Part shown: one piece after another, positions 1 through 64,000 of the stretch
Position numbering within the stretch: position 1 is the stretch's first letter
How the letters are laid out: each line of letters starts with the position of its first letter
NCBI GenBank assembly: GCA_024867545.1
Contig: JANFNE010000004.1
Span: 1,240,001 to 1,304,000 of the forward strand
Direction: 5' to 3'
Source: Phytopythium helicoides
Taxonomy: Eukaryota; Oomycota; Peronosporomycetes; Pythiales; Pythiaceae
DNA: 64,000 bases
Notes under the pieces: generated by a model
What the model saw: the letters and a program-made list of their open reading frames with translations, nothing else
Told to the model about the DNA's origin: nothing
The model's database searches: none
Position numbers and translations under genes: made by a program

Positions 1-321
1 AGATGGAGCTTGGGTGGACGCAGAGTTGCTGGGCGCTGCCTTCGCAGAGCATGACCAGCCACAGAGTTTTCGCAGCGAGTCGGAAACAGTCGTAGTGCAG
101 GTGCATCTGCTTTGCAGAAACTTCAAGAATTCGACTATACCAAGAGTATAATATAAAAATATAATATTATAGTATCCTCAATGTCTCTGACGTCGCCAAC
201 CTAACTTTGCGGTCGCTATTGATAGTGGAAACGTTGCTTTTTCCTCTCTCTGAATGAAAATAGTTTGCGACTTCTTTTGGCTACTCTTCACTTCAAAATC
301 CTCGACACCCCACTCATTTCA

Positions 322-1887
322 ATGCTGCAGATCTTCGTTACGGGTCCGCCAGGTGCGGGAAAGACGACGGTGGCCAAGCTTTTGTGCGATGAGTACCAGC
401 TAGAACTAGTGGCTACAGGAGAGCTGCTGCGAGAAAACATGGTGGCGCAAACTCCTCTCGGACGCGAGGCACAGCGATGCATCGCAGCCAAGACTCTTAT
501 TCCTGACACGGTGGTGGTGGACATGGTAGCATGCAAGATTGTATCGAGTGAAAGGCAAAAGCGTGGTTGGGTGCTCGACGGGTTTCCTCGCACACCTGAC
601 CAATGTCGGGCCCTTCAGCGAGACAAACGGATTTCGCCTGCTCTTGCGATTGTTCTTGAGTTGTCTGAACGTGAGTGCGCCAAGCGTATTGCCGGCCGCA
701 GGTTTGACCCGATTACTGGTCAAATCTACCACAAAGAACTTCGCCCTGTAAAGGAGCGAGATGTTGGTGCGCGACTAGTTGCAAGAGCTGATGATTCTCC
801 GGACAAGCTCTCACCAAGGTTCGAAGCCTACCGGTCGTTTGGTGAACAGACAAACGCATTGCTAGCACCTGTAATCCACCATGTCGATGCCTCCGGATCT
901 CCAGAAGACATCCTCGATCAGATCTCAGCGTTGCTATTGTCCCTTGTACATGGGAACAACAGCAACACTAGCAATATTGAGTTTTCGCAATCCCATCTAA
1001 CGGATCAGCCTTCCCGTTCCAAGGATCAGCCATCCAGCAGATTCGATGCATTGCACTCAAGCAACCAGCCTCAAGCCACACGACCAACAGCAAAATCTTC
1101 AGGAGTAGTCAGTTTTGGCAAAGGAGTTCACTTCAAAAAGCAAATTCCGCAACGGATCGAAGAAGAAAGCGAAGACGAGGCCGAAGAAGATGATCCTGTG
1201 CATATTGGAATGGGCGAAAGCATGCTGGATCCGCTCTCGGACGCGATGCAGCACGAGTGTAGCTTTGATTACTCATATGATGAAGAGAAAGCGGTAAAGC
1301 AGCACAGCAACTCATCTCACCGACGTTCAAGCTCAGCCCCAGTCGACTCGCCTGCTACCAGCATTTCTTCTCCAATCTCTGCTGAAGCTGCTTCTCCTAC
1401 ATTGAGCAACAACGACGAGGAGCTCTTGCACACAACGAGCGTGTTAACCCCTACCGCTGTCGTGACAACTGCCATACCAACAACAACAGAGGACGACTTG
1501 AACATGGCTCGATTCCGCAACATGCTACTAGACGGTTTTGACGTTCTCAAGCATGGCCGACGCGGAAGTCCACATACGCGCACCGTGTTCGCCGATGTCG
1601 AGTTCAAGCGTATTTTCTGGCAGAAACCCGCAAAGGACAAGCGGAGCAAGAAGGCGAGGCTGGACCAGAGCGTCCTGCTCGCGGATGTGGAGCAGGTCGT
1701 GCGCGGGATGAAGACGGACGTGCTCAAGCGCTCGGGCGACGTCGCCAAGTATGAGCGGTACCTGTCGCTGGTGTCGGACGACCGCACGCTCGACTTGGAG
1801 CTACCGACCGAAGCCGAATGCGAGTTCATGCGCCGCGGGTTTGAGCGCCTGCTGCTGCAGCTATCTGATGGTCGTGGCGGCCTTTAA
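322..1887 (+). CDS. Adenylate kinase fused to a C-terminal PH-like domain
   Basis: Single exon, 521 aa from the ATG at 322. An in-frame upstream start near 265 adds 19 residues; 322 is preferred because it begins directly with the kinase beta strand MLQIFVTGPPGAGKTT. Residues about 1-210 are an adenylate kinase (ATP + AMP = 2 ADP): P-loop GPPGAGKTT, AMP-site motif LDGFPRT, and a long-type LID with RRFDPITGQIYH. About 190 low-complexity residues rich in S, T, Q and E follow. The last 120 residues look like a PH domain: FRNMLLDGFDVLKHGRRG, IFWQKP, VVRGMKTDVLKRSG, YLSLVSDDRTLDLE. The first part is a secure family call; the PH call rests on this pattern. The fusion could place nucleotide balancing at a membrane, which is inference. 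Confidence 0.88.
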   Translation: MLQIFVTGPPGAGKTTVAKLLCDEYQLELVATGELLRENMVAQTPLGREAQRCIAAKTLIPDTVVVDMVACKIVSSERQKRGWVLDGFPRTPDQCRALQRDKRISPALAIVLELSERECAKRIAGRRFDPITGQIYHKELRPVKERDVGARLVARADDSPDKLSPRFEAYRSFGEQTNALLAPVIHHVDASGSPEDILDQISALLLSLVHGNNSNTSNIEFSQSHLTDQPSRSKDQPSSRFDALHSSNQPQATRPTAKSSGVVSFGKGVHFKKQIPQRIEEESEDEAEEDDPVHIGMGESMLDPLSDAMQHECSFDYSYDEEKAVKQHSNSSHRRSSSAPVDSPATSISSPISAEAASPTLSNNDEELLHTTSVLTPTAVVTTAIPTTTEDDLNMARFRNMLLDGFDVLKHGRRGSPHTRTVFADVEFKRIFWQKPAKDKRSKKARLDQSVLLADVEQVVRGMKTDVLKRSGDVAKYERYLSLVSDDRTLDLELPTEAECEFMRRGFERLLLQLSDGRGGL

Positions 1888-2034
1888 TTCGTCAGTAGAG
1901 CCTCCATATACTATCAAATGCACCATCACGTCCACCTCATGAGGATCAATTGCCACTTATACTAATACGCGACTGGAGCCATCGAGAAGCACGCTGTCAC
2001 GCGCAAACACGGCAGTAGACTGCTTGGAAGGAGC

Positions 2035-2724
2035 CTAGTACGTCTGAGTGAAGCGCAGGTACTCCTTGCCCGACGGCAGCTTCTGCACGACCGTGTCCGG
2101 GTGCTTCTCGGCAGCCACAGCAGGCGTGACGGCCGGCGTGAGGCAGACGCGGTCACCGGCCTTCCAGTTGACGGGCGTGGCGAGCTGCTTCTGGTCGGTC
2201 AGCTGCAGCGAGTCGAGCACACGGAGAACCTCGACGAAGTTGCGGCCCGTGCTGGCCGGGTAGGTGATGAAGAGGCGGACGCGCGCCTGCGTGTCGAGCA
2301 CGAAGAGCGTGCGCACGGTGAGCGGGAGGCCGGCCTTGTCCAGGTCGTCGACGGAGAGCATACCAAGCTGCGAGGCAATGTGGCGCTTCTCGTCGGCGAT
2401 GATGGGGTAGTTGACCTTCTCCCCCGAGAAGGCCTCGATGTCAGCGATCCAGCGCTGGTGGCTCTCGACGTTGTTGCACGAGAGGCCGAGCAGCTTGACG
2501 TTGCGCTTGGCGAACTCGCCGGCGTTGTCGAGGCGCGCGACCTCGCCCAGCTCGGTCGTGCAGATGGGCGTGAAGTCGTCCGGGTGCGAGAAGAGCAGGC
2601 CCCAGGAGCCCTGGAAGTAGCTGTGCAGCGAGTCGCTGCGGCCGTCGCTAGCCGTGAAGGCGAAGTCGGGCAGCTGGTCGAGTAGCGTGATGCCTGACAC
2701 GTTGCGCGTGGGGACGGCCGACAT
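2035..2724 (-). CDS. 1-Cys peroxiredoxin (Prx6 type)
   Basis: Single exon, 229 aa. It reduces peroxides through one peroxidatic cysteine. The catalytic motif DDFTPICTTELG is present (Cys about 55), with the threonine of the PxxxT/C signature and the conserved downstream arginine region (TVRTLFVLDTQARVRL). Length and the C-terminal extension (VNWKAGDRVCLTPAV) fit Prx6-type enzymes rather than 2-Cys typical Prx. The neighbouring adenylate kinase converges on it, with about 150 bp between stops. Two CCAAT-type boxes lie upstream near 2920 and 2953, in the region expected for its promoter. No signal peptide is seen, so a cytosolic enzyme is likely. Confidence 0.93.
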   Translation of the reverse strand: MSAVPTRNVSGITLLDQLPDFAFTASDGRSDSLHSYFQGSWGLLFSHPDDFTPICTTELGEVARLDNAGEFAKRNVKLLGLSCNNVESHQRWIADIEAFSGEKVNYPIIADEKRHIASQLGMLSVDDLDKAGLPLTVRTLFVLDTQARVRLFITYPASTGRNFVEVLRVLDSLQLTDQKQLATPVNWKAGDRVCLTPAVTPAVAAEKHPDTVVQKLPSGKEYLRFTQTY

Positions 2725-5613
2725 CTTGGGCTTCGGCTGGGGCTTGGGGGGCTGGCAGGTGGCTGTGGGGCGCGAGGCAAGCTGCGGAATGAGCGCTGCG
2801 AGCCGCGAGCTGTGAGGTGGCGGGGTGGAGGAGCGGATCGTAGCTCTTCGATGCTTGTCAAACAGAATCGCGTCTGACGTGGCACGCGCCGGGATTGGGT
2901 ATAATCAGGACTGTTTCGTCCAATGGGTGGGCGGGATCGAAGTGACGCAGCCAATCGGAGGCTGCCCATCCTCCAAGTTGAAGTTGCCATAGTGAGATCA
3001 AGTGAGGCGCGAGCGGGAGGGGCACACACGTCACTGGTTCTTTGGTGGAATGGCTCCCTGAGTTGGAAGCGCCTAGATGCAGGAGCCAATTCACTATCCA
3101 TGGAAGAGGGAAGGCGGACAGCCAGCTGCGGTGTTTGCGCAGTTGCCATTCCGCTACGTCGCTACTCCATGGATTGCCGGAGGTTCGTGCGGAAGCCAAG
3201 GTGACAGTGAGGTTATGAGCCTGAAACAACTCTACGGTGGCGCCGCTGGTTCGAACAATCATGGAGGAACTTGGCAACAACAGCTAATGACCGAGATGCT
3301 GCTTCGCTGGGTACCTTGGGCAACCACGCAGCATGATGGCTTCCAGTGACAGAGGCGGTGCGTCTAGAGACTGTCCACGCGTCAAACATTCAAAGGCGGG
3401 ACTCTACACTACTGTTGCAGGCGTCGACGGAGGGAACAGCAACGCTCAGCACGAAGTATCATTGCACGGAGTTGCAGCAAGTGCAATGGAGAGACCTCCA
3501 CATACGTTACTGATGGCAACGATGCACATCGTGGAGCGGATCCCACCCGCTTAATCTCGATGATGCCGTTTCCAAGAACGGCAAGCCAGGGCAACGCGAG
3601 TGCTCGCCTATCAGTGTACACGTGTCAGCTCTAGACAGGCAAGGTACATCTACGATGGCAACGTGGAAGAAGCCGACGGTGGGTTGAGCGAATCATTGAA
3701 CAACTTTCACTGCAATCATCCGAAGGATGCGCCGTAACTCGGCTGAGCTCTGTAACCTCGGGGTGCTCTGATCGACCAGTTGAGAGAACGAATCGCGAGC
3801 ATACCCAGGTTCCTATATGTGGACAGAGGCACCCTGCTGGCAATTTTCGGCATGGCTGATCTTTTGAGGCGCGTTCACGGGTGAAGCACAAGGCAGCGCG
3901 ACTTTCCATTATCGTTGTTGGTTGCATGCCCCGTCAGAGTGAAGCTCTAATGCGCAAAGCAATCGTGGGGAGTGCATTTCACGTGCCTGATTGATAAAGG
4001 GCTTGACTTCCTTGTGGTTCTGCTGTTAGCGGAGCGGTTGCAGAGTCGTAATTGATGCGGCGTATCACCGACGTCGTAGTTTCGGCAGACTGCTACTGCT
4101 TGTACTGGACATTGTGCACGAGCTTCTCGCGCTAGAGATGGAAAGCCTTAACGTGCTTGCTGTGTTCCACTTTTCAGAAATATGGCACCAAACTACCAGG
4201 CTAGTTGGAGAAAAGAGCAGGAAACGACAGGCTCCTTGTATCATAGGAGGACATATGGCCGCAACCGAGCTGCAATCGAGGCCGTCCACAGTCGTGGATG
4301 ATCCCTCAAGATGAGGCATGGCACCATCATGTATCGAACGCATACAACGCAGCCGCCCAAGATAGCAAGCAAGGCTCATGCCTCCCAGGTCAGCCAAACG
4401 CTTTCTCGTCGTTGCTGACCATGAGTGCAGCGCGGCAAGGTAGATCAAGGACTCCTTCAGCTCGGGAAAGACATGCGGCGTGGCACGTACTTGGTGCCAA
4501 TATTTTGAGTCAAGCCTGTCTGTGAGGAGAGGTTGCGTGGCGACTAACAACGCGACTAACCCGGCTGCTCACCAAGCAGCAAGAGCCGCCGCCTGGCTCA
4601 TCTATGTTGAGGGGTTGTCCAGCCGCTACGGTGGCAACTGAGTCACCTCAAGAGCATGCCAGCACCGCCTGCGCTCGAAAAACAGAGTACTCGTGTATAT
4701 TTTTCGTGGCAAAATGCTTGCCACAAGCCTCCTCCTAGCATAATTGCTCTCTTCATTCGTGCAGTGCAGGGTCACCACGGCAATCTCGTCCTGTTTGAAC
4801 ACGCTACTTAATTACCAATTGCTACTGTGGTGCTTTGCAAATGTCCTTGGTCAACACCACGCATTTGCAACCACACGAGAACTATACATTCCCAGAGGAG
4901 CCCGTCCTCGAGCCTTGGCCGTCCGTCCTCAATGCCTCATGAGGATCCATGCAACAGAGAGCTGTGCTGGATGCTGGATGCCAGCAGCTTGTGTGCCCCG
5001 TGTCTTTAGCGCTGCGACGATTCGCAGGCCATGCAGGCATATCCTTACGCCGAACACCATCTGACCGGCGTATTTTTGGCGGTGCTGTACCGAAAGGAGT
5101 TACTTGTCCCGCTTGACGTGGTACGCACCATTGTGTGGAGGTGAGGGATCGATTGCGAGTCCGGCATGGCGACTCGATTAATTATAGCTCTGAAGCAAAA
5201 CCGAGGTGCAGTTAGACACGCGCAACGTCATACGGTACGAAACCAACTGCAGCGGTGCGAGTTCGGAGCGAGATCAGGCCGAAACTCCGCCGAGCCAAGC
5301 GAGTGAGAGCAGTTGCTTGTACCGTAGGTTGTCGTGGCCTCGAAACAACCACAGCAGGGCTACAGAAAACAGCTTACGGAGTTCATGCTTTGGTGCCGAG
5401 TGGAGTACAGGACGAGGGTTCCGTTTGATCGCTCCTCCTGATCTTTTCGTGCACCCGCTTTTGGCTGGACCTGTCCACCCGTCAACAAAAGCCCAAAGCT
5501 TCGCGTTCGTTTTCGGCAGTCATTCTACCATTCGCCTTCCCTGGCACAAGCAACCAACTCACTCCGCGCGCCATCGCAGCATTGAGAGCGCAACAGCTCG
5601 TTCCTCGACTCCC
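2725..5613. other. Gene-poor stretch, nearly 3 kb
   Basis: The left edge carries the peroxiredoxin promoter and the right edge the transporter leader. In between, all open frames are short, overlap on both strands and show no recognisable domain. The reading frame on the minus strand at 4065-4550 is the longest but looks compositional. Base composition is closer to 50% GC than in the flanking genes, as expected for decayed intergenic DNA. I see no terminal repeats or transposase motifs. Confidence 0.6.
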
Positions 5614-7212
5614 ATGGCTCCAGTACCGCCAGCGTCTCCGACGGACGACTACGTCCAAGTCACGACGCCAAGCGACGTGCATCTCCAGCACGGCGAGCCG
5701 CCCATCATGGTCGTGACCGAGACGCCTGGCGAGGTTCAGCTGCCACCTTCGCCAAAACCCACGTGGCTGCTCTACACTAGCTGCTTCCTTGGCATGGTGC
5801 TTCCACTGCACTACGGCTGGTCAACCTCGCAACTCAACTACTACAAGTTCAACAAGCTCAAGGACTGCAATGCCCGCCCAGTCGTCCCCGGAACTTGCAT
5901 CATGTTCCCGGGCCACACCAAGATGGACTGGATCTTCGTGGTCAACGCATGGGTGCTCGGTGGCATGTTCGGTGCGCTCTTCGTTGGCGGCGTTGCCGAC
6001 AAGTACGGGCGTAAGCGCACGCTCATGTACACTTGCATCCTCATCATTGTTGCCGCGATTCTTCAGGCCAGCGCCTTCGACCTGTGGCAGTTCGTGGTCG
6101 GCCGATTTGTAGCTGGCCTAGCTTCGGGTGCCATCACTGGTAACCTCGGCAGCTACAACAACGAAGTCGCGCCGCCTCACCTCCGCTCTCCACTCGGCGC
6201 CATCTTGCAGAGCGGTATTGCGCTCGGTATCCTGTTCGTTGACACGACACATTTCTACCTGGACTTTGAGGATGGCTGGCGCATCATTGCTGGCTTCCCG
6301 GTTGTCCTCGCAGCGATCTTCTTGTCGTTGGCGCCCTTCGTCATGGTTGAGTCTCCAGTCTGGCTCCTGCTCCACGGCAAGCGTCCCGACGCCATTGCAG
6401 TCCTCGGACAGCTGTACGGCGAAGAGCATGTTGCGGTGGCGTTGGAGTGGATCGAGCACAAGGATAAAGCAAAGCCAACCACTGCCAGCACTGATGAACA
6501 CAACGATGCCGACCACGCGCACCCGAACTTCAAGGACGGCAAGGGCGGCGTGTCGTTCCTGGATCTGTTCTCGCCAACGCTTCGACTCCAGTTCTTAATC
6601 GTTGTAGGTCTCGCCATCATGCAGAAGCTCACGGGCATCAACACCATCTTCTACTACTCGTCCGACATGTTTTCCCGCGCCGGTCTCAAGAACCCTCGTG
6701 TTGGCGCTATCATCCTCGCGATTGTAAACTTGTTCCCGTGCCTGATCTCCGGTATGCTAGCCCGCTGGTTTGGCAACCGCCGAATGCTACTCCTCGGTCT
6801 GTGGGGCATGCTCGCGTCCGCCATCGGCATCACGCTGGGCCTTGAATACTCGATTTCGGGGCTCACTGTTGCGTGCATGGCGACCTTCGTCACGGCCTTC
6901 ACTGCTACCATCGGGCCGCTGTCGTGGATTTTCATTGCCGACATCTTCCCGGACTACGGTCGTGCCACCGTCACATCAGTCAGTGTGGGCATCATGTGGT
7001 TCGCCAACCTCATTGTGGGCGTCGGCTACCCATACATCTCGACAGCTCTCGACAATCTGGCGTACCTGCCGTTCATCGTCATCATCTTCATTTCCATTGT
7101 GTTCGCTACGCTGCTCGTGCCGGACACTACGGGCAAGACGAACGCCGAGATTCAGGAGGAATTCCGCGTCAAGCGCGAGGCCGCACACCACCATGGCCAC
7201 TCGGCCGTGTAG
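5614..7212 (+). CDS. MFS sugar transporter (GLUT/SP family)
   Basis: Single exon, 532 aa from MAPVPP at 5614; the frame is open upstream to 5206, but that part reads as leader. Twelve membrane segments are expected. Sugar-porter signatures are visible: DKYGRKRTL between TM2 and TM3, GRFVAGLASGAITGN, VESPVWLLLHGKRPDA after TM6, QKLTGINTIFYYSSDMF in TM7, and PDTTGKTNAEIQEEF after TM12. It should move hexoses or related polyols across the plasma membrane. A charged cytoplasmic loop (about residues 280-305, rich in His and Asp) separates the two halves. Substrate cannot be fixed from sequence. Confidence 0.92.
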   Translation: MAPVPPASPTDDYVQVTTPSDVHLQHGEPPIMVVTETPGEVQLPPSPKPTWLLYTSCFLGMVLPLHYGWSTSQLNYYKFNKLKDCNARPVVPGTCIMFPGHTKMDWIFVVNAWVLGGMFGALFVGGVADKYGRKRTLMYTCILIIVAAILQASAFDLWQFVVGRFVAGLASGAITGNLGSYNNEVAPPHLRSPLGAILQSGIALGILFVDTTHFYLDFEDGWRIIAGFPVVLAAIFLSLAPFVMVESPVWLLLHGKRPDAIAVLGQLYGEEHVAVALEWIEHKDKAKPTTASTDEHNDADHAHPNFKDGKGGVSFLDLFSPTLRLQFLIVVGLAIMQKLTGINTIFYYSSDMFSRAGLKNPRVGAIILAIVNLFPCLISGMLARWFGNRRMLLLGLWGMLASAIGITLGLEYSISGLTVACMATFVTAFTATIGPLSWIFIADIFPDYGRATVTSVSVGIMWFANLIVGVGYPYISTALDNLAYLPFIVIIFISIVFATLLVPDTTGKTNAEIQEEFRVKREAAHHHGHSAV

Positions 7213-7555
7213 ATGCACGTTCACAGATGACTCTCTTGCATCTCGCCTAGATTTCTTGATATCATGACGCATAAATAATACAACAAACTTTTGCACGTTT
7301 CAACATGGATCAGCATCACAATTGACCGCAAGTCCTTTCTTTATGAAGGTAGATTCGTCACGAATGACGTCTAGTCGAGAGTCCAAGTCTACTGCACCTG
7401 CTCCGTCAAGGATTTGTGATGGACTGCAGGCTCCTGCTTGCCTCCATCACTGCCATCATTACCGATGATGAACCACATTGAACGATGGAAACCAATATGG
7501 GAGCATACCAACTTGCACCAAAGGTGTTGTGATCTTCTGCAAGCTTTGCACGCAT

Positions 7556-7969
7556 CTATGAAATGTCATCGTTCTTCGGACTTAAGCACATATCTAGGTC
7601 GATTGCTCGGGGAGCACGTAGATCCGGGAAAAGATACTTGAAGAGCTTCTTGAATCGAGGATTATCCGCTGCAGCCAGCGCTGTTCCATCTGTCGCCATC
7701 CCCTCCGCGAGTTTAGCGTACAGCGCGCGCTCTCGGCGAGACAGTGCGCGTACGACCACACGTTGCGCGTCGAGCTTCAGCAACTGCTTGTCGCTCTCCG
7801 GGGTCATCTCGCACCCAGCCACGTGGGGTAGGAGGTTGTTCGATACGCGCGCATTGCGTACCAGACTACCACACAACACACAGCGCACGTCCGGATGCGG
7901 CTTGCCCTTGACGCGCCCGGGCACCACGACTTCAAAGAACTGCCACGCGGCGTGCGGCTTGCGCGGCAT
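7556..7969 (-). CDS. BED-finger protein, hAT transposase N-terminal fragment-like
   Basis: 137 aa from MPRKPHAAWQFFE. The pattern WQFF...CVLC...LLPHVAGC fits a BED-type zinc finger (C-x2-C, then H-x4-C). Further on, NPRFKKLFKYLFPDLRAP resembles the segment after the BED finger in hAT transposases, where a short helix precedes the catalytic core. The frame stops there and no RNase-H core or hAT dimerisation domain follows in any frame. It is either a domesticated DNA-binding fragment or a truncated element. Usual start is taken at 7969; an upstream in-frame start exists at 8050. Confidence 0.55.
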   Translation of the reverse strand: MPRKPHAAWQFFEVVVPGRVKGKPHPDVRCVLCGSLVRNARVSNNLLPHVAGCEMTPESDKQLLKLDAQRVVVRALSRRERALYAKLAEGMATDGTALAAADNPRFKKLFKYLFPDLRAPRAIDLDMCLSPKNDDIS

Positions 7970-8113
7970 GGTGGAACTGGCGATCGCGACGCGGCCAACC
8001 AGAAAGTGCGGATGCTTGCCCGTTCTCTTATTGCCAAATGATGCATTCACCCCAATGTGACTGGGAAGCCGTTGACTTCGAGCAAATCCATGAAAGGGAA
8101 TTGAAGTAGCTGG

Positions 8114-9185
8114 TTAGGCAACGGAGCTGTTCGAAACTGAGCGACCACGCACTGCTTTCAGCTTCTTCGAGGCCGAAACAGGCTCAGCGTGGTCGTCATC
8201 GCCGTCCACGGAGCCATCGTTCTCATCTGTAAACTGCTCCTCTTCGGCCTCTCGTCGAGCCTGCTCAAGCTTGATCTGCGTTGCCATGCGCTTCTTGGGC
8301 TTGGGCTGGTTGAAGATGGACGGGAACTCGTTCGTGTTGAGGAACGTGATGGTTTTGGGTGTGCCAATGCGACTGTAGAAGCGCACCATCTGCCCCGTGA
8401 ACGGTGCCTTGGGGGCTGACGCCTCGGCCTTCTTCTCCTCCTCGAGCTGCTCCAGCCGGTTGAGCGACTGCGTGTTCTCCACCTCGACGCGCACTGCCTC
8501 CGCCAGCAGCTGCGCCTGCGTGAGCCGCGCGCTCGCCTTGTCCACCGGGGGTTTCTTAGTCTTGGCCGCAATGCGCGCAGCCTCCTCGCTCGCGCGTCGC
8601 CGCAGCTCTGATGCCTCGGTGGACTTGCGCACCGTCGACCTGCGCACGCGCGGGCCTTCGAACGCGGGTAACGGGACTGGCGTCGCCACCGCCTCTTTCT
8701 TGGGCTGCTGCTGCTCCTTGGGCCGCTCCGCCACGACCTCCGTGCCGCCATCAGCAGCTGCGACTCGCGCCTCGACGCGGACTCTCTTTCCGCGCGCGGT
8801 TGGCTCTCGGTAGGCCCGCGCGTGCGCCTGGGCGGCGCGCTTGCGCTTCGGCCGCTCGTCCTCCTGCTCGTCGTGCACGTCCTCGTCCGGCGCCTCCTCG
8901 TCGTCAAAGTCCGCGTCCACCACGTCCTCCTCCTCTGCCAGCCGCACAGCGTCAGCCCCGCCCCTGCCGCCCTTTGCCCCGCGAGCGCGCACCCTCCTCG
9001 GTCGAGTAGTCGCCGTCGCTCTCGTCCTCCTGCCACGCCGCCTGCCCCCAGAACGCCGCGTCCGCCTCCGCCTCCTCGCCCAGCAGCTTGTGGATGCGCG
9101 TGCCACGAGAGCTGCGAGCCGGCAGCGCCCGCCGCTCGCCGTCGCCGCCGCCGTCCTGGCGGGTGCGGCCGCCCATTTTCGCCAT
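8114..9185 (-). CDS. YL1/Vps72-like subunit of SWR1/SRCAP chromatin remodeller (apparent frame break)
   Basis: The N-terminal frame starts with MAKMGGRTRQDGG at 9185 and carries the YL1 hallmark RSSRGTRIHKLLGEEAEADAA followed by an acidic stretch ending in DGDYSTEE. It runs into a stop at 8952. The continuation, LAEEEDVVDADFDDEEAPDED and then PKRKRAAQAH...YREPT, lies in the next frame and runs to 8114. Skipping one G in the G-rich run around 8958-8985 joins the two into a normal YL1 of about 355 aa. YL1 binds H2A.Z-H2B and sits in SWR1 complexes. A single-base assembly error is the simplest cause; a true frameshift is possible. The C-terminus carries FYSRIGTPKTITFLNTNEFP, typical of the YL1-C domain. 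Confidence 0.82.
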
Positions 9186-9398
9186 GGACGCGTTGGTCAA
9201 TGGCCACGGCACTGCTCATTGGCTGAAACGACGTCAAGCCGACGAACATGATTGGACAGAAGGGTGCTTTATGTCTGCGGATGACGGAGGTGTTGAAGCT
9301 GATTGTGACAGTATACGTAGTCACTTGGTTCTAGTATGGCATGAGAGGTTCAACATGGTCAAGTTGAGCTCGTGGAAGCTTAGAGTTGGAGCTAGCTA

Positions 9399-9566
9399 CT
9401 ACTTCTTGCCGCCCTTCTTGCCCTTGCCAGAGGCAGACTGAGGCTTCTGCTCGTGGCGAGGCTGCTGCTGCTGCGAGTGCGCCTTGCCGCTCTTCTTCTG
9501 CGGCATGGGCTTCTGCTCGTGCTGCACCGGCGCCTCCTTCCCGCTCAAGCTGTTCTTGCGGCCCAT
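9399..9566 (-). CDS. Small basic protein, 55 aa
   Basis: An ATG at 9566 opens a 55-residue frame closed by TAG at 9399. It is rich in K, Q, H and S, has two copies of HEQKP (about residues 16-20 and 38-42), a QQQQ run, and ends in GKGKKGGKK. There is no hydrophobic segment. Composition suggests a nucleic-acid-binding or ribosome-associated small protein, but I do not recognise the family. Codon use looks like the neighbours. It faces fibrillarin across a CCAAT-rich divergent interval. Confidence 0.5.
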   Translation of the reverse strand: MGRKNSLSGKEAPVQHEQKPMPQKKSGKAHSQQQQPRHEQKPQSASGKGKKGGKK

Positions 9567-10235
9567 GTTTGGTGGAGTCGAAGAGGAGGTTGGTGGTGAC
9601 GCTTGTGGTAGATGCTGGAGCGCTTTGGAGCAAAAGTTGCAATGAGCTGAGTGAGGAGGAGCAGCTCACCAGTGAATTGCCAGCATTGGTTTCGACCAAA
9701 CTTTGGTGGGGCAGTTGCCTCGACCGCTATCTTTGGCACATGGCTCGTGGCGAAACTTCTCTCGAGAGCAACATCCCACGCTGCTTTTGGAGCTGTCATG
9801 CACGCGGATTGAGCTAACCCACGCATTTTCAACGCATTTTTCGCTGATACTTCTTCCAACTTGAATCCGATGATGTCACTATGAAGCAACCAACGACTCG
9901 CTTCTCGTCCAATGCCACGCCAAAGCTGTCTGCAAGTCCCGCGCCTCCCCCACCTCTGGGAGCTCACGCTCTGCTCCAAGCCGCGCATTGATTGCCATCG
10001 GCGTTTGGCGTCGTTTCGCGTCCCCTGTTAGTGATGTGGGCCACTCCATTCGTCCTCCTGGCCTGTGATTGGCCAAAAGCGTGTTGGTCGGCTGTTTCGG
10101 CCAATGCAATGGTTGGCTGGCCGCCGTGCGTTGGGTGGCGAAGAGCTCGTGGCGGCCGCGCCGCTCCATCCAGCCGTCCGCAGATCCCAAGAAGTCGCCT
10201 CTCGCGAACTCTCTCTCTCTCTCTTCTCCTCAGCA
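9567..10235. promoter_or_regulatory. Divergent intergenic region with CCAAT boxes
   Basis: This interval lies between the 55-aa gene (minus strand) and fibrillarin (plus strand). CCAAT or its complement occurs near 9684, 9909, 10068 and 10101. A pyrimidine-rich CTCTCTCTCTCTC run directly precedes the fibrillarin start. That layout is common for highly expressed translation and nucleolar genes. Assignment as promoter is inference. Confidence 0.45.
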
Positions 10236-11192
10236 ATGTCTGGACGTGGATTCCGTGGCGGAGGCCGTGGCGGTGGCCGTGGTGGTGGCCGAGGTGGCGG
10301 CCGTGGTGGCGGCCGTGGCTTCTCTGGAGGCCGCGGAGGTGCTGGCGGCCGTGGCGGCGGCCGTGGCGGTGCCGGTGGCCGTGGCGGTGGCCGTGGCGGA
10401 GGCCGTGGCGGAGGCCGTGGCGGCGGCCGCGGAGGAGCTGGCGGCATGAAGGGCGGCGCCAAGGTCATCGTGGAGCCGCACCGTCACGCCGGCATCTTCA
10501 TCGCGCGCGGCAAGGAGGACGCGCTCGTGACGCTCAACTCGACGCCCGGCAAGAGCGTGTACGGCGAGAAGCGCATCTCGGTCGAGGTCCCGTCGGCCTC
10601 GGGCGAGGGCACCGAGAAGGTCGAGTACCGCGTGTGGAACCCGTTCCGCTCCAAGATCGCCGCCGCCATTCTCGGTGGTGTCGACAACATTTGGATCACG
10701 CCCGGCGCCAAGGTGCTGTACCTCGGAGGTGCCTCGGGCACGACCGTCTCGCACGTGTCGGACATCGTCGGCCCCTCGGGCGCCGTGTACGCAGTCGAGT
10801 TCTCGCACCGCTCGGGCCGCGACCTGATCAACATGGCCAAGTCGCGCACCAACGTGGTGCCGATCATCGAGGACGCTCGCCACCCGCTCAAGTACCGCAT
10901 GCTTGTGCCCATGGTCGACGTCGTGTTCGCCGACGTGGCGCAGCCCGACCAGGCTCGTATTGTGGCGCTGAACGCCAGCTACTTCCTCAAGAACGGCGGC
11001 CACTTCGTCATCTCGATCAAGGCCAGCTGCATTGACTCGACGGCGCCGCCCGAGGCCGTGTTCGCCCGCGAGGTCAAGAAGCTGCAGCAGGAGCAGTTCA
11101 AGCCCGCCGAGCAGCTGACGCTGGAGCCGTATGAGCGCGACCACGCCGTGGTCGTCGGCGCCTACCGCGTCGCCAAGAAGGAGAAGAAGTAA
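10236..11192 (+). CDS. NOP1: Fibrillarin (rRNA 2'-O-methyltransferase)
   Basis: Single exon, 318 aa from [10 protein letters not shown] at 10236, close to the usual 320. Residues 1-70 are a glycine/arginine-rich GAR domain. The rest is the AdoMet-dependent methyltransferase: [19 protein letters not shown], the SAM-binding strand [17 protein letters not shown], then [12 protein letters not shown] and [13 protein letters not shown]. It is the catalytic subunit of box C/D snoRNPs in the nucleolus and methylates rRNA ribose (and, in other species, a histone H2A glutamine). The frame is open upstream, but the GAR motif fixes the start. Confidence 0.96.
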
Positions 11193-11406
11193 ACGAGCCT
11201 GACCACGCAGACGGCCGCAGATAGACGGTGGTGGCCTCGAGGTCCTCGAAGCGAGTCGGCCAGACGCCTGGATGGATAGATGGATGGTCTCATCGGTTCG
11301 ATATATAGTAATATGCTTGTACTTCCCTCCACTTCTGCTGCATGGACATGCTCGCCGTTTGCTTACCGGTGTCGAGGTGTCGGCGTTCAGTCTGCGGTTA
11401 GACACA

Positions 11407-11470
11407 TCGAGGTGACCTCGAGGCGCGGCGCCAGCCCATTGCATACCGCCGCCCAATGAACGCGGCGGTA
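11407..11470. promoter_or_regulatory. Palindrome and CCAAT-centred inverted repeat
   Basis: TCGAGGTGACCTCGA at 11407-11421 is a perfect palindrome around one G. At 11444-11451 TACCGCCG is mirrored by CGGCGGTA at 11463-11470, with a CCAAT box in the 11-nt loop. Both lie between fibrillarin and the oxygenase, 240-300 bp upstream of the latter. They look like binding sites for dimeric factors. Confidence 0.35.
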
Positions 11471-11711
11471 GTATCTGTTTTCATCCAATTGCCGCCTCTC
11501 CATACTGAATGCAAGTGTTCACGCGGTAAGCATGCGGCCGATGCCGACACTCCATCCCCACTCCCCGCCGCCTTCTATGGCGCCGCAGTCCGGTGATGCG
11601 TGAGCCCGACAGCGAGCGATCCGGCGGCTCAAGGGGCGGCTCATTCCCGAAAATCCGCCGCCGAGCCGACCGGAGACCGACCGCCGGCGACTCTTCCCCC
11701 GACCAGCAGCG

Positions 11712-12767
11712 ATGATCGTGCCCGTGATCGACATTGGCGCGTTCGTGGACCCGAGCGCCGCCGACGAGGCGCAGCGCAGCGAGGTGGTCAAGCAGGTGGA
11801 GGACGCGTGCAGGAACGTCGGCTTCCTCGTGCTCACGAACCACGGCGTGGCGACCGACACGATCGGCGCGGCGTTCGCGACCGCCAAGAGCTACTTCGAC
11901 CTGCCTGAGGACGTCAAGAAGCTCGTGCCCATGACGGCAGAGTACCCGTACGGCTACGAGAGCGCCGAGATCCTGTCCAAGTCGCGCGGCGACGAGTCCA
12001 AGAAGCTGCCGGACCTTAAGGAGACGTTCCAGATCTGCATCGGCGCCGAGGGCAAGACACCGCACCTCACGCCCATCTGGCCCGAGCAGCCCGAGGAGTT
12101 CAAGACCGTGCTCACCAACTACTACCGCAGCGTCGAGAAGCTCGCGGCCACGGTCATGAGCATCTTTGCGCTCGCGCTCAAGCTGCCGGCGGACTACTTT
12201 GACAAGAAGATTGACAGCCACATGTCGGCGCTGCGCGTCCTGTGCGTCTTTGGCTGTTGGACTGGAGGGTGATGATGCGACTGCGTGTGCTGACGGTGTT
12301 ATTTGTTTTGTGATGACAGCAACTACCCGCACCAGGACCACGAGCCGGGCAAGGACCAGATCCGCGCGTCGCCGCACACGGACTACGGCAGCCTGACGAT
12401 CCTGGCGGTGGACGACGCCCCCGGCGGGCTGCAGGTCATGGACCACGAGGGCCAGTGGCACAGCGTCAAGGCGCCGGCCAACTCGTACGTGGTGAACCTG
12501 GGCGACCTGATGCAGCACTGGACGAACGACGAGTGGCGGTCGACCATGCACCGTGTGATCAACCCGCCGCCGTCGACGGGAGACGAGGAGCGCGCGAGCA
12601 ACCGGCGCCAGTCGATCGCCTTCTTCCACAACATCAACGGCGACGTGCTGGTCGAGTGCTTCCCGTCGTGCCAATCGCCGGAGAACCCCGCCAAGTACGA
12701 GCCCGTGCTGGCTGGCGAGTACCTCATGCGCAAGCACGAGGCCGCCATGGGCCGCAAGAAGCAGTAG
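11712..12767 (+). CDS. 2-oxoglutarate/Fe(II)-dependent oxygenase (IPNS/GA-oxidase-like)
   Basis: Two exons, 11712-12241 and 12320-12767, joined across a 78-nt GT-AG intron that restores ALRVLNYPHQDHEP; 325 aa. The N-terminal DIOX_N region is clear (PVIDIGAFVDPSAADEAQR, CRNVGFLVLTNHGV, AKSYFDLPEDVK). The iron ligands are His196 and Asp198 (SPHTDYGSLTIL) and His254 (STMHRVINPP). The 2OG-binding RxS is Arg273/Ser275 (NRRQSIAFF). It would hydroxylate or oxidise a small molecule with succinate and CO2 release. Substrate is unknown: the family spans gibberellin oxidases, isopenicillin N synthase and fungal relatives. Confidence 0.92.
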
Positions 12768-13038
12768 AGGGGCCACGGATGACATGGGTACACAGGTTGC
12801 CCCGAACTTCAATCTCCGTCCTGAAATACACTATAACGTCCTAGTTTTGAGCTGAATACAGGATATTTCGCCTCTTCCTTTAAGGTTTTTTCGCGATGTG
12901 TTGGGCAGTTGCACCCGAGTGTCACTCCTTCGAGGTGAATCCACTTGACTGGCCTGGAAGGATCGCCATGCCGCGTGGCTGGCCGGCCCACTTCCCGAAT
13001 CTCCGAGAACCTCCTTCCTTCCCCAACTCCAAGCAGCA

Positions 13039-13494
13039 ATGGCCCGCGAGCGCACGTACATCATGGTCAAGCCGGACGGCGTCCAGCGCCACCTGGTGGG
13101 CGAGATCATCAAGCGCTTCGAGACCAAGGGCTACAAGCTGGCGGCGCTCAAGCTGGTGCGCCCCAGCCGCGAGCACCTGGAGAAGCACTACGCCGACCTG
13201 GCGGGCAAGCCCTTCTTCCCGGGCCTCATCAACTACATGAGCTCGGGCCCGGTCGTGGCCATGGTCTGGGAGGGCACCAACGTGGTGCTCGAGGGCCGCA
13301 AGATGCTCGGCGCCACCAAGCCCAGCGAGTCGGCGCTCGGCACGATCCGCGGCGACTTCTGCGTCGAGGTCGGCCGCAACGTCTGCCACGGCTCGGACTC
13401 GGTCGAGTCGGCCAACAAGGAGATCGCGCTCTGGTTCCCGGAGGGCGTCATTGAGTGGAACACCTCGGACGACGACTGGGTCTACGAGAACTAG
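13039..13494 (+). CDS. Nucleoside diphosphate kinase
   Basis: Single exon, 151 aa, exactly the family length. ATP-binding motif [14 protein letters not shown] at the N-terminus, the nucleotide-site loop, and the active-site phosphohistidine in [10 protein letters not shown] (His117). It transfers gamma-phosphate between NTPs and NDPs, normally as a hexamer in the cytosol. The C-terminus YEN is typical of the group I enzymes. No targeting peptide is seen. Confidence 0.97.
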
Positions 13495-13965
13495 GCGTCT
13501 GCCCCGCAGCAGTAGCAGCAGCGGTGGGCCTGTCCGTCACCCATCGATCGGCGGACAGCCGCTGCTAATGAATGAATGAAACGAAGCCGAGTGCTAGCAA
13601 CAAACAACCGGTCTCAACCGACTATTCATCATGATCGGTCTTGACTTGTGGGAGCCTCGCCACCCTCACACTGGATCCATCCATCGCCGCACTATGGCGT
13701 CCATATTTTTAGCGGTGCCAGCTGGCCGTCTAAAAGCAGCGTGTCTCGCTGCATGCGCTCAGCACTCGTCAATGCTTGTGGGTCACCGTGCGGTGGAGGC
13801 TCGCAGTCCTTGACGCTGTGCCCGTCTGTGGCTGCTCAGCCTCTACGGTACCACCACCATCCCCTTCCTTCTTGGATAAGAAAGTGCTGAGGAGCTACAC
13901 TTGGCTGCAGCCAGTCCCGCTTTTCGACCTCGACAGCTCCTCCTCGCCCCTCGCCTCGCTCGAGC
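13495..13965. other. Intergenic 471 bp
   Basis: Holds the 3' region of the NDP kinase, with a short AATGAATGAATGAA repeat near 13566, and the upstream region of the next gene, ending in a pyrimidine-rich leader. No gene signal is seen. Confidence 0.5.
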
Positions 13966-15191
13966 ATGGCGTCGGGCTCCTCGAGCTTCAGCGACGAGGT
14001 GACGGTCGACGCGGCCCACCGGCCCTTCTTCTGCGTGTTCGCGGCCGTGGGCGTCGTGCTCTTCTATTACTCGGTGGGCTACGCCAAGAAGTACGCGACC
14101 GTCGCGGCCTTCCTCCTGCCGGTGCGTCTGCCTACTGCCGATCCTGCTTGTCTCCACCGCTCGAGGCTCTAACTGTGTGGACTTGACTCCCCTTGCAGCC
14201 CTTCATCTGCTTCTGCATGGTGTTCCAGAACGTGGTGATGGCCACGACGGGCATCGACCGCCGGCGCGACAGCACGCAGGCCATGCTCGCCTTCCACGCG
14301 TGCGTGACGCCCATGCTGCTGCTCGTCTGCTACGAGCTCGCGTACCTCGTGCACAAGCAAAAGTCGGTCAACTTCTGCGGCATCTCGTTTGAGAGCGGAC
14401 ACCGCCAGCGCCACCCCGGCGCGCGCGACTGGCTGTCCACGGCGCTACGCTTCGCCGTCTGGCTCGTCGGCGCCGGACTGCTCGCGCTCAACCTGCTCGC
14501 GGCCTACCGCTGGTCAGCCGACCTCAACGGATCCACCGTCAAGAGCATCTACGAGCTGCAGGGCGACTCGACTGCGCACGCAGTCTTCGCCGTGCTGCCC
14601 GCACTCGTGCTCGTCACGCTCTCGCTCTACATCGGGCTGCAGCTGTGGAACTACGGCACCTTCTACTCCTTCATGGTGCACGCCACCATGTTCAACCCGT
14701 GGATCTGGATGCTTGTGGGCTCGCTCTCGCTGCTCGCAGGATATCTCATGCCCTCGCCGCTCTACGAGGTCTCGTCCAACGCTGGCGAGCTCGTCATGAT
14801 GGGCTCCATCGTGCGCATGTTCCGCGAGGTGCACCACGACGTGCAGCAGGGGCTGCAGATGCGCAGCTTCATCGACCCCATCCCGACCGCCTCGCCTCGT
14901 AGGAATGGCGATGGCGGCGTCTTCGGCCGCATCAAGAAGCAGCAACGAGAGGCGTCATCCGACCTCAGCACTGCCAGCAACTACCACCTGAACGCACTGC
15001 ATTCGTCCAACGACGGATCTATGTCGGCCATCAACATCAACGGCACCACGGCATCCGGAGGGGCCTACATGGAGCTCGCGAGCCCCAAGGAAGCCGAGAC
15101 GCGACTCACGGACGACGATCGCAATGCACAGTCTGGCAACTTCCTGTCGGTAGTCGTCGCCAGCTCTCGCACGAACCCGCTGTACCAGTAG
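13966..15191 (+). CDS. Polytopic membrane protein, about seven TM helices
   Basis: Two exons, 13966-14121 and 14199-15191, with a 77-nt intron; 382 aa. Hydrophobic segments run through FFCVFAAVGVVLFYYSVGY, VAAFLLPPFICFCMVF, ACVTPMLLLVCYELAYLV, TALRFAVWLVGAGLLALNLL, AVFAVLPALVLVTLSLYIGL, MFNPWIWMLVGSLSLLAGYL and a weaker last one. A serine-rich cytoplasmic tail of about 100 residues follows. The layout recalls a seven-pass receptor or sensor, but no GPCR motif is evident. I do not recognise the family. It is co-oriented with NDP kinase and converges on SART1. Confidence 0.75.
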
Positions 15192-15348
15192 CGTGCTGGT
15201 TGATGCACCTACTGATAGCCCGTAGCTGCCAGTGAGCAAGCTGCTTCCTATTGCCGGCCAGACTGCCGGCGCTTACTATAATCAACAACACAGGAGAACT
15301 AAAGCAGTCCATTACCCGCAGGTTTATCATGACCTTCCCCAGATTTCT

Positions 15349-17838
15349 TCAAGTCCCGCTGGACAGCACAACGTGTGCCTGCTTGCCTGCCTTTTGCTTC
15401 TTCTCGAGCACTTCCATCATCTTTGTGCTGCCCTCGCCAGAAAGCAGTTTTTGTGCCTCCAGTTCCTGCTTGAGCTGGCGCAGGCGTTTGTCTTGCTTTT
15501 TCTTGCCCGGACCGTGTCCATGGAATTTGTACGAAAGCATGCGGAAGGCTTCCTTTTTGGTGAGGAGGCGGCCGAACTCATCGCGGTAATCGAGCTTCAC
15601 GCCGTCCTTGACGCGGAGCTCCTCTTCCACATTTCGGTCGCGTGCGTCGTTCGCACGACCAGCCTGTCGCTCGACGCGCGTTTGACGCAGATCGCCCGTC
15701 TTTCTGAGTAGCGCCAGTGTGGCTCCCAACCCATTCGACACAAGTGGCTGCTCCTCGCCCCACGCATCCTTGTCACCACCTTCGTCCTCGTCGTTCTCCT
15801 TCTGTTCACTATCGCTTGCTTCTTCTTTCATCTCCTCATCCTGATTGTGCGAAGCTCCATTCGTGGTGCTGACCTTGGTGCCAGAAGCCGCGCTTGCAGA
15901 AAGCAAACCGTTCCCTGATGAGGCAGCTTGGAACTGAGCCGTGCGCTTCTCCATAGCATTCCGCAATCGCGTCTCAAAGTCTGTTGCATCATTGAAGACA
16001 ACCGTTTTTGTGGCGGCGCTCATTTGTCCTGGCGCTTGACCAAACACGTTGCCAACGGGTGCTGCGATCACGGGAGCTGTTGACTCTGTGGTAGGCGTTG
16101 AACCAGTAGTGACTGGCTTCGGCTCCGCTGCAACAGTCTTAACTAGCATCGCGATCCGATCTTCACTTGCAGGACCCACCGTAATGGGAGCAGCAGCAAA
16201 TGTGCTTGATTCAGCTGCCTGACTAACAGCCTCCTCTTCTTGCTTCTGTTTGGCCTCCTGAAGTCGAGCAAGGCGACGTGCACGTGCAAGTGAGGCACTC
16301 AGCTCGAGATCCATGGCCTCATCTACCATTGCGGCTTCTTCGTCGACACCAGCAGCCCTGCGCTTTCGTTTGGGCTGCTTCTGGACAACTTGTCCGTCCT
16401 TAACAGCAAGGTCAGAAGCAGCGAGGGCATCTGAAGCAACAGCGCTGGCCTTCTCACGCGCTTGCTGGAAGCGGCGAAGACCTTCTTCATCCTCTGCAAT
16501 GGTTTTATCTTCGTCGTCACTGTCTGCGTGGCGGCGCTTGCGTCGGCCGCGGTCCCGAGAAGCAGCAGCATTCTTCTTCGCTTCCGCTTCGAGTTGTGCA
16601 ATGAGTGAAGACGAGTCCTCCTCTCCATTCCCTTCTGCTCCATTTGAGCTAGCATCCTGCTCAGCAACCTCTGGTTCTTCCTGGTGCCGCGACTTCTTCT
16701 TTTTCTTGCGGAGTTTCTTGCCCTTCTTTTTGAACTGCGTCTCCATCTCCTCGGCGGTGAAGTACTCATCCACCGCCTTGGTACGGTCCATGGTGAGAGA
16801 GATGACTGCAACGCCGTCGTCATCCAAGTCCGCATCATCGTTTCCTTCATTGCCAACCCCGCGCGCTTTTGAAACACTGATTGTACCCTGGGCATCAAGG
16901 GTGAATTTGCGTGCGTCTTCAGCTGCGCGCGCGTCGTCTTCCTCGTCGTAGTGCGAAAGAAGTTTTTTGCTCGTACGCTTCTTGGATCGCGGCTTACCCA
17001 CCTCAATGAACTCGTCGTCATCATAGCCGGTGTACACTGGCATCAAGGCTCGTTCTGCCCGAGAGTGCTGCGCGTCGCGCCGGTCGCGCTCGCTCATTTC
17101 AACGTTCACGAGCTCGTCGTTGTCGTCGTTCACTTCATTTCCGTCGGCCGCCAGCACGCTCGTGTCCTTGAGCGTGAGCACGACCTCATGCCCCTCTTCA
17201 AACGAGTCTGCAGCATGCCCGACCGTCATGCCAGCCAGGGCCGATGCGTCGTACGTCTCGACCTTCTCCTTCTTGTTGCCTTCGTCCGCAGGCGCCGCCT
17301 TGGGCTTGACGCGGGACTGCTTGACCCACGAAAGCGCGTCTCCCGCAGTCTCCTGGCGCAGCATCTCGCCGAGCGACTGTCCCGCGAGCTTCTGCGACAG
17401 CTCGCGCTTCTTCTTGGACTGCGCGAGCGCCTGCTCGATAGCCGCGCGCTCGCGCTCCTGCGCCACCTGCGCGCTCGTCTTCTGCAGGTTTACCTCGGCC
17501 GACTTCTTCGGCCCCACGGACAGCGGCTTGAGCCCCAGCTGCGCGCGCAGCTTGTTGGTCTCCTCGATGCTCATGGAGATCTCGCCGTTCTTGTCCTCGC
17601 CCTTGGCGCCCGCGCCCGCGTCGCTGCTCGAGCGCTCGCGCTTCTCCTCGCGCCGCCGGCCCTCGTCCCCTCGCCGCCCGCGGCTCCTGCTGCGGCTGCG
17701 GCTGGCGCTGCGGCGCCGCGACCGGGAGCTGCGCGCGCGCTCTCGTTCTCGCTCTCGCTCTCGCTCTCGCTCGCGGTGCGAGGGCCGCGCAGGCCGCGGG
17801 CGAGAGCGCGACGCCGAGCGGCTCCTGCTGCGCGCCAT
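15349..17838 (-). CDS. SART1: SART1/Snu66, U4/U6.U5 tri-snRNP protein
   Basis: Single exon, 829 aa. The N-terminus is RS/RE-rich. It is followed by the SART1 signature SIEETNKLRAQLGLKPL (residues about 75-92). The C-terminus EFGRLLTKKEAFRMLSYKFHG, GPGKKKQDKRLR and EVLEKKQKAGKQAHVVLSSG is diagnostic. The protein is needed for recruiting tri-snRNP to the pre-spliceosome. Long acidic and lysine-rich segments alternate in the middle. Length matches the family (about 800). It sits in the same window as a PRP40-like factor, but I see no operon-like link. Confidence 0.95.
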   Translation of the reverse strand: MARSRSRSASRSRPRPARPSHRERERERERERERARSSRSRRRSASRSRSRSRGRRGDEGRRREEKRERSSSDAGAGAKGEDKNGEISMSIEETNKLRAQLGLKPLSVGPKKSAEVNLQKTSAQVAQERERAAIEQALAQSKKKRELSQKLAGQSLGEMLRQETAGDALSWVKQSRVKPKAAPADEGNKKEKVETYDASALAGMTVGHAADSFEEGHEVVLTLKDTSVLAADGNEVNDDNDELVNVEMSERDRRDAQHSRAERALMPVYTGYDDDEFIEVGKPRSKKRTSKKLLSHYDEEDDARAAEDARKFTLDAQGTISVSKARGVGNEGNDDADLDDDGVAVISLTMDRTKAVDEYFTAEEMETQFKKKGKKLRKKKKKSRHQEEPEVAEQDASSNGAEGNGEEDSSSLIAQLEAEAKKNAAASRDRGRRKRRHADSDDEDKTIAEDEEGLRRFQQAREKASAVASDALAASDLAVKDGQVVQKQPKRKRRAAGVDEEAAMVDEAMDLELSASLARARRLARLQEAKQKQEEEAVSQAAESSTFAAAPITVGPASEDRIAMLVKTVAAEPKPVTTGSTPTTESTAPVIAAPVGNVFGQAPGQMSAATKTVVFNDATDFETRLRNAMEKRTAQFQAASSGNGLLSASAASGTKVSTTNGASHNQDEEMKEEASDSEQKENDEDEGGDKDAWGEEQPLVSNGLGATLALLRKTGDLRQTRVERQAGRANDARDRNVEEELRVKDGVKLDYRDEFGRLLTKKEAFRMLSYKFHGHGPGKKKQDKRLRQLKQELEAQKLLSGEGSTKMMEVLEKKQKAGKQAHVVLSSGT

Positions 17839-18043
17839 CTTGCCTGTGGGTGGCTCGCGGTCTTGGTTTTACTATTGGCGTCAAGTGGCGAGCGGTTGTT
17901 GATAGGTGTCGGTTAATGGTAGAAACTCATGTGACATGTGAGGAACGCATGTGACGTGTGCGATTTGAGTTCGAGTTGAATAGATAACTCACTGACTGAC
18001 TGACTGGCTGACTTGCGCGCTGCTTGCTTGGAGCGCGCTTTCT

Positions 18044-18781
18044 CTAGGTGTGGCGGAAGTGGGAGGCTACGAGCAGACGGAAGGCCTGGGTCTCCGGTAG
18101 CTGGAGCTCTTCGAGCAGCTTCTCGGCGTGCAGCACGAGCAGCGGGTCGATCTCCACGACGGTCTCGTCGTAGTTGGCGCACGCGCGCAGCACGCGCAGC
18201 AGTGACTCGCTCTGCGGGTGATCGAGCGCAAAGCCATACAGCTGGTACGCACGTTGAATCGCCACCGCGCGCGGACAGTACAGACACGTGCACAAGTAGT
18301 CCTCTAGCTCTAGCTCCATGAACCGGACTACCAAGTGGAGGTAACCAAACACACAAGTTAGATATTAGCACTGACACCACCACATTCAACATGACATACC
18401 TCGAAGGTTAGGAGACTGGTGCACCACGAGTGGGTGCTGGTTGCTTGAGGACGCTGGTGGGTGGTGGGATCTTAGAGTCGACTCTGATGCAGGCATAGAT
18501 AGGAAGTCGTCTTCGCTGTTGTCGCTGAGTCCTCCGTCGCGGTCAGTGACCTCAATCACAGATGGCACTGGTGCTGCATTGCGTTCGCTGCTGCCGTACT
18601 CCGATAAGCGGCTCGTCTCGGCTTGCTGCGATATGCTGTCACCGATGCTCATTGACAGCGACGGCTCGTACGCGTAGATGGTAAGGTCCACGACTGTGGA
18701 CGTCGTCAGCGCCTCGTTCTTATCCTCTCGCCGCTCAGTTTTCTCCCACACACTCGCTGCGTACATCGTATCGTCCCCCAT
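18044..18781 (-). CDS. Conserved-looking protein of unknown function
   Basis: Two exons, 18400-18781 and 18044-18327, separated by a 72-nt intron (donor GTATGT, acceptor TTGGTAG); 221 aa from MGDDTMYAAS. The frame is open further upstream to an ATG at 19072, which would add 97 residues, but that part looks non-coding and would leave only 52 bp to the divergent gene. The N-terminal half is serine-rich and acidic. The C-terminal half is folded-looking and mostly helical (YLCTCLYCPRAVAIQRAYQL, then LVLHAEKLLEELQLPET). No family recognised. Confidence 0.6.
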
Positions 18782-19044
18782 CAGATACCATTGTATTGCA
18801 TGCAGACCTCTACCAACTCCACGAGCAGCACGCACACATGGGCGTGCCCTGCGCGCAGCAACCGGCTCGGAACGCGTTGCCCATGCTCGCTCGTGGTCGG
18901 TCGAAGGTCCTGGAGAGCGCTGGGTCTTCTGGCTGCACGGACGGTCTCGGCAACGGAGCGAGACCAGGAGAAAGGCGAAGTGAGGCAAAGGTGTTGCCTC
19001 CGGAGCTGCTGCGTACTTTCTCGCTTCAACATTGACACAGTCAA

Positions 19045-19101
19045 AGTAGGGACAAACTAGGGACTTTGGCACCTGTAGAGTTGGGGACGCCGTCCCTAGT
19101 G
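19045..19101. promoter_or_regulatory. TAGGGAC/GTCCCTA motif cluster in divergent promoter
   Basis: GTAGGGAC near 19046, ACTAGGGAC at 19056-19064 and CCGTCCCTAGTG at 19090-19101 lie directly upstream of SLD5, the last only 24 bp before its ATG. The 12-mer recurs, as a perfect inverted pair, upstream of the gene at 34655. It is probably a shared transcription factor site. Confidence 0.45.
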
Positions 19102-19124
19102 AGCATTTCTAAATTACCGCCGCC

Positions 19125-20168
19125 ATGACGACGTTGGCGCCGTTCGACCGCGAGAACCTCAATGAGGACGTGGAGCGCATGCGCGTGCTGTGGATGAACG
19201 AGATGGTGCGGTGTATAGTATACGCATGGGCTGCTAGCTGGCGTAGGCGGGCGGCTACTGACGAGCGAATGCGGGCGGGCAGAACGCGCCGGAGCTGCTG
19301 CAGTATGACGACGAGATGGTCTCGGAGATGCTCGACCAGCTCCGCAACCAGGTGCGAGGCGCTAGTTGGTAGAGTTTGCTGGTAGTTTGGCTTACGGCAG
19401 CTGTGGTGCTAGCAAGAGTACGTCGACTCGGTGTACGAGGACCGCGAACAGCTCACGGAGGAGCGCGCTTTTATCAACAAGCTGTACCAGGCAAGCACCG
19501 TTTGGCTGGCTGGTCGTAGTGGACTGAAGGGCTGACTGATGTGAGCTGCACTTGTAACGTGAAGATGGAGATTGATCGGCTGCGGTTCATGGTGTCGTCG
19601 TACCTGCGCACGCGCCTTCAGAAGGTAAAGAGGAGCTGTGGTCATCATCATTTGAGTCTTCGAGAGTATAACGGGCGTTACTTCAGATCGAGAAGTTCGC
19701 GCTCCACATCCTTGGAGACGCGCTGCTGTCCCAGCGTCTATCCCCGAAGGAGCGCGAGTTTGCACGGCAGTGAGTGGCCAATTGTAAAGTTGATGCGATC
19801 GGCGAGGTACTCACTGCAAGATGCTCGCTCAGATTCACAATGTTGTTCGAGAACCACATGCAGGACCTGGCGCTCAATAAGCTGGCAGAGGAGCATCGCA
19901 GTATCACTGGAGACGGAATGGGTGCGTTCGGCGCTTTGGTTCTGGTTCGACTACAGACGGGCCTGACGCATAGAGCCTGGATGATGCTGCAGTGCCGGAG
20001 CCCGACCTGGACTGCTTCGTCTTCTGCGAGAGCAAGGGCGATCTGGGTGAGGTGCAGTGCGACGAGCGCGGAGCGACCGTCATGACACTGCGTACGACCG
20101 ACCGCCACGTGATGCGCTACCGATCAATCAAGCCGTACGTTGAGGACGGCCAGGCGATGCTCATCTAG
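19125..20168 (+). CDS. SLD5: GINS complex subunit SLD5 (GINS4)
   Basis: Seven exons: 19125-19205, 19283-19351, 19413-19490, 19565-19624, 19687-19769, 19833-19921, 19993-20168; 211 aa. The assembled protein aligns with SLD5 throughout: WMNEMNAPELLQYD, then HQ-type junction QMEIDRLRFMVSSYLRTRL, QKIEKFALHIL, LSPKEREFARQF, the linker, and the C-terminal beta domain VPEPDLDCFVFCES ending in EDGQAMLI. SLD5 with PSF1-3 activates the Mcm2-7 helicase in the CMG complex. Intron 3 has a GC donor (CAG|GCAAGC). All junctions keep frame, so confidence in the model is high. Confidence 0.92.
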
Positions 20169-20420
20169 GAGAGCCACGACACGATGCTCGAACGAATAGA
20201 GAGAGGCTTCATATGAACTTTCAGGATATAAATTACAGGGCGAGCAGGTGGCTTCAGGCGCTGACTGTCACGTAGATATGGCGATGGGGTCTGGAGCGCT
20301 TGGCGCGTCGCTGTTGACGGCTCGCTCACCATCGCCGCGCTGGATTCAGCGACGTCGTTGCTGCTGCGGCTACGACGACGAAGGCTGCAGGCTGGGGACG
20401 ATTGTTGTTGTCAGCGTCTG

Positions 20421-21034
20421 TCATTTGCGACCAAAGCAGCGATAGCAGCCACGTACAATGAGCACGGCCTCCTCTACTGCAAGCACGGAGACCTGGAAGT
20501 ACTCGTAGCCTGTGAACTGGTAGTCCGGCACGAGGAAGCGCTCGTAGATGCGCGGCAGCAGGAGCACGATGCGCGCGAACTCCATGGCGCAGACCACGAG
20601 GTACTGCGAGTAGGCGAGTGTCAGTTGTGCCATTGCTTCCACATTGATAGCGCGAGCGACGTACGATGAGCGCCCAGCTGGTCTTGTCGGAGCGCACGGC
20701 CGCGAGTCCGATGGCGCCGACGACCGCCATGAAGCTGTTGGTGATCCTGTTCACCCATGAACGAGCGTTAGAGCGTCATCCACCGCATCCAGCCGCCACT
20801 ACGTTCAGCGACGAACCACAGGTAGTTGAACAGCGCGACGAGCCCTAGCGCTAGCTGCGCCGAGGCGATGAGTCGCAGGCGCTGCGAGCGGCGCGCGGAC
20901 GCGGCCCAGACGCGCTTCTGCTGCGTGAAGCCGCCGTAGTTGGGCACGCCGCGGCTCCTGGCGGTGGACGCCGAGGTCGTGGACGCCGCGCTCTTGGCCA
21001 GGATCGGCTCGAGCTCCTCGGCGCGCTCCTTCAT
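20421..21034 (-). CDS. Small four-TM membrane protein
   Basis: Three exons, 20784-21034, 20665-20746 and 20421-20603; 171 aa from MKERAEELEPILAK. The first intron is only 37 nt (or 49 nt if the acceptor 12 nt downstream is used; both keep frame), the second 61 nt. Four hydrophobic segments: SAQLALGLVALFNYLWFV, SFMAVVGAIGLAAV, SWALIYLVVCAMEFARIVLLL, and VSVLAVEEAVLIVRGCY. A cytosolic basic N-terminus with QQKR...RRSQRLR precedes TM1. The layout resembles small tetraspan proteins, but no family motif is recognised. Stop is at 20421. Confidence 0.6.
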
Positions 21035-21621
21035 GGCTCGAGGAGGAGCGGAGATGGAGCTCGCGGTGGTGCGGCCGCTGCAGCGGGAATGGTTGCTGAT
21101 GGACAGGAGGCGCCTGTTCTCCGCGCCGTTTCTGGCGTAGGAGGCTTCTGATTGGCGGAAATGGTCTAGAATAAGGTATTTGGGGCCTTTGGTTGGCTGA
21201 AAAGGCGGAGTCAGATGGATCTTGGTCAGAGACATGGGGAACATGGGGGAGGAGGGCCGAAGGTGACCAGCCTGGATGCAGCAGCAGCAGCAGGAGGATC
21301 CGCGCGCTCCAAGCTGGAGTCCAAGCGCTGCTGGATGAGCAGCCAGCGTCCAGGTCGACACCGACAGGCGGGGGCGGTGACGCCACCCGCGATCTTCTGC
21401 GCCAGTTTTCGAACGTGCTGATTGGACCGGACGGCTGCAGATCTTTTGGTGGCGCGTTCGTCGAATCTTCAGCTGCGGCATGGGCCGTCTGCGGTGATGG
21501 ATGCGAGCGGCGGTCACGGCTGCTGCGCTTCCTGCCGCGCACTGTCGAGACGCCGCGTCCTGTCTGAGGCGGAGGCGCGCGCTGCGAAGGCGATGCGCCG
21601 ACGATAAGAAGACGAGGAGCC

Positions 21622-22445
21622 ATGCGGGCGCTGCTGAGGCTGCCGCTCTTCCTGCGGCTGTACCCGCTCGCGCTCGCGCTCGGCGCTGTGGTGCGAGGAC
21701 AATCTGGCAGTTTGCCGTGAACGAATGCGGGACGACCGACTGATCTCCAGCTCGCTGATGCGCTCCTCAGCTCGCCTTCGGCTTCTGCCAGTGGTTCCAC
21801 ATTGTAGACGTGCGTTCTGCATGAATGCGCGTGATCGGCGTCTGCAGAGGTGCACGAGCTCACGGTGATCGAGGATCTTTGCCAACTCAGCTGAGCTACG
21901 CGGAGATCTGGCGGCGCTTGTCGCTTAAGCTGCTGCTCACGGCGTGCCCGCAGCTGCTCGCCGCCGTGCTGCTGCTCTACTACGCGCTCACCTTCAACCT
22001 CGAGAGCAGCGCCTTCGCGCACCGCATGCTCATCGAGTCGTGCCCGCACCAGACCGTGCTCTCGCTGCTCGTCGTCTCGCTCGTGCGGGCTTCGCTCGAT
22101 GCGGGACTCAGCCTTTGCTGCTTCTCGCCGAGCCACTGGTGAGTACTTCGATAGTTCCATGTTTATCTCCATCCGTTAACCTCTTCCAGCAGCCCGATCG
22201 ACGTTGAGAGCTGCCACTTGACTGCCATCCTGCAATGTCCGGCCCATGAGCTCGAGGGGGAGCGCTTCCGCCTCTACGCGCGGTTGGCGCAATTCTTCGC
22301 GAGCTGGCTGCTCGTCGCGGCGCTCATGAGCATCGGGACGGCCCACACGATGCGAGACATGCACCTTCGCTTCCGCCAAGCAGAGTTCATTGCATTCGAT
22401 CGGCGTCAGGAAGAACTCCCCGCTGCAGTGGCGGTCAAGTTGTGA
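21622..22445 (+). CDS. Small multi-pass membrane protein
   Basis: Proposed exons 21622-21690, 21792-21809, 21891-22138 and 22190-22445; 196 aa. Exon 1 encodes a hydrophobic, possibly signal-anchor start (MRALLRLPLFLRLYPLALAL). The 18-nt second exon (WFHIVD) is phase 0 at both ends and optional; skipping it also keeps frame. Exon 3 carries two membrane segments (LLLTACPQLLAAVLLLYYAL and VLSLLVVSLVRASLDAGLSL). Exon 4 holds a third (FFASWLLVAALMSIG) and an acidic tail. It stands head to head with the four-TM gene, about 590 bp apart. Family unknown; exon 3-4 junction is secure, the 5' part less so. Confidence 0.55.
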
Positions 22446-22531
22446 TGAAGCATGGTTAGTGTAGTGCTCTCCCTCAATCCACGAGGAGATCCGCCATTGC
22501 GTCACGCGAGTGCTGCTACATTGATCGATGC

Positions 22532-23133
22532 TTACGCCCCGCTGGGCTCCACAACAGTCCTTTGCTGGAAGAACGGGGTCGACCACGGGTCCTGCAGGAA
22601 CGACGGCTGGAACAGCACTCGGCCAGGGCGTCGCTCTGACTGTTGTCTAGCCTCGACGACATTGCTGCGGCGTTCGTTTTCGACATGAAGCGGCAGTTGG
22701 GGCGCCTCCAGGTGTCGCCACGGGTCCTGCAGGAACGAACGCAGGAAGAAGCGCGCGGGATCCGAGCCTTCGTCGCTGTGGCCACTACAACACGAATGAC
22801 AGCACCACCCACGTCAGCCTGATAGAAAGAGCCTCCACACAACTTTCCTCTACAGAACACGCACCGCTTGCGCTTGAAGTTGTGCTGCCCGCGAGCCCCG
22901 AAGCCTCCTCCGCGCTGGAAACCTCCCCGTCCTCTTCCTCTTCCTCTTCCTCGGCCCCGCCCAGTGTCCCTCGGCTGCTGCTCCTGCGCCTGGCGCTGGG
23001 GCCCGCTCGTCTGCAGCTTTGGCTGGCGGCGCTGCATCTGCCGCATCATCGCCTGCAAGTGCGGCGGCAGCGGCGGAGCGGCGTCCGTCGGAGGAGGTCC
23101 CGCGAGCGGCGGAGGTGGCGGCGGCATGCTCAT
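22532..23133 (-). CDS. RGG-rich protein with two LQDPW motifs, MPLKIP/TTDN1-like
   Basis: Two exons, 22865-23133 and 22532-22784, split by an 80-nt intron; 173 aa from MSMPPPPPP. Order: proline-rich start, a helix with MMRQMQRRQ, a GR repeat run of about 15 residues, then after the intron RGHSDEGSDPARFFL, SFLQDPWRHLE and, 50 residues on, SFLQDPWSTPF, ending in EPSGA. The RGG tract plus a C-terminal LQDPW box recalls human MPLKIP/TTDN1 (MLQDPWAGLEP), a trichothiodystrophy protein linked to lariat debranching. That link is a resemblance, not proof. The duplicate box is unusual. Confidence 0.6.
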
Positions 23134-23196
23134 GGTCGCGCGTTCAACAAGTGCGCAACCAAAAATAAAAAATAAAAAAATAAAAATAAAACCTAT

Positions 23197-23245
23197 CGAG
23201 GTTTTATCATAAACCTCGTACACAAAGTGAAAAACCTGAGGTTTT
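23197..23245. promoter_or_regulatory. Two inverted repeats of an AGGTTTT element
   Basis: CGAGGTTT at 23197-23204 pairs with AAACCTCG at 23211-23218 (6-nt loop). AAAACCT at 23231-23237 pairs with AGGTTTT at 23239-23245. A further CGAGGTTTTTTT lies near 23384. All are in the divergent interval between the RGG gene and the PRP40-like gene. Confidence 0.4.
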
Positions 23246-23730
23246 ATGAGTGAATTCGGAACGGAACGGCGACTACCGAAATACAGTGGTATACATAAAC
23301 GAAGAGAAACGAAACCCTGTCATACCTTATCGTTGTCTTTTTGATCGGTTTTGGCAGTTTTAATGTATTCTTTTCGCGTCCCCGAGGTTTTTTTCATGGC
23401 GTCCAATGGCTGCCATTGGTGTACAATCGGAAAGCGCGCGGGCCGAGCGCGCGATCCACCGGCGCCTCCCGCCGCTCTCCGCCGCCCCCCGCCTGCCTCC
23501 AGGGCCCGCCGCGCCCTCAGCGCCTCGCCCGCCCCCAGCTGCGCGTCCTCGCGACTTCCCGGCGCGCCAGGAGCCCCCCGAGCCGCCGCACGAGTGCGTG
23601 AGCCTTTCAACCTCCCTCCAGAGGCATCGCCACCCGCCAGCAAGCACACGGAGCCAATCGATTGTCTGTGTGTTGTGTTGCGCTACGCAGTGGCGAGGCC
23701 GACCGCGATCTCCGACCCCAGACGACAGGA

Positions 23731-26454
23731 ATGAGCCACTACGGACCTCCCCCAGGCGACAATGCGCAGTCGGCGCCGGCGTTCCGCGGTGGGCCGCCTC
23801 CGTTCCGCCCAGGGGCCTTTGTGCCGCCCAGGGGACCGCCGTTCCGTCCACCGTTCGCGGGCGGACCCCCGCCGCGCGGCCTTGTGCCGCCGGCGTTCGG
23901 GGATCCCAACTTCCGACCGCCGCCATTCCAGCCTGCAGCTGCTGCGTTTCCTGCGCGCGGACCGCCGATGATGCGGCCTGGAATGCCTGTAGTGTCGCCT
24001 CATGGCGTTGTTGGAGGCTTCTCGGCCCCGATGCAGCAGGTTGCAGTGCCCGTGGTGGCGCTTCCCGCAGGGTGGAGTGAGCACATGACGCCACAGGGCG
24101 TCAAGTACTACTTCAATGCGGCAACAGGAGTCAGCTCGTACGAGTTCCCAACTGCAGTGGCAGCAAGCGCGCCGATCCCAGCAGTCGAGCCAGCGCCAAC
24201 TCCAGTGTCGTCGTCCGCGTCCAGCGTCCCTAAAGTGTGGGTCGAGTACACGGACGCAGACAGCGGCAAGCCGTACTACTACAACACGATAACCAAAGCG
24301 ACAGTCTGGGAGCAGCCCGAGGAGTATCGCATGCAGAAGGCCCGCGAGCAGGTCGAGCGCATGCAGAGCGTGACGAACGCTGAGGCGGAAGTAGAGGCTG
24401 TGGAGCGCTTGAAGCGCGAGAAGAAGAAGCGCGAGGCTGAAGAACGCGCGGCTGCTAAACGGCACAAGGAGGACGAGGAGAGCCAAACCAAGTTCAAGGA
24501 GATGCCTCGTGACGAGCGTATTGCAGCGTTCAAGCAATTTCTGACCGACAAGGAGATCTCTCCTCAGTGCAAATGGCAAGACGCCCAGCGCCAGATTATG
24601 CGTGAAGGATGGGACGCAGACCCGCGCTGGAGGTATGCTCTGTCCAGTGTCGGCGAGAAGAAGCAGACGTTCGCCGAGTACTGCACGCAGGCGATCAAGC
24701 AGCAAAGCATTGACAAGCGCCGGCAGGTCAAGAAAGCGCGTGAAGAATTTTGCGACCTCTTGGCTGCCTTTGAGTCGAGCCTGCTTCCACCCCCAACAAG
24801 CAGTAGCAGTGGCAGCAGTGGCAGCCGAAGAAAGCCATCTTCGAGTGGGCCTCGCCCCGTGGACTGGGAGCAGGTTGCCGATGGTAGCGCGTTCTATCCG
24901 CTTCGAAAGGACCCGCGCTGGGCTGCTATTGACGATCTGAAGGAGAAGCAACAGCTGTTCGACGGATTCATGCTCGAAATTACGCGCACGCAGAAGCAGC
25001 GGTACGCCAAGCTACAAGAAGAGCTCAAGGCAGCGTTTGTCGCTCAGCTGCGCGTAAAGATCGAGCAGAAGGAGTTTGAGTTCCACAGCGAGAAGCGACT
25101 GGATAGCGATGAGAAGAAGCGCGTAATGGACTTGCTGCACAATGAGGAAGCGGTGAAGCTCGAGTCTGCAGAGGACACAAAGATCGCGCTGGCGACCATT
25201 GACAAGTATGAAGTGTACGACTGGACGGAAGAGCTTCTACATGATATTCGCGAGGAAGAGCACGCAAAGCGTAAAATCGAACGCGAAGCGCGCAAACAGC
25301 GCGAGACACAACTTTACCATGAGCTGAAGAGTCGATGCGAAGCAATGGCTGAGGCACGAGAGATCACGGCTGGCAGTACGTGGGATCAGGTGTCGCCCTT
25401 ACTACCCGGCGCGCCGACTGAGCAACCTGAGGACAGTACCGAGCAGCCTTCCGTTGGCGAACCAGTAGTTCTCAAGGAAAAAACTCGTCGTCGGGTGTTC
25501 GAGAAGACTGTCCGAGGATTGCGACGCCGACTGGAGCCCGCTGAGCAGGTTATCATGTCGTATATTTCTCGCGCGGACCCTCCATTGGTGGCAGTGACAG
25601 AAACGACAACGTTTGCCGCATTTACTCGCGCTCTTGAGGGTGGCATTCGCTCTGTACTGGATGGGAAGACCTTGGAGGAAGGTGAAGAAGTCCCCAGTGG
25701 TGAAGAAGAGGACGCGATTGACAAAAAGGAGGATGATTCGGTGGATGAGAAGAAGGCGATCAGTGCGGAAACCGAAACATCCGAAATTGAAGTGATTCTG
25801 GAGCGGACTGTGCAGCAGCGCAACCTGACGGATGACACACCCACGACGGACGCAAGTGGCACTGAAGAGCTGTCGTTCCCCGACGTGGTGCGTGATGTGT
25901 TTAGCATGCTTGTCGCGATCGCGAAGGACAAGAAGAACCGCAAAAACAGCATCCAGAATCATGATGAAGGGAAGGGAGGCGAGCGTGAGTCTCGTCGCAA
26001 GCGCCGTCGTCGACGAGCAAGCAGCGCGTTGTCATCGCCATCACGAAAGTCGCGGTCTCGCTCTCACTCTCGATCCCGCTCTCGGTCTCTGTCGCGGTCA
26101 GTTCGCCGAAAACTGTCCCGCAGTGCAAGTCGCAGCCGCTCACGGAGTCGTCGCGATAGCCAAGACGTGGTACTTGCTCCGTGGGAGCAACTACCAGCGG
26201 GCTCGACGCAGCCGAGCGACAGCAATGCTCTGAACGGTGGAAGTGGTGCGCCAGTTCCGATGGAAGTGGACGAGCTGTCAAGATACTCGCCGACGCGACC
26301 TCGAGTGGTGTTATCCGCCGAGGAGGAGGCAGCTCGCGCAGAGGAGATTATTCGTCAAGCTCGATTAAAGCTGCTTGAGAAGCAGCAGAACATGGACGAC
26401 GAAGACGAGCTGGAAGAGGGCGAGGAACTTGAGGAAGGAGAGGAGCCCGAGTGA
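23731..26454 (+). CDS. PRPF40: PRP40-like splicing factor (WW-FF protein)
   Basis: Single exon, 907 aa from MSHYGPPPGDN at 23731; the frame is open 23 codons upstream. Residues 1-105 are Pro/Gly/Phe-rich. WW1 starts near 111 (LPAGWSEHMTPQGVKYYFN), WW2 near 168 (WVEYTDADSGKPYYYN). FF-type repeats follow from about 260 (DERIAAFKQFLTDKEI, then KKAREEFCDLLAAF). The C-terminus carries an SR/RS stretch (about 765-810) and ends in acidic EELEEGEEPE. PRP40 bridges U1 snRNP and the branch-point proteins. Transcription elongation factor TCERG1 shares the layout and is the alternative; the order of two WW then FF with an RS tail favours PRP40. Confidence 0.88.
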   Translation: MSHYGPPPGDNAQSAPAFRGGPPPFRPGAFVPPRGPPFRPPFAGGPPPRGLVPPAFGDPNFRPPPFQPAAAAFPARGPPMMRPGMPVVSPHGVVGGFSAPMQQVAVPVVALPAGWSEHMTPQGVKYYFNAATGVSSYEFPTAVAASAPIPAVEPAPTPVSSSASSVPKVWVEYTDADSGKPYYYNTITKATVWEQPEEYRMQKAREQVERMQSVTNAEAEVEAVERLKREKKKREAEERAAAKRHKEDEESQTKFKEMPRDERIAAFKQFLTDKEISPQCKWQDAQRQIMREGWDADPRWRYALSSVGEKKQTFAEYCTQAIKQQSIDKRRQVKKAREEFCDLLAAFESSLLPPPTSSSSGSSGSRRKPSSSGPRPVDWEQVADGSAFYPLRKDPRWAAIDDLKEKQQLFDGFMLEITRTQKQRYAKLQEELKAAFVAQLRVKIEQKEFEFHSEKRLDSDEKKRVMDLLHNEEAVKLESAEDTKIALATIDKYEVYDWTEELLHDIREEEHAKRKIEREARKQRETQLYHELKSRCEAMAEAREITAGSTWDQVSPLLPGAPTEQPEDSTEQPSVGEPVVLKEKTRRRVFEKTVRGLRRRLEPAEQVIMSYISRADPPLVAVTETTTFAAFTRALEGGIRSVLDGKTLEEGEEVPSGEEEDAIDKKEDDSVDEKKAISAETETSEIEVILERTVQQRNLTDDTPTTDASGTEELSFPDVVRDVFSMLVAIAKDKKNRKNSIQNHDEGKGGERESRRKRRRRRASSALSSPSRKSRSRSHSRSRSRSLSRSVRRKLSRSASRSRSRSRRDSQDVVLAPWEQLPAGSTQPSDSNALNGGSGAPVPMEVDELSRYSPTRPRVVLSAEEEAARAEEIIRQARLKLLEKQQNMDDEDELEEGEELEEGEEPE

Positions 26455-26704
26455 ACGTAAGTTTGGGAGGAAGTGGGAATGGAGCGACGCCGTTAGAGCT
26501 ATTTGTCTTGAATACACTGCATGACACTGCCTCACCTTCGAACCGAAACGTGCTGTCCTGGCGTCTCCTGCTCTAGATTGACATGGGGCTGAACAGCATT
26601 TCATAGTCGCCTCGAAAGCCCTTCGTGATCCCAGAACGACCCAACTCAGTTGCCATACTAACTTTTGGTTACACTCACCATTTCGCTTGTGCCAGGTTTT
26701 CCTC

Positions 26705-29700
26705 ATGAGCGCGGCGCCTGTCGCCCGCCCTCGCGTACGCGCCATACGACTGCGTTTGCGCGACTTCCGCGTGCGTGGGCGCATCCATTTCATAGGCCTC
26801 AACTGTAGCCCGCGACGGCGGCTCACGCGCGGTTCTCCGGGTCGCAGGGCCAGAGCACAAGCTTCAAGGTGAAGCGCGACGCGCCGCTGGAAGATATGGG
26901 GCTCGTGGTGGCGCAGCGGCTCGCCGTGCCGCGCGAACGCCTCGTGTTCAGCCACAGCGGTGGCGCGTGGCTTGACTGTAGCCGCACGCCGGAGCAGGTG
27001 GGCTGCGTTGGCGATCGTTTGGTGTCGAGCTGTAGATTGTGGTAATGACATTCCAATGACGCAGCTTGGGCTCCCCGGCAACGCTGACATCGACTGCGAT
27101 CTGGACGTGGACATGGACACGATTCAAGAGACAATACCGGAGGATTTAATGCAGAGGCTCGGGGGAGGTGACGATGTCGTTTTCCGCATTCGAGGACTGG
27201 CGGTAATTGAGTTATTAGCTTGAAAGTGACGGGGATGCGGATCGATACACTGAGGCTGTGCATGCCGAGTGGTGTAGGAAGCTGTCACTCTGGTTGACGT
27301 CCCGCAACACTTCATCGTCAAGAAAGGCGAGACGCTTGCTAAGTTTCTGGACATGTACGCGGTACGGAGGAGGCGGTACATTTGCGTGCTGCGGTTCACT
27401 TTCAACGGTCAGCGCATCATGGGGGTAGAGGCGATATCAAAGGTGCGTACTGAGCGATATATCCCTTGTGTGTGTGTAAGACTACTTGGCGGATGGAAAA
27501 GCCTCATTTGTGCCATTGCAGCTTGGTCTTAAGAACGGTGCGACCATCGAGTGCGAATCCATGTACGACTGCGATTCTTGCTCGCCGTGTCAACTTGCCC
27601 CGAGTCGCACCGCAAGCAGTCGAGAAGCAGTTATGAAACCAGAAGACTTCTCTTCCACGGATACTATCACCTTTCGTATCAAGTATAAGGTGGGCTGGAC
27701 TCTCCTGGTATTATAGGTCTCATTTATCACCCTGACAATGATTCTTGGCGCCGCCATAGAATGAATTCATGATTCCTTTCACACGCCGCCCTTCAGACAC
27801 GTTCAAGGGTGCATTTCAAGCATTTGATGCTCGTACTGGCTTGTATCAATTCAAATCCCGATTTTGGCACGAGGGCTGGCTCGTTGATGGGCGTGACACT
27901 CTAGAATCGGTCCGTGCTAGGAATGTTGGGTTTTGCGACGATGATCTAACTTTGTTTTTGTTGTTGCACTTTGCTCAGATTGGGCTACAAGACGGAGATA
28001 TTATATATTGTGGATACACCTTGGAGGGTATGTGCGCAATATGTGCATGGAGACAACAGCAATCAGTGCCACTGAAGCTTCGAATCAGAGATGAGGTTTG
28101 TCTGCTCGTCGATTGCTGTTTGGTTGCATCATATTGATTTGAATAATATACACTGCATTACAGTGCGGTGACGAGTTCGAGTTCAAGATTACACCAGACA
28201 GCCCTTTCAAAGAGCTATATGTACAGTATGCTGATCGAATTGGGGTATCCTTCGTGGATGTACTGTTGTTTCGTGGGGAGCATCGCATATTGCTGAAAGA
28301 AACACCAAAGAAGGTAGGTTATTCATCAAATGTCCGAACTACACATGCTTCCATTTTGCAGGCGGAGTCCACACGAATCTGATACGTGCTTGATTGCCAG
28401 CTGAAGCTGACGGATTCCAGCGTTCTTACGTCAATAGTCTTTCGTAGCAACGCTTGTGTGTGCTGCAAATCTCGGTCTATGGACATAGCTGGGGTTCGGG
28501 TCCGTGGTAATAAAACCGCATCGCTGGTTTCAAGAAATGTCATTGTAACCGTGCGAGTCGTGGACGAGGTAACATCGATGTGCTCAACGTTTGGAGAGAT
28601 GAAAGTGTGAAGCTAACTCATTTTCGTGTGTCGCGTAGTTTGGTGTCGAGACTGCCCTGAAAGTATGGAGCAGTACAAAAATGCGCTCGGTATTCGAGGC
28701 GTATTCCGAAGCTCGCATGCGAGTCATCGACGGGGTCATGTTCTTGTTTCGAGGAAAGCTTGTTCATTATGATGATTCACCAGCCTCGGTAAGAGACGAC
28801 TCATCCAACTTGCCCATTACTTGCTGTTCCTGACCACACTTTTTTGTGGCTTAATCGATGTAGCTTCAACTCACAGATCATGATGTTATCATCGTTGGAT
28901 CGCAAACTACCATGAAACTTTGTGGAGGGTGTAACCCAGCACAGGATATTCGCTCGCACATCAACCGAATTGAAGGGCGTATGGAAGATCACGATGGTAT
29001 GTAGATAGCGCTTCAGTTGTCAACGTACAAAATGATGAACACGTCTGTGCAGGTGGCCAATCTCCCAGAGGTGTGCTCAGCGTGACCCTCTATCAGGAAA
29101 CAGATGGAGGGTTGACCGAGTTTGTGAGACTCTGGCAGCAAGAAAGCAGGCGGCGTGCCACGAATGACCTGGTAAGTTTTATTCTGGTTTGGTGTGAGTG
29201 GCTATTACTAACCGGCGACTGTGTGCTTTAAAAAAAAAAAAGCATGCAAGTTTTAAAGATTACCCAGAAGGAACTGGTCTGATCGATTTATCAAATACAA
29301 GTGAATGGCCCGTCCAACTGGATCAAGAGCAACTTGAAAGACTAAGAAAAGAGAACAAAGCTATCGCTGCCAAAGCTGCGAAAGCAGAGGAAGAAGCAAG
29401 GGTAGCCAAACGTGATGCTCAGCACAGAACCGTATTGGCAAAACATGCGGCAGAACAGCTAGCGTCATTGAAACAGTTATTAGCTGCCGCGGTGGAGGCT
29501 AAAGAGCAAGCAGAAGTTGTGGCAGCGAAGTCAATTCAGACAGCATCCGATTCGAGACAAAAGGTTGCTGGAGAGTTTGCAAAAGCAAAGAAAGTATTGG
29601 CTGATGCGGAAAGAGCGATGATTCGCGCGAGAGATGAAGCGGTAAAAGCGAAGCTCGAGGCGGAAGCTGAGATCGCAAGAGCCAAGGCGGAAACTGAAGA

Positions 29701-31857
29701 AGTTAGAAAGAAGGCTTCCGAGGCGGAAGAAGAAATGAAGAGGGCGTTGGTCTGTGCAATGACAGAGGCGAGAGAAGCAAAGGCGAGAGAGTCACGAGCG
29801 AGAGAGGATCGATCCGATATACGAAATGTCACGCTTGTGCTAAGCGGTGAGGTGAGGATAATTCAGTCACATCGGTACGACTTGCCAGGGTACTGATGCT
29901 GTTCCCTTGAATCAGAATGGCGAAGAGATGGTAGTACTCACACACGGGGCTACCCAACTCCACCAGCTTGTATCCCCTTTTGCTAAGAAATTCGGGTTGA
30001 AGCCAAGCTCCATTGAGCTTCACTGGAACGCCAACCGGCTGGAACTTCATGAGACTCCTGACTCGGTGAGGCTCAGATTTGAACAAGGCTCATTTTTGTG
30101 AATCACTTATCATGCGATCACTCCGCAGGTTGGACTTTGTGACGGTTGTGTACTTGAATGCGTCACGGGGCTAGCCGGGTTTTGTCCTGCGTGTGCCTCG
30201 CGTAAGGTGAGCCACGACGGTTCCCTAGCAAGACCTGGCGCGAAGCGATCAGTGGGCAGGCTGTCTGTTCTTATTGTCGAAGAGGTAAAGTGTTTTGGAG
30301 CGCACACGGAGGCAATTCGACTAGCTTGGGACTTACGTGAAGTAATGGTCTCCAGGATTTAAAAGAAACCCAAGCTACAGTTCCAAATCGAGTCAGTATG
30401 GGCATTGTGTTTCAAGCATTTCAGGCCCATCGATCGCGGGAGAGTGAGCAGCTAATGTACTTCTACCGCGGAGTTCGAATACGTGATTCGCAAACTCCAG
30501 AATCGGTACGCACGAAATGAGTGAAATGACCAGGCTCCTTGCACTAAAGCAAGATTGTTTGTTAGTTGGAGTTGGGAAACTCTAGCGTCTTGTTCTGTGC
30601 TCGAACAGACCGGACATCATCAGCAATTTGTGATGAATGTTTTGGACTCGCTGAAGCAACAACTTGGATCGATATTGCTGACGAAAGCACAAGTACAAAG
30701 GACGAAGAGGAGCCTCGTACGAACATCTGTAGGTGGTATCTCAAGCAAGCAAAAGTCTAACATATGATGCTATTTGGTCGCAGGTAACATTTACGCGCGC
30801 CAGATTAAAATGCAGAGCCACCCATCTCGCCTGGACCTTACACTTCGACAAAGTATTCTAGGCGATCGCCCCGTTGCCATAAGCTCAGAAACACAAGCGG
30901 TACATCGTGAGGTATGAACGCTGGGAAAGTCTAGTTGATGTTTCTGCAAACAGTTTTGTAAAATGCTGTGAGACAGATTGTGACACCAGAGCATCGACAC
31001 AATCCAGGTAATGAAAGACATGAGGCTATTCCAGCACAAACGGCTACTCGACATGGGAAACGATTGGTTACCATTCATATCAAGGGCATCGTAAGTGAAA
31101 AGTTTGATGAGTATAGGAAATTGCGCTGACACTGCTCTGGTTTCATAGGACGGAAATGACGTGTACTATAAAGTGAAGAGCACCACCAAGCTTCAGAAAG
31201 TGTTTGATGCGTACATGGAGAGGATCGGTGCTGGGGCTAGGCGCCTTCGATTCCGGTGCGGCGACAAGTGGATCTTTGGCAACGATACACCGAGTCAGGT
31301 GTGGCTCTGTGGACTTTTGAACGCGCTAAGGCGAAGCTTGCTGACCAAGAAACCTTTGTAAATAGCTTCACCTACGTGAGGAGGACGTCATCGAGTGCAT
31401 CGAGGCGGACACGGAAGAATCGAGTCTTGTGACGCCTGATGATGAGAGCGTGAATCGACAGTCAGTTGTGAGAACTACAGGCCAGGTAACTCTCCTGTTT
31501 CGCGATAGCGATACGGTAAGGATGACAGCAAGTGATGTCTACCGATCTTTCGTCTGATGGATGCTGGTTCAGGAGGGAGCCGATGCGTATTTCACCCTGA
31601 AAAGGACAACCCCACTACAGAAGGCGTTCGATCGCTTCGCATTGCACTGTGGGGGCCAGCAAAGGGATCTCGTCTTCATGGTTTCTGATGGGAGGCGATT
31701 GTCACGCGAGCAGACACCCGAAATGGTGAGTTGAACATGGTTGGAGCGAACTTGTATTTGACGCTCCCTTAGCTAGAGTTGTGCTCTGCAGGCTGGCCTT
31801 CAAGATGGCGACAAAGTGCTGTGCTTTGGGACTCGGCCAGACCAATCGCGTAGGTAA
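26705..31857 (+). CDS. Tandem SUMO-like (Rad60-SLD-like) poly-ubiquitin-fold protein, 23 exons
   Basis: Exons: 26705-26770, 26848-26997, 27065-27202, 27278-27442, 27522-27689, 27760-27909, 27979-28095, 28164-28313, 28362-28568, 28639-28788, 28864-28996, 29053-29171, 29243-29851, 29916-30065, 30129-30284, 30356-30505, 30566-30728, 30784-30911, 30977-31090, 31149-31298, 31366-31515, 31573-31725, 31792-31857; about 1,233 codons, all junctions in frame. Each repeat reads: beta1 (AIRLRLRD; VVFRIRGL; VTIHIKGI), a FKVKRDAPL-type strand and helix, then TPE[SQ] and xGLxDGDxIxC, as in SUMO TPKELGMEEEDVIEV. Core exons 2, 4, 6, 8, 10, 14, 16, 20 and 22 hold nine clear copies; exon 12 starts a tenth that runs into a coiled coil (exon 13, about 572-774). 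CxxC motifs follow most repeats. No C-terminal di-glycine is present, so it is not a conjugated modifier. A TGA sits at 28380-28382 in exon 9; using an acceptor ending at 28400 would skip it. Function unknown; a scaffold binding SUMO-interacting motifs is inference. Confidence 0.8.
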
Positions 31858-33409
31858 TCTGCTGAAGGAGAGGGCGACTGCCGAATCCGAGTTGAACTTG
31901 ATCATTCCCGCGCTGCTCGAACAATTCGATCCCTTGCGTGATTTGATCGCTCGATGCTGACCGCAAACAAGCATCTTTAGTTCAATCCCGCAGCCATGCG
32001 CCAGCAGACAGTCGCAGTAGAGTATCCATCGAAAAGGAACTTTGCTCTAAGCGACACCAAGTACTCCATGAGTCGCCGACGTTACTTCAAATCCCATCAC
32101 GCCACCACGAAGAAGCCCGACAAAAATTCACCACCTCCTTCCACCTAGAGGCCGATGGCTTCGCCATGCGACGCTCTGACAAGGCGACGTGTGCTTCGCC
32201 CGATGCCACCCAAAGCTGAAGCGCGTGGCTCTACCCGAGTGGGGGACAACGACCGCTCGTCCGACGCAGTACGCTCGCAATTCGTCAGCTGCAGTGGATT
32301 CCCAGCCATACTGCGGTGGTGCCGCTCGAACCGACTTCCAGCACGTGGCACTGAGTCGCCGAGTCGCCAGGCGGTTTTACATTTTTCGTGTCGGATCGTG
32401 CCCTCCGCCGCCTATGCTGCGGTGGCTACAACTGAAGATTTGAGTGCGGCGGCAACTCGACGACGGACGACTGCGATACGATCCAAAACGGGAGCGAGCG
32501 AGCGTGCGTGCGTGCGTTTGTGCTGCGTTGCATGGGGAAGAAGGGGCGCGAGCGAGGGCTCGTGACACGCTGCGGTCACGGGGCTCCGCTCTCGACGCAG
32601 CCAATGCCAAGCCGCTCGAAACTCGAAACCTGCCATGGACACGCGCTGCATCGAGCATTGGACGCTCGGCCAGCGTCGTCACGAGCACGGCGTCATGCTG
32701 GTCTCCACTGGTGGAGGGCAGGCTCCGCGAACAGCACCAGCGCATCCCGTGTGCGCAAGTGTACATTCGGGTCCCGTTGTGTCGCGCTAGTCTTTCAGTA
32801 GTCTGGGAATCACAACAGCGCCTCGTTCTTGCGCGCGCACCACCCAATCAGCACCGCTCAATAATCTTGAAATCCGTGCCTCCAGCCAGCGCCAACTCCC
32901 GCCAGGCCGCTCTATGGTGTCGGCAGCTGTTTCGGGTTGCGATTTGCACCTGGCGGCTGCCTCCTCGGCCACTTTCATCGCCGCCCGCGCCGCTCGTCGA
33001 TCTCCGCGCCACGAGGAACGCTCGCTTGCGACTCGAGCGTCCAAGTTTGGCGATCGAGAACCATGTGGCTACGCGCGTAAATATTCACCACCACGTGTAG
33101 TGAGCCTTGATTTCCTCGTCTGCCGCCTGTCTTTGCGCCCCTCGGCCCCTACCGTATAAATAGGCGGCCGCCAACGCGCCGCGATGCCGGCGTTGCTCGG
33201 AGGATGCTCACTCGCCAACTCTCCCCCGGCCGCGCAGATCTTCAAGCCGTGTGGTTGCTCAATCGCCCGCTCCCCCACTCGGCCTCTCGCCGTCTCCAGC
33301 GCAGTCGACTGCTCGATCGATCCGAAGCCTCCGCGGGGTTCTGCAGCCGACGGTTTCGCCAGTTGAGCTCTTTGCCACGTGAGCCACGACCAAGTGAGAC
33401 TGAGCCCAC
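31858..33409. other. Intergenic 1.55 kb
   Basis: Short frames on both strands overlap with no domain match and read as compositional. The right end holds a TATA-type promoter. Nothing else is recognised. Confidence 0.5.
33155..33162 (+). promoter_or_regulatory. TATAAATA box
   Basis: TATAAATA in a GC-rich context (ACCG before, GGCGGCC after), about 250 bp upstream of the carrier-like gene. TATA boxes are uncommon in oomycete promoters, so this may mark a regulated gene. Confidence 0.4.
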
Positions 33410-33745
33410 ATGCCGCTGATGCGCAAGTCGACGTCCTCGTGGCAGCTGTCGGCGCTCAACCACGAGCAGGAGCCGCAGCTGCAGCCCGCCAAGACGCCGC
33501 CCAAGCCGCCCAGGCACGCTAGCGTGCCCATGTGCGCGCAGATCCTGCTGGCGCTCTGGCAGCGAGAGTTGCAGCGTAAGGACGTGGCCATCACGGCTGA
33601 CTTTTTCGACGACCTGGGCGGCTCGGACGAGCAGGCGCTCGCGCTCGTGGAGCGCATGCAGCTCATGGGCTTCCACATCTCGGCCACGCAGTTCTTCAGC
33701 CTCCCGCGCAGCTCCATCTACACGGTGCTGCTGGTCGCGCTGTAA
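33410..33745 (+). CDS. Stand-alone carrier-protein-like domain (PCP/ACP fold)
   Basis: Single exon, 111 aa. Residues 40-108 follow the peptidyl/acyl carrier pattern: AQILLALWQREL, then DVAITADFFDDLGGSDEQAL, then ERMQLMGFHISATQFFSLP, as in LGG[DH]SL...G..LS...LF..PT of NRPS carrier domains. The serine that normally carries phosphopantetheine follows LGG[DH]; here the order is LGG-Ser-Asp, so the attachment residue is displaced or lost. The first 35 residues are a basic, proline-rich lead without clear targeting character. No synthetase module lies nearby. It could be a domesticated protein-interaction domain. Confidence 0.6.
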   Translation: MPLMRKSTSSWQLSALNHEQEPQLQPAKTPPKPPRHASVPMCAQILLALWQRELQRKDVAITADFFDDLGGSDEQALALVERMQLMGFHISATQFFSLPRSSIYTVLLVAL

Positions 33746-33925
33746 TGCGCCGTCCGGATCGCCCAGCCGATCGTTATCTATGAGAGGCACCGCCTCCCTC
33801 CCCCTTCCGTGTCACTCGGTCTCTGTGCATGCGTCGTGCCGTTGGGAACCCGCCCCTCCCTGTACAATACACTGCCTTGATGCTCATGTCTGCGTGCTAG
33901 CTCGATACGTTACATCTCTTCTTGT

Positions 33926-34398
33926 CTACTTCTTGGTGGGCGGGCGGAACTGCTTCTGCATTCCCGAGCGGCGCAGGCGGCCCAGCTTGGTGTTGGCGCG
34001 CGTCGACTGCCGGCGGAAGTCGCTGTCGCCGCCCACCGTGCCCGGGTCCACGTACTGCAGCCGCGGGTACGGGATGCGGTAGTGCAGCGCGATGTCCACC
34101 TGCGCGTGGCCCGCGTCAATGGCCTCCTGCACGGCCGCTGCGTCCGCCAGCCCGCGGTTCTCCTCGAACTTTGCCCTGCACAACCGTCAGCGTCCTCCGA
34201 CGTCCTCCCACCGCCTGCACAGCCAGCCCGCACCTGGCCTCCGCGCGGATCCACTGCTGCTCGCTCGCGCCGCCTTCCCCTTGCACCACACGCCCGTCAG
34301 CCCACGCCTCTCAGCCACCAGCGAGCCAAAACCCGCCGCTCACACTGCCGAGCGACGCGCAGCACGCGCCGGTACAGCGCCAGCGCGCGGTTCGCCAT
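33926..34398 (-). CDS. NDUFB9: LYR-motif protein, NDUFB9-like complex I subunit
   Basis: Three exons, proposed 34333-34398, 34234-34256 and 33926-34175; 112 aa. Exon 1 encodes MANRALALYRRVLRVARQ with the LYR motif. Exon 2 gives QWIRAEA and exon 3 RAKFEENRGLADAAAVQEAI, then HYRIPYPRLQYVDPGTVGGD, matching NDUFB9 (RARFEEHKNEKD and HPxPYxxPxxPGG). Complex I B22 binds an acyl carrier protein through LYR in mitochondria. The 3' two exons are secure; the first donor (GTTTTG) is weak and was chosen for frame, with a GTGTGAG donor nearby as alternative. Confidence 0.8.
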
Positions 34399-34443
34399 GG
34401 CCTCCGGAGCGCCTGCTGCTTGAGACGGAGCTCTCGCAGCTCC

Positions 34444-34490
34444 GGAGCTGGAGCTTGGAGCTGGAGCTTGGAGCTTGGAGCTTGGAGCTC
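34444..34490. repeat. GGAGCTT microsatellite
   Basis: Imperfect tandem array of GGAGCTT and GGAGCT units, about seven copies, between the start of the NDUFB9-like gene and the gene at 34655. Confidence 0.8.
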
Positions 34491-34560
34491 GCCTTGCAGG
34501 GTGAGCGCTGCAAATGCCGGTGGTTGGTTCGGTCCCGCGTTTCAGACCGCGGAGGAGGGA

Positions 34561-34596
34561 CCGTCCCTAGTGTAGCCATATCGCCACTAGGGACGG
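34561..34596. promoter_or_regulatory. 12-bp perfect inverted repeat CCGTCCCTAGTG
   Basis: CCGTCCCTAGTG at 34561-34572 and its exact complement CACTAGGGACGG at 34585-34596, with a 12-nt spacer. It lies 59 bp before the ATG at 34655, in a divergent interval. The same 12-mer stands before SLD5 at 19090. Confidence 0.5.
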
Positions 34597-34654
34597 GACG
34601 CGAAACGACGCGGAGGGATCATTGGCATTGCGACCGCCGGTCTCTGCGGCGACC

Positions 34655-35971
34655 ATGGTGCAGGTGCTCGTGTGCAAGAACGACGGCTGCTTCGAGTTCG
34701 AGGCGGCCGAGCTGGTGCTGCGAGCGGACGACGGGTGGGAGGACGTCAAGATGGCGCTGGCCCACGCGCTCTACTGCGAGGAGGAGCTCTTCGCGGTCGG
34801 CTCGCCGGACGACATTGCGCTGTACAAGCTGCCAGACGGGGACCCCGTGGAGCACGAGGACGTGGAGCAGCACGTCATCTCCGGCTCGCGGTGGGTGCTC
34901 GACATATTCAGCTCGCCGCTGCGCCGTACCAGCGACCTCAACATGCAGACCGACCAGGCCATCCGCGGCATGCGTAGAGGCCAGGTGCACCCTCGGTGCG
35001 TCTCGCTCTCCAATGCTCAAGCATGACTCACCACTGACGATATAGCAACGATATAACACAGCCGCATCAGTGCTCTCTCCAGCTTCATGAGCGCATCGCC
35101 TGCGTCCTCACCTATATCGCCACTTGGCAATGCGAGGGCATCGGTCGTGATCGACCCTTTGACGCAGTCGATTGGCGGAGCAGTAACAACTGAAACAGCC
35201 TACCAGGAGCCCTACATCCACATCGGCACTTGGGTGCCCATGATGGTAAAGGAGAAGGGCCGCTTCCAAGCTACGGCGCCTGCTACTGCCACGTCAGCTC
35301 CTGCACCAACGTCTCCGCCTCGGAGCCCAGCTGGCGTGGCGCTCTTGAGTCTACTCAAACCACCCACCTCACCAGTATACGCTCCAACGAGTGGCAGCGA
35401 GTACGAAGACGTGATGGTCACCACACGCCGTGCGATGGAATACATCAACAAGTTCCGGACCATGGGTCGACCAGTAACGGTTATGAGCATTCAGACTTGC
35501 TCGCTTCCTGTGTCGGCAGCGAGTCCGAGCGCAATTTCCAAGTACGGACCGCGTGGACTCTACCAGGGAGTATTTGAGGCAGGGACCGCCGAGCTCGAGC
35601 GAGGATTCGTCCAGGCGGTGCGCCTTTGGTTCAGCTTTGATTGCGAGCAGACGGTAAGCGTGACCAAGGTGCGCGGCACGCTGGGGCTCAAGCCACTACG
35701 TCAGCAGGACGGGTGGATTGTTGTGCAAGCGCTACCCGGTTCGCCGTGCTTTGAAGCGGGCATGCGTCGCGACGAAGTGTTTCTGACACATGTCAATGGC
35801 GTCGACGTGTCGCCGCACGCTTTTCCCGCCGTTGGCGTCACCAGCAGCGGACCTAGAGACGATCTAAAGCAGCAGCAGCAGCAGCAGCAACCCTACCAGG
35901 CACCGAGCTGGAAGGATAGCGTCGTGCCGCTGGTCGAGCAGTCCGAGACTTGCATCTTCACCTTCTTCTAA
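34655..35971 (+). CDS. Protein with a PDZ-like segment, function unknown
   Basis: Two exons, 34655-34995 and 35062-35971, with a 66-nt intron (donor GTGCGT); 416 aa. The first 85 residues form a compact mixed domain (MVQVLVCKNDGCFEFEAAEL ... VISGSRWVLDIF) I cannot name. A Ser/Pro/Thr-rich middle follows. Residues about 290-355 resemble a PDZ-type module: GTLGLKPLRQQDGWIVVQAL, then GSPCFEAGMRRDEVFLTHVN. A QQQQQQQ run sits near 390 and the protein ends in ETCIFTFF. Likely a scaffold or adaptor, by inference. Confidence 0.65.
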
Positions 35972-36054
35972 GCTGGTAAGCTGGTAGAATAAGCATGAGC
36001 CAGCAAGCAGACAACAGTTGCTATTCATGGAGCTGGTGACTCGGCTGGTGGCTG

Positions 36055-36062
36055 TATATATA
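36055..36062 (+). promoter_or_regulatory. TATATATA element
   Basis: TATATATA, 86 bp upstream of the start codon at 36148; a possible TATA box. Confidence 0.3.
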
Positions 36063-36147
36063 GATGATTGCCCTCCCTGCAGCCCCAAAGTCTCTGATCG
36101 CTGCGATCAGTGATCGCATTCATCGACGACAGCTCCACGCATCGACC

Positions 36148-36759
36148 ATGGCGATGACGACTGCCGCATTCAACAATATCCCAGCGCGATCTCGAGAGCA
36201 AAGGGAGGCCCAACGTGACAAGGAGCTTCTCGAGAAGGACCGACTTCGCCAGCGCAAGGAGAGCTTCGTAAGAGCCGACCCTCAGCCGGCAGGCGCGTTG
36301 CTGGCCTTTGACTCGCTCAGCCACGGCTTCATGAGCGACGCCGACCGCTTCCACTCGGATACGGCAGGTGAAGCAAGGGCCCTGCGAGAAGAGCGCAACG
36401 CGCGCACCAAGATGCAGCAGGCACGGCGACGCCATGAGGGCACGAGACGAGAGCTCGCGCGCTGGGAGGCCATGGACGCGGCTGACGCGCGCGAGGAGCA
36501 ACGATGGCGCGAACTGCGCGAGTCGGGCTCCAAGGCTCGGCGCAACCAGAGCGGTGAGCCGTTCAACCCTGTGACGCTGCGCTACAACGACGGCCTGGAC
36601 GGCGAGCGGCTGCGCGTGGCCGATGACCGCATCAAGGCCCGTGCGCTAGCGCGAGCGCAGAACTTGCAGCGCGCCGGCGCCAGGGAAGGGCTCAACCCCA
36701 TCACTGGTGAGCCGTTGCGCTCGGTGCACGTCGGCGACCTGCTGCCTCCGCCGCGGTGA
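36148..36759 (+). CDS. Highly charged helical protein, possibly ciliary
   Basis: Single exon, 203 aa from MAMTTAAFNN at 36148; an in-frame ATG at 36064 precedes it, but lies right at the TATATATA element. Mostly helical, Arg/Glu/Ala-rich, with a likely coiled coil (REERNARTKMQQARRRHEGT and on). Two short motifs, GEPFNPVTLRYNDGLDGERL and EGLNPITGEPL, recur in uncharacterised proteins of flagellated protists as I recall them, which suggests a flagellar role; that is weak. No catalytic motif seen. Confidence 0.6.
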   Translation: MAMTTAAFNNIPARSREQREAQRDKELLEKDRLRQRKESFVRADPQPAGALLAFDSLSHGFMSDADRFHSDTAGEARALREERNARTKMQQARRRHEGTRRELARWEAMDAADAREEQRWRELRESGSKARRNQSGEPFNPVTLRYNDGLDGERLRVADDRIKARALARAQNLQRAGAREGLNPITGEPLRSVHVGDLLPPPR

Positions 36760-37420
36760 GGAGAGGACAATGTGGATGCCATGTTGAAGTGAGAATGTAG
36801 CCACTTCAACTTGAAGCCAAAATTTTACTTTATTCCAATTTGCAGAACGGTCTTGGCAATGCTGCTGATCTCCCACCCGGTAGCCAACACAGAAGCACGG
36901 GAGCCAAATGGTGCCGAGCGAATTTCGCATCGTGAACGGAGCCGTGGAGAGCATACGTGCTGCGAGCCGTCGGACAGATCAGGAAATTGCCGCTCGTTCA
37001 GGTATACGCTCGAAGTGTATACTGTCGAAATTCGCTAAAAGTGATTTGGATGAGTGTAGCCATTCCATGCCACTCTTGCCTCTAAACCGATCAGCGTAGC
37101 GTAAGTGGAGATGACGTGAAGGCGTTGCTGGAGACGCAGCGGAGCCCTCGCGGCTCTCGTAGCAGCGTCCCTCGCTCCCTTTGACCGCCCAACTCTTCAC
37201 TGTCTGCTACAGCTCAGCACCAAATTGCGGCAACTCGCTTCCCATGTCATGGAGTCCAGTCCCGTCTCTCGGCCGAGTGTGGCACTCTGCCTTGGACCGC
37301 CGCACTTTCCCCTTGACGGTCGACGCTTGCTTGCAATCTGACATGGCCACTCGCGATTCTCCTTTGTAGGTCTCATCACCTCAGCTAGTCGCCGTCAACA
37401 GCCCACTGACGCTCCACACC
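36760..37420. other. Intergenic 661 bp
   Basis: 3' end of the helical protein gene and upstream region of the first receptor kinase. Only short frames; no motif recognised. Confidence 0.5.
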
Positions 37421-39933
37421 ATGCCTTCAACGCGTCGCGTGCTCGCTCTGGCGCTGCTGGCGCTGGCCTTCGCTGCTCCGTCGACCGCCCAGAGCTCCTC
37501 GGCCTCGACGTCGACTGGCGCCTGCTCGGCGGCTCCATCGACGCTTTCGACGACCTGCGGCGGGCTCTGCGACTCCGGACAGTCCTGCGTCACCTTCAAC
37601 GCCAGCGACTCGTGCACCAGCTGCGTCACTTCAAGCGAGGACGCATGCCAGTACTTGTGCTTGGCGACCGAGGGCCAGAACGACTCGGTGGTTGCCAACG
37701 TGGGCTACTTTGTGCTCCTCGTGCCTTTCGGAGAGTACGAGAGTGACAGAGAGATCGCCGAGAGCGCGGAAGACCCGCTGTACGCCGAAAAAGTTGCGAG
37801 TCTTTCCGACAACACGAGCGAGTTCGCGCATGTCAGCAACGACATCCTCAAGAACATCGCGCCGCTCGAGCTGCTCTCTACGACGGGATTGCTGTACGGT
37901 TGATCGCATCGGATGCTTTGATTGATTTGTTCAATGCTGACTTTGGTGCTCTTTTGACAGAATTATCTCTGGCGGCTCGACGTATGACATGAGCCTTCGA
38001 AGCAAGGTGGTGGAGCTCGACTTATCGTCAACGATGCTCACTTCCCAGACGCAACTGAAGGGGGCAGATCTTCGGAACGTCAACCTCGAGACTGCGGTTG
38101 TAAACATCCCCGAGATTTTCCCAAGTTCGATGTACGCTCTCGGCCTTATCAACGGTCTGCTCTCTACCTTCCCCTCGCACCTCGGCAACATGAGCAATCT
38201 CCAATATTTGTACGTGGGAAGAGACGACAGGTGTTTTGATATTTGGGATCTGACGATCTGCTTTTCAGGTATATATCGCTCAACTACGTCTCGATGGTCA
38301 ACGCGAGCGACGGCATCGATCAGCTCCTTTACCTGTACGCTATATTGTTATAGCTGTTGGGATATGAAATTGTTCTCATACTCGGAACTCGCAGCGACAT
38401 GCAGTACAACAATGTTACGAGTTTTGAGGGCAATTTCCCACTGCTCGAGACGCTGTAAGCCGAGTGAATCATCTAATCGGAGGTCGCGGCACACTAACTT
38501 CTCTTTTTTGTGGCTAGGGACCTGCGTAACAACAACCTTACCGCGATCCCAGACGTAATCTACACGTACTCCAATCTTCAGACTCTGTAAGCGGTCGAGC
38601 AACGCAATTTCACGTGCCTTTATAAAAGTCTAACAATTCGTGTGGCTGCAGCTATATGAAGTACAACTTGCTGGAGACACCGACGTACACTACCGCGCAA
38701 GCTGACTTTTTGTCGGCGCTGACTGAGTTCGATCTCACTCGTGACGATTTTGCGAACGAAGCGAACTGCGACACATCGAGCAAACGGGTCATTCACTCAC
38801 TTACCGTGTGCATCGTCGAGGACGCAGAGGTTTCATCGAGCTCTGGATCAACTGCTATCTCTGACGGTAGTAGTGGTGGGAGCAGTTCCTCGACTACTGT
38901 TATTATTGTTGCTGTGGTTGTAGGGCTCGTCGTTTTAATTGGTATCGTCATTGGAACCATTTGGTGGCGAAAGCGACGGAATGCAGGAGCCACTCCTGAC
39001 TACACTACCTCAACAGCCCCTTCTGGACAAAGCACTCTTGGTAAAGCTCCTATTGTGACCTCAGTGTGGACCGATCAAGAGCTACTCCGCTTCCAAGTCC
39101 GTCTTGATGACATTGAAGATATTCGCCTGCTTGGAAGTGGCGCCTACGGCGTGGTCTACCTCGTGCGTTACCGGAATTCCCAGCTGCTGGCATCGAAGAG
39201 ACTCCGAGCAGAGACGGCAACACGCGACAACGTCCAGAAGTTTATCGCTGAGATCAAGCTCGTTGCGGAACTTGAGCATCCAAACATCGTGAAATTTGTT
39301 GGCGCTGCATGGAGTATTGAAGCTAACCTGCAGGCACTTTTCGAGTTCATGGAGAATGGAGATCTGCGAATGTTTCTCACCGAGTCGAACACACCTCGCC
39401 ACTGGACAAAGGTCAAGCTACAACTCGCCATCGACATCATCGAAGCACTTGTGTACGTCCACTCCTTCCAGCCACCACTCATTCACCGCGACCTCAAGTC
39501 ACGCAACGTGCTCATTTCGGCCGACATGGAAGCCAAACTCACAGACTTTGGAGTGTCGAGATACCAGTCAGTACAGGAAACCATGACAATTGGCGTGGGA
39601 ACGGGTCGATGGTTGGCACCCGAGGTGATCAATGGCAGCAACGACTACGGTCCGCCAGCTGATATTTACTCGTTCGGCTGCGTACTGTCGGAGCTGGACA
39701 CACACACGATCCCGTACGATGGGATGACTGGTGACAATGGAAACCCACTGAATGACATGACACTGCTTCATATGGTGGCGAGCGGTGTGCTGCGTCCGAC
39801 TTTCACACATATGTGTCCTCCCACGGTGCTGGAGCTGGCGCAGCTGTGTATGGACCAGGACCCTGCTAAACGCCCGTCAGCGGTGGAGATAGCTTACGTT
39901 CTCCGCAGCTTGCCCAAGGAGATGTTCGCGTAA
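37421..39933 (+). CDS. LRR receptor-like kinase 1 (TKL)
   Basis: Six exons: 37421-37893, 37961-38209, 38269-38334, 38395-38454, 38518-38586, 38652-39933; 732 aa, every intron phase 2. Signal peptide (RRVLALALLALAFAAPSTAQ), a Cys-rich cap with CGGLC and CQYLCLATEGQND, VLLVPFGEYESDREI, then LRRs, each small exon carrying one repeat (LDLRNNNLTAIPDV). TM near 385-410 (VIIVAVVVGLVVLIGIVIG) and a stop-transfer WRKRR. Kinase: GSGAYGVVY, SKRLR, HRDLKSRN, DFG, APE, all present. It should sense an extracellular ligand and phosphorylate inside. Ligand unknown. The kinase tail shares an identical tract with kinase 3. Confidence 0.9.
39508..39719 (+). repeat. Gene-conversion tract, identical to 45587-45798
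   Basis: 212 nt identical by eye to 45587-45798 in kinase 3, covering DFG through the segment before the activation-loop end and helix F. Outside it the two genes differ at many sites, including synonymous ones. Confidence 0.75.
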
Positions 39934-40063
39934 TGCAGGGGGATACACATGCGCATTGTTGTATGAGCTTTGAAAAATTCCAGACCGAGTAGCGCGCATA
40001 ATCTCATTTGATTTTTTGTCGGTGTTTTCATGTTGTTTTACGTTCACTTACGCATTCACCTAC

Positions 40064-42483
40064 TCAGTGAGAAAACATTTCCTTCTGAACACTCCGCAAG
40101 ACGAATGCAATCTCCGCTGCGGTTGGTCGCTCACTCGGCTCCTGGCTCATGCAAAGCTGTGCCAACTCCAAGATCGTTGACGGACAGGAGCGGCTGATTG
40201 TCGGACGAAGTTGGCCGCTCGCCACCATCTGAAGAAGTGCCACCTCTGGGAGCGGGTTTCCGTTCGCCCCCATCACACCTTCGTATGGGATGGCATGAGT
40301 GTCGAGCTCCGTAATTACAACACCAAACGAGAATATATCGGCTGCCGGGCCGTAGTTGCTTGCACCACTGATGACCTCTGGAGCAAGCCAGCGACTCGTT
40401 CCGACACCCATTGTCATCGTGTTGTCTTCAGATTGGTACCTTGACACGCCAAAGTCCGTGAGCTTCGCTTGCATATCGCCGGAGATGAGAATGTTGCGTG
40501 ATTTCAAGTCGCGATGCACAAGTGGCGGCTGGAACGAGTGTACATACACCAGGGCTTCGACGACGTCAATTGCAAGCTGGAACTTGGCCTTGGTCCAGTA
40601 CCGCGGCATGTTCGAAGCTGACAGAAAAGTTCGCAGATCTCCGTTTTCCATAAATTCGAAGAGGGCCTGCAAATCAGCCTCAATGCTCCACGCAGCTCCA
40701 ACAAACTTGACAATATTCGGGTGATCAAGCGTTGAAACCAGCTTGATTTCAGCGATGAAGTCTTGAATGCGCTGGTGGTTTGCAATCTCAACTCTCAAGC
40801 GCTTGGACGCCAACAACTGAGAGTTGCGGTACCGCACGAGATAAACGAGGCAAAACGCGCCGCTACCGATGAGTCGAATGTCTTGGATCTCGTTGAGCTG
40901 CACCTGGACACTAAGAAGGTCTGGGTCTGTCCAAATAGATGTCACAATGGACGATTTGTGGGTTGAGAGATGGCTGCTGGGGATGGTCGCATTCGTTTCC
41001 TCAGCCTTGCCCTTGCCGTTCTGGCGCTTTCGCCAGCAACAAACACCAGCGATTATTCCGACTACGACGATCACACCCACGACGATGACCACGACGATTA
41101 CGACAGTCGAGCTGCTCGAGCTGTCACCAGACTCGGTGGTAGCACTAGATGAGCCTGATGAAGAGGATGCAGCCTCCGAAATGCACACCGTGATTGAGTG
41201 GACGCGGCGCCGCGCAGACGTATCACAACTAACTTGATGCTGGAAGTCTGCGGCTGTGAGATCGAAGTCGGTGAGTGCAGTCAAGAAGTCTGCTTGTGCA
41301 GACGTAAATGTCGGTGTCTCGAGCTGGTTGCCCGTCAAGTAGAGCCTTTGGAGGTTGGTGAAATTGAAGATCACGTCTGGAATCGACGTGAAGTTGTTGT
41401 ATGCAAGGTCGCTGATAACATGGGGGTACCGTTCGAGTTAGCCAAGGTGTTGAACAAACGCGAGAAAGCAAATGATTTCACTTACAGCGCCGTCAGATAG
41501 GGGAAGTTACCCTCGAAACTTGTCATTTCGTTGGTACGAAGCGACCTGCCGGCGAACTGAGGTTAGTCAAAGCCCACAAAGTCATTTTAGCAGCTCACAT
41601 TCTTACAGGACTAGAAGCTGCTCAATACCCTCGGAAGCCGACACGCTCTCGATGTAGTTGCTGCCCAGGTACCTATCGTCGGACAGAGTGAAGAGTGAGT
41701 TGATCATTCATAACACCATGCTACTTTCAAACGTACAGCTCCTCGAGGTTGGTGAGTGTTGAAAGATGCGTCGGGAAACTCTTGAGCAGCGTATTCTCGA
41801 GAGAGAGGGACGAGACGGAGCTCGGTAGGAGGTTGGTGATGCCGTCAATCTGGTCCTTGAGGTTAATGCTCATGAATCGGATGTCGATGAGCTGCGTCTG
41901 CGTGGTGAGCAAGTTATCAGCGAGCTCCAGCTTGACCACCTTGCTCTTCATCACGTAGTCGAAGGTGTTGCCTCCCGCGATGCAGCTGCCGTAACATTTG
42001 TCAGCGTTTACAACCAGCACACGAACCAAAAAGCAATGGAACGCACTAGTAAGCAGTGTTCCCATCGAGCTCTGGAGGGTCCACCGTCGTGAGCAAGTCA
42101 TTGCTGACCCACGCGTAGTCGGTGCGGTTGTCGGGCAGCAAGGCGAGCGTGGCGTTGAAATTGGGGTTGGCGGCTCGCTCCGCGATCTCTTCCTCGCTCT
42201 GGTACTCGCCGAAGGCCACGAGCAGGATGGAGTAGAGCACGCCGCTGCCGCCCGAGGCGTTCTCGCCCTGCGTCTGGAGGCACTGGTACTGGCACGGGTC
42301 GCTGGCATTGACCGCGCAGCCGCTGCACGATTCGCTCACGTTGTAGGTCAGGCACGGCTCATACTCGCTGCAGAGCCCGCCGCAGGTGGCCGTGAGCGTC
42401 TCGGGGGCCGCCGAGCACGTGTCGGCGGCACTGGCGGCCCCGAAGGAGCCCAGAGCGAGCGTCAGGAGCAGCTGGAGCCGCAT
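40064..42483 (-). CDS. LRR receptor-like kinase 2 (TKL), inverted copy
   Basis: Five exons, 42047-42483, 41737-41985, 41607-41672, 41486-41545, 40064-41411; 719 aa. Start MRLQLLLTLALGSFGAASA is a clean signal peptide. Cap cysteines (CGGLCSEYEPC, DPCQYQCLQTQGEN) match kinase 1. Exons 2-4 have the same lengths (249, 66, 60) as in kinase 1. The last LRR intron is absent, so the final LRR is fused to the TM-kinase exon. TM about 360-385 (STVVIVVVIVVGVIVVVGII), kinase motifs GSGAFCLVY (a Cys in the glycine loop), HRDLKSRN, DFG, APE. It is the only member on the minus strand and faces away from kinase 3. Confidence 0.9.
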
Positions 42484-43451
42484 GTTGGCACGAGGAGTTG
42501 CGTTCAAGAGTGGCAGAGCGCCTCCGCCGCTTTTTTTTCGGGTGGCAAGCAGCAATCCGACCTCCATGGAGCGTCCGGCGTGACACCCGCAATGTCGTCG
42601 GTCCCATCTCCTTGCCGCACTCTCGTGAACCCAAAAAAGCGAGTCGGCTGCCTGGATTCAACCAGCTCCGCGTCCGAACACTGAGAAGCCGAGCAGAGGC
42701 GGAGAGAGCGAGGAGAACGCCGGGAGCGTGAGGTGGCGGCGGCCATTAGCGTCGAGCGGCAGGCAGCAGGAGGCCGAGGTGGCGCCGCGCCGTGCCGCGC
42801 CATGGCACCTGAGAGCGTGTACTGTGGGAAACTACAGTATACAGATCAGCTCACAATGTTATTACCATTAATTTCGATTGTGTCATAATGTATTTCGATG
42901 AGTATACACGGGAGTGTATACCTCCAAACTTTTCGCATTGTGCGATTGTTGACTTTTCTTGCTGCAGTATCTGCACCTGGCACCAGCGCGTTGTGAATTG
43001 AGCCTTTGCGCGCTAAACATACCCACGATGCGCATCATTCGGTGGTGAGAAAGAGTTAATCGGCGTGTCATGAACGCGTGTGTGATTCAAAATGAGTTTT
43101 CCAGTGCGAGGCGACTCATTAACGACCAGCGGCATGATTGTGCTTGGTGATGCTGCTCTAGCGGCGAACACTCACACCTCCAGCAGCGCTACAGCATCCA
43201 CGCCTCAGGAGAATGCTTCGCCACACCCACAAAAAACAAAACAAAAAAAACAAAAAAACGCTTCAGCGTACGCTAAACATTGTCAATAAAGCAAAGAGTG
43301 GGATGCCGGTCATCACCCGCGTGCAACTGGCTGAACCCTCTGGTCGTACTGTAGATTTTCGGGTTGCTGACGCTCTCCGCCCGGCCTTCCATTTCGCGTC
43401 AGTCTCCGATTCTTCAACTGCTCGTTGGCATTGCTTCAAGCTGCTCCAGCC
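42484..43451. other. Divergent intergenic region, 968 bp
   Basis: Separates the starts of kinases 2 and 3, so it probably carries both promoters. It has an A-rich stretch (AAACAAAACAAAAAAAACAA near 43235) and otherwise no recognised element. Confidence 0.45.
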
Positions 43452-46015
43452 ATGGCCTCAGCCTCCGTTGTGGCTCTGCTGCTGGTTCTAGCGACCTCAG
43501 TCCAAGCCCAGTCGTCATCTTCATCTTCATCTTCAGCCTCGTGCTCGGCGGCTCCGTCGACGCTGTCGTCCTCCTGCGGTGGGCTCTGCGCCTCCAACGA
43601 GACCTGCGTCACCTACAACGCCACGGCTCTGTGTGCGGGATGCGTGTCGTCCAGCGACGACCCATGCCAGTACCTGTGCCTGGCGACCGCGGGGGAGAAT
43701 GACGCCTGGATTCCCGACACGAATTACTTCGTGCTGCTCGTGCCCTTCGGCAGCTACCAGAGCGAGGAGGAGATCGCGGAACGCGCGGTGAATCCCGACT
43801 ACGACGCCACTCTTGACGCCACTGCGGACAACACGAGCGCCTTCGCGTGGGTCAACAATAATGTGCTCACGGCTGTCGATGCACTCGAGGTGCCCTCCGA
43901 CGTGACACTCTTGTGTGTATTTTTGCTGCTGTCTTGAGAAAATGGAGATTGGTATGGCTGACGTGATGGCTGGTGACTGCAGCGCGTTGGCTGGCGGCAA
44001 TACCCCAGACTACGTGTTCAAAAGCAAGGTTGTGCAGCTCAACCTCTCGTCCGAACTGATCACCACGCAGACGCAGATTGAGGCCGTGCGCCTGCTCAGT
44101 ATCGACCTCAAGGATCAAGTTGACGACTTGCTGAGCATGCTACCGAGCTCCGTGTCGGCGGTCAACCTCGGTAACGTGCTGCTCAACAAATTCCCGACAA
44201 GCCTCGGAAACAACACCAACATCATCAACCTGTACGTTCAGCGTTCAAGTGCAACTTTGTCAGATTGGGATTGTGCTGATGTGTTTCTGGCAGGCATTTG
44301 AATTCGAACTACATCACTCGAGTCAACGCGACCGACGGCATTGAACAGCTGCAGGAGTTGTACGTGCTACGTTGGTGCTGGAACCGTTCACTCCGTCGAA
44401 AAGCAGCAAACTGATGGATGATTGTTCCAGAACGCTGCGAAACAATGAGCTGCTCAGCTTTGAAGCTAGTTTCCCACTTCTCACATACTTGTACGCCACT
44501 TTTGCTACCAATGTTGCTACATCCTCTGTGACTAATCTCGTTATCTCGGTGGTGATTCGCTAGGGATCTGACCTACAACAACCTTACGGCCATCCCGGAT
44601 GTGGTTTTCACGTTTTCCAACCTCCAGACACTGTGAGTTGTTTGTAGTTACCCTATTGGCGGTCTGAGAACTAAAACAATCCGTGGTGCCTGCCTGCCCT
44701 GCTTGCTTGCAGGTATATGACGGGGAACTTGCTGGAGTCGCCAACATTCACGTCTGCGCAGGCGGATTTCTTGGCTGGTCTCACTACATTCGATCTTCTG
44801 CAAACCGATTTCGCGTACCAACCAAACTGCAGCGCAGCAGCAAAGCGTGTCGTACAGACGCTGAACGTCTGCATCTCGGACTACTCGGCAGATGGATCCT
44901 CCCAGTCAGACTCAGGAGCATCATCAAGTTCGGCTACTGAGACGAGTTCTGGATCAAGCAGCTCGACGACCACCATTGTTGTTGTCGTGGCTGTCGTCGT
45001 CGTCGTTGCAATCCTCGGAATTGTCGGTGTAATCTGCTGGCGGAAACGTAAAAATCCTGCGTCGAAAGAGGACTCTGCTACTGTGTCAACGTTGAACACC
45101 AATCAGAGCATGAAGGGGCCGATTATTACGTCCGTCTGGAGCGATGAGGAGCTTATCCGCGTGCAAGTCCGCCTCGAAGATATTGAGGATATTCGTCTGC
45201 TCGGGAGTGGCGCATACGGCGTAGTCTACCTCGTTCGATACCAGAACTCGAGATTGCTTGCGTCTAAGCGACTCAAACCTGACATCATGAAAGACGCGAA
45301 GCGAGATCAGGCGCTTCAATTCATTGCCGAGATCAAACTCGTTGCCAAGCTCCGTCATCCCAAGATTGTTGAATTTGTTGGCGCTGCATGGACCATTGAA
45401 TCCGATATCCAGGCTCTTTTCGAGTTCATGGACAACGGAGATCTGCGCACATTCCTCACCGAGTCGAACACACCTCGTCACTGGACAAAGGTCAAGCTAC
45501 AACTCGCCATCGATGTCATCGAAGCACTTGTATACGTCCACTCCTTCCAGCCACCACTTATTCATCGGGACCTCAAGTCACGCAATGTGCTCATTTCGGC
45601 CGACATGGAAGCCAAACTCACAGACTTTGGAGTGTCGAGATACCAGTCAGTACAGGAAACCATGACAATTGGCGTGGGAACGGGTCGATGGTTGGCACCC
45701 GAGGTGATCAATGGCAGCAACGACTACGGTCCGCCAGCTGATATTTACTCGTTCGGCTGCGTACTGTCGGAGCTGGACACACACACGATCCCGTACGAGG
45801 GTATGACTACCGCGACTGGGGAACCGCTTCAAGAAGTTGCTATGCTTCGTATGGTGGCGAGCGGTGTGCTGCGTCCGACTTTTACTCACATGTGTCCTCC
45901 GACGGTGCTGGAGCTGGCGCAGCTCTGTTTGAGTCAAGATCCTGCCAAACGTCCGACGGCAGTGGAGGTCGAGTATGTTCTTCGCGATGTCTTGAAGAGC
46001 ATGTATCCTGCGTAA
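43452..46015 (+). CDS. LRR receptor-like kinase 3 (TKL)
   Basis: Six exons: 43452-43912, 43983-44231, 44294-44359, 44431-44490, 44564-44632, 44713-46015; 735 aa. Signal peptide MASASVVALLLVLATSVQAQ, serine-rich linker, cap with CGGLCASNETC and DPCQYLCLATAGEND. Exon lengths 249/66/60/69 equal those of kinase 1. TM near 390-415 (TTIVVVVAVVVVVAILGIVG), kinase with GSGAYGVVY, HRDLKSRN, DFG, APE. Closest paralog of kinase 1 in the kinase domain, partly through gene conversion. Both ectodomains differ clearly, suggesting different ligands with shared signalling output. Confidence 0.9.
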
Positions 46016-46248
46016 ATCCGTTGACCTACGGGGTCATTTGCAAACGTTGCCACGGCGAAAGCCCACGGGCATTTCTATCGCACATCAAGCCGTTGCTAAT
46101 GAAAGAGAGTTCGTGTTGACAGTATCTGCGTGACTGAATGAGCGAAACAGCTCAGTTCAGAATTGATTCGCTGGGTGCTCAACTTGCACCACCAACCCAT
46201 CCACACGACGAGAGTTTGTGTATGGACCTTCTTGCCCTCATTTTGTAG

Positions 46249-46476
46249 ATGGAACGATACCCCCGAGGCGATTCTAGCATGAGCGGCAGCGGCAGTGACC
46301 TGATGACTACCACTTCCCAAGAACCTTCAACGATCGGCATTGTTATCGTGGTCCTGACCATCTTGGTGGTGACGTTCGTGCTGCTCATCGTGACAGGCTC
46401 AGCCATTTACCAATCCAAACGCCGACAGGATGAGCGAGAGAGACATCGTCGAATCAACCTGCTCACATCTGTCTGA
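46249..46476 (+). CDS. Small single-pass membrane protein, 75 aa
   Basis: 75 aa: a polar Ser/Gly/Thr start, one long TM helix (IGIVIVVLTILVVTFVLLIV), then a basic tail (KRRQDERERHRR). The TM and stop-transfer resemble the membrane segment of the neighbouring kinases, so it could be an orphaned kinase relic or a genuine mini-protein. TTTTGTAG directly before the ATG would also work as a splice acceptor, so an upstream exon is possible. Confidence 0.4.
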   Translation: MERYPRGDSSMSGSGSDLMTTTSQEPSTIGIVIVVLTILVVTFVLLIVTGSAIYQSKRRQDERERHRRINLLTSV

Positions 46477-46550
46477 CCGAGGAAGAGTCTGAAAACGATT
46501 ATTGTATTGCAAGTACGAAACCAGCCAAATGCATCGAAGTGCTCTATTCT

Positions 46551-47834
46551 TCATGGGGCAGACACCAAGCCCATGATTAGCTCCACGCGCGAGTAGCGCG
46601 CACACTCCGCCGACCACCGAATATTTCCAAGCACAGAGCGAGCGACGGTTCTCAAAACTATGCGAAGCACTTTGGCAGCCTCATCACCCTCTCTATCCTC
46701 AGTCTCGACAGCGATACTCTTTAGACCTTGTTGACCCGCCAGCTTCTCCATGTCCTTCTTCATGGCTCGGACGAGTGTATTGCAGTGATCAACGGTGATA
46801 TCCACTGCAGCATCGAAGCTCCCACCAGTCTCTCCGTGCTGTCGCTGGTACTCGACGAAGTTCTGCAAGAATCCAGCTTCGTCCTTGTCGCGGTCGTACG
46901 ACAGGATGTCGTTCACGAGACAGATGTGCAGCCCTGCACTGACGAGCAGCGACGTGTCGCCCTCCATGTCTTGCTGCTGCTCTCGATCAGTGAGGAGCTC
47001 GACGAGCTCCGATGAAATGGGCAGACCCGAGGCCACGAACATGTGCACGATGGTGAGTGTCGTCGCTCCCTCGCGGTACCGGTGATGCAGAAGTTGGCTC
47101 ATCGGCACTCTTGCCATGTCGAGCTGCCGAATGGCGAACGAATGCGCTCCCCACGTGGCACACTCACGAGCAAACCAAGCGTAGGCTGCGTCCGAGCCTG
47201 CAGTCACGCGCACCTGAGCGCAGGCCATGGCTAGAAGCCGCGCGTGAGCGTCCATATCTCGGCTGCCAAAGTCCTTGAGCCACTCGACGGTCCGATCGAA
47301 GAGCTCTAGAACCGGATCGAAGCAGTCCTCCTCGCCCGGTGTCAGATGCTGGAAAGCGCTGCCAGCCCACAGCTCGTCTACAAGCTCGGGAATCGCTCGC
47401 CAGGCCTCCGCCAGCAGATTTACGTGGGCCGCATCTGCATCGCTGCTGTCGCGCACGTCGTCGGCGCCGAAGAGCGCGGTGAGGAACGTGAACTGCGCGA
47501 CGACGCCAGCGGCGGACGCCGTCTCTGGGCTCCAGTAGCGCGCGAACAGGTCGAGCCTGACCTTGTCGAGGAAGCACGCGGTCAGCGCTCGTCGCTCACG
47601 CTCGACTAGCAGGTCGCCGCAGCAGATGTCGACGATGCGCTCGTACTGGTCCTGCGCCTCGCCACTGACGAGCGCAAATTCGACGTCGTCGTTGGAGGCC
47701 GCGAGCGTCGCGACAGAGAGCCCCGCGAGCATGTCGGCCGGCAGCTCAAGTCGTGGCGAGGGCTTGTCGACTGTTGGCGGAGCTTGGGGGCCGGAAGCGG
47801 CTGCGTCGCAGCTGGCTGAATCGTTGGCAACCAT
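46551..47834 (-). CDS. Microbial-type class I terpene synthase
   Basis: Single exon, 427 aa. Helical throughout. The region LFARYWSPETASAAGVVAQF precedes an aspartate-rich ALFGADDVRDSSD (DDVRD about 125-129), and the NSE/DTE triad is well formed in CLVNDILSYDRDKDE (Asn308, Ser312, Asp316). The C-terminus has NIRWSAECARY, like the GNxxWSxxTxRY end of bacterial and fungal sesquiterpene synthases. It would ionise a prenyl diphosphate with Mg2+. Product unknown. No transit peptide. Such enzymes are rarely reported in oomycetes; transfer from bacteria or fungi is possible. It lies tail to tail with the 75-aa gene. Confidence 0.78.
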   Translation of the reverse strand: MVANDSASCDAAASGPQAPPTVDKPSPRLELPADMLAGLSVATLAASNDDVEFALVSGEAQDQYERIVDICCGDLLVERERRALTACFLDKVRLDLFARYWSPETASAAGVVAQFTFLTALFGADDVRDSSDADAAHVNLLAEAWRAIPELVDELWAGSAFQHLTPGEEDCFDPVLELFDRTVEWLKDFGSRDMDAHARLLAMACAQVRVTAGSDAAYAWFARECATWGAHSFAIRQLDMARVPMSQLLHHRYREGATTLTIVHMFVASGLPISSELVELLTDREQQQDMEGDTSLLVSAGLHICLVNDILSYDRDKDEAGFLQNFVEYQRQHGETGGSFDAAVDITVDHCNTLVRAMKKDMEKLAGQQGLKSIAVETEDREGDEAAKVLRIVLRTVARSVLGNIRWSAECARYSRVELIMGLVSAP

Positions 47835-48375
47835 GGCGGCGCTGGGCGAGATGGAGAGTGGCCACGGCTACACGGCCGCTTCGAGACATGCGGAGAGCTG
47901 TTGGGGCTGCTGGAGCCATCGAGGGGCCCATGGAGCGGTGGAGAGGGGATTGAGGAGGCGTCGAGGAGCTCCTGGAGCCCCTCGATCGCCCCAGCAAGTT
48001 GAAGTGAGATGGCTACATCTGCGACGTGTGCTGGTAGTTACCTATTTATGTGGCTCACCTTATTTATGTGTGGTCCACCGAAAACGTTCCAATAAAACAT
48101 CCGACATCTTGCTTTTTGTATGTTCCCGCGTCGGATTGTCGTGGCACCACGTGTGGATGTTCAAGGTTCAGCACTTTCCACATCCAGAACACGGTGGCTT
48201 TCTTGTTTTAATACGTGCGCTGAATACCATCATCTCACCTTGTTATGGCACTAGACGTTGTCGACGCCACGGTCTCCGCTCTGTGTCACACCACTCCCAT
48301 CACGTTGCCATGCCTAGCAGCTCCTCCGTATAGACTGCGCCTCCATTGCTCTGTTCTGGTGCTCCCCCACTCGCC
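47835..48375. other. Divergent intergenic region, 541 bp
   Basis: Between the starts of the terpene synthase (minus) and kinase 4 (plus). Two near-identical ATTTATGTG(TG)G words occur around 48045-48070. No other element seen. Confidence 0.4.
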
Positions 48376-50927
48376 ATGGCTCGCTCGCTGTCTCAGCTGC
48401 TCGCGTCGCTGGCGCTGACGGCGTCGATGGTGGCAGCGGCCGACGGGGTGTGCGAGGTGACGCCGTCCAAGCTGCTGACGGACTGCGGCGGCGTGTGCGA
48501 CCAGTACATGCCGTGCTCGGTCTACAACGCGTCCGACTCGTGCTCGGGCTGCCTGGACGGGAGTGGGAGCGGCAGCGAGGGCAGCGAGTGCTCCTACTTT
48601 TGCTTCACGCCGTACGAGGACAGCGATAAGGAGCTCATCTTCTTCGTCCCCTTCGGAGACTACGAGAGCGAGGAGGAGGAGGCCGCACGCGCGGCCGACA
48701 GCGGGTATGACGACGAGATCAACAGCTTCACAGAGGACTACACCAACTATGCCTATTCGGGCAACAACATCATGTCGGCGATGGGGGCGCTCGACCTGGA
48801 CCCCGCCACCGAGACCTTGTACGGCAGGGCGGAAGTTGTTGGTTAATCGCGTCCATTGTTGTTGACTAATCTACGTGTCATATTGACGACAGCATGCTCA
48901 TCGGAGGCAAGAGCAGCACGGGCTCGCTCAAGAGCAAGGTGTCGTACATGACGTTCGACGAAGGCTTCCTGACGTCCATGACCGGCATCACCACGGTCGT
49001 GATGCGCAACCTGAATCTCAAGAGCCAGGCGGACGAGGTCGGCGAGCTGCTGCCGGCCGCGGTCTCGAATCTGACGCTCGTCAACATGCTCATGTACTCC
49101 TTCCCGACGGCGATCTCCACCTTTTCGTCGCTCACGACTTTGTAAGGGCTCGCGACAATTTGACTATGTTTCTGCTGACAACTCACGCGCTGCGGTCTGA
49201 TGAATCATGCAGAATGATGGACAAGAACTACATCACCTCTGTGGGAGCTGATTGCACCTCCGACTCCCTCAAAGCACTGTGAGTATTTCTTTCCAGCATG
49301 AATTTGAATCAAAGGATCTAAAGCCGGACTCCAGGACCCTATCGGACAACAACATTTCAAGCTTTGAAGCCGTCTTTCCCAGCGTCGAGACATTGTGCGT
49401 TACCATTCTGCCTCTTTTACTATCATAACGCATATTGTTTGACCACCTAGCGTCGTGATTGCAGGGATCTATCTAACAACTACCTGACGGAGATCCCGTC
49501 CTCCATATTCGAGTTCTCAAGCCTCTCGACGCTGTAAGACCAACTTCAACGAACTTTTGGCATTGAGTTCGGATCACTAATTGCTTTGTGACTGCCGTAG
49601 CATGCTCTCCGGCAACCCACTCACCAACGTGACATTCACTGCCGACCAAATTGCATTCCTGCAAAACTTGACGTCGCTCGAGCTGACCAACAGCGACATT
49701 GTCGACGGTTTGCCGTGCTCGTCAATCAACTATGTGGTTGTGCACAGTGTCACTTTGTGCCAGTCGACGTCGACAGAAGCGTCCAGGCCATCGGATGGTT
49801 CCACTCAATCGTCTGGGTCAACCGACACCGGGGTAATCATCGGTGGTGTAGTTGGTGGCGTTGCGGCTCTTGGCTTGATCGCCCTTGCAGTCTTCTGCTG
49901 CTATCGTCGGCGAGCCAAGCTCAAGGGTGAGAAAAAAACCGCGGAGACTCCAGCTCCACCAGGATACATGTTTGCACCTGGCACATCACGGACGCTGCTA
50001 GCCGCATCAGGGATTTCAGAACACGCTAGCGGGATCATGTCGTTGTGGCTAGACTCGGACCTTCTCGCAGTTCAGGTCAAGGACGACGACATTGAAGATC
50101 TACGACGCATTGGGGCCGGCGCGTTCGGAGAAGTTTGGCTCGTGCGCTACCGCAATTCGCAGCTGCTGGCATCAAAGCGCCTCCGAAAGGACTTGCTCAA
50201 TCGTGAGCGCACCATGGCATTCGTGGAGGAGATCAAGTTGATGGCGACGCTGGATCATCCCAAGATTGTCCGATTCGTTGGAGCTGCGTGGAGTATCGAA
50301 AGCGATCTGCAGGCGCTTTCCGAGTACATGGAGAATGGCGACTTGCGGTCGTACCTGACTGAACCAAGCACAAATCGCTCATGGACTGCACTCAAACTTC
50401 AGCTCGCGATCGACATCGCCGAGGGACTCGTCTACGTGCATTCGTTCATCCCGCCGCTCGTACATCGCGACCTCAAGTCTCGCAACGTGCTGCTGTCGAG
50501 TGACATGCAAGCCAAGCTGACGGACTTTGGGTCCACTAGGTACGCGTCCGAGGACAATACCATGACACAGGGTGTGGGAACTGGTCGCTGGCTCGCGCCC
50601 GAGGTGTTGGCGGGCACCCAAGACTACGACCAGGCAGCGGATGTCTACAGTTTTGGCGTGGTGCTCTCGGAGCTTGACACTCATGTGATTCCGTACGACA
50701 ATGCTCGCGGGCCTAACGGCAATGCGCTGGTCGAAGTTGCAGTGCTGCAGATGGTGGCACTGGGCCAGATCCGTCCGAATTTTGGTGAGGATTGTCCCTC
50801 CGAAATCCGCGAGTTGGCCGATCGCTGCATGGCTCAGGATCCGAAGGACCGACCAGCGGCACCCGAAGTTGCCTACTCGCTGCGAACAACCTTGAAGGCG
50901 CTGTTCTTGGATTCCGCTTTCGTGTAG
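48376..50927 (+). CDS. LRR receptor-like kinase 4 (TKL)
   Basis: Six exons: 48376-48818, 48893-49141, 49213-49278, 49335-49394, 49465-49533, 49601-50927; 737 aa. Signal peptide MARSLSQLLASLALTASMVA, cap with CGGVCDQYMPC and CSYFC, then an acidic stretch. Middle exons again 249/66/60/69 nt. TM VIIGGVVGGVAALGLIALAV, stop-transfer YRRRAK. Kinase: GAGAFGEVW, SKRLRKD, HRDLKSRN, DFGSTRY, APE. Phase-2 introns throughout. More divergent from kinases 1-3 but with the same plan. Confidence 0.9.
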
Positions 50928-51666
50928 CTGCAGTGCGGTGAGATCGACAAGCGCTCCATGTTTTGCTTGTGTACGATTCGTACATTAAAAACTAAATATC
51001 ATAAGCTCCTTTCATCTCGAAAAGGAAAGAGTGAATACCATGAAGTTTTGAACCTGTTCTCTGCAGTTCAAAGTCCACATCAGCAGGATCGAGTGGCTTG
51101 GAGCCTGTGGCTACAAACTGTGACTTGATGTGAGATTTGCAGCACGAAATCTTGCTGAGGAATGTTCGAGGACCCAAATGCACTTGCAGCTGCGAAAACT
51201 CACTCTGGAAAATCCTTGGAGCCATTGTGGTCTCGCAGTCGCTCAGACACTCCTGCACAGGGCTTCCGAGAGGAGTCTGTGCTATCGATTCGCAAATCGT
51301 TAGTGCTGGTGCTGTGTGGTGTCTTGTCATGTTCGCCACTACTGTCACGCTCGACTCGACAACAACACAGCGCGATAATCCATTGAACCTGGTTACTATA
51401 GAAGTTTGTATGCGATCAGCCCAGACATCCCACAACTGAGATTTCGTACAGTGAAACAAACACGCACCGACTCTACCAGACGCGTACTGTACGTGATCCC
51501 CCTGTCCTTTGCGACCAGCCTCAACTATATGCCGCATTCTATGGCATTTAGTACCTACAATGCGGAACCACAGTCATGGCCGCCGCTCAAGCCTCATTAC
51601 CACATAGCCGCTCAGCCCATTGCTCGCCCTGCTGCTGCTGCTGCTGCTGCTCGTCGCGGCGTGTTG
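50928..51666. other. Intergenic 739 bp
   Basis: Contains 3' flank of kinase 4 and the 5' region of kinase 5, ending in a GCTGCTGCTGCTGCTGCTGC run near 51630. Frames here are short and conflicting; no motif recognised. Confidence 0.45.
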
Positions 51667-54028
51667 ATGCGTCTGTTGCTGGTCGCAGCACTCGCTGCGG
51701 CTCCCTCGAGGGCCCAGGGGGCCTGTTCGGCACCTGCGGCCACACTCTCGACCTCCTGCGGCGGCCAGTGCGACGAGCACGTCCCGTGCCTCGTGGCGGC
51801 GTCGGACTGCTCCGTCGAGTGCTTCCCGACGGCCTACGACTCCTGGGGCCTGGACTTCCTCGTCCCGTTCGGCACCTATCGCAGTGCGTCGGAGGTCGCA
51901 GCGAGAGCCCAAGTGACCGACGAAGTGTTTGACGCACAAGTCGCCGCGCTGTCGAATGACACGGACGGACGCGCAGCCGCCAACAACGATGAGCTCACGG
52001 AGCTCGGCACGCTCGACATTGGCTCCACCACGGGCATGTGAGTAGAAGAAGTGGCGAAGTGGTGTCATCAGCGTTATCATGGGGGAACTGACGCACGGTG
52101 ATCATAGGGCTGTCTACGGCGGATCGAGTACGACGGGATGGGTGCGGGGCAAGGTTGCAGGCGTGAGGATCTCGGACGACGGGACTTTTGTGGCGAACGC
52201 GTCGTCGCTCACGCTGCTGTCGCTCGAGAACCTCGAGCTTGGACCGGACCTCGGTGATGAGTTCGCCACCAAAGTCCCCACCAGCCTGACTGAGCTGTAC
52301 CTGCGCAACAACGCACTCGAGTCGTTCAGTCTGTCGTCACTACCTAACCTGCGCATTTTGTAAGCCTGAGATCGCCTAGTATGTCGTGTGGACAGTGGAT
52401 GCTGATGCTGTATGATGCTACAGGAGCCTCGCGGAAAACTACCTGACGACGTTTGAAGTCGAACTGCAGAGTCTCGGGGTCCTCTATCTGACCAACAACT
52501 CGTTCTCAGCCATTCCAGAGAGCGTTTACAGCTTGCCAAGACTCTACGCATTGTGGGTTTTGAGCTCTTCAAGTGTGCTGCACGAACTCCCCGCTAATAC
52601 TTGTGCTTATCTGTGAGCAGTTATATGTCGGGCAACACACTCGCCAATGCGACTATCACTCAGGAGCAGTTCGACTTCCTTGCCGGCTTGGACACGCTGG
52701 ACCTGACAACGGCAGACTTTGCGACCACTGCAATTTCAGACTGCCCTTCTGACTCGATGAAGACGCTTCGTGGGCTGACATTCTGCATCTCGGAGCTGAT
52801 GGCTACCAGTAGCAGCTCGTCATCCTCCCCTTCATCAACTTCTTCGTCCTCAGCATCGTCCCAAGCATCATCAGCTTCACCATCATCATCGTCGTCAAGC
52901 AACACAGGAATTGCAGTTGGCGCCGCGATAGCTGGGGTGGTGGTACTCGGAGTAGCGATTGCCATCGTCCTTTGGATTCGTCGTCGCAAGCGGAACGCCG
53001 AGGACAAAGGAGCTACCGGCACCATCCACAGCAACCTGGAGTCGAATGCTACGACGGCGACAAGCGGCTCCAGAGGCACCGGTAGAAATCGCAGCATTCA
53101 GATGTCGTTGTGGTCCGATGCCGAGCTCATGGCCGTCCAGGTGCAGATCGAAGACATTGAAGATGTTCGACAGCTCGGTAGCGGCGCGTTTGGTGTCGTA
53201 TGGCTCGTGCGGTTCCGCAGCTCGCAGTTGCTGGCGTCGAAGCGGCTTCTCCCATCTTCAAGCAGCGATAGTGACGACTTGGTGCGCGTGCATGACCTCC
53301 TAACTGAGATCAAGCTGAACGCGCGGCTTGACCACCCGGCGATCGTTCGGTTCCGTGGCGCGGCTTGGCACTTCCAGCGTGATCTGCAGGCTTTGTTCGA
53401 GTTCATGGACGGAGGAGACCTGATGGACTATCTGCACTCGCGGCGACCAACGCCCCGAGGCTCCACCGGTGCAGGAGGCTCCGGCACTGGCAGCTGGACT
53501 CGCGAGAAGCTGCTCATGGCCATCAACGTGGCCGATGCGCTCGTGTACGTGCATTCGTTCTCACCTCCCATCGTGCACCGCGACCTCAAGTCAAAGAACA
53601 TCCTGCTGAACGCGAGCGAGAGCAATGGCGTCATTGCCAAGGTGGCCGACTTTGGCGCCGCGAGACCCAAGTCGGTTCACGCAACCATGACAGCGGGGGT
53701 CGGGACTGGTCGGTGGGTCGCCCCCGAGGTGCTCGCGGGCCAGAACGACTACGGCCAGCTGGCTGACGTGTACAGCTTCGGCGTCGTTCTCACAGAGCTC
53801 GACACGCACGTGCTGCCGTACGACGACTTTGGGTCTCCCGTCATGCCGCTAGTGGCCGTGTTGCAGCTCGTGGCGGCCGGCAGTGCCCGCCCGACGCTGC
53901 GAAGCGACTGCCCTGGGTCGCTACGCTCGCTCATTGCTCGCTGCTTGTCGTTCGAGTCCGAGGAGCGGCCGTCGGCCCCTGAAGTGGCCTACGCGTTGCG
54001 CACGATCCGGAGAGACCTGGGGTGGTAG
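51667..54028 (+). CDS. LRR receptor-like kinase 5 (TKL), reduced ectodomain
   Basis: Four exons: 51667-52037, 52108-52359, 52424-52552, 52621-54028; 719 aa from MRLLLVAALAAAPSRAQ. The cap is shorter and lacks several cysteines of the others (CGGQCDEHVPC and SDCSVEC remain; the DPCQYLC box is missing). The 66-nt LRR exon is absent, and the 60 and 69-nt LRR exons are fused into one of 129 nt (60+69). A long serine tract precedes the TM (VGAAIAGVVVLGVAIAIVLW). Kinase has a Gly/Ser insert after about 280 residues of the exon (STGAGGSGTG), HRDLKSKN, DFGAARP, APE. Confidence 0.88.
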
Positions 54029-54948
54029 CATTGACTTTCGACTTCAACACGTTCTACCTAAGAATTTTGACACTTTTTTTACAAATGTGGTAAAATACGG
54101 TACAAAACGTGCGGCGGAGAGCAAGCCGAAGCCGCCACCGGACTCCGTGGGCGGTGAGTAATGACGGCTTGCTATGACAGTGCTCGCTTCGCCACGGCAG
54201 ACTAGGCTGAAGGAGTAAGTCGCCAACAGCAGACAGCTCAAGTGGCAGAGCCAGCCAGCACGATCATTCCTGAGTGCCACGCGGTTTTGTCCTGATTCGA
54301 GTCGATGGCTCTGCTTGCTCGCAGCGCAAGGTATCGCCAGCGCTCGCCAGATGAGTGTACGCCTGCCTGCTAGTGGGAGGCTTGAAGCTCGCGATGGAAA
54401 ATGATCGCCGCGAGGCTCTCTGCCGTCTCCACGATGACGGATTCTCGCGACAAAGCGTCGACAATTGGAACGACGGAGCGGCGAGCTGATCGACCGAGTC
54501 ACGGCACGTCGAGCGACGTCAAGTCAGTCGCCTTGAGTGTCTCCCTCGCGTTCCTTCCACTCCACCCACGCTGGGCAAATCGGGCCGGAAAGTGGCCGCT
54601 GGCGCCACGGCTCGGCCATCGAAAACCTCCCCCCTTGTGTCACAATGCTAACCAAGTACAAATCACATTAAAACGCCGAAATGTACTGCGAAAAAGCGCA
54701 AAGCGATGGCTACATCCCACCCTCCGCCCATCGCGCTCATTAGCGTAGTACCGTAGTTTTTTTCGTGCTGAACATTGCGACTGAACATTGTGACACAAAC
54801 AAATGACAGCGTCTCCGCCCGCGGCACGCGGCTCGGAGTCCGACTTGCGCCGCGTATTGTGCGCGTGCTGCCTGCCTGTAGCTCCCTGCAGCTCTCCATG
54901 AGCCCCACGCTGTCTCCTGCTCGCGGCCGGAGGCGCTCGAGGGCTGAA
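54029..54948. other. Intergenic 920 bp
   Basis: 3' flank of kinase 5 and promoter region of kinase 6. No coding frame with support on either strand. Confidence 0.45.
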
Positions 54949-57604
54949 ATGGGCCGCGGGGCGATGTTCGTGGCCGCTCTGTTGGCTGGGGGCGGCGTCA
55001 TGGCCCAGTGCGCGGACTTTGCGCCTCTGACGCTTTCGACCAGCTGTGGAGGCCTCTGCGATGATCTGCAGCTGTGTTTGGCCTTCAACGCGACCTCCTG
55101 CGCGTCCTCGACGTGCGTGGCCGACGCCAACGCCTCGTGCGCGTTCGAGTGCCTCGCTGCGGCTTCAGATGGGGCCAACAGCGAGGAGGCCGGTCAAGAA
55201 GATGGGTTCACCTTCCTCGTCACCTTTGGAGCGTACCAGAGCGCGCAGGAGCTGGCGGAGCGCACGAGTGATGGAGCGGCGTTCGCAACGGCAGTAGCAG
55301 CGCTCAGCAACGACACGGACGCGTTCCCGTCAGCCAGCAACGACGACGTCAGCGTCATTGGAGAGATCGACCTCGCAGACTCCGTCACCCACTTGTACGG
55401 TAACGCCACACGGACGAGTTGGCTATGAACAACACCTAACGCCTGTGCAATGCTGTCAACAGCACGCTTGTGGGCGGCCCGAGCGCCACAGAGTCGGTGA
55501 AGCACAAGGTGGCGCGCGTGGGGTTTGGCAGCGACGTCATCTCCAGCAGCAGTAATGTGTCGACCGTCACGCTGCGCAATCTGGCGCTTTCGGACGGAGC
55601 GCTCCAGCAGCTGCCGCTCGTACTGCCGCTGACGCTGACCAACCTAACGCTCGCTAATGGACTGCTCGATGCGTTCCCGAGTCTCGTGGCCAACTTCACC
55701 TCCATGACAGCCTTGTAAGCGCTCATCAGACGCAATGGAGAAAGTAGCTGGGATTAACCGATGCTCCATTCTTCCAAACTCGCAGAAACCTGGACATGAA
55801 CGATATCACAGGGATCGCGGGCACCGAGGCGATCATGGATCTCCGAACTCTGTAAGCGACTTCGCAGCCTCATCATCGTCTCAGTCACTTTCTAATGCTT
55901 CAACCTTCGTGCAGGAGCCTACAAGACAATCAACTGGAGGTCTTTCGTGCCGTATACCCGAACTTGAAGACTCTGTAAGTCGACGCATACCGTTTTGAAG
56001 TCTTACCGAACGCATCATTGACCGATCCTCATACCACCAACAGCCACATGGAACGCAACAACCTGACGGACATCCCTGCCGCCGTGTTCATCCACAGCAG
56101 CCTGCGCGAGCTCTACCTCAAGGGAAATCCACTGGAAGCTCCGCTTTTCACTGAAGATGAAGTTGACTTCCTTGAGGCGCTCGATGTGTTTGACCTGAAC
56201 AACGCCGATTTCTCCGTCTACCCGCTCACGTGCTGCGTCAAGAAACAGAAGACTGTGCACAACCTAACTGTGTGCGTGTCGGACACATCGGATGACGATG
56301 ACAGTGATGACAGCAAGAGCAGTGGTGATTCTGAAGATGCGTCCGAGGACAACGAGTCGAGCGTGACGGCTGTCGTCGTTGGTTCTGTCGGTGGTGCTGT
56401 ACTTCTCGTGATCCTTGTCATTGCTGGAGGGTGGCTCTACGTGGTTCGATCGGGGAGGTTTCAACGACAACATGGTCGTCGTGCAGTGGGTTTGGATGAT
56501 GACGAGGATGATCGAGGACGTACAAAGTGGTTTGTGCGCGACTCACTGTTTGGTGGGGGCGTTTCACCACCACTGGGTGCTCGCCCAGGATCATCGCCGC
56601 CCCTAATCGCCTTTCAGTCTCCAGCCAAGAACCACCAGTATGTGTACGACGACGACCCGGAAAGGAGCTACTCGGATCGCCTGTCGACGCGCAGTACGCA
56701 CAGTAACAATAGCTCTGGTGTGTACTCGGTGTGGAGCGACCCGGATCTGCTATCACTGCAGGTGCGATTTGAAGACATTGAGGATATTGGAACTATTGGC
56801 AGCGGCGCGTACGGCATGGTGTACTTGGTGCGATATCGGCAAACGCAGTTGCTTGCAAGCAAGCGTCTGCGTGCGGATCAGGTTACCAAGGAGCGCACGC
56901 AGGATTTCGTCGAGGAGATCAAGATGGTCGCGGGTCTAGACCACCCCAATATTGTGCAGTTTATCGGCGCGGCGTGGACCATCGAGAGCAACTTGCAGGC
57001 ACTCTTTGAGTACATGGAGAACGGAGATTTGCGCGACTACCTCCAGGGTCCCTCGTCGCCTCGGCATTGGAGTCAGGAGAAGCTAAAACTCGCTATGGAT
57101 GTGGCCGAAGCACTAGTGTACGTGCACTCATTCACGCCGCCGCTGCTGCACCGAGACCTCAAGTCGCGCAACGTGTTGCTGGACGGGCAAATGCGTGCCA
57201 AGCTCACTGATTTTGGCGCGGCTCGTTATCGATCGTTCAACGACACAATGACTGCGGGTGTGGGCACTGGTCGATGGCTCGCCCCCGAAGTGATCCAGGG
57301 CCAGAGTGACTACGACCAGTCCGCGGACATATTCAGCCTTGGCGTCGTGCTAGCAGAGATGGACACGCATGCTATTCCATACGATCATGTTCGAGGTGCC
57401 AACGGCCACAAGTTAGCAGACATTGCAATTTTACAACTTGTGGCAACCGGACAACTTCGTCCGACTTTTGGTGCTTCGTGTCCGCCGGAACTTCGATCCT
57501 TGGCATTGAGATGCATGGCACAAGAGCCGAACGATCGCCCTGCTGCTCATGTTGTCGCTTATGAGCTGCGATTGTTGCAGCGGACGATGTTTGCAGAGCT
57601 TTGA
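54949..57604 (+). CDS. LRR receptor-like kinase 6 (TKL)
   Basis: Five exons: 54949-55394, 55463-55714, 55786-55851, 55915-55974, 56044-57604; 794 aa from MGRGAMFVAALLAGGGVMAQ (an in-frame ATG at 54898 precedes it but breaks the signal peptide). Cap: CGGLCDDLQLC, ASCAFECLAA. LRR exons 252/66/60; the last LRR intron is missing as in kinase 2. After the TM (AVVVGSVGGAVLLVILVIA) there is a juxtamembrane insert of about 100 residues that the others lack. Kinase: GSGAYGMVY, SKRLRAD, HRDLKSRN, DFGAARY, APE. An Asp/Ser-rich stretch lies just outside the membrane. Confidence 0.9.
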
Positions 57605-57677
57605 TGGGTACCAAGGTTGGCATGGCATTCCAAGAGCGTTGTAGATAAAATCATTAAGAGCACAGGTATTTAGTTTA

Positions 57678-58064
57678 TCATGGCATTATCCTTTCTTGTA
57701 GTTCCCAGTCGTCATCACCAACGGAAGTTGAGTCGGTCTCGCCTCCTGAGTCACTCCCGCCATCGCAATGGCACCTGGAGCATTTGCATTCATCGCCACT
57801 AGGTGTTGAGCTCGGTGGAAGAATGGTGATCTTAATATCCTTGGAGACTGAGGTGATTGCATGCAACGGCTGAGCTTGTCTTAAGTGCCGTGGAGATCTC
57901 GCGTCCCTGTATGGAAATCCGATCCCCCGGGTGTCTTCCCATCGTTCTCGACCCTCTCTTTCGAAATGCCGGTCGCACCACCAGATCAAGTTGCTGATAA
58001 CCACGATGGTGGCGACCATGACCACTATCCAGCAGTAGAGAAACACAAGAGATCCGTCGACCAT
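57678..58064 (-). CDS. Small single-pass membrane protein A (SD-rich tail family)
   Basis: 128 aa from MVDGSLVFLYC at 58064. One N-terminal TM helix (LVFLYCWIVVMVATIVVISNL), then WWCDRHFER, a basic stretch, SKDIKITILPP, a Cys/His cluster CKCSRCHC, and an acidic end GGSDSGGETDSTSVGDDDW. Paralogous to proteins at 62780-63052 and 63492-63833 by the W-x-C-[DE]-R-x-F motif and the acidic tail. Function unknown. Kinase 6 converges on it. Confidence 0.65.
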   Translation of the reverse strand: MVDGSLVFLYCWIVVMVATIVVISNLIWWCDRHFEREGRERWEDTRGIGFPYRDARSPRHLRQAQPLHAITSVSKDIKITILPPSSTPSGDECKCSRCHCDGGSDSGGETDSTSVGDDDWELQERIMP

Positions 58065-58082
58065 GGCGCTGAGTGCTGAAAT

Positions 58083-58100
58083 GCCAAATTGAAAAATGAC
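58083..58100 (-). promoter_or_regulatory. Inr-FPR-type core promoter of gene A
   Basis: On the minus strand this reads GTCATTTTTCAATTTGGC, close to the oomycete Inr (TCATTYY) followed by FPR (CAWTTTNYY). It ends 18 nt before the ATG at 58064, giving a 5' leader of about 34 nt. The rest of 58101-58617 shows no gene. Confidence 0.6.
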
Positions 58101-58617
58101 CGCACCAAATGAACCGAGACTTGAGGTGTGGTGTATGTAACAACTGTCCGCAAGCGAACCCAACAAACATGTCTCGCGATGGGATAGCTCCGCAAGTCCA
58201 ACTCGTCGGCGATTGTTGAAAATGTGCAGCTGACAGGGGTCTCATCCACTGCAAGAACCAAACACGGAGAGATCACTTGATTCACACTATGGCATCGGCG
58301 ATCCCCGCTGAATTGAATGATAAGTGATGTGTCGAAGAAGAGACATCAACGGGTTCAACTTGGCTCGTGTTCTCATAGATCTCGTACGTAATTTGAAGGC
58401 TCTAAAGTAATCAACGTCTACCTCCAGTAGCTCTTGGTGCTGGGCGTGACAGCAACAGACAACGATGTTGGTAATGGCACATTGTCAAACCAAATCAATG
58501 TTGAAGCATTTTCTGAGTAACAGCTAAGCGGGGACTACCCAACGAGTGGACATCTGGTATCAATTGACCTCACGAGCCTATCAACAATTGGGAGGGGTTA
58601 TTGGGTGAACTCACGCC

Positions 58618-61600
58618 TCACAACGCGTCGCGAGCTGTATCTTCGCGCACGAGCTGTTGAAAAACGCCACCCAGGCGATAAGCTACGGTGTTTGGGCTGT
58701 CAAACTCAATGATCTTGCCATCTTCGAGTACCAGAATCCTGTCCATATCATGCACAGATTCCAATTTGTGAGCGATTGTTATCACGGTCGAATTCGAAAA
58801 TGCGCTGCTGAGAGTTTGGCGAATTCTCTTTTCCAGTCCGTGGTCGATCGAGGCGGTGGCTTCATCCAGAACTACAATACCTCGTGGAGAAATCAAGGCT
58901 CGTGCAAGGCAGAGCAATTGGAGCTCCCCGATACTCCAGTTCACAGCAAAATCTGTCAGTTCGAGCCCCAGCGAACCGGAAAGCAGTCCCTTCAAACCGA
59001 CACGCTCGAGGGATGCCCATATCGAAGCGTCAGATGTCTCGCAAAACGGATCCAAGTAATTGCGAATTGACCCGCGAAACAGAATCGGTTCTTGTGGGAC
59101 GACGGTCATTCGTGTTCGAAGAGTCTGCACCGGGATCCTCGAGATATCGATTCCATCGATAATGATGGACCCAGACGCCAGAGTATTCATGCGAAACATT
59201 GCCATCACTAGACTTGATTTTCCTGCACCTGTTCGCCCAACAACACCGATCTTTTCACGGGGTTTAATCTTGAACGACGCATCCTTCAGCACCAACGCAC
59301 TACTGGAATCACCATATCGGAAATTGACTTTCGAAAACATGATGGCACCTTGGCTCGGCCACTGAACAGGAATTTTCTCATATATCTGCTGAGCACTCGA
59401 GTCTTCCGAAAGAATTGATGCGTATTCCGACAATCGCTCAACACTCACTAATTGCAACTCCAGCCTTGACCACATTTGCACAAGTCCCGCCAAGCTGCGA
59501 TCGATACTTATGACATACGTAAAAAGAAGCCCTACGAGACCTGGTGTGAGAAAAGATCTCAGGTAGAGAAGTGATGAAGCAACCAAAAGGATTACCCCAC
59601 AACCGAGAAGCTGGATTCGAAGTGCAAACCAGTGGTCGGATGTTATCTTGAAAAGCCATACGCGCATAACGTTGTCATTCAACTCAAAGTTTTCAGCAAT
59701 GGCGTCCCGCGTAAACCGGTAGTCAAAAGCTCTTAGAACCACGACGCCTTCTTCGGACTGAATCACGTGACTCAGTAACGGCGACTCTGCCGCTCTAAAC
59801 TGCCGTACAACTTCTCGGGATGTTGCTAGATAGAAATTAGCCGTGCGCACGTACAGATACAGCAGCGGGATGACCGCTAAACCCAGTGTGTTCACGATAT
59901 ATATCGCTGTGCCAAGCTGAAAGATGCTTGATAGCGCATATGCTAGAAAGTTACCAAATAGCAACGGTAGCGACATATCAACGCTCGCGATGTCGTCTCC
60001 ATATCTATTGAGGATCCGGCCGATTGGATTCTCGTCGAAAAAACGCGCTGGAGCATGAAGCAATGCTGATGTCATCGCATTGAACAGATTGCGTGACGCT
60101 TGAAGCCCCACATAGATGATAGAAATCAGACGCAGCAGCACCATAATCGAGGCTGCCACCCCAAGTAACGCGTAGATTTCCATACCGCTGTTCTGAGGCA
60201 TAGGTTGAGATGTGTAGTGACTCAGCCATAAGTCGCCACTTATTTGCGCACCTTGACAAGTAAATTGAACGAGTATCACAACCAAAAACGCTTTGGTACC
60301 ACCAATCGCTTGAAAGTACCCTCGAAGCACGGTAAAGGATACACGTCCAGTGGGCCGTTGCTCGTCTTCAATCGCTGTGGATATTGACTTTGGAGGTGCG
60401 GTGAAGCTAGGTCCGTTGCCGATCCTACCAAGGATAGAGTGCTGGAGTCTTCCTGGCTGTATGCTGCCAACTCGAATGGTTTTCACCTCACCATCCGTAG
60501 CATGGACAGCGTAATCGACAGCCTTGGAAGACACGAACTCTGGGTGATGCGTTGTCATCACCACCGTTTTGGCTGCTAATAATCCACAGATGCAATTGTC
60601 AAAAATGCGCATACGCGTAACAGCATCAACTGCTGCGAGGGGTGAATCAAGAATATATATGTCGGCACTGCTATAGCAGGCTCGAGCCAAACAAATGCGC
60701 GCCTTCTGTCCTTGAGATAAATTGGCTCCACTTTGCGTAATCTCGGTCTGATCGCCGTCTGGCAGTTGTTTCAAGTCATCGAGGAGCTCACACGCTCTAA
60801 GCACAGCCTGATATCTGCCGCTGTCAAATGGCAACCCAAAGAGAACATTGTCACGGAGCGTCCGGTGTTGAATCCAAGGTTGCTGTGAACAGAGCGCTAC
60901 TGATCCACGAACAGTAGCAGTCCCAGTGATCTTGCGCATTTCACCAAGAAGTGATAAGCACAGAGCAGATTTGCCGCTCCCAACGGCCCCGTGCACTACA
61001 ACGAGATCTCCAATCTTTACCTCTAGATTGATGTTGCACAAAACAGGTTTACTTTGGGTCCAGCCGAAGGAAGCATCTCGCACCGCAATCGCAATTCCGG
61101 CTGCTGGCCGAAGTGGAATGTGCTTATCGCTTTCACGCATAATTTCTTCTGAGCTGAGATACTCAGAGATGCGATTAAGAGAGACCTTTGCTCGAATGAT
61201 GGTCTGAAAAGTGGTTGGAAGCTGCTGCAGTGGCTCTCGAATGGTGTCAAAAAGCGCAATCGATGTGAACACTCTTGCCGCATTCAGCTCCCCACCAAGT
61301 ACTTGACTGTAGAAGAAGAGTGACACCAATGGCACCAGAACCGGCGTCACCCACAGTATAAACGCTGTTGATGATGCCGTGTAAGTGAAGCGCTTCACTG
61401 CTTGGAGCTCTTTGGACCGACGATCACCAACCTGAGAGGCGAATTGTTCTTCTAACCCATGAAGCTTCACCAATTGGATGCCATTGAACACAAATTTGAT
61501 CCACTTCATCCGCTCATCTCTGCGCACCATTACTTCGCCGTAAGCGCTACCAACCAGCAACGTGATCTTGGCACTTGCTGCAGCTGAGAGCAGAATAACC

Positions 61601-62553
61601 CCAAGTCCAGTGAACGAGGCTAATCCTAATGTGTTGTAGAGCAAGAAGATAACAGCACTAACTTGGAGTGGCAGGATCCACAGATTGTTGATCTTAGATG
61701 CACCAGAAAGAATGCTTCCAACGTCGCTCGAGTACAAGTTGGCGAGTTCCACCTCTGCACAGCTCGATTGCTGCTCATCCTCGCTTGAAGTGGTAGAGCG
61801 ACGTCGGCGAAGCGTTTTCTGGAATAGCTGAGCGCGTAGCGCGTTGTAAAGCCGTCCCGAAATCATATCGGCATACAGGCCTACATGCACATTGACAACA
61901 CTGCAAACAATCTTGGACGCGAATAGCAACCCAAGCCAGACCAGCAAGTAAGTTTGCGTACCGACTTGTGGCGAGGAGAGAGCCGCGACAATCTGATGGA
62001 GCACGATGGGTGCAACTAGACTCGATATTGCAGTGATGAGCGCTGCAACGGCGCTCAGCGCGAGACTCCGGCCAGAAAGCACCAAGATAGCGCGCAGAAT
62101 GGAGCCCCTATACTTTTCATAGGCCGCGATGAGATCCTTGGTCGCCTTGGCAGTGGAGTTATCGCGATCGAGTGACCAGATGTCGCTGTCTTGGAGTTGT
62201 CGATTGCTGCCAATTTTCATCGCCGGGCTCATGTAAGATAATAACAACCGGGACGCCCAAGAAGCCGAATGCGATGGATTTGGACGTAATTGCTCCCTCT
62301 CGGAAGCTGGAAATGTCGAATATGCGAGTTTTGGCATGTTGGGAGGTGATTGGAGAGTGTCCGATTCGATTGGTATGTTGGAAACTTGTATGCAGGATAG
62401 TTGGTCTATCTGGTTAGTTGCGAACTGCGCGGTGGAGAGTTTGCTGATCAAAGGAAAGCTCATTGTAGGTCCTGGTTGGATTCGATTGACCTCGCTGGCC
62501 TGATGTTCCATTTGACTGCGAGCTGGATTTTCCTGAGTCAATGAGTTATGCAC
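58618..62553 (-). CDS. ABC transporter, ABCC/MRP type, full length
   Basis: Single exon, 1,311 aa, with layout TMD1-NBD1-TMD2-NBD2. NBD1: Walker A GAVGSGKSAL (about 519), signature NLSQGQKARICLA (about 610), Walker B ADIYILDSPLAAVD. NBD2: GRTGAGKSSL (about 1104), a degenerate signature NWSIGELQLLCLA (about 1206; consensus LSxGQ), Walker B IVVLDEATASID. Length excludes an N-terminal TMD0, so it is a short MRP. It should export conjugates or drugs using ATP at the plasma or vacuolar membrane. The weak NBD2 signature could lower its ATPase role. It lies between small membrane genes A and B, all on the minus strand. Confidence 0.93.
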   Translation of the reverse strand: MHNSLTQENPARSQMEHQASEVNRIQPGPTMSFPLISKLSTAQFATNQIDQLSCIQVSNIPIESDTLQSPPNMPKLAYSTFPASEREQLRPNPSHSASWASRLLLSYMSPAMKIGSNRQLQDSDIWSLDRDNSTAKATKDLIAAYEKYRGSILRAILVLSGRSLALSAVAALITAISSLVAPIVLHQIVAALSSPQVGTQTYLLVWLGLLFASKIVCSVVNVHVGLYADMISGRLYNALRAQLFQKTLRRRRSTTSSEDEQQSSCAEVELANLYSSDVGSILSGASKINNLWILPLQVSAVIFLLYNTLGLASFTGLGVILLSAAASAKITLLVGSAYGEVMVRRDERMKWIKFVFNGIQLVKLHGLEEQFASQVGDRRSKELQAVKRFTYTASSTAFILWVTPVLVPLVSLFFYSQVLGGELNAARVFTSIALFDTIREPLQQLPTTFQTIIRAKVSLNRISEYLSSEEIMRESDKHIPLRPAAGIAIAVRDASFGWTQSKPVLCNINLEVKIGDLVVVHGAVGSGKSALCLSLLGEMRKITGTATVRGSVALCSQQPWIQHRTLRDNVLFGLPFDSGRYQAVLRACELLDDLKQLPDGDQTEITQSGANLSQGQKARICLARACYSSADIYILDSPLAAVDAVTRMRIFDNCICGLLAAKTVVMTTHHPEFVSSKAVDYAVHATDGEVKTIRVGSIQPGRLQHSILGRIGNGPSFTAPPKSISTAIEDEQRPTGRVSFTVLRGYFQAIGGTKAFLVVILVQFTCQGAQISGDLWLSHYTSQPMPQNSGMEIYALLGVAASIMVLLRLISIIYVGLQASRNLFNAMTSALLHAPARFFDENPIGRILNRYGDDIASVDMSLPLLFGNFLAYALSSIFQLGTAIYIVNTLGLAVIPLLYLYVRTANFYLATSREVVRQFRAAESPLLSHVIQSEEGVVVLRAFDYRFTRDAIAENFELNDNVMRVWLFKITSDHWFALRIQLLGCGVILLVASSLLYLRSFLTPGLVGLLFTYVISIDRSLAGLVQMWSRLELQLVSVERLSEYASILSEDSSAQQIYEKIPVQWPSQGAIMFSKVNFRYGDSSSALVLKDASFKIKPREKIGVVGRTGAGKSSLVMAMFRMNTLASGSIIIDGIDISRIPVQTLRTRMTVVPQEPILFRGSIRNYLDPFCETSDASIWASLERVGLKGLLSGSLGLELTDFAVNWSIGELQLLCLARALISPRGIVVLDEATASIDHGLEKRIRQTLSSAFSNSTVITIAHKLESVHDMDRILVLEDGKIIEFDSPNTVAYRLGGVFQQLVREDTARDAL

Positions 62554-62779
62554 ATTCTGTGAGGTGATCGATCACTCGCGTGGTTCGGTCTCTCGGCAAA
62601 AATCCAGTGAGTCATAAACAAGATCTAACAGACAAGGGCATTTCATTTGTTCTTGATTACTTAAGTACATTCAGTTCGTAATGCAAGTGTGTAGGATAGA
62701 GAACCTCCTTACCACCCAAGTCGACTTCATCGTCGTCACGGCCTCCTGTATCGCTCTCGGCTCCATCAGACGAGCTGGT

Positions 62780-63052
62780 TTAAAGATACGTTGAGGCTGT
62801 GAAGTCATGCGCTGAAGATGGGATGCCAACTGAGACCGATGCAGGTACAGCCGTTGGCGGAGCGCGTATTGCGAGTCGTGGTGATCTCTCGTGCCAGTAC
62901 GAAGAGTCAAAATGGTGCCTGTTCTCCCCCTGCTGTTGGGAGGCTCTGTCAAACTTGCGGGAGCTCCGCCAAATCGAGTACCCGCAAGCCAAAATGGCAA
63001 TGGTCCAGAACCCAACCCAGCAGAAAACAAACACATAGATCCCGTCCGTCAT
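62780..63052 (-). CDS. Small single-pass membrane protein B, truncated by a stop
   Basis: 90 aa from MTDGIYVFVFCWVGFWTIAI, with one TM and IWRSSRKFDRA after it. In-frame TAA at 62780-62782 ends the protein after DFTASTYL. Beyond it the same frame continues with SSSDGAESDTGGRDDDEVD until the stop at 62657, matching the acidic tails of its paralogs. The gene therefore lost its tail by one nonsense change (or read-through occurs). It could be a decaying copy. Confidence 0.5.
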   Translation of the reverse strand: MTDGIYVFVFCWVGFWTIAILACGYSIWRSSRKFDRASQQQGENRHHFDSSYWHERSPRLAIRAPPTAVPASVSVGIPSSAHDFTASTYL

Positions 63053-63065
63053 GACACCAAGCTAT

Positions 63066-63080
63066 CAATTTGAAGAATGG
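63066..63080 (-). promoter_or_regulatory. Inr-FPR-like element of gene B
   Basis: Minus strand: CCATTCTTCAAATTG, in the same position (13 nt before the ATG) as in genes A and C, but with FPR weakened to CAAATT. It may be less active. Confidence 0.4.
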
Positions 63081-63491
63081 CAGCAAGTTGAGCTCAGTGC
63101 GAGTGTCCAGAGCCAATTGGCTTCATGTGGCTTCCAAGCGAACCCCATCCTTGCAGTTCGTTTCCTGAAAGCCATCTTCACACCGTTTGCCACTATTGGT
63201 GCACTTGTGGATCCACATCGCGAGCGCAGCGAGCACCACAAGGGGTTACCCGCCGATTATGAACGCGGAGCTAACGCCATCTAACGTTGTGATGAGAAGC
63301 CGAATGGCATTGGCGGTGCGAGGCGATGGAGTCTAGTGACGGTGGTGCAATTGGGTGGTGGCAACAGATGATGGTTCAACCAATTGGCTCCAATGCTTTG
63401 TTTCATTGTCAGATTCAGTGCAGTGCTCGCCGAGACAGACAGCGAAGTTTGCAGTTCGAAGATGAAATCGTCCTTCCGAGTGGCTGTCGGG

Positions 63492-63833
63492 TTAGTCCCA
63501 GTCTCCTGCTGTCGAGTCGGTATCGCCTCCGGAGCTGCTTCCAGCGTCGCTTGCATCGTTCCGACTTTTATCACGAGGAAATATCGAGATCGAGACATCC
63601 TTGGAGTCCAACATATCAGTTAGTGGCGGCGGCGGAGCTTGTGCTGCGGGTCGCGGCGATGCCGCAGCCTGGTATGAGGATTCGTTCCACACACTGTAGT
63701 TGATCCACGGGTGAGAACGGTGTCTTCTGTCAAAATTGCGCTCGCACCGCCAAACCAAGTAGCAGGTAACCGCAACACTGACGGCCATGAAACCAAGCCA
63801 GGCGAAAAGTAATATGAGCCCTTCGTTCATCAT
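63492..63833 (-). CDS. Small single-pass membrane protein C
   Basis: 113 aa from MMNEGLILLFAWLGF at 63833 (second Met one codon on). TM helix, then VWRCERNFDRRHRSHPW, an Ala/Pro-rich part, DSKDVSISIFPRDKS and acidic GSSSGGDTDSTAGDWD. Same plan as A. Between B and C (63053-63491) no other gene is seen. Function unknown; perhaps a trafficking or regulatory peptide of the membrane, by inference. Confidence 0.6.
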   Translation of the reverse strand: MMNEGLILLFAWLGFMAVSVAVTCYLVWRCERNFDRRHRSHPWINYSVWNESSYQAAASPRPAAQAPPPPLTDMLDSKDVSISIFPRDKSRNDASDAGSSSGGDTDSTAGDWD

Positions 63834-63844
63834 GGCTACGACCT

Positions 63845-63861
63845 GCCAAATTGAGGAATGC
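63845..63861 (-). promoter_or_regulatory. Inr-FPR-type core promoter of gene C
   Basis: Minus strand reads GCATTCCTCAATTTGGC, 11 nt before the ATG at 63833; nearly the same as the element of gene A. Confidence 0.55.
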
Positions 63862-64000
63862 CCGCAGAGCACAAGCGGCGCGGGTACAAGAGCGGACCCA
63901 ACTAGCACTCTCCACGGTGGACCCAAGCTTTTGTGGGTTCACCGCATGGAAGAGCCCATCAGTGCGAACGAATCGCGGGGATCTGATCCCGATACTGCAG

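What the first reader, a model, noticed from the sequence alone, without database searches (positions are those of the whole stretch)
26705..31857. A protein of about ten tandem SUMO-like domains
The assembled 23-exon gene encodes repeated beta-grasp units with the SUMO/Rad60-SLD signature: a beta1 strand, FKVK-type strand, helix, then TPE-x-x-GLxDGDxI. SUMO proteins are normally single domains and Rad60/NIP45 have two. I know of no described protein with about ten. The lack of a C-terminal GG argues against conjugation. It may be a multivalent scaffold for SUMO-interacting-motif proteins or a decoy of SUMO signalling. What is seen: the repeats and junctions. What is inferred: the role.
Basis: partly seen in the sequence, partly recalled or inferred. 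Interest (0 to 1): 0.92.

Follow-up and report, generated by a model that had tools for sequence, protein, structure and literature searches.

The report
Protein with nine SUMO-like domains
An oomycete gene encodes one long protein carrying nine diverged copies of the small protein tag SUMO that can no longer be attached to other proteins, so it probably works as a built-in string of SUMO-shaped docking modules, a layout not seen in the papers found here.

Summary
26705-31857 (+) is one 23-exon gene. One correction: intron 1 is 26771-26847, so exon 2 is 150 nt, like the other core exons. The protein has 1220 aa and an intact frame. It carries nine SUMO-like domains (SLDs), not ten: five, a 170-residue Ala/Glu/Lys/Arg-rich stretch, then four. 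Each domain is recognised by a profile of the other eight (23-58 bits; best shuffle 11). Pfam Rad60-SLD scores 1.5e-43. The modelled core exon of D3, which Pfam misses alone, superposes on SUMO1 at 1.8 A. All 18 introns flanking core exons are in phase 0 and seven of nine core exons are exactly 150 nt, the mark of exon duplication. The closest sequence found elsewhere in the genome is its own SUMO, 40 kb away. No domain has a SUMO-type GG end; six of nine have a CxxC near where SUMO has GG. SIM-groove residues survive fully in D8 and partly in D1/D2; the acidic E2-facing surface survives best in D3, D8 and D9. Most likely it is a non-conjugated SUMO-mimic scaffold with specialised modules; this role is inferred. 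Two protein searches found no relative. It is a new variant of the multi-SLD (RENi-like) kind.

The parts
26705..31857 (+). whole gene, 23 exons, 22 GT-AG introns of 55-87 nt, 1220-aa protein
   Evidence: spliced frame intact; branch-point-like sites in 14 of 22 introns
26771..26847 (+). intron 1 (corrected, 77 nt); exon 2 is 26848-26997, 150 nt
   Evidence: same frame as the 38-nt alternative, but gives a 150-nt core exon and a normal intron length
26738..27106 (+). SLD D1 (aa 12-86), core exon 2 (150 nt)
   Evidence: leave-one-out HMM 30.3 bits; Pfam 13.5 bits, below cut-off
27170..27563 (+). SLD D2 (aa 108-187), core exon 4 (165 nt)
   Evidence: LOO 32.4 bits; Pfam 7.6e-4, 19.7 bits, below cut-off
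27660..28020 (+). SLD D3 (aa 220-293), core exon 6 (150 nt); E at the SUMO2 D63 position and QDGD
   Evidence: LOO 35.6 bits; no Pfam hit alone; AF2 core superposes on SUMO1, 50/50 residues, 1.8 A
28066..28445 (+). SLD D4 (aa 309-383), core exon 8 (150 nt)
   Evidence: LOO 40.8 bits; Pfam 9.7e-6
28536..28908 (+). SLD D5 (aa 414-489), core exon 10 (150 nt)
   Evidence: LOO 42.0 bits; Pfam 9.2e-6
29312..29821 (+). 170-residue Ala/Glu/Lys/Arg-rich, proline-free, probably helical stretch (aa 582-751), in exon 13
   Evidence: composition; heptad periodicity no better than shuffles (220 of 1000 as high), so coiled coil is not shown
29822..30170 (+). SLD D6 (aa 752-825), core exon 14 (150 nt)
   Evidence: LOO 23.4 bits, the weakest; Pfam 5.6e-6
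30255..30610 (+). SLD D7 (aa 854-928), core exon 16 (150 nt)
   Evidence: LOO 36.0 bits; Pfam 0.022, below cut-off
31061..31410 (+). SLD D8 (aa 1039-1113), core exon 20 (150 nt); all four SIM-groove basic positions kept
   Evidence: LOO 57.7 bits; Pfam 3.3e-10; SUMO2/3 chains 48 bits; AF2 core on SUMO1 at 1.2-1.3 A; groove table
31480..31839 (+). SLD D9 (aa 1137-1215), core exon 22 (153 nt); D at the SUMO2 D63 column (next to a 1-residue insertion) and QDGD; no GG tail
   Evidence: LOO 47.2 bits; Pfam 3e-5
27570..27590 (+). CDSCSPC after D2 (two overlapping CxxC)
28033..28044 (+). CAIC after D3
28455..28466 (+). CVCC after D4
28921..28932 (+). CGGC after D5 (the only GG within 13 residues after a domain)
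30183..30194 (+). CPAC after D6
30629..30640 (+). CDEC after D7

Best explanation
A type-II (never conjugated) multi-SUMO-like-domain scaffold. Shown by sequence: one intact gene, nine SUMO-family domains with the exon pattern of a duplicated two-exon unit, no SUMO-type GG tail, CxxC just after six domains, a long proline-free Ala/Glu/Lys/Arg-rich stretch in the middle. Inferred: the string mimics a SUMO chain that no SUMO protease can take apart. D8 (with D1 and D2) docks SUMO-interacting motifs; D3, D8 and D9 offer the acidic face that SUMO uses for the back of Ubc9. The protein thus brings SIM proteins and SUMO enzymes together. The CxxC tails probably bind zinc in pairs, stiffening or pairing neighbouring modules. 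The most diverged modules (D4-D7) are spacers or bind other partners.
For: Nine domains and no tenth by profile, each supported by the other eight. Pfam Rad60-SLD 1.5e-43, 7 stretches. The profile of the nine scores about 60 bits per SUMO2 module but only 5-10 bits per ubiquitin module in the PDB chains shown (made with the first-model D1). AF2 core models of D3 and D8 superpose on SUMO over 50 of 50 residues. The genome has its own GG-ending SUMO, its own Rad60-like gene and matches to the C48 protease family, so this looks like a separate extra component. All nine domains are closer to the own SUMO (20-36% identity) than to ubiquitin (8-17%); eight of nine are closer to the SUMO than to each of the three Rad60-like SLDs, and D6 is about level (20% against 14-19%). 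The tree puts them with SUMO, at weak support 76/82. Groove and acidic-surface table. CxxC: 8 against a shuffled mean of 0.70, 0 of 20000 shuffles as high; 6 of 7 separate sites lie within 13 residues after a domain, binomial p 4e-6, the 13-residue limit chosen after seeing the sites. RENi SLDs bind Ubc9 through an acidic residue (passages).
Against: No binding data and no partner. Six of nine domains keep two or fewer of the four basic groove residues, so valency for SIMs may be low. No relative was found, so no conservation or selection can be shown. One intron of the Rad60-like gene lies within a codon of the TPxx intron site (reading), a hint that goes against a pure SUMO origin. The zinc role rests on the motif alone.
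Confidence: 0.5

Rival explanations
1. The SLDs are generic ubiquitin-fold building blocks of a lineage-specific scaffold that has lost SUMO-type binding; CxxC zinc sites and the helical stretch matter more than any SUMO mimicry.
For: D4-D7 have lost most groove and acidic-surface residues; repeats are only 15-30% identical to one another; the CxxC tails follow D2-D7 and not D1, D8 or D9.
Against: D8 keeps all four groove basics and is 36% identical to the own SUMO, as is D1 with three.
Confidence: 0.3
2. A RENi-like SUMO E2 adaptor: D9, like the last SLD of Rad60/Esc2/NIP45, recruits Ubc9 to substrates held by the other domains.
For: D9 has D at the column of SUMO2 D63 and QDGD, as RENi last SLDs carry an acidic Ubc9-binding residue.
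Against: The genome has a separate Rad60-like gene with an acidic residue at that column in its last SLD; the poly-SLD protein has no N-terminal polar region; D9's residue lies beside a one-residue insertion.
Confidence: 0.13
3. A poly-SUMO precursor cut into single modifiers, like polyubiquitin.
For: Head-to-tail beta-grasp units.
Against: No SUMO-type GG at any domain end; the only GG within 13 residues after a domain is inside CGGC after D5, and a GGG stands 20 residues after D1, just before D2; repeats are 15-30% identical.
Confidence: 0.02
4. Artefact or pseudogene: exons of unrelated genes or a decayed gene.
For: No RNA evidence; no relative found; the exon 12/13 junction has an odd A-rich acceptor.
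Against: Intact frame over 23 exons, 22 GT-AG introns with an excess of branch-like sites, 18 of 18 introns flanking core exons in phase 0; domains split across introns rejoin correctly nine times.
Confidence: 0.05

Closest known systems
RENi family (Rad60, Esc2, NIP45)
   Same: Non-conjugated SUMO-like domains in one chain, no GG; acidic residue in the last SLD (D9, uncertain).
   Different: RENi typically has two C-terminal SLDs, the animal members after a polar region (PMC549199, first of four parts and passages); here nine from residue 12 on, with CxxC tails and a long Ala/Glu/Lys/Arg-rich stretch. A three-SLD Rad60-like gene is present separately.
DSUL and SUMO-v of plants
   Same: SUMO-type beta-grasp without GG, DSUL in tandem.
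   Different: DSUL has two domains (PMC11371177, passages).
SUMO of the same genome (C35:1312199-1312444, -)
   Same: Nearest sequence found in the genome, 20-36% identity to each repeat.
   Different: Single domain, coding frame unbroken by introns, QVGGARV tail.
Engineered polySUMO
   Same: Several SUMO domains in one chain.
   Different: Synthetic: five SUMO domains with Gly-Gly-Ser linkers that phase-separate with polySIM (PMC10859935, passages); here natural, nine diverged domains.
Polyubiquitin
   Same: Head-to-tail beta-grasp repeats.
   Different: Ubiquitin repeats are near identical and carry GG (general knowledge); the profile of the nine scores ubiquitin at only 5-10 bits per module.

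Membership tests
Rad60-SLD domain (PF11976) | Whole protein above the curated score | tested here: met
   146.9 bits against cut-off 23.8, 7 stretches; alone, 5 of 9 domains pass (D4, D5, D6, D8, D9), D1, D2 and D7 score below, D3 has no match
SUMO fold (beta-grasp) | Core superposes on SUMO | tested here: met
Conjugatable SUMO | C-terminal GG after beta5 | tested here: not met
   0 of 9 domains; within 13 residues after a domain only CGGC after D5
RENi (Rad60-Esc2-NIP45) | Two C-terminal SLDs | tested here: not met
   nine SLDs over the whole length
RENi (Rad60-Esc2-NIP45) | Polar low-complexity N-terminal region | tested here: not met
   D1 starts at residue 12
RENi (Rad60-Esc2-NIP45) | Acidic Ubc9-binding residue in the last SLD (Rad60 E380, Esc2 D430, NIP45 D394) | tested here: inconclusive
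   D at the SUMO2 D63 column in D9, beside an insertion; that E380/D430/D394 fall in this column is from recall
RENi (Rad60-Esc2-NIP45) | Binds Ubc9 | not testable with these tools
   needs a binding assay
Type-II (non-conjugated) ubiquitin-like proteins | Ubiquitin-like domain in a larger protein, no usable GG | tested here: met
SIM-binding SUMO mimics | Basic beta2-alpha1 groove | tested here: inconclusive
   4 of 4 basic positions in D8, 3 of 4 in D1 and D2, 0-2 in the six others
Zinc-binding CxxC proteins | Bound zinc | not testable with these tools
   motif only

The most novel reading that the evidence does not exclude
A natural, genetically encoded poly-SUMO scaffold: SUMO was copied, lost its GG tail, gained CxxC zinc knuckles near the place of the tail and was multiplied ninefold by exon duplication. 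Modules then split the SUMO surfaces among themselves (SIM groove in D8/D1/D2, E2 face in D3/D9), so that the protein nucleates SUMO-type assemblies without any conjugation.
Probability: 0.3. Interest if true: 0.85.

Novelty: new variant of a known kind. Interest (0 to 1): 0.66.

Why it matters
In the listings and the passages read, the multi-SLD proteins described have two SLDs. Nine in one chain would be a natural counterpart of the synthetic polySUMO used to study condensates, and would let one ask directly what SUMO surfaces do without conjugation. The nine modules are a natural mutant series in which SIM-groove and E2-face residues were kept or lost in different combinations.

Tried and rejected
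Intron 1 of 38 nt (my first model) was rejected for 26771-26847, which gives a 150-nt core exon and removes a 13-residue insertion from D1. A tenth SLD was looked for over the whole protein with filters off and not found. Coiled coil: heptad periodicity of aa 582-751 no better than shuffles (220 of 1000), so not claimed. Poly-SUMO precursor: no GG. Tree of the repeats: inner branches unresolved; single origin of the nine neither shown nor excluded. Protein-database searches with the whole first-model protein (the 7996 candidates sharing most words, E<=0.001) and with its residues 240-520 (1130 candidates, E<=1) found nothing. The same database does hold SUMO of Phytophthora, Peronospora, Globisporangium, Bremia, Peronosclerospora, Aphanomyces, Achlya, Saprolegnia and Albugo (120 of 462 listed), but candidates need shared exact 5-residue words and 0.55-1.75 times the length, so diverged or mis-split relatives would be missed. 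Papers: I saw nothing on more than two SLDs, or on SLD proteins of oomycetes, in titles and abstract openings (18 listed of 18; 20 of 319; 4 of 4; 5 of 5; 5 of 8124, so it says little; 8 of 8; 30 of 30).
Full report
The window lies in an oomycete genome of 49 Mb (100 contigs; window = C35:1240001-1304000). The lineage call rests on 64 elicitin-domain matches, with 0 of 14 control genomes ringing, and on SUMO identities of up to 90% to named oomycetes. The species was not identified. Two long open frames with an Oxidored_molyb domain, as in nitrate reductase, speak against an obligate downy mildew (that such species lack the enzyme is recalled).

Gene. Reading 26705-31857 gives 23 exons and 22 GT-AG introns. 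My first splice had a 38-nt intron 1. The alternative acceptor at 26847 keeps the frame, makes intron 1 77 nt (all introns then 55-87 nt) and makes exon 2 exactly 150 nt. The protein is 1220 aa without internal stop. 14 of 22 introns hold a CT[ACG]A[CT] site near the 3' end, against a shuffled mean of 4.05 (0 of 2000 as high). The two other frames of the same exons (earlier exon 2) hold 45 and 62 stops.

Exon logic. Each domain is cut twice at like places, after beta1 and after the TPxx position. The core exons are 150 nt in 7 of 9 cases, 153 and 165 in the other two, and all 18 introns flanking them are in phase 0; of the other four introns two are in phase 1. This is what repeated duplication of a two-exon unit would leave. 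The own SUMO's coding frame has no intron. In the Rad60-like gene, as I splice it, three introns fall after beta2, unlike here, but one in its last SLD falls within a codon of the TPxx site (reading). That last intron may be shared and is a hint against a pure SUMO origin.

Origin. In the own genome the only other match at E<=1 to either part of the protein given is SUMO at C35:1312199-1312444 (-), E 1.4e-10, about 40 kb away. Each repeat is 20-36% identical to that SUMO and 8-17% to ubiquitin. Eight of nine are closer to the SUMO than to each of the three Rad60-like SLDs (7-22%); D6 is about level (20% against 14-19%). The tree places the repeats with SUMO at weak support (76/82, long branches) and resolves next to nothing within. 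The nine need not come from one copying event.

Tails. No domain ends in a SUMO-type GG. A GGG stands 20 residues after D1, just before D2, and CGGC after D5. CxxC occurs 8 times (shuffled mean 0.70, 0 of 20000 as high). Of 7 separate sites (the two overlapping ones after D2 counted once), 6 lie within 13 residues after a domain, behind D2, D3, D4, D5, D6 and D7 (p 4e-6, the limit chosen after seeing the sites); D1, D8 and D9 have none, and the seventh site is inside D6. In SUMO the GG lies 6-7 residues after the beta5 Cys; here the first Cys lies 6-11 after that Cys or, in D4 and D5, after its aligned position (counted by eye). Zinc binding is inferred.

Surfaces. Of four basic SIM-groove positions (recalled), D8 keeps 4, D1 and D2 keep 3, D3, D4 and D9 keep 2, D5 and D6 keep 1, D7 keeps 0; the own SUMO keeps 4. 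Of five acidic positions used towards the back of Ubc9 (SUMO1 E67 and 83-86 in PMC12687455, passage), D3, D8 and D9 keep 3, D5 keeps 2, D4 and D6 keep 1, D1, D2 and D7 keep 0; the own SUMO keeps 4. Position 63 itself is acidic only in D3 and D9. So modules seem to have divided the surfaces, and four domains (D4-D7) look poor for both. This speaks for a scaffold with few, placed docking sites rather than a uniform nine-valent SIM sponge.

Function. Best reading: a non-conjugated SUMO-mimic scaffold (0.5). RENi proteins set the precedent: they carry SLDs without GG and bind Ubc9 through an acidic residue (PMC549199, PMC7891725, PMC10497417, passages); in Rad60 SLD2 the SIM cleft is obscured (PMC2946365, passage). 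The closest physical analogue is synthetic polySUMO, five SUMO domains that phase-separate with polySIM (PMC10859935, passages). Membership in RENi fails on domain number and N-terminal region, and a separate Rad60-like gene exists here.

Novelty. My searches (titles, abstract openings and some passages seen) showed no natural protein with more than two SLDs. Two searches of a protein database that holds many oomycete SUMOs gave no relative, within the limits told under Tried and rejected.

Noticed in passing
L009 4250-5900 (own genome C1, about 1287250-1288900, minus strand): Second multi-SLD gene: a Rad60/NIP45-like protein with three SLDs behind a Ser/Asp/Glu-rich region; PF11976 3 stretches, 1.8e-27; the first and third SLD keep an acidic residue at the SUMO2 D63 column. 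Spliced by eye.
   Followed up: partly
own genome C35:1312199-1312444 (-), L010 3169-3660: The genome's SUMO, coding frame unbroken by introns, tail QVGGARV, about 40 kb from the poly-SLD gene.
   Followed up: partly
window 23602-26454 (+) and 15349-17838 (-): Two spliceosome-type genes close by: a WW/FF-domain protein just upstream (PRPF40-like, name recalled) and a SART-1 family protein.
   Followed up: no
window 29230-29242: Acceptor of intron 12 is preceded by a run of A instead of pyrimidines; it lies inside the intron, so the frame is not touched.
   Followed up: no
window 38656-39933, 44717-46015, 52601-54028: Three protein-kinase frames with a similar lay-out (kinase domain at the C-terminal end), perhaps a family; a terpene-synthase-like frame lies at 46551-47834 (-).
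   Followed up: no
own genome, several contigs: 19 matches to Peptidase_C48 (SUMO-protease family) in six frames; whether these are true Ulp/SENP genes or transposon-borne was not checked.
   Followed up: no
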